From Gammaproteobacteria bacterium (GTDB taxonomy: Bacteria; Pseudomonadota; Gammaproteobacteria; Steroidobacterales; Woeseiaceae), in the NCBI GenBank assembly GCA_029865385.1, contig JAOUGX010000024.1, positions 1-40,733 of the forward strand: a stretch of 40,733 nt of DNA, in the 5' to 3' direction. The notes beneath the pieces were generated by a model. It had not been told where the DNA came from. It ran no database searches and worked only from the letters and a program-made list of their open reading frames with translations. The translations under genes and the position numbers were made by a program. Position 1 is the stretch's first letter; the number at the start of each line of letters is the position of its first letter. Positions 1 to 40,733 of the stretch are shown in pieces.

Positions 1-2854
1 CCTCCTGCAGCAGATCGGCAGGCTTATCCGCCTCATAGGTAACCGTTGACGGACGGTCGCTGGCCAGCCGGTCGCGAAGATCCTGTGCATCCTTCGCGAC
101 GAACACGTACTGAATGCTGTCGGCGTCCAGGTTTTCGCGGATCACGCGGTTTACGTCGGCCAGCGTCAGCTTGCTCAGCCCGTCCCGAACGTAGCTAGCG
201 AAGTTGTCCGTCCCGTAATAGCGGCTGTCGAGTTCGTAGCCGAGCTGCCGCGACTGCCCATCCATCAGCAGGCTGACGAATTTCGACAGGAAGCTTCGGC
301 TCGCCTCGAAATCCGATTCGCTGATGCCCTCCTCGATCAGCTTGTTCAGCTCGAACAGCGCGGTTCGTGTTGCGAAATGTGCGTCGTTGTTGCTGCGTAA
401 CGGCCTTACCCAGACCTGGAAGATCTGCTGTTGGCGCCCGAGATTCGTATCAGGGTGAAACTGGAACATGCCACGTGGAAAATATTCGACGTAGGCGTAG
501 TCACCGTAGTTCATGCCGCGCGTTTCGCGGATACGCTGGAAGAGGTGGCTATTGGTGCTGCGATGCTCGCCGAAATAGGAGCGCGCGAGCCACAATGCGA
601 CCCAGTCCGGGTCACCACGCTTCAGGTCGATTGGAAATCCGAACGACACGGCAACAGCGGGCGTCTCTTTCTCCACGATCGTGGCTGAGGAGCCATCTGG
701 CTTTGGTGCGTCCGGCACATCGAGCGCCACGCGTTCACCGGCCGGCAGCACCTGCAGGTCGCCGCTCACTCGCGTCGCGAATTCCGCCGGGTAACCGCCT
801 GCCAGACCGATAGTTATGTTCCGTATCGTGTAGTAGTCCGCATAAAACTTTTTGACGTCGTCCAGCGTGATCGATCTGATGTCGCGACTGTCGCCGAGGT
901 TCAGCGAACCGTACGGGTGCGCCGGACCAAACAGTTCCGCATAAAGGACCTCCTTGCCGAGCTCCTCGTCGTTGTTTCCGACAAGATCGGTACGGATCTG
1001 ATTGATCAGCTGCGTCTTCACGCGCTTGAAGTCCTGTTCACGCCAGCCTGGAGTCAACAGTTGCCCGCTGACCAGGTTGTACCACGTCTGCAGATTGTCC
1101 TTGTGAACCTGTCCGGAAAGACGCGTCATCTCCTTGTCCACCTGTGCGTCAAAGCCGGACGCTATCGGGTACATCGCGTCGTTGATCTGCTGAATCGTAT
1201 ACGTCGACGAGCCGCCGTCCGACACCATGGCGGCCGTCAGCGTGGCAAGTCCCTTTTTGCCGGCCGGATCCAGCGCCGCGCCGGCGTGAACGAGAAAGGC
1301 GACATCCACTAGCGGCGACGATGCGGAAGGCAGTGCCACGATCGACACCGGTTCGTTTTCGCTGCCGTCGCGACTCATGGAGCCGAGGTCGGGCGGCCTG
1401 ACCGCCTCGATTTCGGCTGCTTCATCGCCGTCTGCCACCATGACGCTTCGTGCCGCCACCAGCGCGTCGAGCGGCGCACTGCCGTCAATACCGGCAATGG
1501 AATTGCCACTCGACAGCGTAACGGTGACCCGCCCGGCATCATTGAAGTACTTGTCCGCATAAGTCCGCAGGTCCCCGGCAGTGAGTGCATCGTAACTGCG
1601 GTAGACCTCGTTGATAGTTTCCGGGGTTCGCCAGAACTGCACGAAACTGGCGAGCACCGCACCGATGTCGCCGGAGTTGTCGAGCTGCGCAGTGAACTGG
1701 TATCGCAGCCGCGACTTGGTCGCAGCCACCTTTGCAGCAGGCACCAGTTCAGTGCGGGCGCGCGCGAGCGTCTCGTGGATTGCGCTTTCGACATCCGCCG
1801 CATACGACTCGTCGGTGAGGCGCGCATAGATCATCAACAGGTTCGGATCCTTGCGGTCCGGAAAGTAAGTCTCGATCAGGTCGACAGACTGATCTTCCAG
1901 AACTAGCTTGCGGTACAGCTCGGAGGAATCCGAAAAATAGATCGAGGACAGCAGGTCCATTGACGGCATGTCCTTCTCGGTCGGTGCGTAAGCCGGGCCG
2001 CGAAATGCAATGAACAGGTAGGGCTGCGTCGGACTGTCCCATTGTATGTGCTCGTAAACCGGGCCGGACGGCGGCGGCTCGGCCGGGATTTCGGCAGTGT
2101 ATTTGCCTCGCTTCCAGCTGCCGAAGTATTTCTTGACCAGATCGAAGCTCGCTTCCGGATCGACATCGCCCACCAGGATGAGGGCGGTCTTTTCGGGCCG
2201 GTACCAGCGATCGAAGAAGGTTTTCGAATATTCGATCTGATCCGGCATCATCTCGATGTCCTCGATGAAACCCATCGTCGTGTGCCGGTAAGTGTGGTCT
2301 TTGAACGCTAACGCACGAATTCTTTCATAGGCTTTCGAGCTTGGGTCGGAGAAATTCTTCAGGTACTCGCCTTTGACTGCCAGTGCCTCGGTGCGAAAAT
2401 CCTCTTCCGAATATTGCAGATTCTGAAATCGGTCGGCTTCGATCTCGATGACTTTTTCCAGATCATCCTTGGTGAAAGTGATGTGGTAGTTGGTGTAATC
2501 GTCCGTGGTGTAGGCGTTTTGATCGGCGCCGGCCTTTTTCAGTATTTCGTTGTATTTTTCGGCCGGGTATTTCTCGGTTCCGCGAAACATCATGTGTTCG
2601 AAGAAATGCGCAAATCCGGATTTTCCAGGCTCGACTTCGTTCCGCGATCCGGTTTGCACCGGGATCTGGATCGTGACGATATCGGGGTAGTCCGTCTTGA
2701 CAACGATGACGCGAAGTCCGTTATCCAGATCGCGCATCAGGTATGGCATATCGAAAATTTTCGAACCGTCACTGGCAGTTACGGATTCTTCCGTGTGCCT
2801 GCCACAGGCGACGACAAGCGCGGCCATCAGCAGGCCGGCGACCAGTTTATTCAT
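1..2854 (-). CDS. M16 family zinc metalloprotease lipoprotein, 3' end beyond the window
   Basis: Two-domain pitrilysin-type peptidase, expected in the periplasm on a lipid anchor. About 951 codons are open from the ATG at 2854 to the window edge; the last visible residues fall in the final helical part of the family, so only a short C-terminus should be missing. The N-terminus is a lipoprotein signal (MNKLVAGLLMAALVVAC, acceptor Cys17). The zinc motif HFFEH gives ligands His83 and His87 and catalytic Glu86, and Glu163 lies 76 residues on, as expected for the third ligand. A second, inactive-type M16 domain fills the C-terminal half. The gene diverges from the amidohydrolase at 2991, so the 136-bp gap should hold both promoters. 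The family is confident; the substrate is unknown. Confidence 0.93.
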   Translation of the reverse strand, partial: MNKLVAGLLMAALVVACGRHTEESVTASDGSKIFDMPYLMRDLDNGLRVIVVKTDYPDIVTIQIPVQTGSRNEVEPGKSGFAHFFEHMMFRGTEKYPAEKYNEILKKAGADQNAYTTDDYTNYHITFTKDDLEKVIEIEADRFQNLQYSEEDFRTEALAVKGEYLKNFSDPSSKAYERIRALAFKDHTYRHTTMGFIEDIEMMPDQIEYSKTFFDRWYRPEKTALILVGDVDPEASFDLVKKYFGSWKRGKYTAEIPAEPPPSGPVYEHIQWDSPTQPYLFIAFRGPAYAPTEKDMPSMDLLSSIYFSDSSELYRKLVLEDQSVDLIETYFPDRKDPNLLMIYARLTDESYAADVESAIHETLARARTELVPAAKVAATKSRLRYQFTAQLDNSGDIGAVLASFVQFWRTPETINEVYRSYDALTAGDLRTYADKYFNDAGRVTVTLSSGNSIAGIDGSAPLDALVAARSVMVADGDEAAEIEAVRPPDLGSMSRDGSENEPVSIVALPSASSPLVDVAFLVHAGAALDPAGKKGLATLTAAMVSDGGSSTYTIQQINDAMYPIASGFDAQVDKEMTRLSGQVHKDNLQTWYNLVSGQLLTPGWREQDFKRVKTQLINQIRTDLVGNNDEELGKEVLYAELFGPAHPYGSLNLGDSRDIRSITLDDVKKFYADYYTIRNITIGLAGGYPAEFATRVSGDLQVLPAGERVALDVPDAPKPDGSSATIVEKETPAVAVSFGFPIDLKRGDPDWVALWLARSYFGEHRSTNSHLFQRIRETRGMNYGDYAYVEYFPRGMFQFHPDTNLGRQQQIFQVWVRPLRSNNDAHFATRTALFELNKLIEEGISESDFEASRSFLSKFVSLLMDGQSRQLGYELDSRYYGTDNFASYVRDGLSKLTLADVNRVIRENLDADSIQYVFVAKDAQDLRDRLASDRPSTVTYEADKPADLLQE

Positions 2855-2990
2855 CCAATCAATCTCCACAGCGTTTACACTATTGCCCCCGTATGACACC
2901 GCGAGCCGACGGGCGTTGCATGTTATCTGTTCGAAGCGGCACATGCATTTGGCAGCAACGGGCTGAATTTGAAACCACCGGAGAATATTC

Positions 2991-4670
2991 TTGTTATATC
3001 GTTTACAAACAATAGCTTATGTTGCTTTTTCTTGGCTCTCATTGAGTTCCGCACAGGCCGACACGCTGCTGCATTCGGTGCAGGGCTACACGTCGACCGC
3101 CACTGGCGAGATTCGCGAATTCACCGTACTGGTATTCGACGACAAAGGCCGGATTCTTGCCGCCGGCAGCGATGAGCTTCGGACAGTACACGGCGACGCC
3201 AAGGCGATCGACGGTACCGGGCGCTTCGTTCTCCCCGGCCTGATCGATGCACACGCCCACGTATCCAGCCAGGGCTTTCTGCAGGTACGGCTGGACGTCA
3301 CTGGCGTTGCCAGCCTCGAGGAGGCGGTTGCAAAGATCGCCGCATACGACAAGGCGCATCCGGGTTCCGGCTGGATTACCGGGCGCGGCTGGAACCAGGT
3401 CCTGTGGCCGGTCAGGGAATTTCCGACTGCCGCCGACATCGATGCGGTCGTGTCGAACCGGCCGGTCTGGCTCAACCGCATCGATGGACATGCCGGCTGG
3501 GCCAACAGCAAGGCGCTCGAGATTGCCGGCATCGACAACGACACGCCCGACCCGGTCGGCGGAAAGATTCATCGGGACAGCGACGGACGCGCCACAGGCA
3601 CACTGATCGACAATGCCATGGACCTGGTTTCCAGCAAGGTACCGGAACCGGCCAAGGACGATTACCGTGCCGCATTCATCGCCGCCTTCGGTCAACTCAC
3701 ATCGCTTGGCCTCACCAGCGTGCACGATGCCGGCGTAGACATCAGCGAAATCGAGGCGCTGATGTCGATGGCAGACAATGGCGAAATGTCGATGCGTATT
3801 TACGCGATGATTGCCGGTGCCGGCGAAAACCTCGACGCGATTGGCAAACCCATCCGCAGCTATGGCAACGACCGGCTGTCGGTCATGTCAGTCAAACTGG
3901 TTTCCGACGGCGCACTGGGAAGTCGCGGCGCGGCGATGATCGAACCGTACTCCGACGATGCGGAAAACCGTGGCCTGCCGTTCTGGACGCAGGCGCAACT
4001 GGACGAAATGGTAGTCAAGGCGAACGGCATGGGCTTCCAGGTCGGCATTCACGCGATCGGCGATTACGGCAACAAGCAGTCGCTGGACGCGTTCGACAAG
4101 GCACAGGGCGGCAAGGCCTCTGCACTGCGCAACCGCGTCGAACACGCGCAGATCATCCAGCTCTCGGACATTCCGCGCTTCGCAAAACTTGGCGTGATCG
4201 CCTCGATGCAGGCGACGCATGCGACCAGCGACATGAACATGGCGGAAGATCGCATCGGCGCGGAACGAATAAAAGGCGCCTACGCGTGGCGCAAGCTACT
4301 GGACAGCGGCGCCGTCATCGCCAACGGCTCGGATTTCCCGGTCGAGCTGCCGGACCCGATGCACGGCCTGTATGCGTCGGTCACGAGGCAAAGCCGAGCG
4401 GGCATGCCGGACGGCGGCTGGTATGCGTCGGAGTCGCTGACGCGCGCCGAAACACTGCATTCCTGGACTTATGCTGCGGCCTATGCGGCGCACCAGGAAG
4501 ATCGTCTCGGGACGCTGGAGCCGGGCAAGTGGGCGGACTTCATCGTCGTCGATCGTGACTACTTCAAAATTCCCGAATCGGAAATCGACGACATCCGGGT
4601 TTTGCAAACCTGGGTCGGGGGTGAACTCGTCTACGAACACTGTGGCGATTCGTCGGACGACACTTGCTGA
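2991..4670 (+). CDS. Exported amidohydrolase family 3 protein (YtcJ-like)
   Basis: Metal-dependent hydrolase of the PF07969 amidohydrolase class, 559 residues. The start is a TTG at 2991 with GGAG eight bases upstream. This gives a signal peptide ending SSAQA before residue 24, so the mature enzyme is probably periplasmic. Visible metal-site motifs are DAHAH near residue 86, GIHAIGDYGN near residue 350, EHAQI near residue 384 and GSDFPVE near residue 446, in the order usual for the family. YtcJ-like proteins hydrolyse amide or N-acyl bonds, but the actual substrate cannot be read from the sequence. The following hydrolase gene begins 11 bases after the stop, which suggests co-transcription. 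Confidence 0.88.
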   Translation: MLYRLQTIAYVAFSWLSLSSAQADTLLHSVQGYTSTATGEIREFTVLVFDDKGRILAAGSDELRTVHGDAKAIDGTGRFVLPGLIDAHAHVSSQGFLQVRLDVTGVASLEEAVAKIAAYDKAHPGSGWITGRGWNQVLWPVREFPTAADIDAVVSNRPVWLNRIDGHAGWANSKALEIAGIDNDTPDPVGGKIHRDSDGRATGTLIDNAMDLVSSKVPEPAKDDYRAAFIAAFGQLTSLGLTSVHDAGVDISEIEALMSMADNGEMSMRIYAMIAGAGENLDAIGKPIRSYGNDRLSVMSVKLVSDGALGSRGAAMIEPYSDDAENRGLPFWTQAQLDEMVVKANGMGFQVGIHAIGDYGNKQSLDAFDKAQGGKASALRNRVEHAQIIQLSDIPRFAKLGVIASMQATHATSDMNMAEDRIGAERIKGAYAWRKLLDSGAVIANGSDFPVELPDPMHGLYASVTRQSRAGMPDGGWYASESLTRAETLHSWTYAAAYAAHQEDRLGTLEPGKWADFIVVDRDYFKIPESEIDDIRVLQTWVGGELVYEHCGDSSDDTC

Positions 4671-4681
4671 GAGGTGGCACG

Positions 4682-5473
4682 ATGATCGTCGAGCAGCTCT
4701 GGACCGGAAACGCCTATCGCAATTTCAATTACCTGATCGCCTGCCCTGAAACCGGCGACGCGCTGGCGATCGATCCGCTCGACTACGAAAAATGCCTGAA
4801 AGCCGCCGAATCACGCGACTGGACGATTACGCAAATCCTGAACACGCACGAACACGGAGATCACACTGGCGGTAACAAAGCCATGGTACGCGCGACCGGC
4901 GCGCGCGTCATAGCGCATCGCGATGCGGGCAAGCGCATCCCCGGCGTCGATCGGGGTGTCTCAGCCGGCGACGTCATTCGCGTCGGCAAAACGGTCGAGC
5001 TGGAATGCCTCGATACGCCCGGCCATACGATGTGCCATATCTGCCTGTTGTCGCACACGAATCAGCCGGCCTTGTTCAGCGGCGACACGCTGTTCAATGC
5101 CGGCGCCGGAAATTGCCACAACGGCGGCCACCCGGAAGAGTTGTACCGGACCTTTTCGACGCAGCTCGACAAGCTGCCCGATACCACACGGATCTTTCCC
5201 GGCCACGATTACCTGGTCAACAACCTGGAATTCACGCTGGATCGCGAGCCGGACAACAAGGTGGCAGCAGAACTGCTCGAAGCGAAGAAGAACCAGGATC
5301 CGGCAAACGCCTATGTCACCACTCTCGCGGAGGAACGAGACATCAACACGTTTTTCCGGCTGCAGAGCCCGTCGGTGATCCGGCGTTTGCGGGAGGCATT
5401 CCCGGACCTGGGCGAGAAACCGGATTCGCGGGAAGTATTTCTGAAGTTGCGGCAATTGCGCAACGATTGGTAG
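4682..5473 (+). CDS. gloB: Hydroxyacylglutathione hydrolase-like metallo-beta-lactamase fold protein
   Basis: Glyoxalase II-type hydrolase of 263 residues, expected to cleave S-lactoylglutathione or a related thioester in the cytoplasm. The dinuclear zinc signature THEHGDH is at residues 55-61. It is followed by DTPGHT, LFSGDTLF and FPGHDY, which supply the remaining ligands in family order. The C-terminal helical region is present and ends in a short basic tail. The ATG at 4682 is chosen over an upstream in-frame TTG at 4664 because GAGAGG sits just before it and the TTG would overlap the stop of the previous gene. The substrate is inferred from family; other thioester hydrolases share the fold. 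Confidence 0.85.
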   Translation: MIVEQLWTGNAYRNFNYLIACPETGDALAIDPLDYEKCLKAAESRDWTITQILNTHEHGDHTGGNKAMVRATGARVIAHRDAGKRIPGVDRGVSAGDVIRVGKTVELECLDTPGHTMCHICLLSHTNQPALFSGDTLFNAGAGNCHNGGHPEELYRTFSTQLDKLPDTTRIFPGHDYLVNNLEFTLDREPDNKVAAELLEAKKNQDPANAYVTTLAEERDINTFFRLQSPSVIRRLREAFPDLGEKPDSREVFLKLRQLRNDW

Positions 5474-5477
5474 TCGT

Positions 5478-5669
5478 GTCGCCCGCGATGCAGGCCAATC
5501 TGCCTGTCTGACAGGATAATTTGTCGGCGGGTACAAATTGATCTTGATTGCGATATTGGTCGAAACCTCGGGATGTCGCCTGCAATGCAGGCTCCTACAG
5601 GTCTTGCTCGACATCGATGTCGCCTGCGATACCAACAATGCATTTGTAGGAGCCTGCATCGCAGGCGAC
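5478..5669. repeat. Cluster of REP-like palindromic repeats
   Basis: Four related motifs built on GTCGCCTGC and GCAGGC occur in 192 bases. Positions 5575-5599 and 5645-5669 are nearly perfect inverted copies (core GCCTGCRATGCAGGCTCC with CCTACA). Shorter versions lie at 5478-5495 and 5619-5630. The arrangement can fold into one large hairpin between the end of gloB and the end of the convergent kinase gene. A related palindrome recurs at 31003. These resemble the REP/BIME elements mobilised by REP-associated tyrosine transposases; no transposase gene is in the window. Confidence 0.8.
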
Positions 5670-5671
5670 TC

Positions 5672-6505
5672 TCAGCGAATACGTTGCTGCAGGTTTTCCA
5701 GCCGCACGGCCTGCTGGCGGTTGCGGCTCAGCAAATGGCGATTGGCCAGCCACAACCATTGAATCGCATCGTACAGGCGAACCTGGCACTCAAGGCGTTC
5801 GCGCGTCTCCGCGCTCGCGCCACCCGTGTAAGCGCTCAGCAAGCGCTCTGCCGCAGCCTGATCCAGGTTGTGAAAACCGATCAACGAGGCCAGGTCGAAA
5901 AAAGGATCGTTGTCGCATGCGTACTCCCAGTCGAGCAGTTTCAACTCGGGCGTGGCGATGATGTTCTGTGCGATCAGGTCGTTGTGGCAGCAGTGCATTG
6001 ATTCTGCGACCGGCAGGCTGCCGACGATGTCTACGCAGTGCAACGCAAACGAATGCAACTCCTGGCGTAGCTGCAATTTCTCGGCATAACGCCGTGCCGC
6101 GGACGAAGCGTCGAAGCGGTTGCCCGACACTGGCAGCGCGTGAACTTTTCGCAGCAGTTCGCACAGAGATTCGATGTTGGCGGTGTCGCCGAGATCGTTT
6201 ACGGACCAGACCTGTCCCGGCAGGAAAGCGCAAAGCAATATGCCTGCTTCGGGATCGGCAAAAACGACTTCCGGAGCCAAACCCGCTTGCGCGGCCGAAC
6301 GCAAAATTGCAGTCTCGCGCCGGCGATCCAGCATGAACGCTGCGGTGTGTGCGGCATCGAGGCGCAATACGAAAGTATCCGCACCCCGGATGACCATGAA
6401 CGAGCGGTTCGTAAGGCCGCCTTTCAGTTCCTCGATAAAAACGTCGTCCGCCCGCCAGCCTGGGATCGCGGAAATTGCTTCGATCGCGGTCGTCGAATGA
6501 CTCAT
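5672..6505 (-). CDS. Choline/aminoglycoside-kinase family protein, probable thiamine kinase
   Basis: Small-molecule kinase of 277 residues in the APH/choline kinase superfamily. The Brenner motif CHNDLIAQNII (catalytic Asp, metal-binding Asn) is near residues 175-185 and is followed by the metal-binding LLDWEYA. The N-lobe shows the loop GGLTNRSF. Its ATG overlaps the stop of the permease gene by four bases (ATGA), so the two are translationally coupled. Because the operon sits behind a TPP riboswitch, the likely substrate is thiamine, as for E. coli ThiK. That substrate is inferred from context, and homoserine, choline or ethanolamine kinase activity is not excluded by sequence alone. Confidence 0.82.
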   Translation of the reverse strand: MSHSTTAIEAISAIPGWRADDVFIEELKGGLTNRSFMVIRGADTFVLRLDAAHTAAFMLDRRRETAILRSAAQAGLAPEVVFADPEAGILLCAFLPGQVWSVNDLGDTANIESLCELLRKVHALPVSGNRFDASSAARRYAEKLQLRQELHSFALHCVDIVGSLPVAESMHCCHNDLIAQNIIATPELKLLDWEYACDNDPFFDLASLIGFHNLDQAAAERLLSAYTGGASAETRERLECQVRLYDAIQWLWLANRHLLSRNRQQAVRLENLQQRIR

Positions 6506-7122
6506 GCGGTTACCGCCAGAAGTCGCTGGCTTACGAGCGAACGCCTCCAGCTTATGAGGCCGAAAGGAATCAGTACCAGGTACACGACGAACAGCAATGC
6601 AGTGAGCTGCAAGTCGCGCGACCAGTAGATCGCAACCGATGCGGCGTCGATGACCAGCCAGTACCACCAGTTCTCGAGCACTTTCCTTGCGACCAGGAAG
6701 GTCGCCCACATCGCAGCGAATGTCGTCATCGAGTCCACATAGGGAAGCGCGGCGTCGGTGAAGCGCTGCAGCAGGTAACCGCTCAACGTCGCAATCCCGG
6801 CAATAGAAAGCAGCGCCATCGCATGCACGCGCACTGGCCAGACAGACACAGGCAAATCTGCCTCGCCGCCGCCGCTTCGCCACACTTGCCAGCCATACGC
6901 CGCCATCAGGAAATAGAATCCGTTGAGCAAGGACTCCATGTATAGCCTGGCTTCAAAAAACAGGTAAACGTAAATCGCCGTGCTGACGGCGGCACAGAAC
7001 CAGCACCAGATATTCTGGCGGATAGCCAGCAGCAAATAGGCAATGGCCATCACAACGGCAAACAACTCCGGCGCCGAGAGCGCCGCAAACTGCTGCCCGA
7101 GTTGATGCGCAATCAATTGCAT
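6502..7122 (-). CDS. pnuT: PnuC/PnuT-family vitamin permease, probable thiamine transporter
   Basis: Inner-membrane protein of 206 residues with six or seven hydrophobic helices. It carries the PnuC-family WxxW-type aromatic stretches, for example NIWCWFCAAVSTAIYVYLFF and ENWWYWLVIDAASVAIYW. PnuC proteins import nicotinamide riboside; the PnuT branch imports thiamine and is recognised mainly by being under TPP riboswitch control next to an outer membrane receptor, as here. It starts six bases after the receptor stop and overlaps the kinase start. In this family the downstream kinase is thought to trap the unphosphorylated vitamin after facilitated diffusion. Family is confident; thiamine specificity is inferred from the riboswitch. 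Confidence 0.87.
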   Translation of the reverse strand: MQLIAHQLGQQFAALSAPELFAVVMAIAYLLLAIRQNIWCWFCAAVSTAIYVYLFFEARLYMESLLNGFYFLMAAYGWQVWRSGGGEADLPVSVWPVRVHAMALLSIAGIATLSGYLLQRFTDAALPYVDSMTTFAAMWATFLVARKVLENWWYWLVIDAASVAIYWSRDLQLTALLFVVYLVLIPFGLISWRRSLVSQRLLAVTA

Positions 7123-7128
7123 TTGATA

Positions 7129-9264
7129 TCAGAACCCGAAGTCGAGGGTCACACCGAGCTGGCGCGGATCGCCCTGTCGGATGTACAGGGTGTTCGGGAA
7201 CAGCGGTGGCTCGTTACCGAAATAGAAGCCCCGCACCGCGTATTCCTCGTCGAAGACATTTCGCGCCCATAGCTGGGCAGACCAGCGTTCCGTTTCATAG
7301 CCGATGCGTGCGTGCACCAGCTGGTAAGCGCTCGACTTCTGGTTATTGCTGACGTCGAAATAGAAAGTGTCACGCGCGGTGATATCGAGGTGCGCGAACA
7401 GTCCGTCATGGTGACGCCAGGTTCCACCGAAGGCGAGCGTATACGCCGGCGCGTGCGCCTGTGCGCGCCCCGACAGGTCGCTGAGTTCCGTCTCTCCGGT
7501 TTGCAATGTCAAGAACTCGCTGAACTCCGCATTCAGTAATCCCGCGTTCGCATACAGCTCCCATGCATCGGACGGCAGCCAGCGCAGGTCCGCCTCGAAA
7601 CCCAGCGTGCGTCCCTGCGCGGCATTGTCTGTATAAAAAACGAAGGAGGCCGGATCACCTGGCACCAGCTGCAGCGATGTCCTGACCTGCTGATCCATTC
7701 GACGGCTGTAAAACACGGATGCTCCGGCGGTCATTCTGCCGTCCATCAAGCTCGACTTGAACCCTGCTTCGATGTTCCACAAAGATTCCGTCCCGTAGTC
7801 CCGCTGGTCTTCGTCCGGTACGTCTCCGAGGTTGAAGCCGCCCGCCTTGTAACCTTTCGACACAGTGACAAAGGCCAGCAATTCGTCCGTGAAAAAGTGC
7901 CGGTACGAAAGCTCGCCCCCGATCATGGTCTCGCCCGGTCCCAGCGCGAGCCCCGCCGAATCGTTGTAGTCCGTAGAGCGGTTCTCTATCCGCAAGCCGA
8001 ATCCCAGTCGCCCGGACTCCCCGACGTCCGATTCAAGCTGTCCGAACAGCGCGGCATTCAGTGCGTCAAAACGACCTGAATAGCGGGAATCCAGCGAATC
8101 CTGGAAAAAGGAATCGTCGTACTGTCCAATGTTGTGGGTGTCCAGGTCATCCTGCATTGCCAGTGCGTACAAACCGACGAGCCAGTCGGTCGTGTCGCCG
8201 AATATTCGTCCCTCGTCCGCGGATCTGAACCTGAATTCCTGGCTGACGGTACGGCGCTTACGATCGCTCGCGGAAAAGTAATCGTAGATTACGGGCGCCC
8301 AGGCATCGTCGTTGCCCCAGTCGGCGTCGTATGAGAACACTATCGACGAACTCGCGGCCGACGTGAGCGAAGAGAATTCGTAGCGATCGGATCCGTTCCA
8401 GCTCGCTTTGACTGATATGCCGGCGCTCCGCTGCGCGTCTCGTCCCGGTTTGTCGGACAGCACATCAAGGCTGTTGTCGATGGCAAAGGCATCGTAGCCA
8501 TCGTCAACATCGGTATACATCGCCGTCAATCGCAAGGTCCAGTCGCTCGACGACTCCCAGAGTATTTTGCCGCGCAAAGTGGTTTCGTCGCGCCCGTTGG
8601 TATCGTCCCGCTGCAGGTAGCCATTGCGGCGAAATCCGTCACTTTGGTAATGGTGTGCACTCAGGCGGTACCTGAACGAGTCTTCGCCGACCGGTCCGCC
8701 GAACGCAACGCCGCCGGCTACGGCATCGTTGCCGCCAGCGCTCAGGCGGAAAGTACCGGCGAACTCGTCACCGGGATCGGTACTGTGAACATTGATCAGT
8801 CCCGCCAGCGCGTTCGCCCCGTAGCGGCTGCCCTGCGGACCGCGAAGCACTTCGATCTGTTGCACATCGAAAAGCGTTGCAATCGTGCCGATACCGCTGA
8901 AATCGATATCGTCGATGATGAATCCGACCGACGGATTCGGTGCGCCTTCGTATTGCTCGAGCTCGCCGACGCCTCGAATCTGCAGATAGCGCGCCCTGTG
9001 TCCGTCGCCGGACCAGTTGAGGTTCGGCACGATGGCTATGAGCTCTTCGAAATGCTGCACGGCCGAGCGTTCGATCATCTCCCGATCGAGTACCGTCACG
9101 CTGCTCGGAATCTCGAAAGTAGTACGTTCACGGAAATCGGCAGTCACGATGATTTCGTCTATGCCCTGCCCGGGTTCCTTGTCGGCAAATGCCGGGCCGC
9201 AAACGACAGCAGCGAAAAGCACTGAAGATAGACTGCTTCGGAAAAAACTTTGTGTTGGAAACAT
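7129..9264 (-). CDS. TonB-dependent outer membrane receptor, thiamine-regulated
   Basis: Outer membrane active transporter of 711 residues. The signal peptide ends AFA before Asp28, and a TonB-box-like DEIIVTA is at 36-42. The plug domain shows RGVGELEQYEGAPNPSVGF and VEVLRGPQ-type residues (IEVLRGPQGSRYGANALAG), and the long beta-barrel ends in a terminal Phe (LDFGF), as outer membrane proteins do. It is the first gene after a TPP riboswitch and is followed at once by a PnuC/PnuT permease and a kinase, so it should carry thiamine or a phosphorylated or precursor form across the outer membrane. The riboswitch's 3' end lies within about 12 bases of the ATG and next to GGAAGAGGA, so translation is the probable control point. 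Confidence 0.93.
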   Translation of the reverse strand: MFPTQSFFRSSLSSVLFAAVVCGPAFADKEPGQGIDEIIVTADFRERTTFEIPSSVTVLDREMIERSAVQHFEELIAIVPNLNWSGDGHRARYLQIRGVGELEQYEGAPNPSVGFIIDDIDFSGIGTIATLFDVQQIEVLRGPQGSRYGANALAGLINVHSTDPGDEFAGTFRLSAGGNDAVAGGVAFGGPVGEDSFRYRLSAHHYQSDGFRRNGYLQRDDTNGRDETTLRGKILWESSSDWTLRLTAMYTDVDDGYDAFAIDNSLDVLSDKPGRDAQRSAGISVKASWNGSDRYEFSSLTSAASSSIVFSYDADWGNDDAWAPVIYDYFSASDRKRRTVSQEFRFRSADEGRIFGDTTDWLVGLYALAMQDDLDTHNIGQYDDSFFQDSLDSRYSGRFDALNAALFGQLESDVGESGRLGFGLRIENRSTDYNDSAGLALGPGETMIGGELSYRHFFTDELLAFVTVSKGYKAGGFNLGDVPDEDQRDYGTESLWNIEAGFKSSLMDGRMTAGASVFYSRRMDQQVRTSLQLVPGDPASFVFYTDNAAQGRTLGFEADLRWLPSDAWELYANAGLLNAEFSEFLTLQTGETELSDLSGRAQAHAPAYTLAFGGTWRHHDGLFAHLDITARDTFYFDVSNNQKSSAYQLVHARIGYETERWSAQLWARNVFDEEYAVRGFYFGNEPPLFPNTLYIRQGDPRQLGVTLDFGF

Positions 9265-9273
9265 GCGGAAATC

Positions 9274-9436
9274 CTCTTCCTACGCCGGCATTACCCGGTT
9301 CAGGTTTTAAGGGTTCCCGTGTTGCTCATGCCACCCGGCACGACACGGATCTCAGGCAAGCCCGTCGAACTGCTGTGCCGATTTCGCGAAAGAATGTGCG
9401 AACGGCGGTTCGATGCGGCTGATAGCCACCCCTGTG
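9274..9436 (-). promoter_or_regulatory. TPP riboswitch (THI element)
   Basis: Read on the minus strand, the conserved THI-box blocks appear in order. AGGGGTGGC (9425-9433) is the 5' strand of P2 and start of P3. CTGAGA (9350-9355) follows P3. ACCCTT (9309-9314) is the 3' strand of P2. P4/P5 runs from ACCTGAACC to GCCGGCGTAGG (9277-9305), with P5 formed by CCGG pairing CCGG. P3 is long (about 70 bases), and an extra hairpin with arms CCGTGT and ACACGG sits between CTGAGA and ACCC. A convincing P1 was not found by eye. The element ends beside the ribosome-binding site of the TonB receptor gene, so TPP binding probably hides it. Confidence 0.93.
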
Positions 9437-9445
9437 ACGCTGCGG

Positions 9446-9451
9446 ACTATA
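9446..9451 (-). promoter_or_regulatory. Candidate -10 element upstream of the TPP riboswitch
   Basis: TATAGT on the minus strand matches a sigma-70 -10 box. It would place the transcript start a few bases before the aptamer's first conserved stem. The -35 position (GACACC at 17-base spacing) is poor, so this is a tentative call. Confidence 0.35.
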
Positions 9452-9488
9452 CCGCAAATCGGGCGGCTGGTGTCGGCTCGGGTGATAT

Positions 9489-10352
9489 TCAGGGTTCGAG
9501 GCGTTTGATCAGGCTCGAGGTATCGAAACGCCGCCCGCCAAGCCGCTCGACTTCGGCATAGTAGCCGTCGACCAGCCGGGTCATATCGAGCTTTGCGCCG
9601 ACGCGGTCCGCTTCCTCGAGCGCGATCTTGAGGTCCTTGCGCATCCATTCGACGGCAAAACCGAAGTCGAATTTCCCGTCGTTCATGGTCTGCCAGCGGT
9701 TCTCCATTTGCCAGGATTGCGCCGCGCCCTTGGAAATGGCGCCTATGACCGCGGCAACATCGAGATTGGCGCGCTTTGCGAGGTGCAGGCCCTCGGCCAG
9801 CCCCTGAACAATCCCGGCGATGCAGATCTGGTTGACCATCTTGGCTTTCTGCCCGGAACCGACCGGCCCGATCAATGTGCAGGCTTTGGCGTAGCAGTCC
9901 ATCACCGGACGAACGCGTTCGAATACCGCGGAGTCGCCGCCGGCCATGATCGTCAGTTTGCCGCTCTCGGCTCCGGCCTGACCGCCCGACAGCGGCGCGT
10001 CGAGAAATGCAACGCCTTTCATTCCGGCCGCGTCATGCACCTCCTGGGCAACCACGGCCGACGCGGTGGTGTGGTCGACGATGACCGCGCCCGATGCGAT
10101 TCCAGCGAGGATACCTTTTTCCCTGAGAATGACCTGGCGAACGTCGTCGTCGTTACCGACGCAGCAGAACACGATCTCGGCATCTTTCGCCGCAGCGGCT
10201 GGCGTAAGCGCTTTTTTGCCACCGTGCTGCTTCACCCACGCATCCGACTTCGCCGCGGTCCGGTTGTACACGGTCACTTCGTGCCCGGCCTTTGCGAGGT
10301 ATCCCGCCATCGGATACCCCATGACACCCAGTCCCGCAAACGCTACACGCAT
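9489..10352 (-). CDS. mmsB: 3-hydroxyisobutyrate dehydrogenase family protein
   Basis: NAD(P)-dependent beta-hydroxyacid dehydrogenase of 287 residues. The N-terminal Rossmann motif is GLGVMGYPMA (residues 7-16), followed by the family signature DAPLSGGQAGAESGKL and the catalytic lysine in GSGQKAKMVNQ, then an all-helical C-terminal domain. The true enzyme oxidises 3-hydroxyisobutyrate to methylmalonate semialdehyde in valine breakdown. It is the last gene of an acyl-CoA degradation operon, 29 bases after the acyl-CoA dehydrogenase stop, which fits valine catabolism. Related enzymes act on tartronate semialdehyde or other hydroxyacids, so the exact substrate is inferred from context. AAGGGA lies upstream of the ATG. 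Confidence 0.85.
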   Translation of the reverse strand: MRVAFAGLGVMGYPMAGYLAKAGHEVTVYNRTAAKSDAWVKQHGGKKALTPAAAAKDAEIVFCCVGNDDDVRQVILREKGILAGIASGAVIVDHTTASAVVAQEVHDAAGMKGVAFLDAPLSGGQAGAESGKLTIMAGGDSAVFERVRPVMDCYAKACTLIGPVGSGQKAKMVNQICIAGIVQGLAEGLHLAKRANLDVAAVIGAISKGAAQSWQMENRWQTMNDGKFDFGFAVEWMRKDLKIALEEADRVGAKLDMTRLVDGYYAEVERLGGRRFDTSSLIKRLEP

Positions 10353-10381
10353 CTAGTCATCCCTTTGAAAAATCACCCTTG

Positions 10382-11575
10382 TCAAGCCGCACTCGCCCGG
10401 CTGCTGTCTACCGATTTCGGTTTCTTCTTGCGCGGATCCAGCCCGATCGATCGGGCAATGATCTCCCGCATTATTTCGGAGCTGCCCGCGTAGATGCGTG
10501 AAATGCGCGCATTGAGATACATGCGACAGATCGGGTACTCGTCCATATAACCCGCACCGCCGTGCAACTGCACGCAATTGTCCATCACGCGGCCTTCGAG
10601 TTCACTCGTGTACAACTTCGCCTTCGCCGCATCATCCGCGGACAGCTTGCCTTCGTTGTGTTCCTCGACACAGCGATCGACGAAGGATTGTGCAATATCG
10701 ATCTCCGTGCGCATATCCGCCATTTTGAAGCGCGTATTCTGGAAGTCGGCGATAGCCTGGCCGAAGGCCTTTCGCTCCCTGATGTAGTCCATCGTGATAT
10801 CGAAAGCCGCATCCGACGCCGCGACGTATCCGACCGCTCCGAGCAGGCGCTCTTCCGCGAGGAAATGCATCAGGTGATAGAAGCCGCGATTCGCTTCGCC
10901 AAGCAGGTTTTCTTTCGGTACCTTGACGTTGTTGAAAAACAGCTCCGCGGTATCCTGGCTCTTCAAGCCCATTTTCTTGAGATTCCTGCCGCGTTCGAAG
11001 CCTTCCATTCCGCGTTCGACGACGAACAGGCTCAGGCCGTGACTGCTGTTCGGATCCGTGCGTGCAACAACGACGACGAGGTCGGCGTTGATGCCATTGG
11101 AAATATAGGTCTTCGAACCGTTCAGGAGATAGTGATCGCCCTTGTCCTCGGCACGCGTGCGCAGCCCGGCAACGTCACTGCCGGCGCCGGGTTCGGTTAT
11201 CGCAACCGCGAGGATGTATTCGCCCGATATGCACTTCGGCAACCAGCGCGCTTTCTGCTCTTCGGTGCCGAGTTCGCCTATGTACGGACCCACGAGGCGA
11301 TTGTGTAAAGTCATGAAAAATCCGGCGTCACCAAAGCGCGCATTTTCCTCGAGCAGTATTTGTTCGTAACGAAAATCGGACACGCCGGCGCCACCGTATT
11401 TTTCATCGGCCCACATCAACAGCAGCCCTTGCTCGCCGGCTTTCAGAAATGCTTCGCGATCGACGATGCCCTGTTCGTGCCAGCGATCGGTGTGCGGCTG
11501 AATCTCGTTCTTCATGAAGCTTCGCACTGAATCGCGAAACATCTCATGTTCTTCCTCAAAAATATTCCTGTTCAT
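10382..11575 (-). CDS. Acyl-CoA dehydrogenase
   Basis: FAD-dependent enzyme of 397 residues that makes a 2-enoyl-CoA from an acyl-CoA and passes electrons to ETF. The family signatures AITEPGAGSDVAGLRT (about 125-140) and QLHGGAGYMDEYP are present. In the segment where medium-chain enzymes carry their catalytic Glu (IYEGTSQ), this protein has IYAGSSEIMR with Ala. A Glu is instead present at FLAEERL (near residue 242), the position used by long-chain and isovaleryl-CoA dehydrogenases. A long-chain or branched-chain substrate is therefore more likely than a medium-chain one. The start is preceded by GGAGA. It lies in the operon between the enoyl-CoA hydratase and the mmsB-like gene. Confidence 0.92.
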   Translation of the reverse strand: MNRNIFEEEHEMFRDSVRSFMKNEIQPHTDRWHEQGIVDREAFLKAGEQGLLLMWADEKYGGAGVSDFRYEQILLEENARFGDAGFFMTLHNRLVGPYIGELGTEEQKARWLPKCISGEYILAVAITEPGAGSDVAGLRTRAEDKGDHYLLNGSKTYISNGINADLVVVVARTDPNSSHGLSLFVVERGMEGFERGRNLKKMGLKSQDTAELFFNNVKVPKENLLGEANRGFYHLMHFLAEERLLGAVGYVAASDAAFDITMDYIRERKAFGQAIADFQNTRFKMADMRTEIDIAQSFVDRCVEEHNEGKLSADDAAKAKLYTSELEGRVMDNCVQLHGGAGYMDEYPICRMYLNARISRIYAGSSEIMREIIARSIGLDPRKKKPKSVDSSRASAA

Positions 11576-11596
11576 GTATTTCTCCTTCGAACGCCG

Positions 11597-12379
11597 TTAC
11601 AGGCCGCTGAAGTTGGCTTTACGTTTTTCAAAGAACGCAGTTACGCCCTCGGCGCAATCCTGGCTCAGCTTGAGCTTGTCCTGCATGCTTGCCTCAACGT
11701 CGAATGTGCTGGCCCAGGATCCGCTTGCAGCATGGCGCATGGCTTTTTTGGTGGCGGCGAGCGAAAGCGGCGCCCGCTCGGCCAGCGAGTGCGCCCACTT
11801 CATTGCCTCATCCACGAGCGACGCCGCCGGGACCGCGCGGTTCGCAAGACCCAGTTCGACACAGCGCTCGGCACTGATGCGCTCCGCCTCGGCGCTCAAC
11901 TGAAAAGCGCGTTTGTAGCCAAGTTGCTGCACGAGCATGAAGTTCAGCCCACCGTCGGGTACCAGCGAAATGGTCGAAAACGGCGACAGCAGGAACGCGT
12001 TGTCGGCCATCACCAGAAGGTCGCAAGCCAGCGCATAGGACATACCGATGCCTGCGGCGGAACCACCGACGGCAGCGATAACCGGCTGGCTCATGCTGGC
12101 GATGCAATCGAGCGCCGGCCGGTACTCCGTCTGCAGCGTCTGCTGAATCGACTGTTCATTGCCCAGCCCGTCCTTGAGGTCGGCACCGGCGCTGAAACTC
12201 CGGCCCTCGCCCGTCAGCACGACCGCGCGAACGCTCGCACTGCTCGCCGCGCGTACCAGTGCAGAGGTCAGATCGCGGCGCATTGCGGTGTTGAATGCAT
12301 TCATCGAGTCCGGCCGATGCAGCGTAATCAAAGCTACCGCGGCATGCTGCTTGTACTTCACCGTTTCATAGTCACTCAT
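11597..12379 (-). CDS. Enoyl-CoA hydratase/isomerase family protein
   Basis: Crotonase-fold enzyme of 260 residues that hydrates or isomerises an enoyl-CoA in beta-oxidation. It shows the CoA-binding RPDSMNAFN, the oxyanion-hole segments FSAGADLKDG and GGSAAGIGMSYALACD, and the helix ending PDGGLNFMLVQQLG. The canonical hydratase Glu in GxxLGGGxE is not obvious here (AGIGMSYA), so isomerase or other crotonase chemistry is possible. The ATG at 12379 follows GAGGAAAAGATC and starts 10 bases after the FadJ-like stop. Longer in-frame starts would run into that upstream gene and are rejected. Confidence 0.87.
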   Translation of the reverse strand: MSDYETVKYKQHAAVALITLHRPDSMNAFNTAMRRDLTSALVRAASSASVRAVVLTGEGRSFSAGADLKDGLGNEQSIQQTLQTEYRPALDCIASMSQPVIAAVGGSAAGIGMSYALACDLLVMADNAFLLSPFSTISLVPDGGLNFMLVQQLGYKRAFQLSAEAERISAERCVELGLANRAVPAASLVDEAMKWAHSLAERAPLSLAATKKAMRHAASGSWASTFDVEASMQDKLKLSQDCAEGVTAFFEKRKANFSGL

Positions 12380-12389
12380 GATCTTTTCC

Positions 12390-14564
12390 TCAGGCAGCGG
12401 CGCGCTGCTCCCTTTTCCTGGCAAGTCCATAGAACGTTTCACCTTTGCGGGCCATCTTGCGAAGTTTGTCGGGCACTGCAAAACGATCGCCGTGTTCGGC
12501 AGCCAGTCGATCCGCTTCTGAAACGAATGCGGCAAGGCCCTCGGTTTCGATGAACGACAGTGTTCCGCCCGTGTATGGCGGGAAGCCCCAGCCGAAAACC
12601 GAGCCGATGTCCGCATCCGCCGGATGCGTTACGACACCTTCGTCGAGGCACCTGACGGTTTCGATGGCCTGTGCATACAGCAGTCTCGTCCTCACTTCGT
12701 CCGCCGTTGGTTGCTCTTTCGCATGCGGATAATGCTCGCGAAGGCCCGGCCACAGGCGCTTCTTCCCGCCTTCCGGGTAGTCGTAGAACCCCTTGCCGAA
12801 ACGTTTGCCGCGCCGGTCGAGTTCGTCCACCATCCTGATCAGCACGGCATCCGACGGCGACGTTATGTAGGCGTCGCCCAGGTCTTTCTTCGTTTGCGAC
12901 ATGACGTGATAGCTCAGTTCGAGCGACACCTCGTCGGTCACGGCCAGCGGCCCTACCGGCATGCCCGCATGCTTCGCGACGTTTTCGATGAGCGCCGGAT
13001 TGACACCCTCGGACAACATGATCATGCCCTCGCGGCAGTACACGCCGAACACGCGGCTCGTGTAGAAACCGCGGCTGTCGTTGACCACAATCGGCGTCTT
13101 GCGAATCTGCTGGATGTAATCGAGCGCTTGCGCAACGGCCGTTTCACCGGTTTCTTCGCCGACGATGACTTCGACCAGCGGCATTTTGTCCACCGGCGAG
13201 AAAAAGTGAATGCCGACGAATTGCTTCGGTCTTGTCGACGCTTTGGCCAGACCGGTGATCGGCAAAGTCGACGTATTCGAAGCGAAAATGGCATCGCTGC
13301 CGATCACCGCTTCGGCCTTGGCTGTGACTTCGGCCTTGATCCTGCGATCCTCGAACACGGCCTCGATGACCAGCTCGCAGCCGGACAACTTCGCGTAGTC
13401 GTCGGTTGTTACGATACGTTTCAGTATCTCTTCGGACTCATTGGCCGTGCTGCGACCTTTCTCGACGCGCTTCTGCAACAGGCCCCGCGAGTAGTCCTTG
13501 CCGAACTCGGCTTTCTCTTTACTGGTATCCAGCAACACAACCTGCATGCCGGCTTTCGCCGAGACGAATGCAATGCCCGCACCCATCATGCCCGCGCCCA
13601 GCACGCCGAGCTTCTGCACTTTTTGTTTCGGCGGATCGGCTGGCCGACGCACCAGCTTATCCGCAGCGCCCTTGTTGACGAACAGCGTGCGCGACATGTT
13701 GCGTGATACCGGGTTCATCAGCATTTTCGTGAAATACTTCGATTCGATGTCCAGCGCCTTGTCCATCGGCAGTACCGTGCCCTCGTACACAGCGGACATG
13801 ATCGCGATCGGCGCCGGGTAGTTGTGGTTCGTCATCTTTTGCAGCAAGGCAGTGCCAACTACAAAGGTCTGTACTGCCGCCGGGTGCATCAGGCCGGCGC
13901 CGCCGGGCACCTTGAAGCCTTTCGCATCCCAGGGTTGTACCGCATCGCCGGGCTTCAGCAACCACGCCTTCGCGGCGGCGATTTCCTGCCCGGGAGCGAC
14001 CACCTCGTGGACTATGCCGGCTTTCAATGCCTCGGCAGGTGTCAGGTGCTTGCCTTGGGTAATCAGCTGCAGCGCGGGCTCGATGCCAATGAGTCTCGGC
14101 AAGCGCTGCGTCCCGCCACCCCCCGGCAGCAGGCCGACCTGCACTTCCGGCAGGCCCAGCACCGACTTCGGATTGTCTGCCGCAACCCGATAGTGACAGG
14201 CCAGGCAGATTTCGAGACCGCCGCCCAGCGCCGTGCCGTTGATTGCCGCGGCAAAGGGTTTGCCGCAGGTTTCGATTCCGCGCAGTAACTGGTTCAGCTC
14301 GCGGCACCAGCCATACACTTCAGCCGCATCGGTACGCTCGTCGAACGTATCGACAAGTCCGACGAGATCCGCGCCAGCCATGAAGCTGTCTTTGCCGGAT
14401 GTAATGACCGCCGCTTTTACTTTGTCATCATCGGCAACTCTCTTTGCCGCTTCCGCGAGATCCTGAAGGAACTCCGGTGTCATGACGTTCATCGGACGTC
14501 CTTTGACGTCTATCGTCAGGGTTGCAATGCCGTCGTTGTCTATCTTGAAATCGATCGTATCCAT
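12390..14564 (-). CDS. fadJ: Bifunctional enoyl-CoA hydratase / 3-hydroxyacyl-CoA dehydrogenase (FadJ-like)
   Basis: Multifunctional beta-oxidation alpha subunit of 724 residues. The N-terminal crotonase domain has FMAGADL at about 61-67 and both catalytic glutamates: Glu118 in GGGLEICLACHYRVA and Glu140 in GLPEVQVGLLPGGGGTQRLP. A Rossmann domain begins near 315 with LGAGMMGAGIAFVSAKAG, followed by the dehydrogenase catalytic His in GIHFFSPVDKMPLVE and the C-terminal helical dimerisation domains (GFYTSRV, GWGFPPYTGG). It hydrates 2-enoyl-CoA and oxidises L-3-hydroxyacyl-CoA with NAD. The thiolase immediately upstream supplies the partner activity. FadB and FadJ are hard to separate by eye; FadJ is preferred because of length and gene company. 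Confidence 0.9.
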   Translation of the reverse strand: MDTIDFKIDNDGIATLTIDVKGRPMNVMTPEFLQDLAEAAKRVADDDKVKAAVITSGKDSFMAGADLVGLVDTFDERTDAAEVYGWCRELNQLLRGIETCGKPFAAAINGTALGGGLEICLACHYRVAADNPKSVLGLPEVQVGLLPGGGGTQRLPRLIGIEPALQLITQGKHLTPAEALKAGIVHEVVAPGQEIAAAKAWLLKPGDAVQPWDAKGFKVPGGAGLMHPAAVQTFVVGTALLQKMTNHNYPAPIAIMSAVYEGTVLPMDKALDIESKYFTKMLMNPVSRNMSRTLFVNKGAADKLVRRPADPPKQKVQKLGVLGAGMMGAGIAFVSAKAGMQVVLLDTSKEKAEFGKDYSRGLLQKRVEKGRSTANESEEILKRIVTTDDYAKLSGCELVIEAVFEDRRIKAEVTAKAEAVIGSDAIFASNTSTLPITGLAKASTRPKQFVGIHFFSPVDKMPLVEVIVGEETGETAVAQALDYIQQIRKTPIVVNDSRGFYTSRVFGVYCREGMIMLSEGVNPALIENVAKHAGMPVGPLAVTDEVSLELSYHVMSQTKKDLGDAYITSPSDAVLIRMVDELDRRGKRFGKGFYDYPEGGKKRLWPGLREHYPHAKEQPTADEVRTRLLYAQAIETVRCLDEGVVTHPADADIGSVFGWGFPPYTGGTLSFIETEGLAAFVSEADRLAAEHGDRFAVPDKLRKMARKGETFYGLARKREQRAAA

Positions 14565-14602
14565 AATTCAGTCCCGGAAATCGTTTGATGTTTCGCGTGG
14601 TT

Positions 14603-15811
14603 TCAAACGCGCTCGATGATTGTTGCTGTGCCCATGCCGCCGCCGACACAAAGATTGACCAGTGCGGTATTCAGGTCGCGCCGCTCCAGTTCATCCAAGA
14701 CCGTGCCGAGAATCATCGCGCCGGTCGCACCGAGCGGGTGGCCCATCGCAATCGCACCGCCGTTGACATTGATTTTGTCGTGGTCGATATCGAGGCGCTG
14801 CATGAACAGCATGACGACTGAAGCGAACGCTTCGTTCAATTCGAACAGGTCGATATCGTTGGCCGTCATGCCACATCGCTTCAGCACTTTTTCCGCCGAT
14901 GGTGCGGGCCCGGTCAGCATGATGGTCGGGTCCGTTCCGATCGAGGAGAAACCGCGGATGCGCGCGCGGGGCTTGAGGTTCATCGCCTTGCCTGCCTCGC
15001 GAGTACCCAGAAGGATGGCCGCCGATCCGTCGACGATGCCGCTGGAGTTGCCGCCGGTGTGCACGTGATCGATGTATTCGACCTCTGGATATTTCTGCAA
15101 TGCGACCGCGTCGAATCCTCCCTGCTCACCCGGAATGACAAACGCCGCCTTGAGCGCTGCAAGGTCATCGATGGTCGTGCCCGGGCGCATGTGTTCGTCG
15201 CGGTCGAGCAGGGTCAGGCCTATGTGATCTTTGATCGGTACAACCGACTTGCTGAAATAGCCCTTATCCCAGGCAGCTGCAGCGCGCTTCTGGCTCTCGA
15301 CGGCGTACGCATCCACATCGCCGCGCGAAAATCCGTACTTGCTGGCGATGAGATCCGCACCGATGCCCTGCGGTGCAAAGTAGGTTTTGTAGGCAACGGC
15401 GGGGTCGGCATGCATTGCGCCGGAATCGGAACCCATCGGTACGCGGGACATGCATTCGATGCCACCGCCAATCGTTATATCCGACTGACCGGACATGATT
15501 TGAGCCGCTGCCGTATTCACGGCTTCCAGCCCGGAAGCGCAGAATCGGTTCAGCTGCTTGCCCGGCACGCTCTGATCGTAATCTGCGTTCAATACGGCAC
15601 TGCGCGCAATCACCGCCCCCTGCTCGCCGACCGGCGACACGCAACCGAGGATGACATCGTCAACCATGCTGGTATCGAGATTGTTTCGATCGCGAAGGCT
15701 GGCAAGCACTTGCGATGCGAGATCCACCGGCGTGACCTCGTGCAGTGAACCGTTATTCCTGCCGCGGCCGCGCGGGCTGCGTACGTGATCATAAATAAAC
15801 GCGTCTGTCAT
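14603..15811 (-). CDS. fadI: Acetyl-CoA C-acyltransferase (thiolase)
   Basis: Type I thiolase of 402 residues that cleaves 3-ketoacyl-CoA to acetyl-CoA and a shortened acyl-CoA. The nucleophilic Cys91 is in [19 protein letters not shown] and [15 protein letters not shown] supply the His residues, and the second active-site Cys is in [13 protein letters not shown] near the C-terminus. It starts 22 bases after the tetR stop and precedes the FadJ-like gene by 38 bases, making a complete beta-oxidation pair. Chain-length preference cannot be read from sequence. The gene symbol is by analogy with the fadIJ pair. Confidence 0.92.
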
Positions 15812-15833
15812 ATAGGTTTCCCGTGAAGTGTAT

Positions 15834-16466
15834 TTATTGCTGCAGCCAGCGGCGCAGCTGCTGTTTCATGTCTTCGTTGGCCTTACCGAAATCGACCGAT
15901 TCAGGATTGATCAGCCACAGATATGTCATGCCCGAAATATAGGCGATGTACTGGACAGCGACAGATTCCGCATCGGCGTCTTCGCGAACGCTACCTGCCT
16001 GCATGCCGGCACGAATCCAGTTGGCGACGTCGTCTCGCTGCCGCTGGTGAATATTGACCGAGGTCTGCCGGTATTCCGACTTCGGACTGGCGGCACCGCA
16101 GTAAAGAATCTGCAGCACGCGCGCGTCGCGCGGCGAATCGGAAATGAATTGAAAAAATGCGTCCAGCGCGACACTCATCGCGTCGATGCCGTCCTTGTCG
16201 CCAACCACGTTATTCAGGTAGTTCAGCCAGCGACGCGAAATCGACTTGCAGACTTCATCGAACAGGCCGGCCTTGGAGCCGAAGCGGTAGGTGGCCAGCC
16301 CGCGGCTGTATCCGGCCTTCTCGCCTATGGCCTGCAGCGTCGTGCCGTCGGTGCCGTGCTCGAGTATCAGGTCGATCGCGGCATCCAGCATGGCCTTGTC
16401 CGAGATCGCCGTGCGCTCGGCCTGGGTCAGTGCCGAGCCGTTAGCCGTGAGGGCGTTGCCTGGCAT
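15834..16466 (-). CDS. TetR family transcriptional regulator of the beta-oxidation operon
   Basis: Repressor-type protein of 210 residues. The N-terminal helix-turn-helix reads [20 protein letters not shown] at about 41-60, followed by [11 protein letters not shown]. The C-terminal ligand domain is unrelated in detail to the second TetR in the window. It is the first gene of the thiolase/FadJ operon and probably controls its own promoter, where a 10-bp perfect palindrome is present. The inducer is likely an acyl-CoA, by analogy with other TetR regulators of fatty acid degradation (FadR of Bacillus, PsrA), but nothing in the sequence proves that. Confidence 0.88.
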
Positions 16467-16528
16467 ATCGGGGCTCCGGAATCGTCAAATAACTTATTTA
16501 TCAACGAGTTGTATAGAGGACCTATAAA

Positions 16529-16549
16529 ACTTGTTGTCGACAAGCAAGT
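16529..16549. promoter_or_regulatory. Candidate TetR operator upstream of the beta-oxidation operon
   Basis: A perfect palindrome TTGTCGACAA is at 16534-16543, flanked by ACTTG on the left and GCAAGT on the right, which extends the symmetry with a one-base offset. It lies 68 bases upstream of the tetR start in the 131-bp gap before the SDR stop, a usual place for an autoregulatory site. Confidence 0.45.
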
Positions 16550-16597
16550 GAGTATACGGGAGTCCGGCGTGCCGGACAAGCCGCCCGGGGCTGTTGG

Positions 16598-17383
16598 CTA
16601 AAGGGAGCTGATTAGCTGTCCGCCATCGACGGTGACCGTAGTTCCGGTCATGAAACTGCCCGCGTTGCTCGCCAGCAGCAATAACGGCCCGGAGAGTTCG
16701 CGCAATTCGCCGATACGTTTCATCGGGATGCGCTGAACCAGCACTTCGCCGGCTCCCTGTTCGAACTCCTTCTCGTTGATCTCGGTCAGGAAATAGCCGG
16801 GCGCGATGGCATTGACCCTGATGCCGTGCCGTACCCATTCGAGCGCCATGGCCTTGGTGAGATGCACGACACCGCTCTTCGCCGCGATGTAAGAGGCCAG
16901 GGCTTTGCTCACGCGAATGCCAAGGATGGACGCAATATTGATAATGCTGCCCTGCTTGCCGCTCTTGATCATCGACACTGCTGCTGCCTGCGCAACGAGG
17001 AACACTCCCTTGAGATTCGTATCGAGTACCGCATCCCAGTCTTCTTCGCTGAGGTCGGTCAGAAAACCCTGGCGCGCGATGCCCGCATTGTTGACGACGA
17101 TATCGGGCGTACCGACCTTGGTGATCATCTCCCCGAAACAGGCTTTGACAGATGCCGAATCGCTTACGTCGAGGTCCAGGCAGATCGCCTTGCCGCCATT
17201 GTCGGTAATTCCCTTCGCGGTCTGCTCGAGCTTTTCGCGTCGCCTTGCGGCGAGAACCACCGTTGCACCTACCTCCGACAAGGTTTCCGCAAACTGGCGC
17301 CCCAGCCCCGAACCCGCACCTGTTACCAGTGCCACTTTGCCGTCGAGCCTGAATGAATCCAGTACCGCATCTTTTCTTGCCAT
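16598..17383 (-). CDS. Short-chain dehydrogenase/reductase
   Basis: Classical SDR of 261 residues. The cofactor loop TGAGSGLG is near residue 21, NNAG follows, and the active site is IASILG with Tyr-x3-Lys in ASYIAAKSG. The C-terminus has the usual GTTVTVDGG. NADP or NAD preference and substrate are not clear; 3-hydroxyacyl-CoA or 3-oxoacyl-CoA oxidoreduction would suit the neighbours. The ATG at 17383 is chosen because GGAGAAAGA lies just upstream and the N-terminus then matches other SDRs; a start 21 codons earlier would overlap the thioesterase gene. It is the last gene of the icmF operon. Confidence 0.87.
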   Translation of the reverse strand: MARKDAVLDSFRLDGKVALVTGAGSGLGRQFAETLSEVGATVVLAARRREKLEQTAKGITDNGGKAICLDLDVSDSASVKACFGEMITKVGTPDIVVNNAGIARQGFLTDLSEEDWDAVLDTNLKGVFLVAQAAAVSMIKSGKQGSIINIASILGIRVSKALASYIAAKSGVVHLTKAMALEWVRHGIRVNAIAPGYFLTEINEKEFEQGAGEVLVQRIPMKRIGELRELSGPLLLLASNAGSFMTGTTVTVDGGQLISSL

Positions 17384-17397
17384 CGTTCTTTCTCCGG

Positions 17398-17823
17398 TCA
17401 CTGCTTGCGAGGTTGCCGTTTGTAGGTTCCCGTTGCCGTTGCGCACAGGCGTTTGCTGACCGGATCGATCAGCTTCGATTGGGCAAAGAAAATCGTATTG
17501 GTCATGCGGATCAGCTCACCCTCGGCAACGACCAGGTCGGACCTGTGCGGGGCGATGAAATTGACGTTCAGGTTGATTGTGACGGACACCACTTCTTTCG
17601 AAACGCCGTGACTTCCCGCGACCGCGCCCGCGATATCGAGCAAAGACGAAATGACCCCGCCGTGCAGGAAACCAACCGTGTTGCGGTGTTCTCCGCGCAC
17701 AGGCATTTCAAGACGCGCGAAGCCTTCCTTCCAGCTGCTCAGGTGGAAGCCGAGAAACTCGAGATAGGTTCCTTTGAACTGGGTCGGGTTGTTGAAGATA
17801 CTCGCTGATACTGCGTCGTTCAT
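17398..17823 (-). CDS. PaaI-type hotdog thioesterase
   Basis: Acyl-CoA thioesterase-like protein of 141 residues. The hotdog central helix carries GFLHGGVISSLLDIAGA at about 51-67, and the strand VVSVTINLNVNFIAP follows, as in PaaI/YbgC-like enzymes. It would release free acids and CoA from an acyl-CoA and could prevent CoA sequestration in the mutase pathway. The start overlaps the stop of the redoxin gene by four bases, so the two are coupled. The acyl group hydrolysed is unknown. Confidence 0.85.
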   Translation of the reverse strand: MNDAVSASIFNNPTQFKGTYLEFLGFHLSSWKEGFARLEMPVRGEHRNTVGFLHGGVISSLLDIAGAVAGSHGVSKEVVSVTINLNVNFIAPHRSDLVVAEGELIRMTNTIFFAQSKLIDPVSKRLCATATGTYKRQPRKQ

Positions 17824-18707
17824 TTCGAAAAGGCTCCTGCCCGCCTGAGTATTGCTATGAAAATATCCGGCTCCGGACGTACCCGGTAGTTGTCGGTCTG
17901 GTCCGAATAGACGATCGTGCCGCCCGAATTGACCGCTATTACCGTCGGCATGACCGTGTCGGCCGCGTAGCCGCCGGGCACGCCCACCGGCACACCGTTG
18001 CGTATTGCAATGCCCAGTGTCGTCGCCAGCGAATTCCCTGCGTCGACCAGAAAGCGGAACGACAGGCCGTATTGTTCGGCGAGCCGCCGGGAATGCCCGG
18101 CATCCTGCGGACTGATCAGGACGACACTGGCACCAAGGCTTTCGAGTTCATTGTAACGATCGGCGACTTCGCGAATCTGTGCCATGCAAAGCGGGCACCA
18201 GTTTCCACGATAGAAAATCAAGACCGCGGGTGATCCATGCAGATCGGCGGAGCGGAATATAGCACCGTCGGCGCTGGCAAGTTCGAAGGACGGCAATATT
18301 TTTCCGACGGCGAGCGACTCGCTGGCCTGCCTGCCAAAGCGCGAGTACCAGAATATGTAGGCCGCCAGCAGTGCCGTGCCGACCAGTGCGGGTATCAGGA
18401 CCGGCCAGCCGGCGACCCCCTCCTCGAAAACCTCCCAGGCCACCAGCACAGGTCCGATGCCCGAAACCAGCAACAGGAACGGCAGGTACTCGCTGCTTCG
18501 CGACGTCTTTCCCAGCATCAGCCATGCAAGAAACAGCGGCAGAACCGCGTTGGCCACCAGGACACCGAGCCACGCGTAACGATCGTGACCACCCGCCAGT
18601 ATCATCACCAGGGCTAGAACGACCAGCGCCGCGCTGATCATTGCAGCGGGCATTACGAACAGGGATTTCAACCGGGCGTCCATCGGCTTGTTCTTGTCGG
18701 TATCCAA
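17820..18707 (-). CDS. Membrane-anchored AhpC/TSA-type redoxin with CPLC motif
   Basis: Protein of 295 residues in two parts. The first 130 residues contain four strongly hydrophobic segments (for example MISAALVVLALVMILAGG and LPFLLLVSGIGPVLVAW). The rest is a thioredoxin-fold AhpC/TSA domain with the active site YRGNWCPLCMAQ, and a cis-Pro TVMPTVI. The CPxC pair suggests peroxidase or disulfide exchange at the membrane. The start is a TTG at 18707 preceded by AAAGAG; an ATG nine codons later is the alternative. It sits 9 bases after icmF and overlaps the thioesterase start. Why a redoxin is in a mutase operon is not explained. Confidence 0.8.
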   Translation of the reverse strand: MDTDKNKPMDARLKSLFVMPAAMISAALVVLALVMILAGGHDRYAWLGVLVANAVLPLFLAWLMLGKTSRSSEYLPFLLLVSGIGPVLVAWEVFEEGVAGWPVLIPALVGTALLAAYIFWYSRFGRQASESLAVGKILPSFELASADGAIFRSADLHGSPAVLIFYRGNWCPLCMAQIREVADRYNELESLGASVVLISPQDAGHSRRLAEQYGLSFRFLVDAGNSLATTLGIAIRNGVPVGVPGGYAADTVMPTVIAVNSGGTIVYSDQTDNYRVRPEPDIFIAILRRAGAFSK

Positions 18708-18716
18708 AGTCGCTCT

Positions 18717-21700
18717 TTACATATTTCGCCGGTATTCACCGCCAACCTGGTACAGGGCCGCGGAAATCTGACCCAGAGAGTTGGACTTGACCGTGTTCAT
18801 TAGTTCCTCGAACACGTTGCCGCGCGACCTCGCGACGTTCTGCAGGGCCTCTATCGCCTTCTCGCTCTCGGCTTCGTGCGTCTTCTGGAATTGGCGTACG
18901 TGCCGTATCTGGTCATCCTTCTCGGAAATCGACGAGCGAATAAGCTCGAGCTTGTGCACCTCGTCTTCCTGTCCCTGCTTCGGCAGGAACGTATTCACGC
19001 CGATCAACGGATACGATCCGTCATGTTTCTTGCTTTCGTAGTACAGGCTCTCTTCCTGGATTTTGCCGCGCTGGTACATCGTGTCCATTGCCCCGAGCAC
19101 ACCACCACGTTCCGATATGCGGTCGAACTCCTTGTAGACCGCTTCCTCGACCAGGTCGGTCAGTTCGTCGATGACAAACGAACCCTGCCAGGGGTTCTCG
19201 CAATAATTCAGACCGAGTTCGCGCGAAATAATCAACTGGATAGCGACCGCGCGCCGCACAGACTGTTCCGTCGGCGTCGTGATCGCTTCGTCGAATGCGT
19301 TGGTATGCAGGCTGTTGCAATTGTCGAACAAGGCATAGAGGGCCTGCAAAGTCGTGCGAATATCGTTGAAGCTGATTTCCTGCGCGTGCAGGCTCCTGCC
19401 CGAGGTCTGCACATGGTACTTCAACATCTGGCTCCTCGCACTCGCGCCGTAACGGTCTCGCATGGCACGAGCCCATATGCGTCGCGCAACTCTGCCTATA
19501 ACCGAGTATTCGGGATCCATGCCGTTCGAAAAGAAGAAACTCAAGTTGGGCGCGAAATCGTCGATGTTCATGCCGCGGGCGAGATAGTACTCGACGATTG
19601 TGAAGCCGTTGGACAGCGTGAACGCCAGCTGGCTGATCGGGTTCGCGCCTGCTTCCGCAATGTGATAGCCGCTGATCGACACGCTGTAATAATTGCGTAC
19701 GTTGTTATCGATGAAATACTGCTGAACATCGCCCATCATCTTCATGGCGAATTCGGTTGAGAAGATGCAGGTATTCTGTGCCTGGTCCTCTTTCAGGATG
19801 TCGGCCTGCACCGTGCCACGCACCGACGACAGCGTCTTGCTGCGGATCTTTTCGTACACGTCGGCGGAAACCAGCTTGTCGCCGGATATGCCGAGCAACG
19901 CAAGCCCCAGTCCGTCGTTGCCCGGCGGCAGGTCACCGACATAATGCGGCCGGTCCTTGCCCTTGAAATACGCGTCGATTTTCTTCTCCGCAGTCTCCCA
20001 CTTGCCGGATTCCTTCAGGTGCTTCTCGACCTGCTGGTCTATCGCGGTGTTCATGAAGAACGCGAGGATCATCGGGGCCGGCCCGTTTATCGTCATCGAC
20101 ACGCTGGTAGTCGGCGAGCACAGGTCGAATCCCGAATACAGCTTTTTCATGTCATCGACGGTGGCAATCGACACGCCGGAGTTGCCGACCTTGCCATAGA
20201 TATCCGGCCGCTCATGCGGATTCTCGCCATACAGCGTCACCGAATCGAATGCGGTCGACAGGCGCGCCGCGTCCTGTCCCTGCGACAGGTAATGAAAACG
20301 ACGGTTGGTCTTCTCCGGTGTGCCTTCTCCGGCAAACATTCGGGTCGGATCCTCGCCAAGTCGCCGGTAGGGATATACACCACCGGTGTACGGATAGGCA
20401 CCGGGCAGGTTTTCCTTCATCAGGAAAATCAGCAACTGGCCCCAGTCCTGGTAGTCCGGCGCGGCAATTTTCGGAATCTTCTGGTGACTCAGCGATTCGC
20501 CGTAATTCGATCCACGGATTTCACGTCCGCGCACTTCATAAGTGTATTCCTCGGAGCGCACCGCTTCCTTGCGCGCCGGCCAGTTCTTCAGCAGTGACAC
20601 GGCTTCATTACCCAGCTCGCCGATCGCCTCCTGGTAACGCTGCCGCAGCACCAGCATCGATCGGTCCGAGTCGTCGGTCAGCGCGTCCGCAGCGTATGTG
20701 TCGAGCTCGGCAGGTATCGCTGCATCTTCTAATAACTTCAATGCTTCATAACAACTCTGCGCACGGCTGGCGGTTTCCGCCAGTTGCTGAATCGCGCGAT
20801 TGATACTGCGGCCCTCTTCGCTGATTTCCGCCAGGTAGCGAATGCGACTGCCCGGAATCACCGCCATCGCCCGCGGCTCTTTCACCGATACATCGATCTC
20901 CGGAGTCCATTTCTTCAGATCCAGGCCCAGCTTGTCCGCAACCCGATTGCACAACTGGAAGAACATCCAGCTGATGCCGGGATCGTTGAACTGACTGGCG
21001 ATCGTCGGATAAACCGGCACTTCATCGTCCGGCGTCTTGAAACGCACGTGATTGCGTTTCCATTGCTTGCGAATATCACGCAGCGCATCTTCGGCACCGC
21101 GTTTGTCGTATTTGTTCAGAACGATCAGGTCCGCGAAATCGATCATGTCGATTTTCTCGAGCTGACTCGCAGCACCGTAATCGCTGGTCATTACGTACAC
21201 CGAGAAATCGACCATATCGACGATCTCGCTGTCGCTCTGGCCGATGCCCGCCGTCTCGACCAGGATCAGGTCGAAGCCGAGCGATTTGAGGAAATGAATC
21301 TGGTCGGCGAGCATCTCGCTGGTGGCAAGGTGTTGCCGCCGGGTAGCGATCGATCGCATGTAAACGCGGTCGGAGCGCAGCGAGTTCATGCGAATGCGAT
21401 CGCCGAGCAACGCACCGCCAGTACGCCGTCGCGTCGGATCGACCGCGAGAACCGCGATGCGCATGTCCGGGTAGGAAATCAGGAACCGGTTCAGTATTTC
21501 GTCCGTTACGCTGCTCTTGCCTGCGCCGCCCGTGCCGGTGATGCCGATGACCGGCGCCTTGCCGGAGCGGACTTGCCAGGCTTTGCGCAACGCCGCGAGT
21601 TTCGACTCGCTGAACAGGCCTTCCTCTATCGCCGACATCGTGGCGGCAATGTCGATATTTTTTTCCGGTGCCGGGTCTTTGGGAAGACGCGTGTCCAGCC

Positions 21701-22160
21701 GGCCCTTTTCCGTTCGCGAAACGAGGTCGCTGATCATTTCCTCGAGACCCATCGCCATGCCGTCGTGCGGGTGGTAGATGCGCTCGACGCCGTATTTCAT
21801 CAGCTCCTGGATTTCCTCGGGCGTAATGGTGCCGCCACCGCCGCCGAATACTTTTATGTGCGGCGCTCCCAGCTCGCGCAGGCGATCGACCATGTAACGA
21901 AAGAATTCGTTGTGACCGCCCTGGTAGGAACTGACGGCGATACCATCCGCGTCTTCCTGGATTGCAGCCTGAACGATGTCCTCGACGCTGCGGTTGTGAC
22001 CGAGATGAATGACTTCCGCGCCCTGCGCCTGGATCAGGCGGCGCATGATGTTGATTGCGGCATCGTGGCCGTCGAACAGCGAGGCCGCCGTAACGAAACG
22101 CAACGGGGGTCGGTCGGTCTTGCCGGAGACGCCCGGCAGGTCACTGGCAGCGGTGCTCAT
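18717..22160 (-). CDS. icmF: Fused isobutyryl-CoA mutase with G-protein chaperone domain
   Basis: Coenzyme B12-dependent radical mutase of 1147 residues, interconverting isobutyryl-CoA and n-butyryl-CoA. The N-terminal B12 domain has the cobalt-ligand motif DGHDAA with His32, then [11 protein letters not shown]. The MeaI-like GTPase domain has a P-loop GTGGAGKSS at 209-217 and NKYD at 349-352. The mutase part begins near 550. In [10 protein letters not shown], Phe609 stands where methylmalonyl-CoA mutases have Tyr (RQYAGFS), which marks an isobutyryl-type pocket. [14 protein letters not shown] is also intact. The ATG is preceded by GTGAGG. It is first in a four-gene operon and diverges from a TetR gene. 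Related IcmF enzymes also isomerise isovaleryl-CoA and pivalyl-CoA. Confidence 0.96.
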
Positions 22161-22252
22161 AGTGCCTCACTTGATTGATGAGTTGCGCGCGAAAAACCCG
22201 AGTTAATCGGTATTTTTCTTTTTAATATCAGCTACTTCCAATATTGCAAAAA

Positions 22253-22270
22253 TTTTAATGTTAATTAAAA
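22253..22270. promoter_or_regulatory. Candidate operator between icmF and the divergent tetR
   Basis: An inverted repeat with 7-base arms TTTTAAT and ATTAAAA around GTTA sits in an AT-rich block of the 189-bp divergent region. The surrounding DNA (22205-22275) is markedly more AT-rich than the genes and should contain both promoters. No cobalamin riboswitch motif was seen here. Confidence 0.4.
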
Positions 22271-22349
22271 TAATCCACGGGGGACGGGAAAACAAGTCCC
22301 GGACGGACCCCGGCAACCGGGATGCGCCCGGCCAGCACAGGAGATCAGC

Positions 22350-22967
22350 ATGGCGATGCCCGCCGAAGCGACACGATTTCAACTGCAGCGCGACCGCATG
22401 CTGCGCGCCGCTGCCACCTGCTTCAATCGCAAGGGCTACAGCGGCACCTCGTTGAAGGATGTCGCGCACCAGCTGGGGCTGACGGACGCCGCACTCTACT
22501 ACTACGTCCGCAACAAGGAAGAACTCGTGTACCAATGCTACTTGCGGGCCGCAGAACTGGGACGCGGTGCGATGGAACTCGCCAACGAAACCGGCGCCAA
22601 CGGATTCGAACGGGCATATCTGTATGTGCGTTACCACGTCGAGATCATGGTGGGGGATGCCGGCCCGGTCGCCATCATGAGCGAGATCCCGTCACTCAAG
22701 ACCGCGCATCGCAACGACATTCTGAAGATTTCGCGCCAGCACAGCCTGGGATTCGAAGCGATATTGTCCAGCGGAATTCAGGATGGAAGCATCGAGCCAT
22801 GCGATGTACGCATGACCGGCAACGCCGTGATGGGCGCGATCAACTGGATACCGAAATGGTTTCACGGCGATGCCGCAATGGCAAAACAGGTAATTGAAAA
22901 GTTTCCGGAAGTACTCACGCGCGGACTGAAACGCGCTTCGAATTTTTCGTCAGGGCAAATCGAGTGA
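22350..22967 (+). CDS. TetR family transcriptional regulator divergent from icmF
   Basis: Regulator of 205 residues. The helix-turn-helix reads TSLKDVAHQLGLTDAALYYY at about 33-52, followed by VRNKEELVYQC; this ALYYYVRNKEEL form is typical of regulators of fatty acid and branched-chain acyl-CoA genes. It is transcribed away from icmF, so it probably represses icmF and itself through the shared 189-bp region. The start is preceded by CAGGAGATCAGC. Its 3' end overlaps the convergent Sel1-repeat gene by 18 bases. Effector unknown; an acyl-CoA is plausible. Confidence 0.9.
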   Translation: MAMPAEATRFQLQRDRMLRAAATCFNRKGYSGTSLKDVAHQLGLTDAALYYYVRNKEELVYQCYLRAAELGRGAMELANETGANGFERAYLYVRYHVEIMVGDAGPVAIMSEIPSLKTAHRNDILKISRQHSLGFEAILSSGIQDGSIEPCDVRMTGNAVMGAINWIPKWFHGDAAMAKQVIEKFPEVLTRGLKRASNFSSGQIE

Positions 22968-23654
22968 CGCGACTTCCGTTGCAAAATCCGCTTCGAGGCT
23001 CCTGACGAACGCTTCGTCGTCACCCTGATCGATGTCGATGATCTCGACATTGGACCTGATGTAGGAGAGCCGTGTCTGCAGGCGCTCCTGGACGGCCTTG
23101 TAGTAGCTTTCGGCGCCGGCACCGGATGCGCCAACAACCGTCAGCGGTCCGGAGTTCGCGCCCGGGATGCGCGTGCCGGTGCGTGCTTTCAAAGTATCCA
23201 GATCTGCGCGGATCAGTTTGAGCAGAATCCGGTTATCGCCCATCTGCTGCCAGATCTCGGCGAAAATACGATTCGATTCCGCAATCTGTTGCGGCGTCAG
23301 CTGCCGGACGAGTTCGTCGCGCACCTGCACCAGCGCCGGATTGCCGCGCTCCGCCGCCAACCGGTACCACGCCAGCGCCCGCGCCTGGTCGCGTTCGACA
23401 CCCTGCCCCCAAAGATACATATAGCCGATCGTGTACTGGGCGAACTTGTCGCCTTTCGGCGCGAGGTCTTCTTCACAGATCATCATCACGCGCGCGAATT
23501 CGCCGCGCTCGTAGAGTTCCTCGACACGATCCTGTGCCTGCAGCATTCGATCGTCTGCCGGCGCGCCCGGAAAGTTCTTGTAGGCTTCACCCGCCACAAC
23601 CGCATTGCAAGCAAGCACAAGCAGCCCTATCAGAATAGGCGTTCGGATTTTCAA
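22950..23654 (-). CDS. Exported Sel1-like repeat protein of unknown function
   Basis: Protein of 234 residues if translated from the TTG at 23654. That start gives a clean signal peptide, KIRTPILIGLLVLACNAVVAG; longer in-frame starts would put extra polar residues ahead of it. A Sel1/TPR-type helical repeat is visible at about 75-108 (QYTIGYMYLWGQGVERDQ, then ALAWYRLAAERGNPAL). Such repeats act as protein-protein interaction scaffolds. The C-terminal 100 residues are not recognised. No ATG lies at the predicted signal peptide, so the TTG start is an inference. It is convergent with, and overlaps, the tetR gene. Confidence 0.7.
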   Translation of the reverse strand: MKIRTPILIGLLVLACNAVVAGEAYKNFPGAPADDRMLQAQDRVEELYERGEFARVMMICEEDLAPKGDKFAQYTIGYMYLWGQGVERDQARALAWYRLAAERGNPALVQVRDELVRQLTPQQIAESNRIFAEIWQQMGDNRILLKLIRADLDTLKARTGTRIPGANSGPLTVVGASGAGAESYYKAVQERLQTRLSYIRSNVEIIDIDQGDDEAFVRSLEADFATEVASLDLP

Positions 23655-23803
23655 ATTCGTCTCAACCGTCAGTGAAATATCACTTAAGTGCCGGCAACCA
23701 CTGCGGGTCGCTCGGTTCCCCTTTTTTAGAGCCTCGCAAGCCGCCACAAGTTCCCCGTGGAGCCTGGCGGCCGCGCCGATTTTACTGCGTCAACGCAGGA
23801 TTT

Positions 23804-24619
23804 TCATGACCCGGCGTCGCGAAAAACCGGTTTCCGGTCACCCATGTTAGCCGCGATGGCCTCGCGCTGGTTGGGCGAACCCATGAGCCCCAGCTGCAGC
23901 GTGGCTTCCGTTCGCAATGCGTCCGCTGTCGGCTGAGCCCAGCCGGCCGACGTCAACTCCTTGATGGCGCGAATCGCGTCCGGCGATTTCGCGGCGATTT
24001 CCGCCGCCAGTGCACAGGCGGCATCCAGCGGATTCTCATGTAGCGCTGTTACGAGACCTGCGTGCAGCGCTTCTTGACCACTGATGATCCGTCCGCTGTA
24101 TGCAAGCTCCCGGATCCTGTCCAGTGGCATGACATTACGCAACGTTACCGACATTGCCATGTCCGGGATGATGCCCCACTTGATTTCCATGATCGACAGT
24201 TTCGCCGCGGGCTCTGCGTAGCGAATATCGGCCCCCGATGCAATCTGCAGTCCGGCACCGAAAGCGTAACCTTCGATGGCTGCGATGACCGGTACCGGCA
24301 GCGCATGCCATACGTAAGCGGCACTCTGGAAAAAGTTTGCAGGGGAACCGTCGCGAGCTTTCATCCGCCCGCCACCGGCAACATTCTGTTCCTTTCCGCC
24401 ATCCTTACCCTGGAACACCGAGATATCGATACCCGCGCAGAAGTTTCCTCCGGCACCGTGCAAAACGACTGCGCGCACGGACCGATCCGCGGCAACGGTC
24501 TCGCCTGCTCGTATCAGCGCTTCGAACGTTTCGATATCGACCGCGTTCTTTTTCTCCGGCCGGTTCAATGTGACGACGGCAACGTGTTCCTTTACCGTCA
24601 GCAATACTCGCTCGCTCAT
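23804..24619 (-). CDS. Enoyl-CoA hydratase/isomerase family protein (crotonase)
   Basis: Crotonase-fold enzyme of 271 residues. It carries LNRPEKKNAVD, the oxyanion segment NFCAGIDISVF, and GYAFGAGLQIASGADIRYA. The usual hydratase Glu after GGG is replaced by Gln (GAGLQIA), while an acidic residue is kept in IMEIKWGIIPDMAMS. This pattern resembles isomerase or unassigned crotonases. The ATG at 24619 has GGAG at a good distance; an ATG four codons earlier is possible. It follows the MaoC hydratase gene by 38 bases on the same strand and is probably co-transcribed with it. Confidence 0.85.
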   Translation of the reverse strand: MSERVLLTVKEHVAVVTLNRPEKKNAVDIETFEALIRAGETVAADRSVRAVVLHGAGGNFCAGIDISVFQGKDGGKEQNVAGGGRMKARDGSPANFFQSAAYVWHALPVPVIAAIEGYAFGAGLQIASGADIRYAEPAAKLSIMEIKWGIIPDMAMSVTLRNVMPLDRIRELAYSGRIISGQEALHAGLVTALHENPLDAACALAAEIAAKSPDAIRAIKELTSAGWAQPTADALRTEATLQLGLMGSPNQREAIAANMGDRKPVFRDAGS

Positions 24620-24657
24620 GCCGGACTCCATTGAATTATTGTCTTGGCTGACACGAC

Positions 24658-25512
24658 TCAGGCCGCGAGTGTGCACTTGCCGTTATTGATCACAACGACC
24701 TTGCGCTTCTTGACGACGCAGCGGAACGACACGACGTTCCGGTCCTGCCACATTTCGGTAGTCAGCACATCGCCGGGGTAGACCGGTGCCGAGAAACGCA
24801 CATCGAAGCCGCTGACCAAAGTGAAATCGTAGTCGCAAATGGTTTTCAGAATAGCGCGGCAGGCGATTCCGGCAGTGCACCGGCCGTGCATGATCGGCTG
24901 ATCGAAACCGGCGCTCCTGGCGATGACGGGATCGGAATGCAGCGGGTTAAGGTCGCCGGACAGGCGGAACAGCAAGGCCTGGTCGCGGCGCGTTGCAATG
25001 TCGCAACTCAAGTCCGGTTCGCGTTTCGGCAACCTGTGCGGTAGCGGTGCCGCGCCCGGCGGCCCGCCGAAGCCGCCATCGCCTCGCGCGACCAGCGTGC
25101 TCGACAGCGTAAACAAGACAGTGTCGTCCTTGGCCAGCCGGACCTCCGCCTCGACCAGTATTTTGGCGCCGCGATTGGCTCCCTTGTCGTATACGGCCAC
25201 GACGCGGCGATTCGCCAGCAGCGCGGCGGCCGGCGGCAGCGGCCGATACAGCTCCAGTTTCTGTTCCCCGTGCAGCACCTTCGAATAGTCCCAGCCACAG
25301 CCCTCGAGAAAGGTGTGCGGCAACAACATGCTTGCCATGGTAGGTACGGTGTGCAGGCCGTTGCCCTCGTATACGTAAGGCAATTCCTTGCGGTCCAGCG
25401 GGTTGGCTCCAAAGCCGACGCCCAGCGCGTACAGCATCGAATCCTTCTGCGTGTAGGCGCTCGGCAAGTCGTACACGCGAGTCGCCATCAGTTTGTCGTA
25501 ATCGAGCGGCAT
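24658..25512 (-). CDS. MaoC-like (R)-specific enoyl-CoA hydratase 2
   Basis: Double-hotdog hydratase of 284 residues, like the hydratase part of peroxisomal multifunctional enzyme 2. The C-terminal hotdog carries the hydratase 2 motif FRLSGDLNPLHSDP with the catalytic Asp and His, then GFDQPIMHGRCTAG. The N-terminal hotdog (to about residue 150) is the non-catalytic half. It converts trans-2-enoyl-CoA to (R)-3-hydroxyacyl-CoA. The start at 25512 lacks a strong ribosome-binding site but gives the family's usual N-terminus; longer frames would cross the divergent GNAT gene. A 108-bp divergent promoter region separates the two. Confidence 0.87.
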   Translation of the reverse strand: MPLDYDKLMATRVYDLPSAYTQKDSMLYALGVGFGANPLDRKELPYVYEGNGLHTVPTMASMLLPHTFLEGCGWDYSKVLHGEQKLELYRPLPPAAALLANRRVVAVYDKGANRGAKILVEAEVRLAKDDTVLFTLSSTLVARGDGGFGGPPGAAPLPHRLPKREPDLSCDIATRRDQALLFRLSGDLNPLHSDPVIARSAGFDQPIMHGRCTAGIACRAILKTICDYDFTLVSGFDVRFSAPVYPGDVLTTEMWQDRNVVSFRCVVKKRKVVVINNGKCTLAA

Positions 25513-25620
25513 GTAATCTTTTGGCAGGGAAAGACTGCAATAGTGAATCGGGCTGGTTTCGGGGCCCGTGCAGTTTAGGGTGGTACCGCATGAGCGGCAA
25601 GCTGTAATACGATAAGTAAC

Positions 25621-26112
25621 ATGAATGCCGCAACCACACCTGTAATTCGGGCTGCGCACATATCCGAGGCGGCGCTGATCGCATCTGCATCCCGGTTGCA
25701 CGTGGAATACGGACTGCAATGGCGATGGACGCCGTCCAGGATCCGGCAACAGATACGCGATCCCGAGACGATGGTGCTTATCGCGAGCGTTCGCGGCGAT
25801 ATCGCGGGATTCGCCATCATGCATTTTGGAGACGAACGGGCGCACTTGCTGTTGCTCGCAGTATTGCCACAGCACCGCCGTCGCGGCATCGGTTCAGCTA
25901 TGTTGCGCTGGCTCGAGGAATCCTGCAAAACCGCCGGCATACGGCATGTTCGTCTCGAGGTGCGTAGCGCCAACCGTGGTGCGCGGGATTTCTATGCCCG
26001 CGCAGGTTATCGCTACCTCGGACAAATCAGCGCTTACTATGACGGCCGCGAGTCCGCGGCAGTTATGGCACGTCAGTTGTTTGTCACATCGACAGCTGAC
26101 GACAGAGAATAG
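25621..26112 (+). CDS. GNAT family N-acetyltransferase
   Basis: Acetyl-CoA-dependent acetyltransferase of 163 residues. The pyrophosphate-binding loop is LPQHRRRGIGSAML at about 82-95, matching the R/Q-x-x-G-x-G/A motif, followed by the C-terminal NRGARDFYARAGY (RimI-like). The substrate, protein N-terminus or small molecule, is not evident. It stands alone on the plus strand, diverging from the MaoC gene and converging on the phosphotransferase gene with a 10-base gap. Confidence 0.85.
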   Translation: MNAATTPVIRAAHISEAALIASASRLHVEYGLQWRWTPSRIRQQIRDPETMVLIASVRGDIAGFAIMHFGDERAHLLLLAVLPQHRRRGIGSAMLRWLEESCKTAGIRHVRLEVRSANRGARDFYARAGYRYLGQISAYYDGRESAAVMARQLFVTSTADDRE

Positions 26113-26122
26113 CGCCCGCTTT

Positions 26123-27193
26123 TCAAGCTGCTTTCCGTGCGTAGCTCCAGCCCATGTCGGCAAGTGGCGCCACGGCTTTCGCGGTTTTCTCCGCGTGCGC
26201 GCTTGCAGCGGTGCCATCGCGTACCCGGCCCGCGATGCCCTGCAGGATCGCCGCGATGCGAAAGAAATTGTAGGCGGCATAGAAATCGCGATGCGGAATG
26301 CCGCCCTTCCTTCCGGTGCGTTCACAGTACTGCGCGACATACTCGTCTTCGGTCGGAATACCGAGTGACTTGAGGTCGGCATTTCTCAGGCCGGCCGAGC
26401 CGATGCCGAGATCCGGCATTTGCCACGACATCAGGTGATAGGTGAAGTCGCCAAGCGGATGACCGATGGTCGACAGCTCCCAGTCGAGTACCGCGATGAC
26501 ACGCGGTTCGGTCGGATGCAGGATCAGGTTGTCGAGCCGGTAATCGCCGTGCACGACACCGGATGAATCGTCGTCAGGAATATTTTGCGGCAACCACTCG
26601 ATGAGCCGGTCCATGGCATCCACCTTACCGGTTTCGGACAGCGCGTATTGTTTCGACCATCGCGATATCTGCCGGGCGAAGTAATTGCCCGGCTTGCCGT
26701 AGTCTGCCAGCCCGATCTTCACGTGATCGAGATTGTGCAGATCGGCGATCGTCCGGTTGACATGGTCGTAGATCGCGCGTCGCTCGTCCGGATCGAGACC
26801 CGGCAGGTCGAGGTCCCAGAACACCCGGCCGGCAACGTACTCCATGATGTAGAACATCGTGCCGGCAACGTCATCGTCTTCGCACAGCACCAGCGGTTTC
26901 GGCACCGGAAATCCGCTCGCATGCAAGGCGCTCAGCACACGGTACTCGCGGTCCACGGCGTGTGCCGACTTCAGCAACTTGCCCGGCGGCTTGCGCCGCA
27001 TGACGTAGCATCCGGATGACGCATCAAGGAGATAGGTCGGGTTCGACTGGCCACCCTTGAACTGACGGATCGTCAGCGGCCCGGCGAATCCCGGAATAAC
27101 CCCCTGCAGATATTCCTGCAGGCGGTTGAGGTCGAGCTCGTGGCCTTGCCGGACCGCGCCGCTGCCTGAAAACTGTTGCTGGCGAGCCGACAT
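26123..27193 (-). CDS. Phosphotransferase, ACAD10/11 kinase-domain type
   Basis: APH-superfamily kinase of 356 residues that matches the N-terminal kinase domain of ACAD10/ACAD11. FKGGQSNPTYLL forms the nucleotide loop, VHGDYRLDNLILH (about 235-247) carries the catalytic Asp and Asn, and LDWELSTIGHPLGDF supplies the metal-binding Asp. In ACAD11 this type of kinase phosphorylates 4-hydroxyacyl-CoAs, opening a route for hydroxy fatty acids. Bacterial proteins of this kind are common beside acyl-CoA dehydrogenases and SDRs, as here. It starts four bases after the SDR stop. The 4-hydroxyacyl-CoA substrate is inferred from the family. Confidence 0.88.
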   Translation of the reverse strand: MSARQQQFSGSGAVRQGHELDLNRLQEYLQGVIPGFAGPLTIRQFKGGQSNPTYLLDASSGCYVMRRKPPGKLLKSAHAVDREYRVLSALHASGFPVPKPLVLCEDDDVAGTMFYIMEYVAGRVFWDLDLPGLDPDERRAIYDHVNRTIADLHNLDHVKIGLADYGKPGNYFARQISRWSKQYALSETGKVDAMDRLIEWLPQNIPDDDSSGVVHGDYRLDNLILHPTEPRVIAVLDWELSTIGHPLGDFTYHLMSWQMPDLGIGSAGLRNADLKSLGIPTEDEYVAQYCERTGRKGGIPHRDFYAAYNFFRIAAILQGIAGRVRDGTAASAHAEKTAKAVAPLADMGWSYARKAA

Positions 27194-27197
27194 CGAA

Positions 27198-28037
27198 TCA
27201 AGACGCCTGTCGCGGTTCCACGAAGAAATCCGGGAACAGTTTCGCACCCGGCTCGACGGCGTAGTGCGACAGATCGGTAACACCGATGCTTTCCAGCACT
27301 TCGTCGTCGATGCAGAAATTGCCGGTGAACTCCCGGCTCGGTTTGGTCAGGATCGCGTGGGCCGCATCGCCCATGATTTCCGGTTTGCGCGAACACCGCA
27401 CCATTTCTTCGCCACCAAGCAGGTTCTTGACCGCAGCGGTTGCGATAGTGGTTCGCGGCCACAGCGCATTGACGGCAACACCCTGCTTGCGAAATTCGCC
27501 GGCCATGCCGAGCACGCAAAGGCTCATGCCAAACTTGGCCATGGTGTACGCAACGTGCGGCGCAAACCATTTCTCGTCCATGTTCAGCGGCGGCGAGAGA
27601 TTCAGAATGTGCGGGTTATCGGCTTTCAGTAAATGCGGCAGGCAGGTTTTTGACACAAGGAACGTGCCACGGGTGTTGATCTGGTGCATCAGGTCGAAGC
27701 GCGACATCTTGGTTTTCAATGTCGGCGTCAGCGAAATCGCGCTGGCGTTGTTCACGCAGATGTCGATGCCGCCGAACTTCTCCACGCCGGCTGCAACGGC
27801 GTCTTCTACCTGCTGCTCGTCGCGAATGTCGCAAACGACCGGCAACGCCTTGCCTCCGGCGGCCTCGATTTCTTCCGCGGAGGTGTAAATCGTGCCCGGC
27901 AGTCTCGCGTGCGGTTCCGCGGTCTTGGCCGCGACGATGACATTCGCGCCATCCTTTGCCGCGCGCAATGCAATCGCAAGGCCGATGCCGCGACTGCCGC
28001 CGGATATAAAGAGTGTCTTGCCTTTGAGACTTGCCAC
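27198..28037 (-). CDS. HSDL2-like short-chain dehydrogenase
   Basis: SDR of 279 residues close to the catalytic part of hydroxysteroid dehydrogenase-like protein 2. The cofactor loop GGSRGIGLAIA is at 14-24, NNAS replaces the usual NNAG, and the active site is HILNLSPPLNMDEKW followed by AYTMAKFGMSL (Tyr-x3-Lys). NALWPRT is the family's characteristic version of the NxVxPG segment. Translation starts at a GTG with CGGGAG seven bases upstream. It follows the mccB gene and is closely linked to the ACAD10/11-type kinase, so a lipid-derived alcohol or ketone is the likely substrate. Confidence 0.88.
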   Translation of the reverse strand: MASLKGKTLFISGGSRGIGLAIALRAAKDGANVIVAAKTAEPHARLPGTIYTSAEEIEAAGGKALPVVCDIRDEQQVEDAVAAGVEKFGGIDICVNNASAISLTPTLKTKMSRFDLMHQINTRGTFLVSKTCLPHLLKADNPHILNLSPPLNMDEKWFAPHVAYTMAKFGMSLCVLGMAGEFRKQGVAVNALWPRTTIATAAVKNLLGGEEMVRCSRKPEIMGDAAHAILTKPSREFTGNFCIDDEVLESIGVTDLSHYAVEPGAKLFPDFFVEPRQAS

Positions 28038-28120
28038 GGATAACTCCCGGTTTGAATAACCGGGGCATCTTAACCTGATTTCGCGGACTGCCGGGGCCGG
28101 CCCGGCGAATGTTGCAGTAC

Positions 28121-29731
28121 TTACATGCGGAAAATGCCGTACGGCGTTTCGCCGTCGCGCGGCCGGTTCATCGAGGCGGAGATCGCCTGGCCCAGCACTT
28201 TACGCGTATCGACCGGATCGATGACGCCGTCGTCCCACAGGCGCGCACTCGCATAATACGGATGCCCCTGGGATTCGTACTGGTTCTGGATTTCCTTTTC
28301 GAACTTCTTCCTGTCCTTTTCCGCCCAGACCTCGCCCTTGGCTGCGAGCCCGTCCTGTCGCACGCTGGAGAGAACCAGTGCGGCCTGTTCGCCGCCCATC
28401 ACGGAGATACGCGAATTCGGCCACATCCACAGCATGCGCGGGCCGTAGGCCCGGCCGCACATCGCGTAGTTACCGGCGCCAAACGAGCCGCCGACGATAA
28501 CCGTGAATTTTGGAACCGATGCGGTCGCCACGGCATTGACCATTTTCGCGCCATCTTTCGCGATACCGCCGTGTTCGTATTTCTTGCCAACCATGAATCC
28601 GGTGATGTTCTGCAGGAATACCAGAGGAATGCCGCGGCGGTTACACAGCTGAATGAAGTGCGCGCCCTTTTGCGCCGACTCGGAAAACAGGATTCCGTTG
28701 TTCGCAAGTATGCCGACCGGGTAACCGTAAAGATGACTGAATCCGCAAACCAGCGTCGGCCCGTACAACGCCTTGAACTCCTGGAACTCGGAACCGTCGA
28801 CGACACGCGCGATGACTTCGCGAATGTCGTAGGGGAAGCGGAACTCGCGCGACACGACGCCGTACAGTTCGTCAGCAGGATAAGCGGGTTCGACGACTTC
28901 GCGCAGGCGCAGCGGAATGTTCTTCCGCCAGTTCAGGTTCGAGACGATTTCGCGAACCTTTTCCAGCGCTTCCGTGTCGTTCGCCGCCAGGTAATCGGTA
29001 ACCCCGGAAATCCGCGAGTGCACGTCGCCGCCACCCAGCGTTTCGGCATCGACGACTTCACCCGTTGCCGCTTTGACCAGCGGCGGGCCGCCGAGAAAAA
29101 TCGTTCCCTGGTTCCTGACGATGATCGCTTCATCGCACATCGCGGGAACGTATGCACCGCCCGCGGTGCAGGAGCCGAGCACGGCAGCGATCTGCGGCAG
29201 ACCCAGTGCGGACATGCGCGCCTGGTTGTAGAAAATGCGGCCGAAGTGATCGCGGTCGGGAAACACCTCGTCCTGCATCGGCAGGAATGCGCCGCCGGAA
29301 TCGACGAGATAAATACACGGCAAGCCGTTCTGCTCGGCGATTTCTTGCGCACGCAGGTGCTTGCGCACAGTCAGAGGATAATAGGTGCCGCCTTTCACCG
29401 TCGCGTCGTTGGCGACGATCATGCAGTCCGTGTCATTGACCTGGCCGATGCCCGCAATAACGCCGGCGGCCGGCACCTCGTTGTCGTACATCCCGTAAGC
29501 CGCGAGCTGCGCCACTTCGAGAAACGGCGCGCCGCGGTCGACGACCGTGCGAATCCGGTCCCGGGGCAGCAGCTTGCCGCGCGAGAGGTGCTTTTCACGC
29601 GCTCGCTGGCTGCCGCCTTCCTCGATCTTCTGCAGGGTCTTCCTTAGGTCCGCGGCGAGTTTGCGGTTGGCTTTGGAGTTTTCTGCGAAGTCTTTGGAGT
29701 CGCTTTTGATTCTTGTTTGAATTTTCGGCAT
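28121..29731 (-). CDS. liuB: Methylcrotonyl-CoA carboxylase beta (carboxyltransferase) subunit
   Basis: Carboxyltransferase of 536 residues that moves the carboxyl group from biotin to 3-methylcrotonyl-CoA in leucine degradation. N- and C-terminal crotonase-like domains are both present, with [68 protein letters not shown] and [18 protein letters not shown]. Those segments fit the methylcrotonyl-CoA branch better than the propionyl-CoA or acetyl-CoA branches. It starts 14 bases after the isovaleryl-CoA dehydrogenase stop. The biotin-carrying alpha subunit (LiuD/MccA) it needs is not encoded in the window. Confidence 0.93.
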
Positions 29732-29745
29732 CGGCTTTCGAATTT

Positions 29746-30903
29746 CTAGTTCGTGGCGTTGAAGAGTTCACGCCCGATCAGCATGCGGCGTATCTCACTG
29801 GTGCCGGCGCCGATTTCGTACAACTTGGCGTCGCGCAACAATCGGCCGGCCGGGTACTCGTTGATATAACCGTTACCGCCCAGCGCCTGGATCGTTTCGC
29901 TGGCCATCCAGGTGGCTTTTTCGGCGGACTGCAGAATGCACCCGGCCGCGTCGAAGTTGGTCGTCTGGCCGCGATCGCAGGCACGCGCCACGGCATAGAC
30001 GTATGCGCGGCACGCGTTCATCGTCGTGTACATGTCAGCGACTTTGCCCTGCATCAGCTGAAAAGTGCCGATGGCCTGTCCGAACTGTTTGCGATCGTGA
30101 ATGTACGGCATCACCAGATCATAACAGGCGCGCATTATGCCCAGCGGACCGGCGGCAAGCACGACGCGCTCGAAATCGAGGCCGCTCATAAGGATTTTCG
30201 CGCCCTTGTTTTCGTCTCCCAGGAGATTTTCGGCCGGCACCCTGCAATCGTTCATCACCAACTCGCCCGTATCGGAGCCGCGCATGCCTAGCTTGTCCAG
30301 CTTCTGCGCGGCCGAGAATCCGGGCATGCCTTTTTCGACTATGAACGCACTCAGCTTTGGTTTCGAATCACTGCCGCCGGTGACGGCATAGATAATCGAG
30401 ACGTCGGCTTCCGGCGCGTTGGTGATCCACATCTTGTTGCCGTTCAGCACCCATGAGTCCCCGTCCCTGACCGCACGTGCGCGCATACCCATGACGTCGG
30501 AACCGGCGCCGGCCTCGCTCATCGCCAGCGCACCGACATGTTCGCCCGAGATCAGATTCGGCAGGTATTTTTGTTTCTGCTCGGGCGTGCCCCAGCGGCG
30601 CAGCTGGTTAACGCAGAGATTCGAATGCGCGCCATAGGACAGACCTACGGAGGCAGACGCGCGGCTGATTTCTTCCATCGCGACCACGTGCGCGAGATAG
30701 CCGAGGCCGGTGCCGCCGGATTCCTCCTCGACTGTCAGTCCGAGCAGCCCGAGTTCGCCGAGCTCCGGCCAAAGGTCACGCGGAAACCGGTTGCTGCTGT
30801 CAATCTCGGCAGCGCGCGGCGCAATGCGATCTGCGGCGAACTGGCGAACCGTATCGCGCAGCAGGTCGACGTCCTCACCGAGGCCAAAATCGAAATCGAA
30901 CAT
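29746..30903 (-). CDS. liuA: Isovaleryl-CoA dehydrogenase
   Basis: FAD enzyme of 385 residues that converts isovaleryl-CoA to 3-methylcrotonyl-CoA and feeds electrons to [20 protein letters not shown] (125-141) and [20 protein letters not shown] are acyl-CoA dehydrogenase signatures. The catalytic base is the isovaleryl-type Glu, here Glu245 in [10 protein letters not shown], while the medium-chain position is AGTSEIRR without the Glu. It is the first gene of the operon liuA-liuB-SDR-kinase. The upstream 237 bases hold repeats and end at the sstT stop, so its promoter must lie between the repeats and the ATG. Confidence 0.94.
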
Positions 30904-31002
30904 AATCGGACACCCCCGTCATCGAAGCGTACATGATGGCCAATGCGCCTCGGCGCATGAATACCATTCGTGGGGTATTGGGAGGTTCGGAACGCCAGGC
31001 CA

Positions 31003-31023
31003 GTCGCCTGCAGTGCAGGCGAC
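31003..31023. repeat. REP-like palindrome
   Basis: A 21-base palindrome with arms GTCGCCTGCA and TGCAGGCGAC around a single central base. Its core matches the repeats at 5575-5669, which shows a dispersed family rather than a local accident. It lies 13 bases from the compound repeat at 31036. Confidence 0.75.
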
Positions 31024-31035
31024 CTATCAAAAAGC

Positions 31036-31142
31036 AAAAAAGGGGCCGGATACATTTTAAGTCTATTAAAAATGTATCCGGCCCCTTTTTTGTATCCGGC
31101 CCCTTTTTTGAATAGACTTAAAATGTATCCGGCCCCTTTTTT
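31036..31142. repeat. 107-bp compound inverted repeat, possible non-autonomous mobile element and terminator
   Basis: The ends, 31036-31067 and 31111-31142, are perfect 32-base inverted repeats built on A6-GGGGCCGGATACA and its complement. Two further inverted copies of the GGGGCCGGATAC core lie inside, at 31071-31091 and 31092-31109. The first two copies form a hairpin with a GC-rich stem bounded by A6 and T6, so it can act as a bidirectional intrinsic terminator after sstT. The last bases of the element overlap the TAA stop of sstT (31141-31143). The pattern suggests repeated insertion or template-switch duplication. No transposase is present in the window. Confidence 0.85.
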
Positions 31143-32343
31143 AGGTGGTATGGCAGGCTGCGGCGGTGAAGACCACATCGGTCGAGCTGTTCAACGCGGT
31201 CTCCGCAGAATCCTGCAGTACGCTGATGATGAAGCCGACGCCGACCACCTGCATCGCGATGCCATCCGGAATGCCGAACAGGCCGCAGGCCAGCGGGATC
31301 AGCAGCAGCGAACCGCCCGCAACCCCCGACGCACCGCAAGCCGACAAGGCCGCAACCACCGAAAGCAGCAAAGCCGTCGCAAAATCGACATCGATTCCGA
31401 GCGTGTGCGTTGCCGCGAGCGTCAACACGGTGATGGTGATTGCCGCACCGCCCATATTGACGGTTGCGCCGAGCGGAATCGAAACCGCATAGGTATTCCT
31501 GTCCAGCCCGAGTTTCTCGCACAGTGCGAGGTTCACCGGGATGTTGGCCGCGGAACTACGGGTAAAGAAAGCGGTTACGCCGCTTTCGCGCAGAGCCGTC
31601 AGCACGATTGGATAGGGATTGCGACGGATCTTGACCCATACGATCAACGGATTGACTATCAGCGCCATGATCAACATTGCGCCCAGCAACACGGACAGCA
31701 CCTGCGCATAAGCGCCGAGTTCTGCGAGGCCCGATGTGGCGAGCGAGCCGGCGACGAGACCGAAGATGCCGAGTGGCGCAAGCCGGATGACGACACGCAC
31801 GATCGCGGTCACTGCTTCGGCAACGTCCCTCAGCATGTCGCGACTCGATTGCGAAGCGCGACGCAGGCCCAGGCCGAGCGCTACACCCCACACCAGGATG
31901 CCGATGTAGTTGCCATTCATCAGTGCGCTGACCGGATTATCGACCAGTTTGAACAACAGGTTCTTCAACACTTCGACGATACCCTCGGGTGGGTTTACGC
32001 CGAGATCCGTGACGTTCAGCGTGAGTGTCGTCGGGAAGGCCGTGCTCAAGACCACAGCGAGCAATGCAGCGCTGAATGTGCCGACGAGATACAAGAGAAT
32101 TACCGGGCGCATCTGCGTCGGGTGTTCGTGGTGCTGGTTTGCGAGCGCGGACGCAACCAGCACCAATACCAGTACCGGTGCCACCGCTTTCAGCGCCTGC
32201 ACGAACAAGTCGCCCAGCAGCATGGTCTTTGCCGCAAGGCCCGGCGCCAACAGCAGCAACGCGATGCCGGCTACGATGCCGACGGCAATCTGCGCCACGA
32301 GATTGCCGCTCGCAATGCGCTCGAAAACGGATTTGGTGGACAT
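31141..32343 (-). CDS. sstT: Sodium/serine-threonine symporter SstT
   Basis: Inner-membrane DAACS-family symporter of 400 residues that imports serine and threonine with Na+. The family signature [20 protein letters not shown] lies near 263-282. It is followed by [22 protein letters not shown], the re-entrant and TM7 region, and the substrate-binding [15 protein letters not shown] near the end. Eight or more hydrophobic segments are visible. The stop codon overlaps the end of the compound repeat, but the C-terminus (FTAAACHTT) still looks normal for the family. It lies 66 bases after the LuxR regulator gene and is probably in the same transcription unit. Confidence 0.93.
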
Positions 32344-32409
32344 ACGGCTCTTCTTTATTGGTGGTTATGCAAAATATGTCGGATACATTGTGCCAGAGAT
32401 TCGGTACGG

Positions 32410-33243
32410 CTATGCCGGCCCGCCCTGCCCGCGACTGCCCGGCTTTCGCGATCCTGATTCGAGTGCATTGATCAAAAGTGAAAACAACTCGTACTGCGAG
32501 CTGATGCCGAGCTTCGCGAACAGGTTGCGCTTGTGCACCATGACCGTACCGGGTGCGATCTTCAGTTCCCGGGCAATCGATTTGGATGAATATCCGCGCA
32601 GCAGCAACTGGCTGATCTGTTGTTCGCGTTCGGTTAGCAACGACTCGCCGAACCGTTCGAAGCATTCCGTCAATCGACGGTGCACGCGATCGTCGGTCAC
32701 ATGATAGTCCGCGTTCTTCGCCCAGTCCTGCCAGATGCGCTGCATGCCTGCCCGGATCAGTGGCTCGGTCAGTTGAAGCCGGCTGAGTTCGGCCTTGCTG
32801 AAAGTATGCGTGCGCCGCCCGATCACCAGCACCAGCGTCGTTTCATCGGACACCGGCAGCAGGTAATCCATCTCGTCCAGCAGGTGCGTGCGTTCGCAAT
32901 ACTGCTTGTAGTATTCGCTGGCGCGAAACCGGTCCGGCAACTGATCGCGAAAACGGCACAGGCTGGGCTTGTCCGACTTGAGTGCGAGCTGGTAGAGCGG
33001 ATCGAGCAGATACGGACCCGCGAGGTACCGCTCGAGGTAATGCTTGCGACCGGCGGGTTCCAGCGTGTGATGCACGACATCGGGACTTGCGTTGCTGTGA
33101 ATCGCCAGCAGGCAGGTGCCTTCATGATCCACCACAAGGCCGATGGCCGATACGAGCGCGTCCGCGATCGCGGCGTGATCGGTACCGGCGACCACATTGG
33201 CGACTGCCTGATGCCATTCAGCGGATTCGAACTTGCTACGCAC
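32410..33243 (-). CDS. LuxR family transcriptional regulator
   Basis: Regulator of 277 residues. The C-terminal LuxR helix-turn-helix spans about 205-260 (LTEREQQISQLLLRG, then SSKSIARELKIAPGTVMVHK). The N-terminal 190 residues are not a receiver domain and do not match a known autoinducer pocket by eye, so the signal is unknown. Translation starts at a GTG. It lies 14 bases after the TIM-barrel gene and before sstT, so it may control this cluster. Confidence 0.87.
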   Translation of the reverse strand: MRSKFESAEWHQAVANVVAGTDHAAIADALVSAIGLVVDHEGTCLLAIHSNASPDVVHHTLEPAGRKHYLERYLAGPYLLDPLYQLALKSDKPSLCRFRDQLPDRFRASEYYKQYCERTHLLDEMDYLLPVSDETTLVLVIGRRTHTFSKAELSRLQLTEPLIRAGMQRIWQDWAKNADYHVTDDRVHRRLTECFERFGESLLTEREQQISQLLLRGYSSKSIARELKIAPGTVMVHKRNLFAKLGISSQYELFSLLINALESGSRKPGSRGQGGPA

Positions 33244-33257
33244 GATGGCGATGCCAG

Positions 33258-34127
33258 CTAGGCGCCCGCGCGCTGCGAAGCCGCATCTTCAGCCTCGAGC
33301 GAGGCCCAGATGTCCTGCACCCACTGGCGGATCTGCAGCGACTCGCGCCAGCGGTCCGACAACTCATGTCGCTTGCCGTCGGTTATCGCGTATGGCGGCG
33401 GGCCGAGTTCGCACAGAAACACCAGCGTCGCGTCGTCCGCATTTCGCTTGCGCCACATTCGCATACCGTCCGTCCACCAGCGTTGAAAAATCGCCACCCA
33501 CTCCTGGTGTTGCGGAAAGTCGATCTGAACCTGGATTTGCTCACGACTCGCGATCCGCCCCTGGAAGCAATCCGAACGATCGAGTACACGGCGTATGTAG
33601 GCCTCGTCGCGCGCCGGGATGGGCGAGCGAAACTCGCGGTCGACGACGAAGTGCGACAAATCCGCGCACAGTCGCATTTCGGGAATGGAGTCAATCACTT
33701 GCAACGTGTAGAACAGGTCGTTCAGGAGCCCGTCGCGATGCGTTTCGAAAAGCAGCGGCATACCGATACGGGCCGCATCGTCCATCCAGCGATTGATAAC
33801 CGGGAGCGCACCTTCGACGGTAATCGGCATCACGCCGCCGATCACGTTAACCATGCAGGCGTCAAATTCGTTTGCCATGTGCAACAACGGTTCGAGGTCG
33901 CGCACCCTGTGCGGAAACGCATTCACCATGCAGCCCAGTGAATACTTTTCGAAATACGCTTTCTTGTCGCTAAACTGCTCGATCTCGTCGACACCGAGAT
34001 CGATACACATACCGTCGAATCCTGCCTCGGCCACCATGCGAAAATTTTCGTCGACGCTTCGTTCCGGCAACTCCGGATGGCGCAACTCCATGCCCCACAG
34101 CGATTGGTAGATTTCGAGTGTCTGCAT
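33258..34127 (-). CDS. Xylose isomerase-like TIM barrel protein
   Basis: Protein of 289 residues with the AP endonuclease 2 / sugar isomerase TIM-barrel pattern. FETHRD near residue 132 and CADLSHFVVD near residue 156 supply likely metal ligands (Glu, His, Asp, His), and a third acidic strand is CELGPPPYAI near the C-terminus. Such proteins act on sugars, inosose or other polyols, or on nucleic acid; nothing here singles one out. It sits 18 bases after the desaturase gene and before the LuxR gene. Confidence 0.75.
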   Translation of the reverse strand: MQTLEIYQSLWGMELRHPELPERSVDENFRMVAEAGFDGMCIDLGVDEIEQFSDKKAYFEKYSLGCMVNAFPHRVRDLEPLLHMANEFDACMVNVIGGVMPITVEGALPVINRWMDDAARIGMPLLFETHRDGLLNDLFYTLQVIDSIPEMRLCADLSHFVVDREFRSPIPARDEAYIRRVLDRSDCFQGRIASREQIQVQIDFPQHQEWVAIFQRWWTDGMRMWRKRNADDATLVFLCELGPPPYAITDGKRHELSDRWRESLQIRQWVQDIWASLEAEDAASQRAGA

Positions 34128-34145
34128 GCGCGGCTCGAAGACCGC

Positions 34146-35694
<1,549 letters not shown>

Positions 35695-35699
35695 ACTTT

Positions 35700-36068
35700 T
35701 CAGCCCATGCAGAACGCGTTCAGCTTGTTGCCATCCAGATCGCGGAAATACGCGGCGTAGAAGTTATTACCGCGATCGCCGGGTGCGCCCTCGTCTTTTC
35801 CGCCGAGCTTCAGCGCTTTGGCGTGCAGCGCGTCGACCTTGTCCCTGGAATCCATTACCAACGCTACCATGACGCCATTGCCGACAGTGGCCGGCTTGCC
35901 GTTGAACGGTTTGATAATGGATACGGCCGGTGACGTCTGGTTGGGGCCCCATGCGATAAACGTGTCACCTTCCATGATGCGTCCGGCACCGACGGTCTTG
36001 AAAAGCTCGTCGTAGAATTTCGCCGCTTTGTCGTACTGGTTCGTGCCGAGTGTTACGTAGCCGATCAT
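35700..36068 (-). CDS. VOC (glyoxalase/bleomycin resistance) family protein
   Basis: Small protein of 122 residues with the two beta-alpha-beta-beta-beta modules of the vicinal oxygen chelate fold. It begins MIGYVTLGTNQYDKAAKFYD and ends NFYAAYFRDLDGNKLNAFC, with the usual metal-site Glu replaced or displaced. Members include glyoxalase I-like isomerases and dioxygenases; function here is not assigned. It converges on glnB. Confidence 0.85.
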   Translation of the reverse strand: MIGYVTLGTNQYDKAAKFYDELFKTVGAGRIMEGDTFIAWGPNQTSPAVSIIKPFNGKPATVGNGVMVALVMDSRDKVDALHAKALKLGGKDEGAPGDRGNNFYAAYFRDLDGNKLNAFCMG

Positions 36069-36133
36069 TGTCGTTCCCCTTGATTGAAAAAGTGTTACCT
36101 GACGATCTATAGATATTCCGTGCTGCGACTAGT

Positions 36134-36676
36134 TCACTTCGAACGCAGGCCGGGATACGCCGTACGCAGCACGGTCCAGGCTCGCAGCTTTTCCGCAAAT
36201 GGCATCGACGCGTGTGCCGGACTGGTGGATGGCAGCAGCACCTGTTGCATGCCGGCATACTGCCGTCGAGATGTCCTGGCTACCAGCCGGATGAACAATT
36301 CCCGCGCTTTTCTGCCGTTAAAGCAAATCATGGTGATTTCCGGATAGCGCTCGAAGAAAGCCGCAAAATCGTTGGCGGTTGCCGTGTCCGGCTGGATCGC
36401 GGCGTCGAGGCTGCCGGGGCGAACGGAGGACGCCAGCACATCCCAAACCGCAATACCGGCACGTGTCAGCAATGCAACCCTTTGCTCGTACGGCAGTTCC
36501 GGTCCGGCACCGAACAGTTCGCCCATGATCGGCCAGAACGCATTGCGCGGATTGGCGTAGTACTCCTTTTCCTGCAGTGATATTTGACTCGGCAGACTGC
36601 CGAGGATCAGGACCCGGGCGCGCTTTGCGACCAGTGGCGCAAAGCCGGCGCTGGAATGTGGCCCACCGTCCGGCAT
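36134..36676 (-). CDS. DNA-deoxyinosine glycosylase, uracil-DNA glycosylase superfamily
   Basis: Base-excision repair enzyme of 180 residues. It opens with RVLILGSLPSQISLQEKEYY and ANPRNAFWPIM, the active-site region of the family 6 hypoxanthine-DNA glycosylases, and the second motif is LPSTSPAHA near residue 150. It would remove hypoxanthine from deaminated DNA. The ATG at 36676 is five bases after the stop of the membrane protein gene; an ATG nine codons earlier would overlap that gene by 23 bases. No clear ribosome-binding site decides between them. Confidence 0.83.
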   Translation of the reverse strand: MPDGGPHSSAGFAPLVAKRARVLILGSLPSQISLQEKEYYANPRNAFWPIMGELFGAGPELPYEQRVALLTRAGIAVWDVLASSVRPGSLDAAIQPDTATANDFAAFFERYPEITMICFNGRKARELFIRLVARTSRRQYAGMQQVLLPSTSPAHASMPFAEKLRAWTVLRTAYPGLRSK

Positions 36677-36680
36677 CGCA

Positions 36681-37010
36681 TTACGCCGCGTCGGATCCTG
36701 CATTGCCGCCGAGACTCGCGTAAATGTAGGCGGGCAGCGCACAGGATAGACCAATGAACAGATTCAAAACGATAAACAGCAGTGGCTTAGGTCCTTTGCC
36801 CCGGCTACGGCGGTGGAACATCGCTATCCAGAATACGAACGAGGAGATCAGCAGGTCGGCCGTGAAGCCGCCGGACGCCGGGTTCTCGAACAATGCGGCG
36901 ACGAAATCCATCAAACCGAATCCGACGGATGCAAAGTGCTGGCCGAAAAACAAAACCGGCACGATGCCACCGACAATCGCAAGCAAGAGAAATACCAGTC
37001 GAATATTCAT
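36681..37010 (-). CDS. DUF2834-type small membrane protein
   Basis: Protein of 109 residues with three hydrophobic segments: near the N-terminus, at about 50-66 (GFTADLLISSFVFWIAMF) and near residue 82. GFTADLLISS and the following basic stretch match DUF2834. The function is unknown. The start has GGAAGAGG upstream, and it lies between the CDGSH protein and the glycosylase on the same strand. Confidence 0.75.
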   Translation of the reverse strand: MNIRLVFLLLAIVGGIVPVLFFGQHFASVGFGLMDFVAALFENPASGGFTADLLISSFVFWIAMFHRRSRGKGPKPLLFIVLNLFIGLSCALPAYIYASLGGNAGSDAA

Positions 37011-37028
37011 AGTCTTGCCTCTTCCTTG

Positions 37029-37682
37029 TTAATCACCTGTGAAGCCGTTCTTTTTGTGTGAGCCATCGCAGAACGGCTTGTTTTCCGAACCGCCGCAGCG
37101 ACAAAGCGCGACCTGGCTACCGCTCCACGCGCGCCGGCCGTTGCCGCTTTGAATGACGAGGTTTCCTTTGAACAGGAGCGGCCCGTCTTTCGACGGTTTG
37201 ACCTGCAACGGGCCGCCGGACGTCACAGCGCCCGGACCGGTTTCGCCGACCGCGCCGGAATCGAGGAAACCCGCTTTCTCGTGAGAGTTATCGCAAAAGG
37301 GTTTGTTCGCCGACCGGCCACAACGGCACAAGGCCGCACGAAACATCAGGCCGGGCGCGTTTTCCGGCGCGCCTTCGATCTGCAATTCGCCGCGAACGTA
37401 AAGCGGGCCGTTTTGCGCAACCGTCACGGTGTTCTCCGCGGCGGCTTTTTCCGGACGCGATCCATCGGCATTCTGCACCGATAGTGCGCCGCTGGGACAC
37501 CGCAACACCACCTCCTCGACTTCCGAATCGGAAACCAGGTCGGGCTGGCACCAGGGTTTTCGCCCGGTGATGAACAGATTGCCTTTTGCGCGGCCGCATT
37601 CGCCAATGTGTATGCACAGGCGACTGTTCCACGAGACCGAAGCGCGGGATCCGGGAAAAACGAACTGATCGGATTTTGCCAT
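37029..37682 (-). CDS. Two-CDGSH iron-sulfur protein with N-terminal Fer4_19-like domain
   Basis: Protein of 217 residues. The N-terminal 70 residues carry RLCIHIGECGRAKGNLF and PWCQPD, the divergent 4Fe-4S-binding Fer4_19 pattern. Two CDGSH zinc-finger-type 2Fe-2S sites follow, CRCGRSANKPFCDNSH near 120-135 and CRCGGSENKPFCDGSH near 195-210, each with three Cys and one His. A redox or cluster-transfer role is likely. AGGAGA precedes the ATG. Confidence 0.92.
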   Translation of the reverse strand: MAKSDQFVFPGSRASVSWNSRLCIHIGECGRAKGNLFITGRKPWCQPDLVSDSEVEEVVLRCPSGALSVQNADGSRPEKAAAENTVTVAQNGPLYVRGELQIEGAPENAPGLMFRAALCRCGRSANKPFCDNSHEKAGFLDSGAVGETGPGAVTSGGPLQVKPSKDGPLLFKGNLVIQSGNGRRAWSGSQVALCRCGGSENKPFCDGSHKKNGFTGD

Positions 37683-37700
37683 TCGATTGTCTCCTGTTTT

Positions 37701-38123
37701 CTAGGCGACGTGCTGACGAACAATGCTTATAAATACAACGATCCAAATCACAACTAAGACCGCCTGGCTAAGCGCGAACAGGCGGAAGCGCAGCAAAACC
37801 TTGTTGGATGTAAGGTGTACATAGCTGTGCAGGTAGCGCAACAGGACATAGGCCCACGCCAGGAAAACGATTGTGAACCCGCCCACCTGGGTGACGTAAG
37901 CAATGATCGAGGCTGTATAAAAGAGTACTGGTGCTTCATACAGATTGATCACGTGGCGTGAAGCGACCCGCAGCTTCATCGGTTCCTCGTAGCCCTGATA
38001 GTCCCGATAAAACTTCGGATCGACCTCGCCCTTCTTGATTGCCGTCAATCGCAGGTACGCGAGTCGCAGAGTCGAGAAGGCAGTGAGAACGAACAAGGCA
38101 AAAACGGGATACAGGACCGGCAT
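37701..38123 (-). CDS. MAPEG family membrane protein
   Basis: Membrane protein of 140 residues with four hydrophobic helices. NLYEAPVLFYTASII and RYLHSYVHLTSN resemble MAPEG family members (eicosanoid and glutathione metabolism in animals). The ATG at 38123 is preceded by GGAG; a start five codons earlier lacks one. The bacterial role is unknown. Confidence 0.8.
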   Translation of the reverse strand: MPVLYPVFALFVLTAFSTLRLAYLRLTAIKKGEVDPKFYRDYQGYEEPMKLRVASRHVINLYEAPVLFYTASIIAYVTQVGGFTIVFLAWAYVLLRYLHSYVHLTSNKVLLRFRLFALSQAVLVVIWIVVFISIVRQHVA

Positions 38124-38451
38124 GACGCAATACTCCATCGCAAATGCGGATCGTCAATATACTCCAATCGCGATGTGGATTGAGAATGTCAGCCTGCTAC
38201 GCGATACGCGCCACTGCGAGTTTTATCAGTAACTTAAGCATCAGCCCGCAGGTGTGGCGACTATTCGCAGCCCGGTGATGTCCGATAACCCGAATTCTGT
38301 GGCAGGCAAAGATCCTGATATCCTTCCCCGGAAAGTGGCCAATAACACGCCACCTGTCCATAGGCGAAACAGGCACTTGAACATGCCCGAACCAGTCTAT
38401 AACTCATTTTCGACCACATCAGACGCCCCATTTTTGGGGCGGACTTAATAG
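38124..38451. other. Gene-free gap ending at the first integron core site
   Basis: No convincing gene was found in these 328 bases. The last 30 bases contain a perfect hairpin CGCCCC-ATTTTT-GGGGCG (38424-38441) followed by GGACTTAATAG, and the core site begins at 38451. CTATAAC at 38397-38403 could be the left core of an earlier attC. The stretch may therefore be the remnant of an attI or another attC; neither can be proved by eye. Confidence 0.4.
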
Positions 38452-39121
38452 TTAGAGCGCAATGCGTAGTTTTCTACAACGTTTAGCGTTTTTGGCCGTA
38501 TTCGCCTGTTGTCCACAGTACGACGTTCTTGCGGACGGCGAGTCGCTTCTGGTACTTGTCGAGGAGACCGAGCTGCGACCCGGTACATTGGAGCATTTTC
38601 TCTCCAGCCACTACGTCAAGCGGTTTCAGATCGTAACTATTGATGCAAATCGGTTGCGAGAGGAGGCTCGCATTTGGAGTAATCTCGCGGAGCCTATGAA
38701 TGGCAAGCCCATCCGATTCGACCTGTTCAATGACCTTTCGCTCTTGTTTCACCCCACCCTAGTTGAGGGAAATCGAGCCGGTGCTCTTGCTGGACTTGTA
38801 TCGTGGGGTGGAGAGTTCCGATCGAACTCAGAATTCTTTGCGACGATTAGCCTTCATATGGACTGGAACGACGAGGTCAATGCCGCAATTCGTACATCGA
38901 TGGGCCGGATCCTGATAGAGCCGACCAAAAAATTGCCATACCATATCGTTTGGCTACAGGATTTCGAGGCGGAACAGAAAGGTAGGGAGAATGGTCGCTA
39001 ATTGCGCTCTAACAAATCGCTGCACAGGCCGCCGGGCGGTTCCTGTCACACTTTGTGCACTGTTATCATCGAGTGCCTCGCACAAAGTGCGCCAGTTACC
39101 TGGCGCCAGTGAGCTAATCCG
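38452..39121 (+). mobile_element. Integron gene cassette 1
   Basis: The cassette is bounded by core sites. GTTAGAGCGC at 38451-38460 begins it, and its exact reverse complement GCGCTCTAAC is at 39004-39013, three bases after the gene stop. The next cassette's core starts with G at 39121. A single gene occupies almost the whole unit, its ATG lying 10 bases inside the left boundary. This compact layout and the pairing of a cassette's first bases with its own distal core are defining cassette traits. Confidence 0.82.
38462..39001 (+). CDS. Cassette-borne exported protein of unknown function
   Basis: Protein of 179 residues, not recognised. The first 24 residues form a signal peptide (SFLQRLAFLAVFACCP, cleavage after VLA before Asp25), so the rest should be periplasmic or outside. 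The mature part is mixed alpha/beta, with one Trp-rich segment (ISLHMDWNDEVNAAI) and a highly charged C-terminus. It is the only gene of cassette 1 and lacks its own obvious promoter or ribosome-binding site, so expression may depend on an upstream integron promoter. Base composition is lower in GC than the flanking genome, in keeping with transfer. Confidence 0.7.
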   Translation: MRSFLQRLAFLAVFACCPQYDVLADGESLLVLVEETELRPGTLEHFLSSHYVKRFQIVTIDANRLREEARIWSNLAEPMNGKPIRFDLFNDLSLLFHPTLVEGNRAGALAGLVSWGGEFRSNSEFFATISLHMDWNDEVNAAIRTSMGRILIEPTKKLPYHIVWLQDFEAEQKGRENGR

Positions 39122-39127
39122 TTATGC
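39004..39127 (+). other. attC recombination site of cassette 1
   Basis: About 124 bases. The left core is GCGCTCTAAC (39004-39013), followed by AAATCGCTGCAC. The right core is GTTATGC (39121-39127), preceded by CAGTGAGCTAATCC, which can pair with the left arm with a bulge. Inside, CACTTTGTGC (39050-39059) pairs with GCACAAAGTG (39080-39089) as a long stem. The expected integrase cut is between G39121 and T39122. Confidence 0.8.
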
Positions 39128-39147
39128 CGCATTCTTGATCTGATCAC

Positions 39148-39175
39148 TTGACATACTAATAATGGTATATATACT
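39148..39175 (+). promoter_or_regulatory. Promoter of the toxin-antitoxin pair with overlapping palindrome
   Basis: TTGACA (39148-39153) and TATACT (39170-39175) are near-perfect -35 and -10 boxes with 16 bases between. The perfect palindrome GTATATATAC (39165-39174) covers the -10 box and is a likely operator for the antitoxin. The start codon follows 10 bases later. Confidence 0.72.
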
Positions 39176-39184
39176 AAATAACGT

Positions 39185-39466
39185 ATGTGGAAAATCTACG
39201 AGCATCGCAACCTTCAGCGGCGCCTCAAGAGGCTTCCTTTGGATATTTTGAAACGATATGAGAAGTGGAAGGATATTGTTGAATTCTCTGGTCCGGCCGG
39301 TCTAAAGCTCATTCGAGGTTTCACTGACGAATCCCTTCAGGGCGAATGGAAAGGTCATCGTTCGTCCAGACTGGGTGGTCAATACAGGGTTATATACCGG
39401 CTTGATAAGACGGATTTTCTCGTGATGGTTGTTGATCTGGCAGCTCATGACTATCGAAGGAAATAG
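39185..39466 (+). CDS. higB: RelE/HigB-type toxin
   Basis: Basic protein of 93 residues in the RelE/ParE superfamily. Its C-terminal half reads GGQYRVIYRLDK and then DFLVMVVDLAAHDYRRK, the usual core strands and basic tail of ribosome-dependent mRNA interferases; the N-terminus is rich in Arg and Lys. Toxin-first gene order, with the antitoxin two bases downstream, matches HigBA rather than RelBE. The target (mRNA at the ribosome, or gyrase if ParE-like) is not proven. It is the first gene of cassette 2. Confidence 0.85.
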   Translation: MWKIYEHRNLQRRLKRLPLDILKRYEKWKDIVEFSGPAGLKLIRGFTDESLQGEWKGHRSSRLGGQYRVIYRLDKTDFLVMVVDLAAHDYRRK

Positions 39467-39468
39467 AG

Positions 39469-39729
39469 ATGAAAGATTTTAAGCGTGCGAAAAGACATAT
39501 CGAATTATCACCAGGAGAATCGGTGCGCATTCTTCGGGAGTTGCAGGAATTGAGTCAGAACGAGTTGGCGGAGCGTTGCGGAATACCTCAGTCGACGATT
39601 TCGGCGATTGAGAACGATCGGGTTCAACTCGGTGTTGAAAGGGCCAAGGTTTTGGCTAGGGCATTGAAGTGTCATCCGGCTGTATTGTTATTTCCTGGAT
39701 GGGATGTCGAGATTGAATCGGCGGCATAA
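39469..39729 (+). CDS. higA: XRE-family antitoxin
   Basis: DNA-binding protein of 86 residues with a helix-turn-helix at about 30-60 (SQNELAERCGIPQSTISAIE, followed by NDRVQLG). It should neutralise the toxin encoded just upstream and repress the shared promoter by binding its palindrome. Its TAA stop (39727-39729) lies inside the left core of the attC site, so the gene fills the cassette to its edge. Confidence 0.85.
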   Translation: MKDFKRAKRHIELSPGESVRILRELQELSQNELAERCGIPQSTISAIENDRVQLGVERAKVLARALKCHPAVLLFPGWDVEIESAA

Positions 39730-39772
39730 CAAATCGCTGCACCCGCCGCCGGACGCATCTGTCACGCTGGAC
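39721..39772 (+). other. Left half of the attC site of cassette 2
   Basis: The core GCGGCATAAC is followed by AAATCGCTGCAC, CGCCGCCGG and CTGTCAC, matching the first attC over about 45 bases with few differences. After 39772 the likeness stops and no right core was found, so the site may be truncated or interrupted. The 126 bases up to the next gene hold no gene that could be recognised. Confidence 0.65.
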
Positions 39773-39898
39773 TTCCCCCCGTATCGATGACACTTCCCGG
39801 CTAAGATCCGAGCATAGGAGGAATCGGACATTGCTGCGACGTCAGTAATTTAGTCCGCTCTTGACCCGGTCGTTTGACCTGGGGCCCGGAATTCCGAT

Positions 39899-40414
39899 TT
39901 ATTCGTTTTGATTTAGTATCGGCAGTTCATTGGCTGGTGACATCCACTTGGTCCATTGCTCCGGTACCATTTCTTCCTTGGCAATGATCATCGTCGGCGG
40001 CACCAGGCAAAGTCCGTCTGCCGGCAAAACATCGCAGCACTGTGTATCGGTGACAAACAATTTGGACTTCTCGATGATTGCCGCACAGATTTGCGATGAA
40101 TCTCCGTTCACAAAAAACGTGATGGGTTCGCCTGCATGTATTTTTCTGACAGTGAACGTGTGTTCAGCCATATCCGGGTTTCCGTCCCAAACGATCGTGC
40201 TTTCGATGACCAATCCGGTAACAAGTGCGCCACTAATGCTGCTCCCACCCTTGTGAACCGCGTGTGCAGGCGGTCGTGATCTGCTGGCTTCGATTTTAAT
40301 GTCTTGGCAGGCGTGAACCTCCACGCGAACCAGGTGCTCTGTGGTTGCAAAACACATAGCATGGCCAAGGGAAGACGCCAGAATCGACAATGCGATTACG
40401 ATCAGGTACTTCAT
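39899..40414 (-). CDS. Unknown exported protein, reverse-strand within the cassette region
   Basis: Protein of 171 residues, not recognised. The ATG at 40414 gives a signal peptide KYLIVIALSILASSLGHAM with cleavage around residue 20; AAGGAC lies upstream. Six Cys follow in the mature part (notably QCCDVL and GLCLVP), as in a disulfide-bonded periplasmic protein. A longer frame adds 12 residues before the signal peptide and is less likely. It runs against the direction of the cassettes, which is uncommon but known for cassettes with their own promoters. Confidence 0.6.
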   Translation of the reverse strand: MKYLIVIALSILASSLGHAMCFATTEHLVRVEVHACQDIKIEASRSRPPAHAVHKGGSSISGALVTGLVIESTIVWDGNPDMAEHTFTVRKIHAGEPITFFVNGDSSQICAAIIEKSKLFVTDTQCCDVLPADGLCLVPPTMIIAKEEMVPEQWTKWMSPANELPILNQNE

Positions 40415-40542
40415 GACAAATGCGGTCCTTTTGACTGGTCCTGGCGCCATCGATTGAGACCAGTCAAGGTAGGCTGTTGTTCCATGACAAAAAGTTACCC
40501 TGGAAAATTTTACCCATACAGCGCCGTTTCAAGTCGCGCCCT

Positions 40543-40653
40543 GCCGCCTAACAAGTCACTGGATCTACCAGCCTTATCGCATCTGGCGCGGCGCTTGCAG
40601 CCGCAACGGCCGCGCCAGATACTTAACGCAGGTCAGCTCAAGCGTCAGGCGGC
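40543..40653 (+). other. Third attC-like site
   Basis: The left core is GCCGCCTAAC (40543-40552) and the right core is GTCAGGCGGC (40644-40653), complementary except for one base. Between them a 12-base perfect inverted repeat, ATCTGGCGCGGC (40581-40592) with GCCGCGCCAGAT (40609-40620), forms a stem. CAGCTCAAGC before the right core matches the place of the inner arm in the first site. The mismatch is the T to C change in the usual GTT of the right core, so this may be a decayed site. Confidence 0.6.
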
Positions 40654-40733
40654 AGCCGATGGAAGGTCGAGTCCTGGTGCCCACAATACTTGCGAAAGCA
40701 GACATAGCAGGGATGATGCCGAATTTTTCTGCT

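Follow-up and report, generated by a model that had tools for sequence, protein, structure and literature searches.

The 107-base cluster at positions 31036-31142 of the window (the whole stretch of 40,733 nucleotides that was analysed) is, judged by sequence, one of more than 30 clusters in its genome that belong to the end-repeat family of a TIRYT-type transposase. It is probably a non-autonomous repeat whose units derive from those at the ends of a TIRYT-type Y1/HUH element; presumed to be mobile, it incidentally supplies what would be a bidirectional terminator behind sstT. Repeats of this kind are known in print, and the family itself appears to be new.

Architecture of the sstT Cluster

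The cluster holds four exact copies of the core GGGGCCGGATAC, as found by matching the core across the genome, in the order + - - -: one on the plus strand (31042-31053) and three on the minus strand (31074-31085, 31092-31103, and 31125-31136), the second and third copies lying in tandem at 18-base spacing with TTTTTT between them. The initial annotation had described four inverted copies, which is right as to number and loose as to orientation. Its account of perfectly inverted 32-base outer ends enclosing two inner copies is borne out by exact matches: the plus-strand arm at 31036-31067, made up of unit 1 and the locus-specific AAGTCTATT, matches over all 32 bp the inverted minus-strand arm at 31111-31142, made up of unit 4 and AATAGACTT. 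At a 97% match, the outer inverted repeat reaches 37 nt. Positions 31035-31058 and 31069-31092 make up another inverted pair, perfect over 24 bp.

The cluster has two minus-strand neighbours, sstT (31141-32343), which encodes a serine/threonine transporter (NCBIfam NF010151, 622 bits), and an acyl-CoA dehydrogenase gene (29746-30903). As initially annotated, the end of sstT falls inside the element, two A's of its TAA stop codon (31141-31143, minus strand) coming from the element's A-tract. The outer A-tract of unit 4 (31137-31142, minus strand) would start a hairpin in the sstT mRNA, 3' of which follows a terminator-like T-tract (31036-31041, minus strand), giving the form of an intrinsic terminator, with a GC-rich hairpin and then a T-tract located 3' of the stop codon. 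The minus-strand (sstT-strand) RNA of the cluster folds at -60.2 kcal/mol against -22.2 ± 3.5 for 200 shuffles (z -10.9), and this fold finishes with six U. A simple terminator scan with a loop limit of 8 did not list the sstT element, and an Rfam search of the window gave no match. Within positions 28121-33243 of the window, sstT and the element stand between the acyl-CoA dehydrogenase gene and a gene for a LuxR-type regulator; in the relatives G003 and G006 these two genes adjoin without sstT, which is found elsewhere.

A Dispersed Family of Repeat Clusters

The initial annotation had held that a single genomic copy without family members in relatives would speak against a small mobile repeat; what was found is a dispersed family with relatives. 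With one mismatch allowed, the core matches 138 places in the cluster's own genome (3.92 Mb in 198 contigs), against 11 for the reversed pattern. Inverted core pairs number 31, against none for the control. When 37 stretches around the listed matches and transposase genes were taken together with the window (38 sources), they held 41 clusters and 102 cores among the matches listed. Three cores are present in 19 clusters, two in 11, one in seven, and four in four, and the commonest unit orders are +-- (11), +- (9), and ++- (8).

The repeating unit is about 25 bp long (RAAAAWGGGGCCGGATACATTTTYY) and has sharp edges in 95 copies. It consists of an A-tract, the core GGGGCCGGATAC, mostly A, and TTTT (95 units, transposase ends included), with conservation spanning about -5 to +16 around the core and none beyond about -6 and +18. 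The A/T tracts on the inner side of the unit are conserved about as well as the outer ones, and the spacers between cores vary by locus. Five of the single cores (L036, L037, L043, L046, and L023 at a contig edge) probably reflect chance or truncation, while two (L040, L041) resemble lone units with partial tails; all seven single-core clusters were left out of the placement count described below, as were both ends of the C171 transposase element. With the addition of locus L165 (contig C196), that count comprises 33 multi-unit clusters, a figure to be read as at least 33 that covers the first 100 of the 138 matches, through C187, plus exact inverted pairs. A half-core, GGGGCC or GGCCCC, lies directly outside the outermost full unit in 17 of the 33 clusters, a raw count given with no chance level.

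The C171 Transposase and Its Terminal Repeats

Three Y1_Tnp genes are present in the genome, and GGGGCCGGATAC ends are carried only by the one on contig C171 (locus L044), which has two tandem units ahead of it and two inverted units behind. Together these form 47-base inverted repeats of which 46 positions match (score 44). The initial annotation had proposed searching for a tyrosine transposase gene flanked by the core, and the C171 gene is such a gene, with the core on both sides. The clusters thus have their ends in common with a transposase-gene element, as is expected of non-autonomous repeats, the C171 element itself being presumed mobile. The C171 protein scores 44.7 bits against Pfam Y1_Tnp (cut-off 23), and its translation, of 240 aa from the chosen start (L044:2345) or 278 aa from the first ATG, contains TNHVHF, MWEGRF, and YIELNP. 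A Pfam search at E 0.01 returned Y1_Tnp alone and no C-terminal HTH hit, and the length of the protein leaves room for such a domain.

Among the matches listed, 110 loci carry a C171-type transposase or a relative (C171 and C139 of this genome included). Flanking inverted repeats could be scored at 102 of these, and 74 exceeded a score of 13, the 95% point of a control set of 150 mismatched flank pairs, one of which gave the top control value of 41. The same core occurs at the ends of the two closest transposase relatives among the matches listed, L050 (64% identity; a gammaproteobacterial MAG) and L217 (59%; relative G053). The end core is GGGGTCAGAGCCC at L226 (55%) and GGGGTCGGATCC at L218 and L219 (52%); three further relatives at 52-54% lie at contig edges, and L125 (52% over 71 residues) has no such flanking repeat. 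Ends of more distant relatives include GGGGTCAGA, GGGGACGGAGGG, GGTGTCAGGTTT, and others. Across 70 transposase/end pairs, protein identity and end similarity are correlated (Mantel r 0.578, reached in none of 2000 permutations). Exact inverted pairs of the core are absent from 58 of 59 relatives searched besides the cluster's own genome; the sole exception, G011, has one in a single place, in the +-- form and with its own spacer, and its transposase relative (about 40%) has a different end motif.

Unit stem scores across 68 transposase families average 4.47, against 3.74 ± 0.13 when partners were shuffled (0 of 300). In 13 of the 68 families, the L080, L087, L077, L072, and L055 loci being examples, the end unit scores at least 6 as a hairpin whose loop contains or adjoins the GGG core. 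A reading of each unit as its own hairpin, with an A-tract/T-tract stem and the core in the loop, was nevertheless set aside and is kept as a remark only, because so few families reach 6 and because the variants in this genome, by eye, mostly lack co-variation inside the unit.

The REP-type palindrome at 31003-31023, which lies outside the element and ends 12 bases ahead of it, belongs elsewhere. It matches GTAG-type repeats that flank another Y1 transposase gene, on contig C14 (L166), and the consensus of 95 unit copies shows no GTAG foot (GT[AG]G at the base of a short palindrome). On the NCBIfam model for REP-associated transposases (NF047646, cut-off 80), the C14 protein scores 138.9 bits, C139 77.5, and C171 71.3, so that C171 falls below the cut-off. 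The initial annotation had taken the nearby REP to link the element to REP-type transposases; since the REP matches the C14 gene's repeats and the element matches the C171 ends, the two transposase systems lie side by side here without common descent.

Other repeat families were noted along the way. GTAG-type REPs of the form GTAGGAGCCTGCATTGCAGGCGAC occur in the window at 5575-5640 and at 31003-31023, and in L166 around 2316-3400, where each side of the C14 gene carries them in head-to-tail arrays that repeat about every 55 bases. A second end-repeat family of the same form as the present one, GGTGCCGGRTCTATTT, flanks the C139 Y1 transposase gene (L048 2745-3600 and 4228-4320) and occurs in inverted pairs, some of them with A/T tracts; with one mismatch allowed, it matches 20 places in the genome. 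Five copies among the loci examined (L025 82-136, L183, L184, L250, and L251) represent a further repeat, in which the loop is conserved (about TTCGAGCGARTTARGAYTTCYGAGTGAGAA) and the arms differ between copies yet are largely complementary; G001 and G002 contain additional partial matches to it.

Placement Behind Stop Codons and Terminator-Like Form

The 33 multi-unit clusters are distributed over 14 convergent, 16 codirectional, and one divergent gap, the remaining two lacking two neighbours. Only 1 of 31 gaps with clusters is divergent, against 14 of 51 element-free gaps of at least 60 bases from the same loci (p 0.007). Thirty of the 33 clusters follow a stop codon at a distance of no more than 40 bases, the exceptions being L042 (stop at 91 bases) and L038 and L041 (none found); genes were called with a simple codon-usage script, so single gene-to-cluster distances may be off. 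When a 70-base element was placed at random in 38 element-free gaps of at least 90 bases, an upstream stop codon came within the same 40 bases in 29%. In codirectional gaps, the cluster is closer to the upstream stop than to the downstream start in 14 of 16 cases (p 0.004).

Both tracts, with at least four A in the five bases before the first core and at least four T in the five after the last, are present in 31 of the 33 clusters. The A-tract/GC hairpin/T-tract form and the position of the clusters would fit a bidirectional terminator. A/T tracts are also found on the inner side of the unit, and the tracts are therefore no evidence of selection for termination.

Likeness of Arms Within Sites

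The arms of a cluster resemble each other more closely than they resemble those of other sites. In tests on 35 clusters, with the C171 ends included where the test applies, agreement over positions 1-6 was 0.864 for outer tails of the same site against 0.777 when shuffled, and 0.899 against 0.824 for inner arms (0 of 5000 shuffles in each case); over positions 7-12 of the inner arms, which lie beyond the unit, it was 0.440 against 0.301 (20 of 5000). Outer flanks compared at fixed positions 7-12, 13-20, and 21-30 gave no significant result (308, 2733, and 2037 of 5000). When small shifts were allowed, the local match of outer flanks was 5.39 against 4.59 (3 of 1000), a signal driven by a few loci, L039, L029, and L041, which are also those where outer palindromy is strong past six bases.

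Identical outer tails make up 48% of 93 same-site pairs, against 15% of 4563 other pairs. Tail agreement is 0.82 for same-direction copies and 0.86 for opposite copies, against 0.74 between sites. Because same-direction copies are also alike, RNA pairing alone is insufficient to account for the likeness, which local duplication together with template switching would produce.

Corresponding Sites in Relatives

In the relatives G001, G002, G003, and G006, 15 sites could be read that correspond to six clusters: two each on C83 and C23, and one each on C67 and C155. Eight are anchored by both neighbour genes, some of the gaps there being much longer than in the cluster's own genome: the first C83 site (G003, G006), the second C83 site (G001), the first C23 site (G002), the second C23 site (G001, G002, G003), and C67 (G003). 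Seven are anchored on one side: the second C83 site (G003, G006; other sequence beyond), the first C23 site (G001), C67 (G002, G006; cut by a contig end), and C155 (G001, G003). The core was found at none of the 15 sites at up to two mismatches. The relatives compared are other species and genera, with one genome per species, and a gain or loss of the core at these sites is for that reason undated. No target-site duplication was found for the element.

At 10 of the 15 sites (6 of the 8 both-anchored and 4 of the 7 one-side anchored), the sequence holds an inverted repeat stronger than all 20 base shuffles; stems were scored on hand-picked stretches against simple shuffles, and element types were named by eye. 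Some pairs resemble other end-repeat families, namely GGGACATTCCTG in G006, GGGGTCAGACCAC in G002, and GGCGCCGGATTTATTT in G001. Again by eye, G003 and G006 show GTAG-type pairs, G001 and G002 a repeat whose palindromic arms enclose a conserved loop, and G003 some hairpins that fit no known family, one of them terminator-like. The five sites without a stronger repeat comprise one tie (first C23 site, G001), two that are cut by contig ends, and two with no repeat, the second C83 site in G001 and the second C23 site in G003.

Only the second C83 site in G001 is a clear repeat-free, both-anchored site. In the cluster's own genome, the gene end there, CCAAGTAGAAAAGAG, has a perfect inverted copy across the element. 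The corresponding ends in G001, AAATAAGAAAAG and CTTCCTCTATTT, are complementary by eye at 9 of 12 positions, and a stem search at that site found five pairs only, below the shuffles. The 15-bp host arm had been considered as proof of an inverted duplication of the gene end, a reading weakened by the imperfect repeat in G001. Because the G001 ends are only partly complementary, the arms at this site were probably perfected in this lineage, and the element may have entered the loop of a pre-existing imperfect hairpin.

The sstT site itself was readable in none of these relatives: the G001 contig stops two bases past the sstT match, the G002 contig breaks off within the acyl-CoA dehydrogenase gene, and sstT has a different location in G003 and G006.

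Proposed Origin of the Clusters and Alternative Explanations

If the sstT cluster derives from the end unit of a TIRYT-type element, a C171-type transposase would, as expected from its family, recognise the core on single-stranded DNA and move or copy end pieces to new sites. The sequences suggest that extra unit copies at a site would arise by local tandem duplication and that template switching between the arms would make them alike. Clusters would settle directly 3' of stop codons, where their inverted A-tract/GC/T-tract form could serve as an intrinsic terminator in both directions, in this case for sstT.

Among the alternatives, the least improbable, though still unlikely, is that the clusters are classical MITEs, internal-deletion derivatives of the C171 element that each represent one insertion with fixed ends. 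They do have the unit and inverted ends in common with that element; however, unit number and order vary (+--, +-, ++-, and others), as do the spacers, none of those displayed being the C171 spacer. Slightly less probable is that no mobile element is involved and that the clusters are ordinary host terminators sharing sequence by chance and kept by selection on the RNA hairpin. Post-stop placement, the A/T tracts, hairpin stability, and the terminator-like hairpin at one corresponding site in G003 would all be expected of such terminators, but termination does not need an identical 12-base core at dozens of loci, nor would it account for that core at transposase-gene ends here and in two other genomes, for inner tracts conserved about like the outer ones, or for its absence from all 15 corresponding sites.

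A canonical REP/REPIN array, spread by a canonical REP-associated transposase, is highly improbable. It would draw on the REP 12 bases off, on the membership of the C171 transposase in the same superfamily, and on the likewise 3' location of canonical REPs (PMC3733652), yet the unit has no GTAG foot, the REP and the element match the repeats of different genes (C14 and C171), and the NF047646 cut-off missed by C171 is well exceeded by C14. The least credible explanation is a DNA-uptake-type signal scattered by transformation and not by a transposase. A short core with A/T flanks in inverted pairs at gene ends resembles such signals, and in Neisseria inverted uptake sequences also form terminators; against this, uptake sequences number a thousand or more whereas 138 matches were found here, the copies are strongly clustered, the core lies at transposase ends, and exact inverted pairs are missing in 58 of 59 relatives.

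Derivation from a TIRYT-type end unit thus remains the preferred reading, and a broader proposal can be attached to it tentatively. The post-stop slot might be a shared docking site at which unrelated transposase-linked repeats replace one another across genomes of the bacterial family, as interchangeable self-spreading terminators whose arms are kept complementary by template switching. This is rather doubtful, since anchoring on both sides is limited to 8 of the 15 sites and the repeats seen at the sites have no tied transposase.

The end repeats of TIRYTs received their name in 2013, and the term appears in just two papers of the literature searched. The present family offers a clean case: a single transposase gene bears these ends, the multi-unit clusters number at least 33, the core recurs with close relatives of the transposase, and the equivalent sites in other genomes lack the core and often carry another hairpin. 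Two matters can now be tested: which DNA is recognised by subclass 2.1 transposases, the candidate being a conserved core with variable spacers and no GTAG foot, and whether TIRYT-type repeats are merely tolerated or are used as terminators. For genome annotation, the family accounts for a class of inverted repeats at gene ends.

Comparison With Known Systems

REP and REPIN sequences are short inverted units, located mostly at 3' ends and tied to canonical RAYTs. The present family resembles them in its short inverted units mostly at 3' ends and in its related transposase, and differs in lacking a GTAG foot, in its conserved core with variable spacers, and in a transposase that scores under the NCBIfam cut-off.

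The C171 element and the cluster are instead, on the evidence of their repeats and protein motifs, of the TIRYT or TIRtron kind (Di Nocera et al., 2013), corresponding to subclass 2.1 of the Y1 transposases (Quentin et al., 2018), and not REP. TIRYTs are described as Y1 transposase genes with long terminal inverted repeats unrelated to GTAG REPs (PMC3733652), and the C171 gene is flanked by long non-GTAG terminal inverted repeats (46/47 bases, two units each). In some genomes, TIRYT end repeats recur singly, as dimers, or in groups (Di Nocera, De Gregorio, and Rocco, 2013; PMC3733652), and the GGGGCCGGATAC end repeats recur genome-wide as dimers and groups. The motif GGGGWSAS is reported in some, not all, of the end repeats treated there (PMC3733652); the C171 core, GGGGCCGG, departs from it at positions 5 and 7, and the ends of some transposase relatives fit it, for example GGGGACAG. 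The present case differs in having its transposase gene bounded on either side by two tandem units, and in the measurements of within-site likeness and post-stop placement for end repeats, placement being given for REPs in the corresponding part of that paper (PMC3733652).

Subclass 2.1 of TnpA-Y1 is characterised by the motifs NHVH, W[EQ], and YIELNP (Quentin et al., 2018; PMC6006769), a median length of 238 aa, and a C-terminal HTH-like domain (PMC6006769). NHVH, WE, and YIELNP are present in the C171 protein, whose length is near the 238-aa median (PMC6006769). The survey that defined the subclass found no REP-like sequences near its genes (PMC6006769), whereas the C171 gene has end units that recur genome-wide. 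A likeness of another kind is found in template-switch hairpins, in which the arms of an inverted repeat are made complementary by copying one from the other, as described for RNA genes (Monttinen and Löytynoja, 2022; PMC8794818). The copying of arms would be alike in the two cases, theirs in RNA genes and here, as the likeness of arms within sites suggests, in the end repeats of a transposon.
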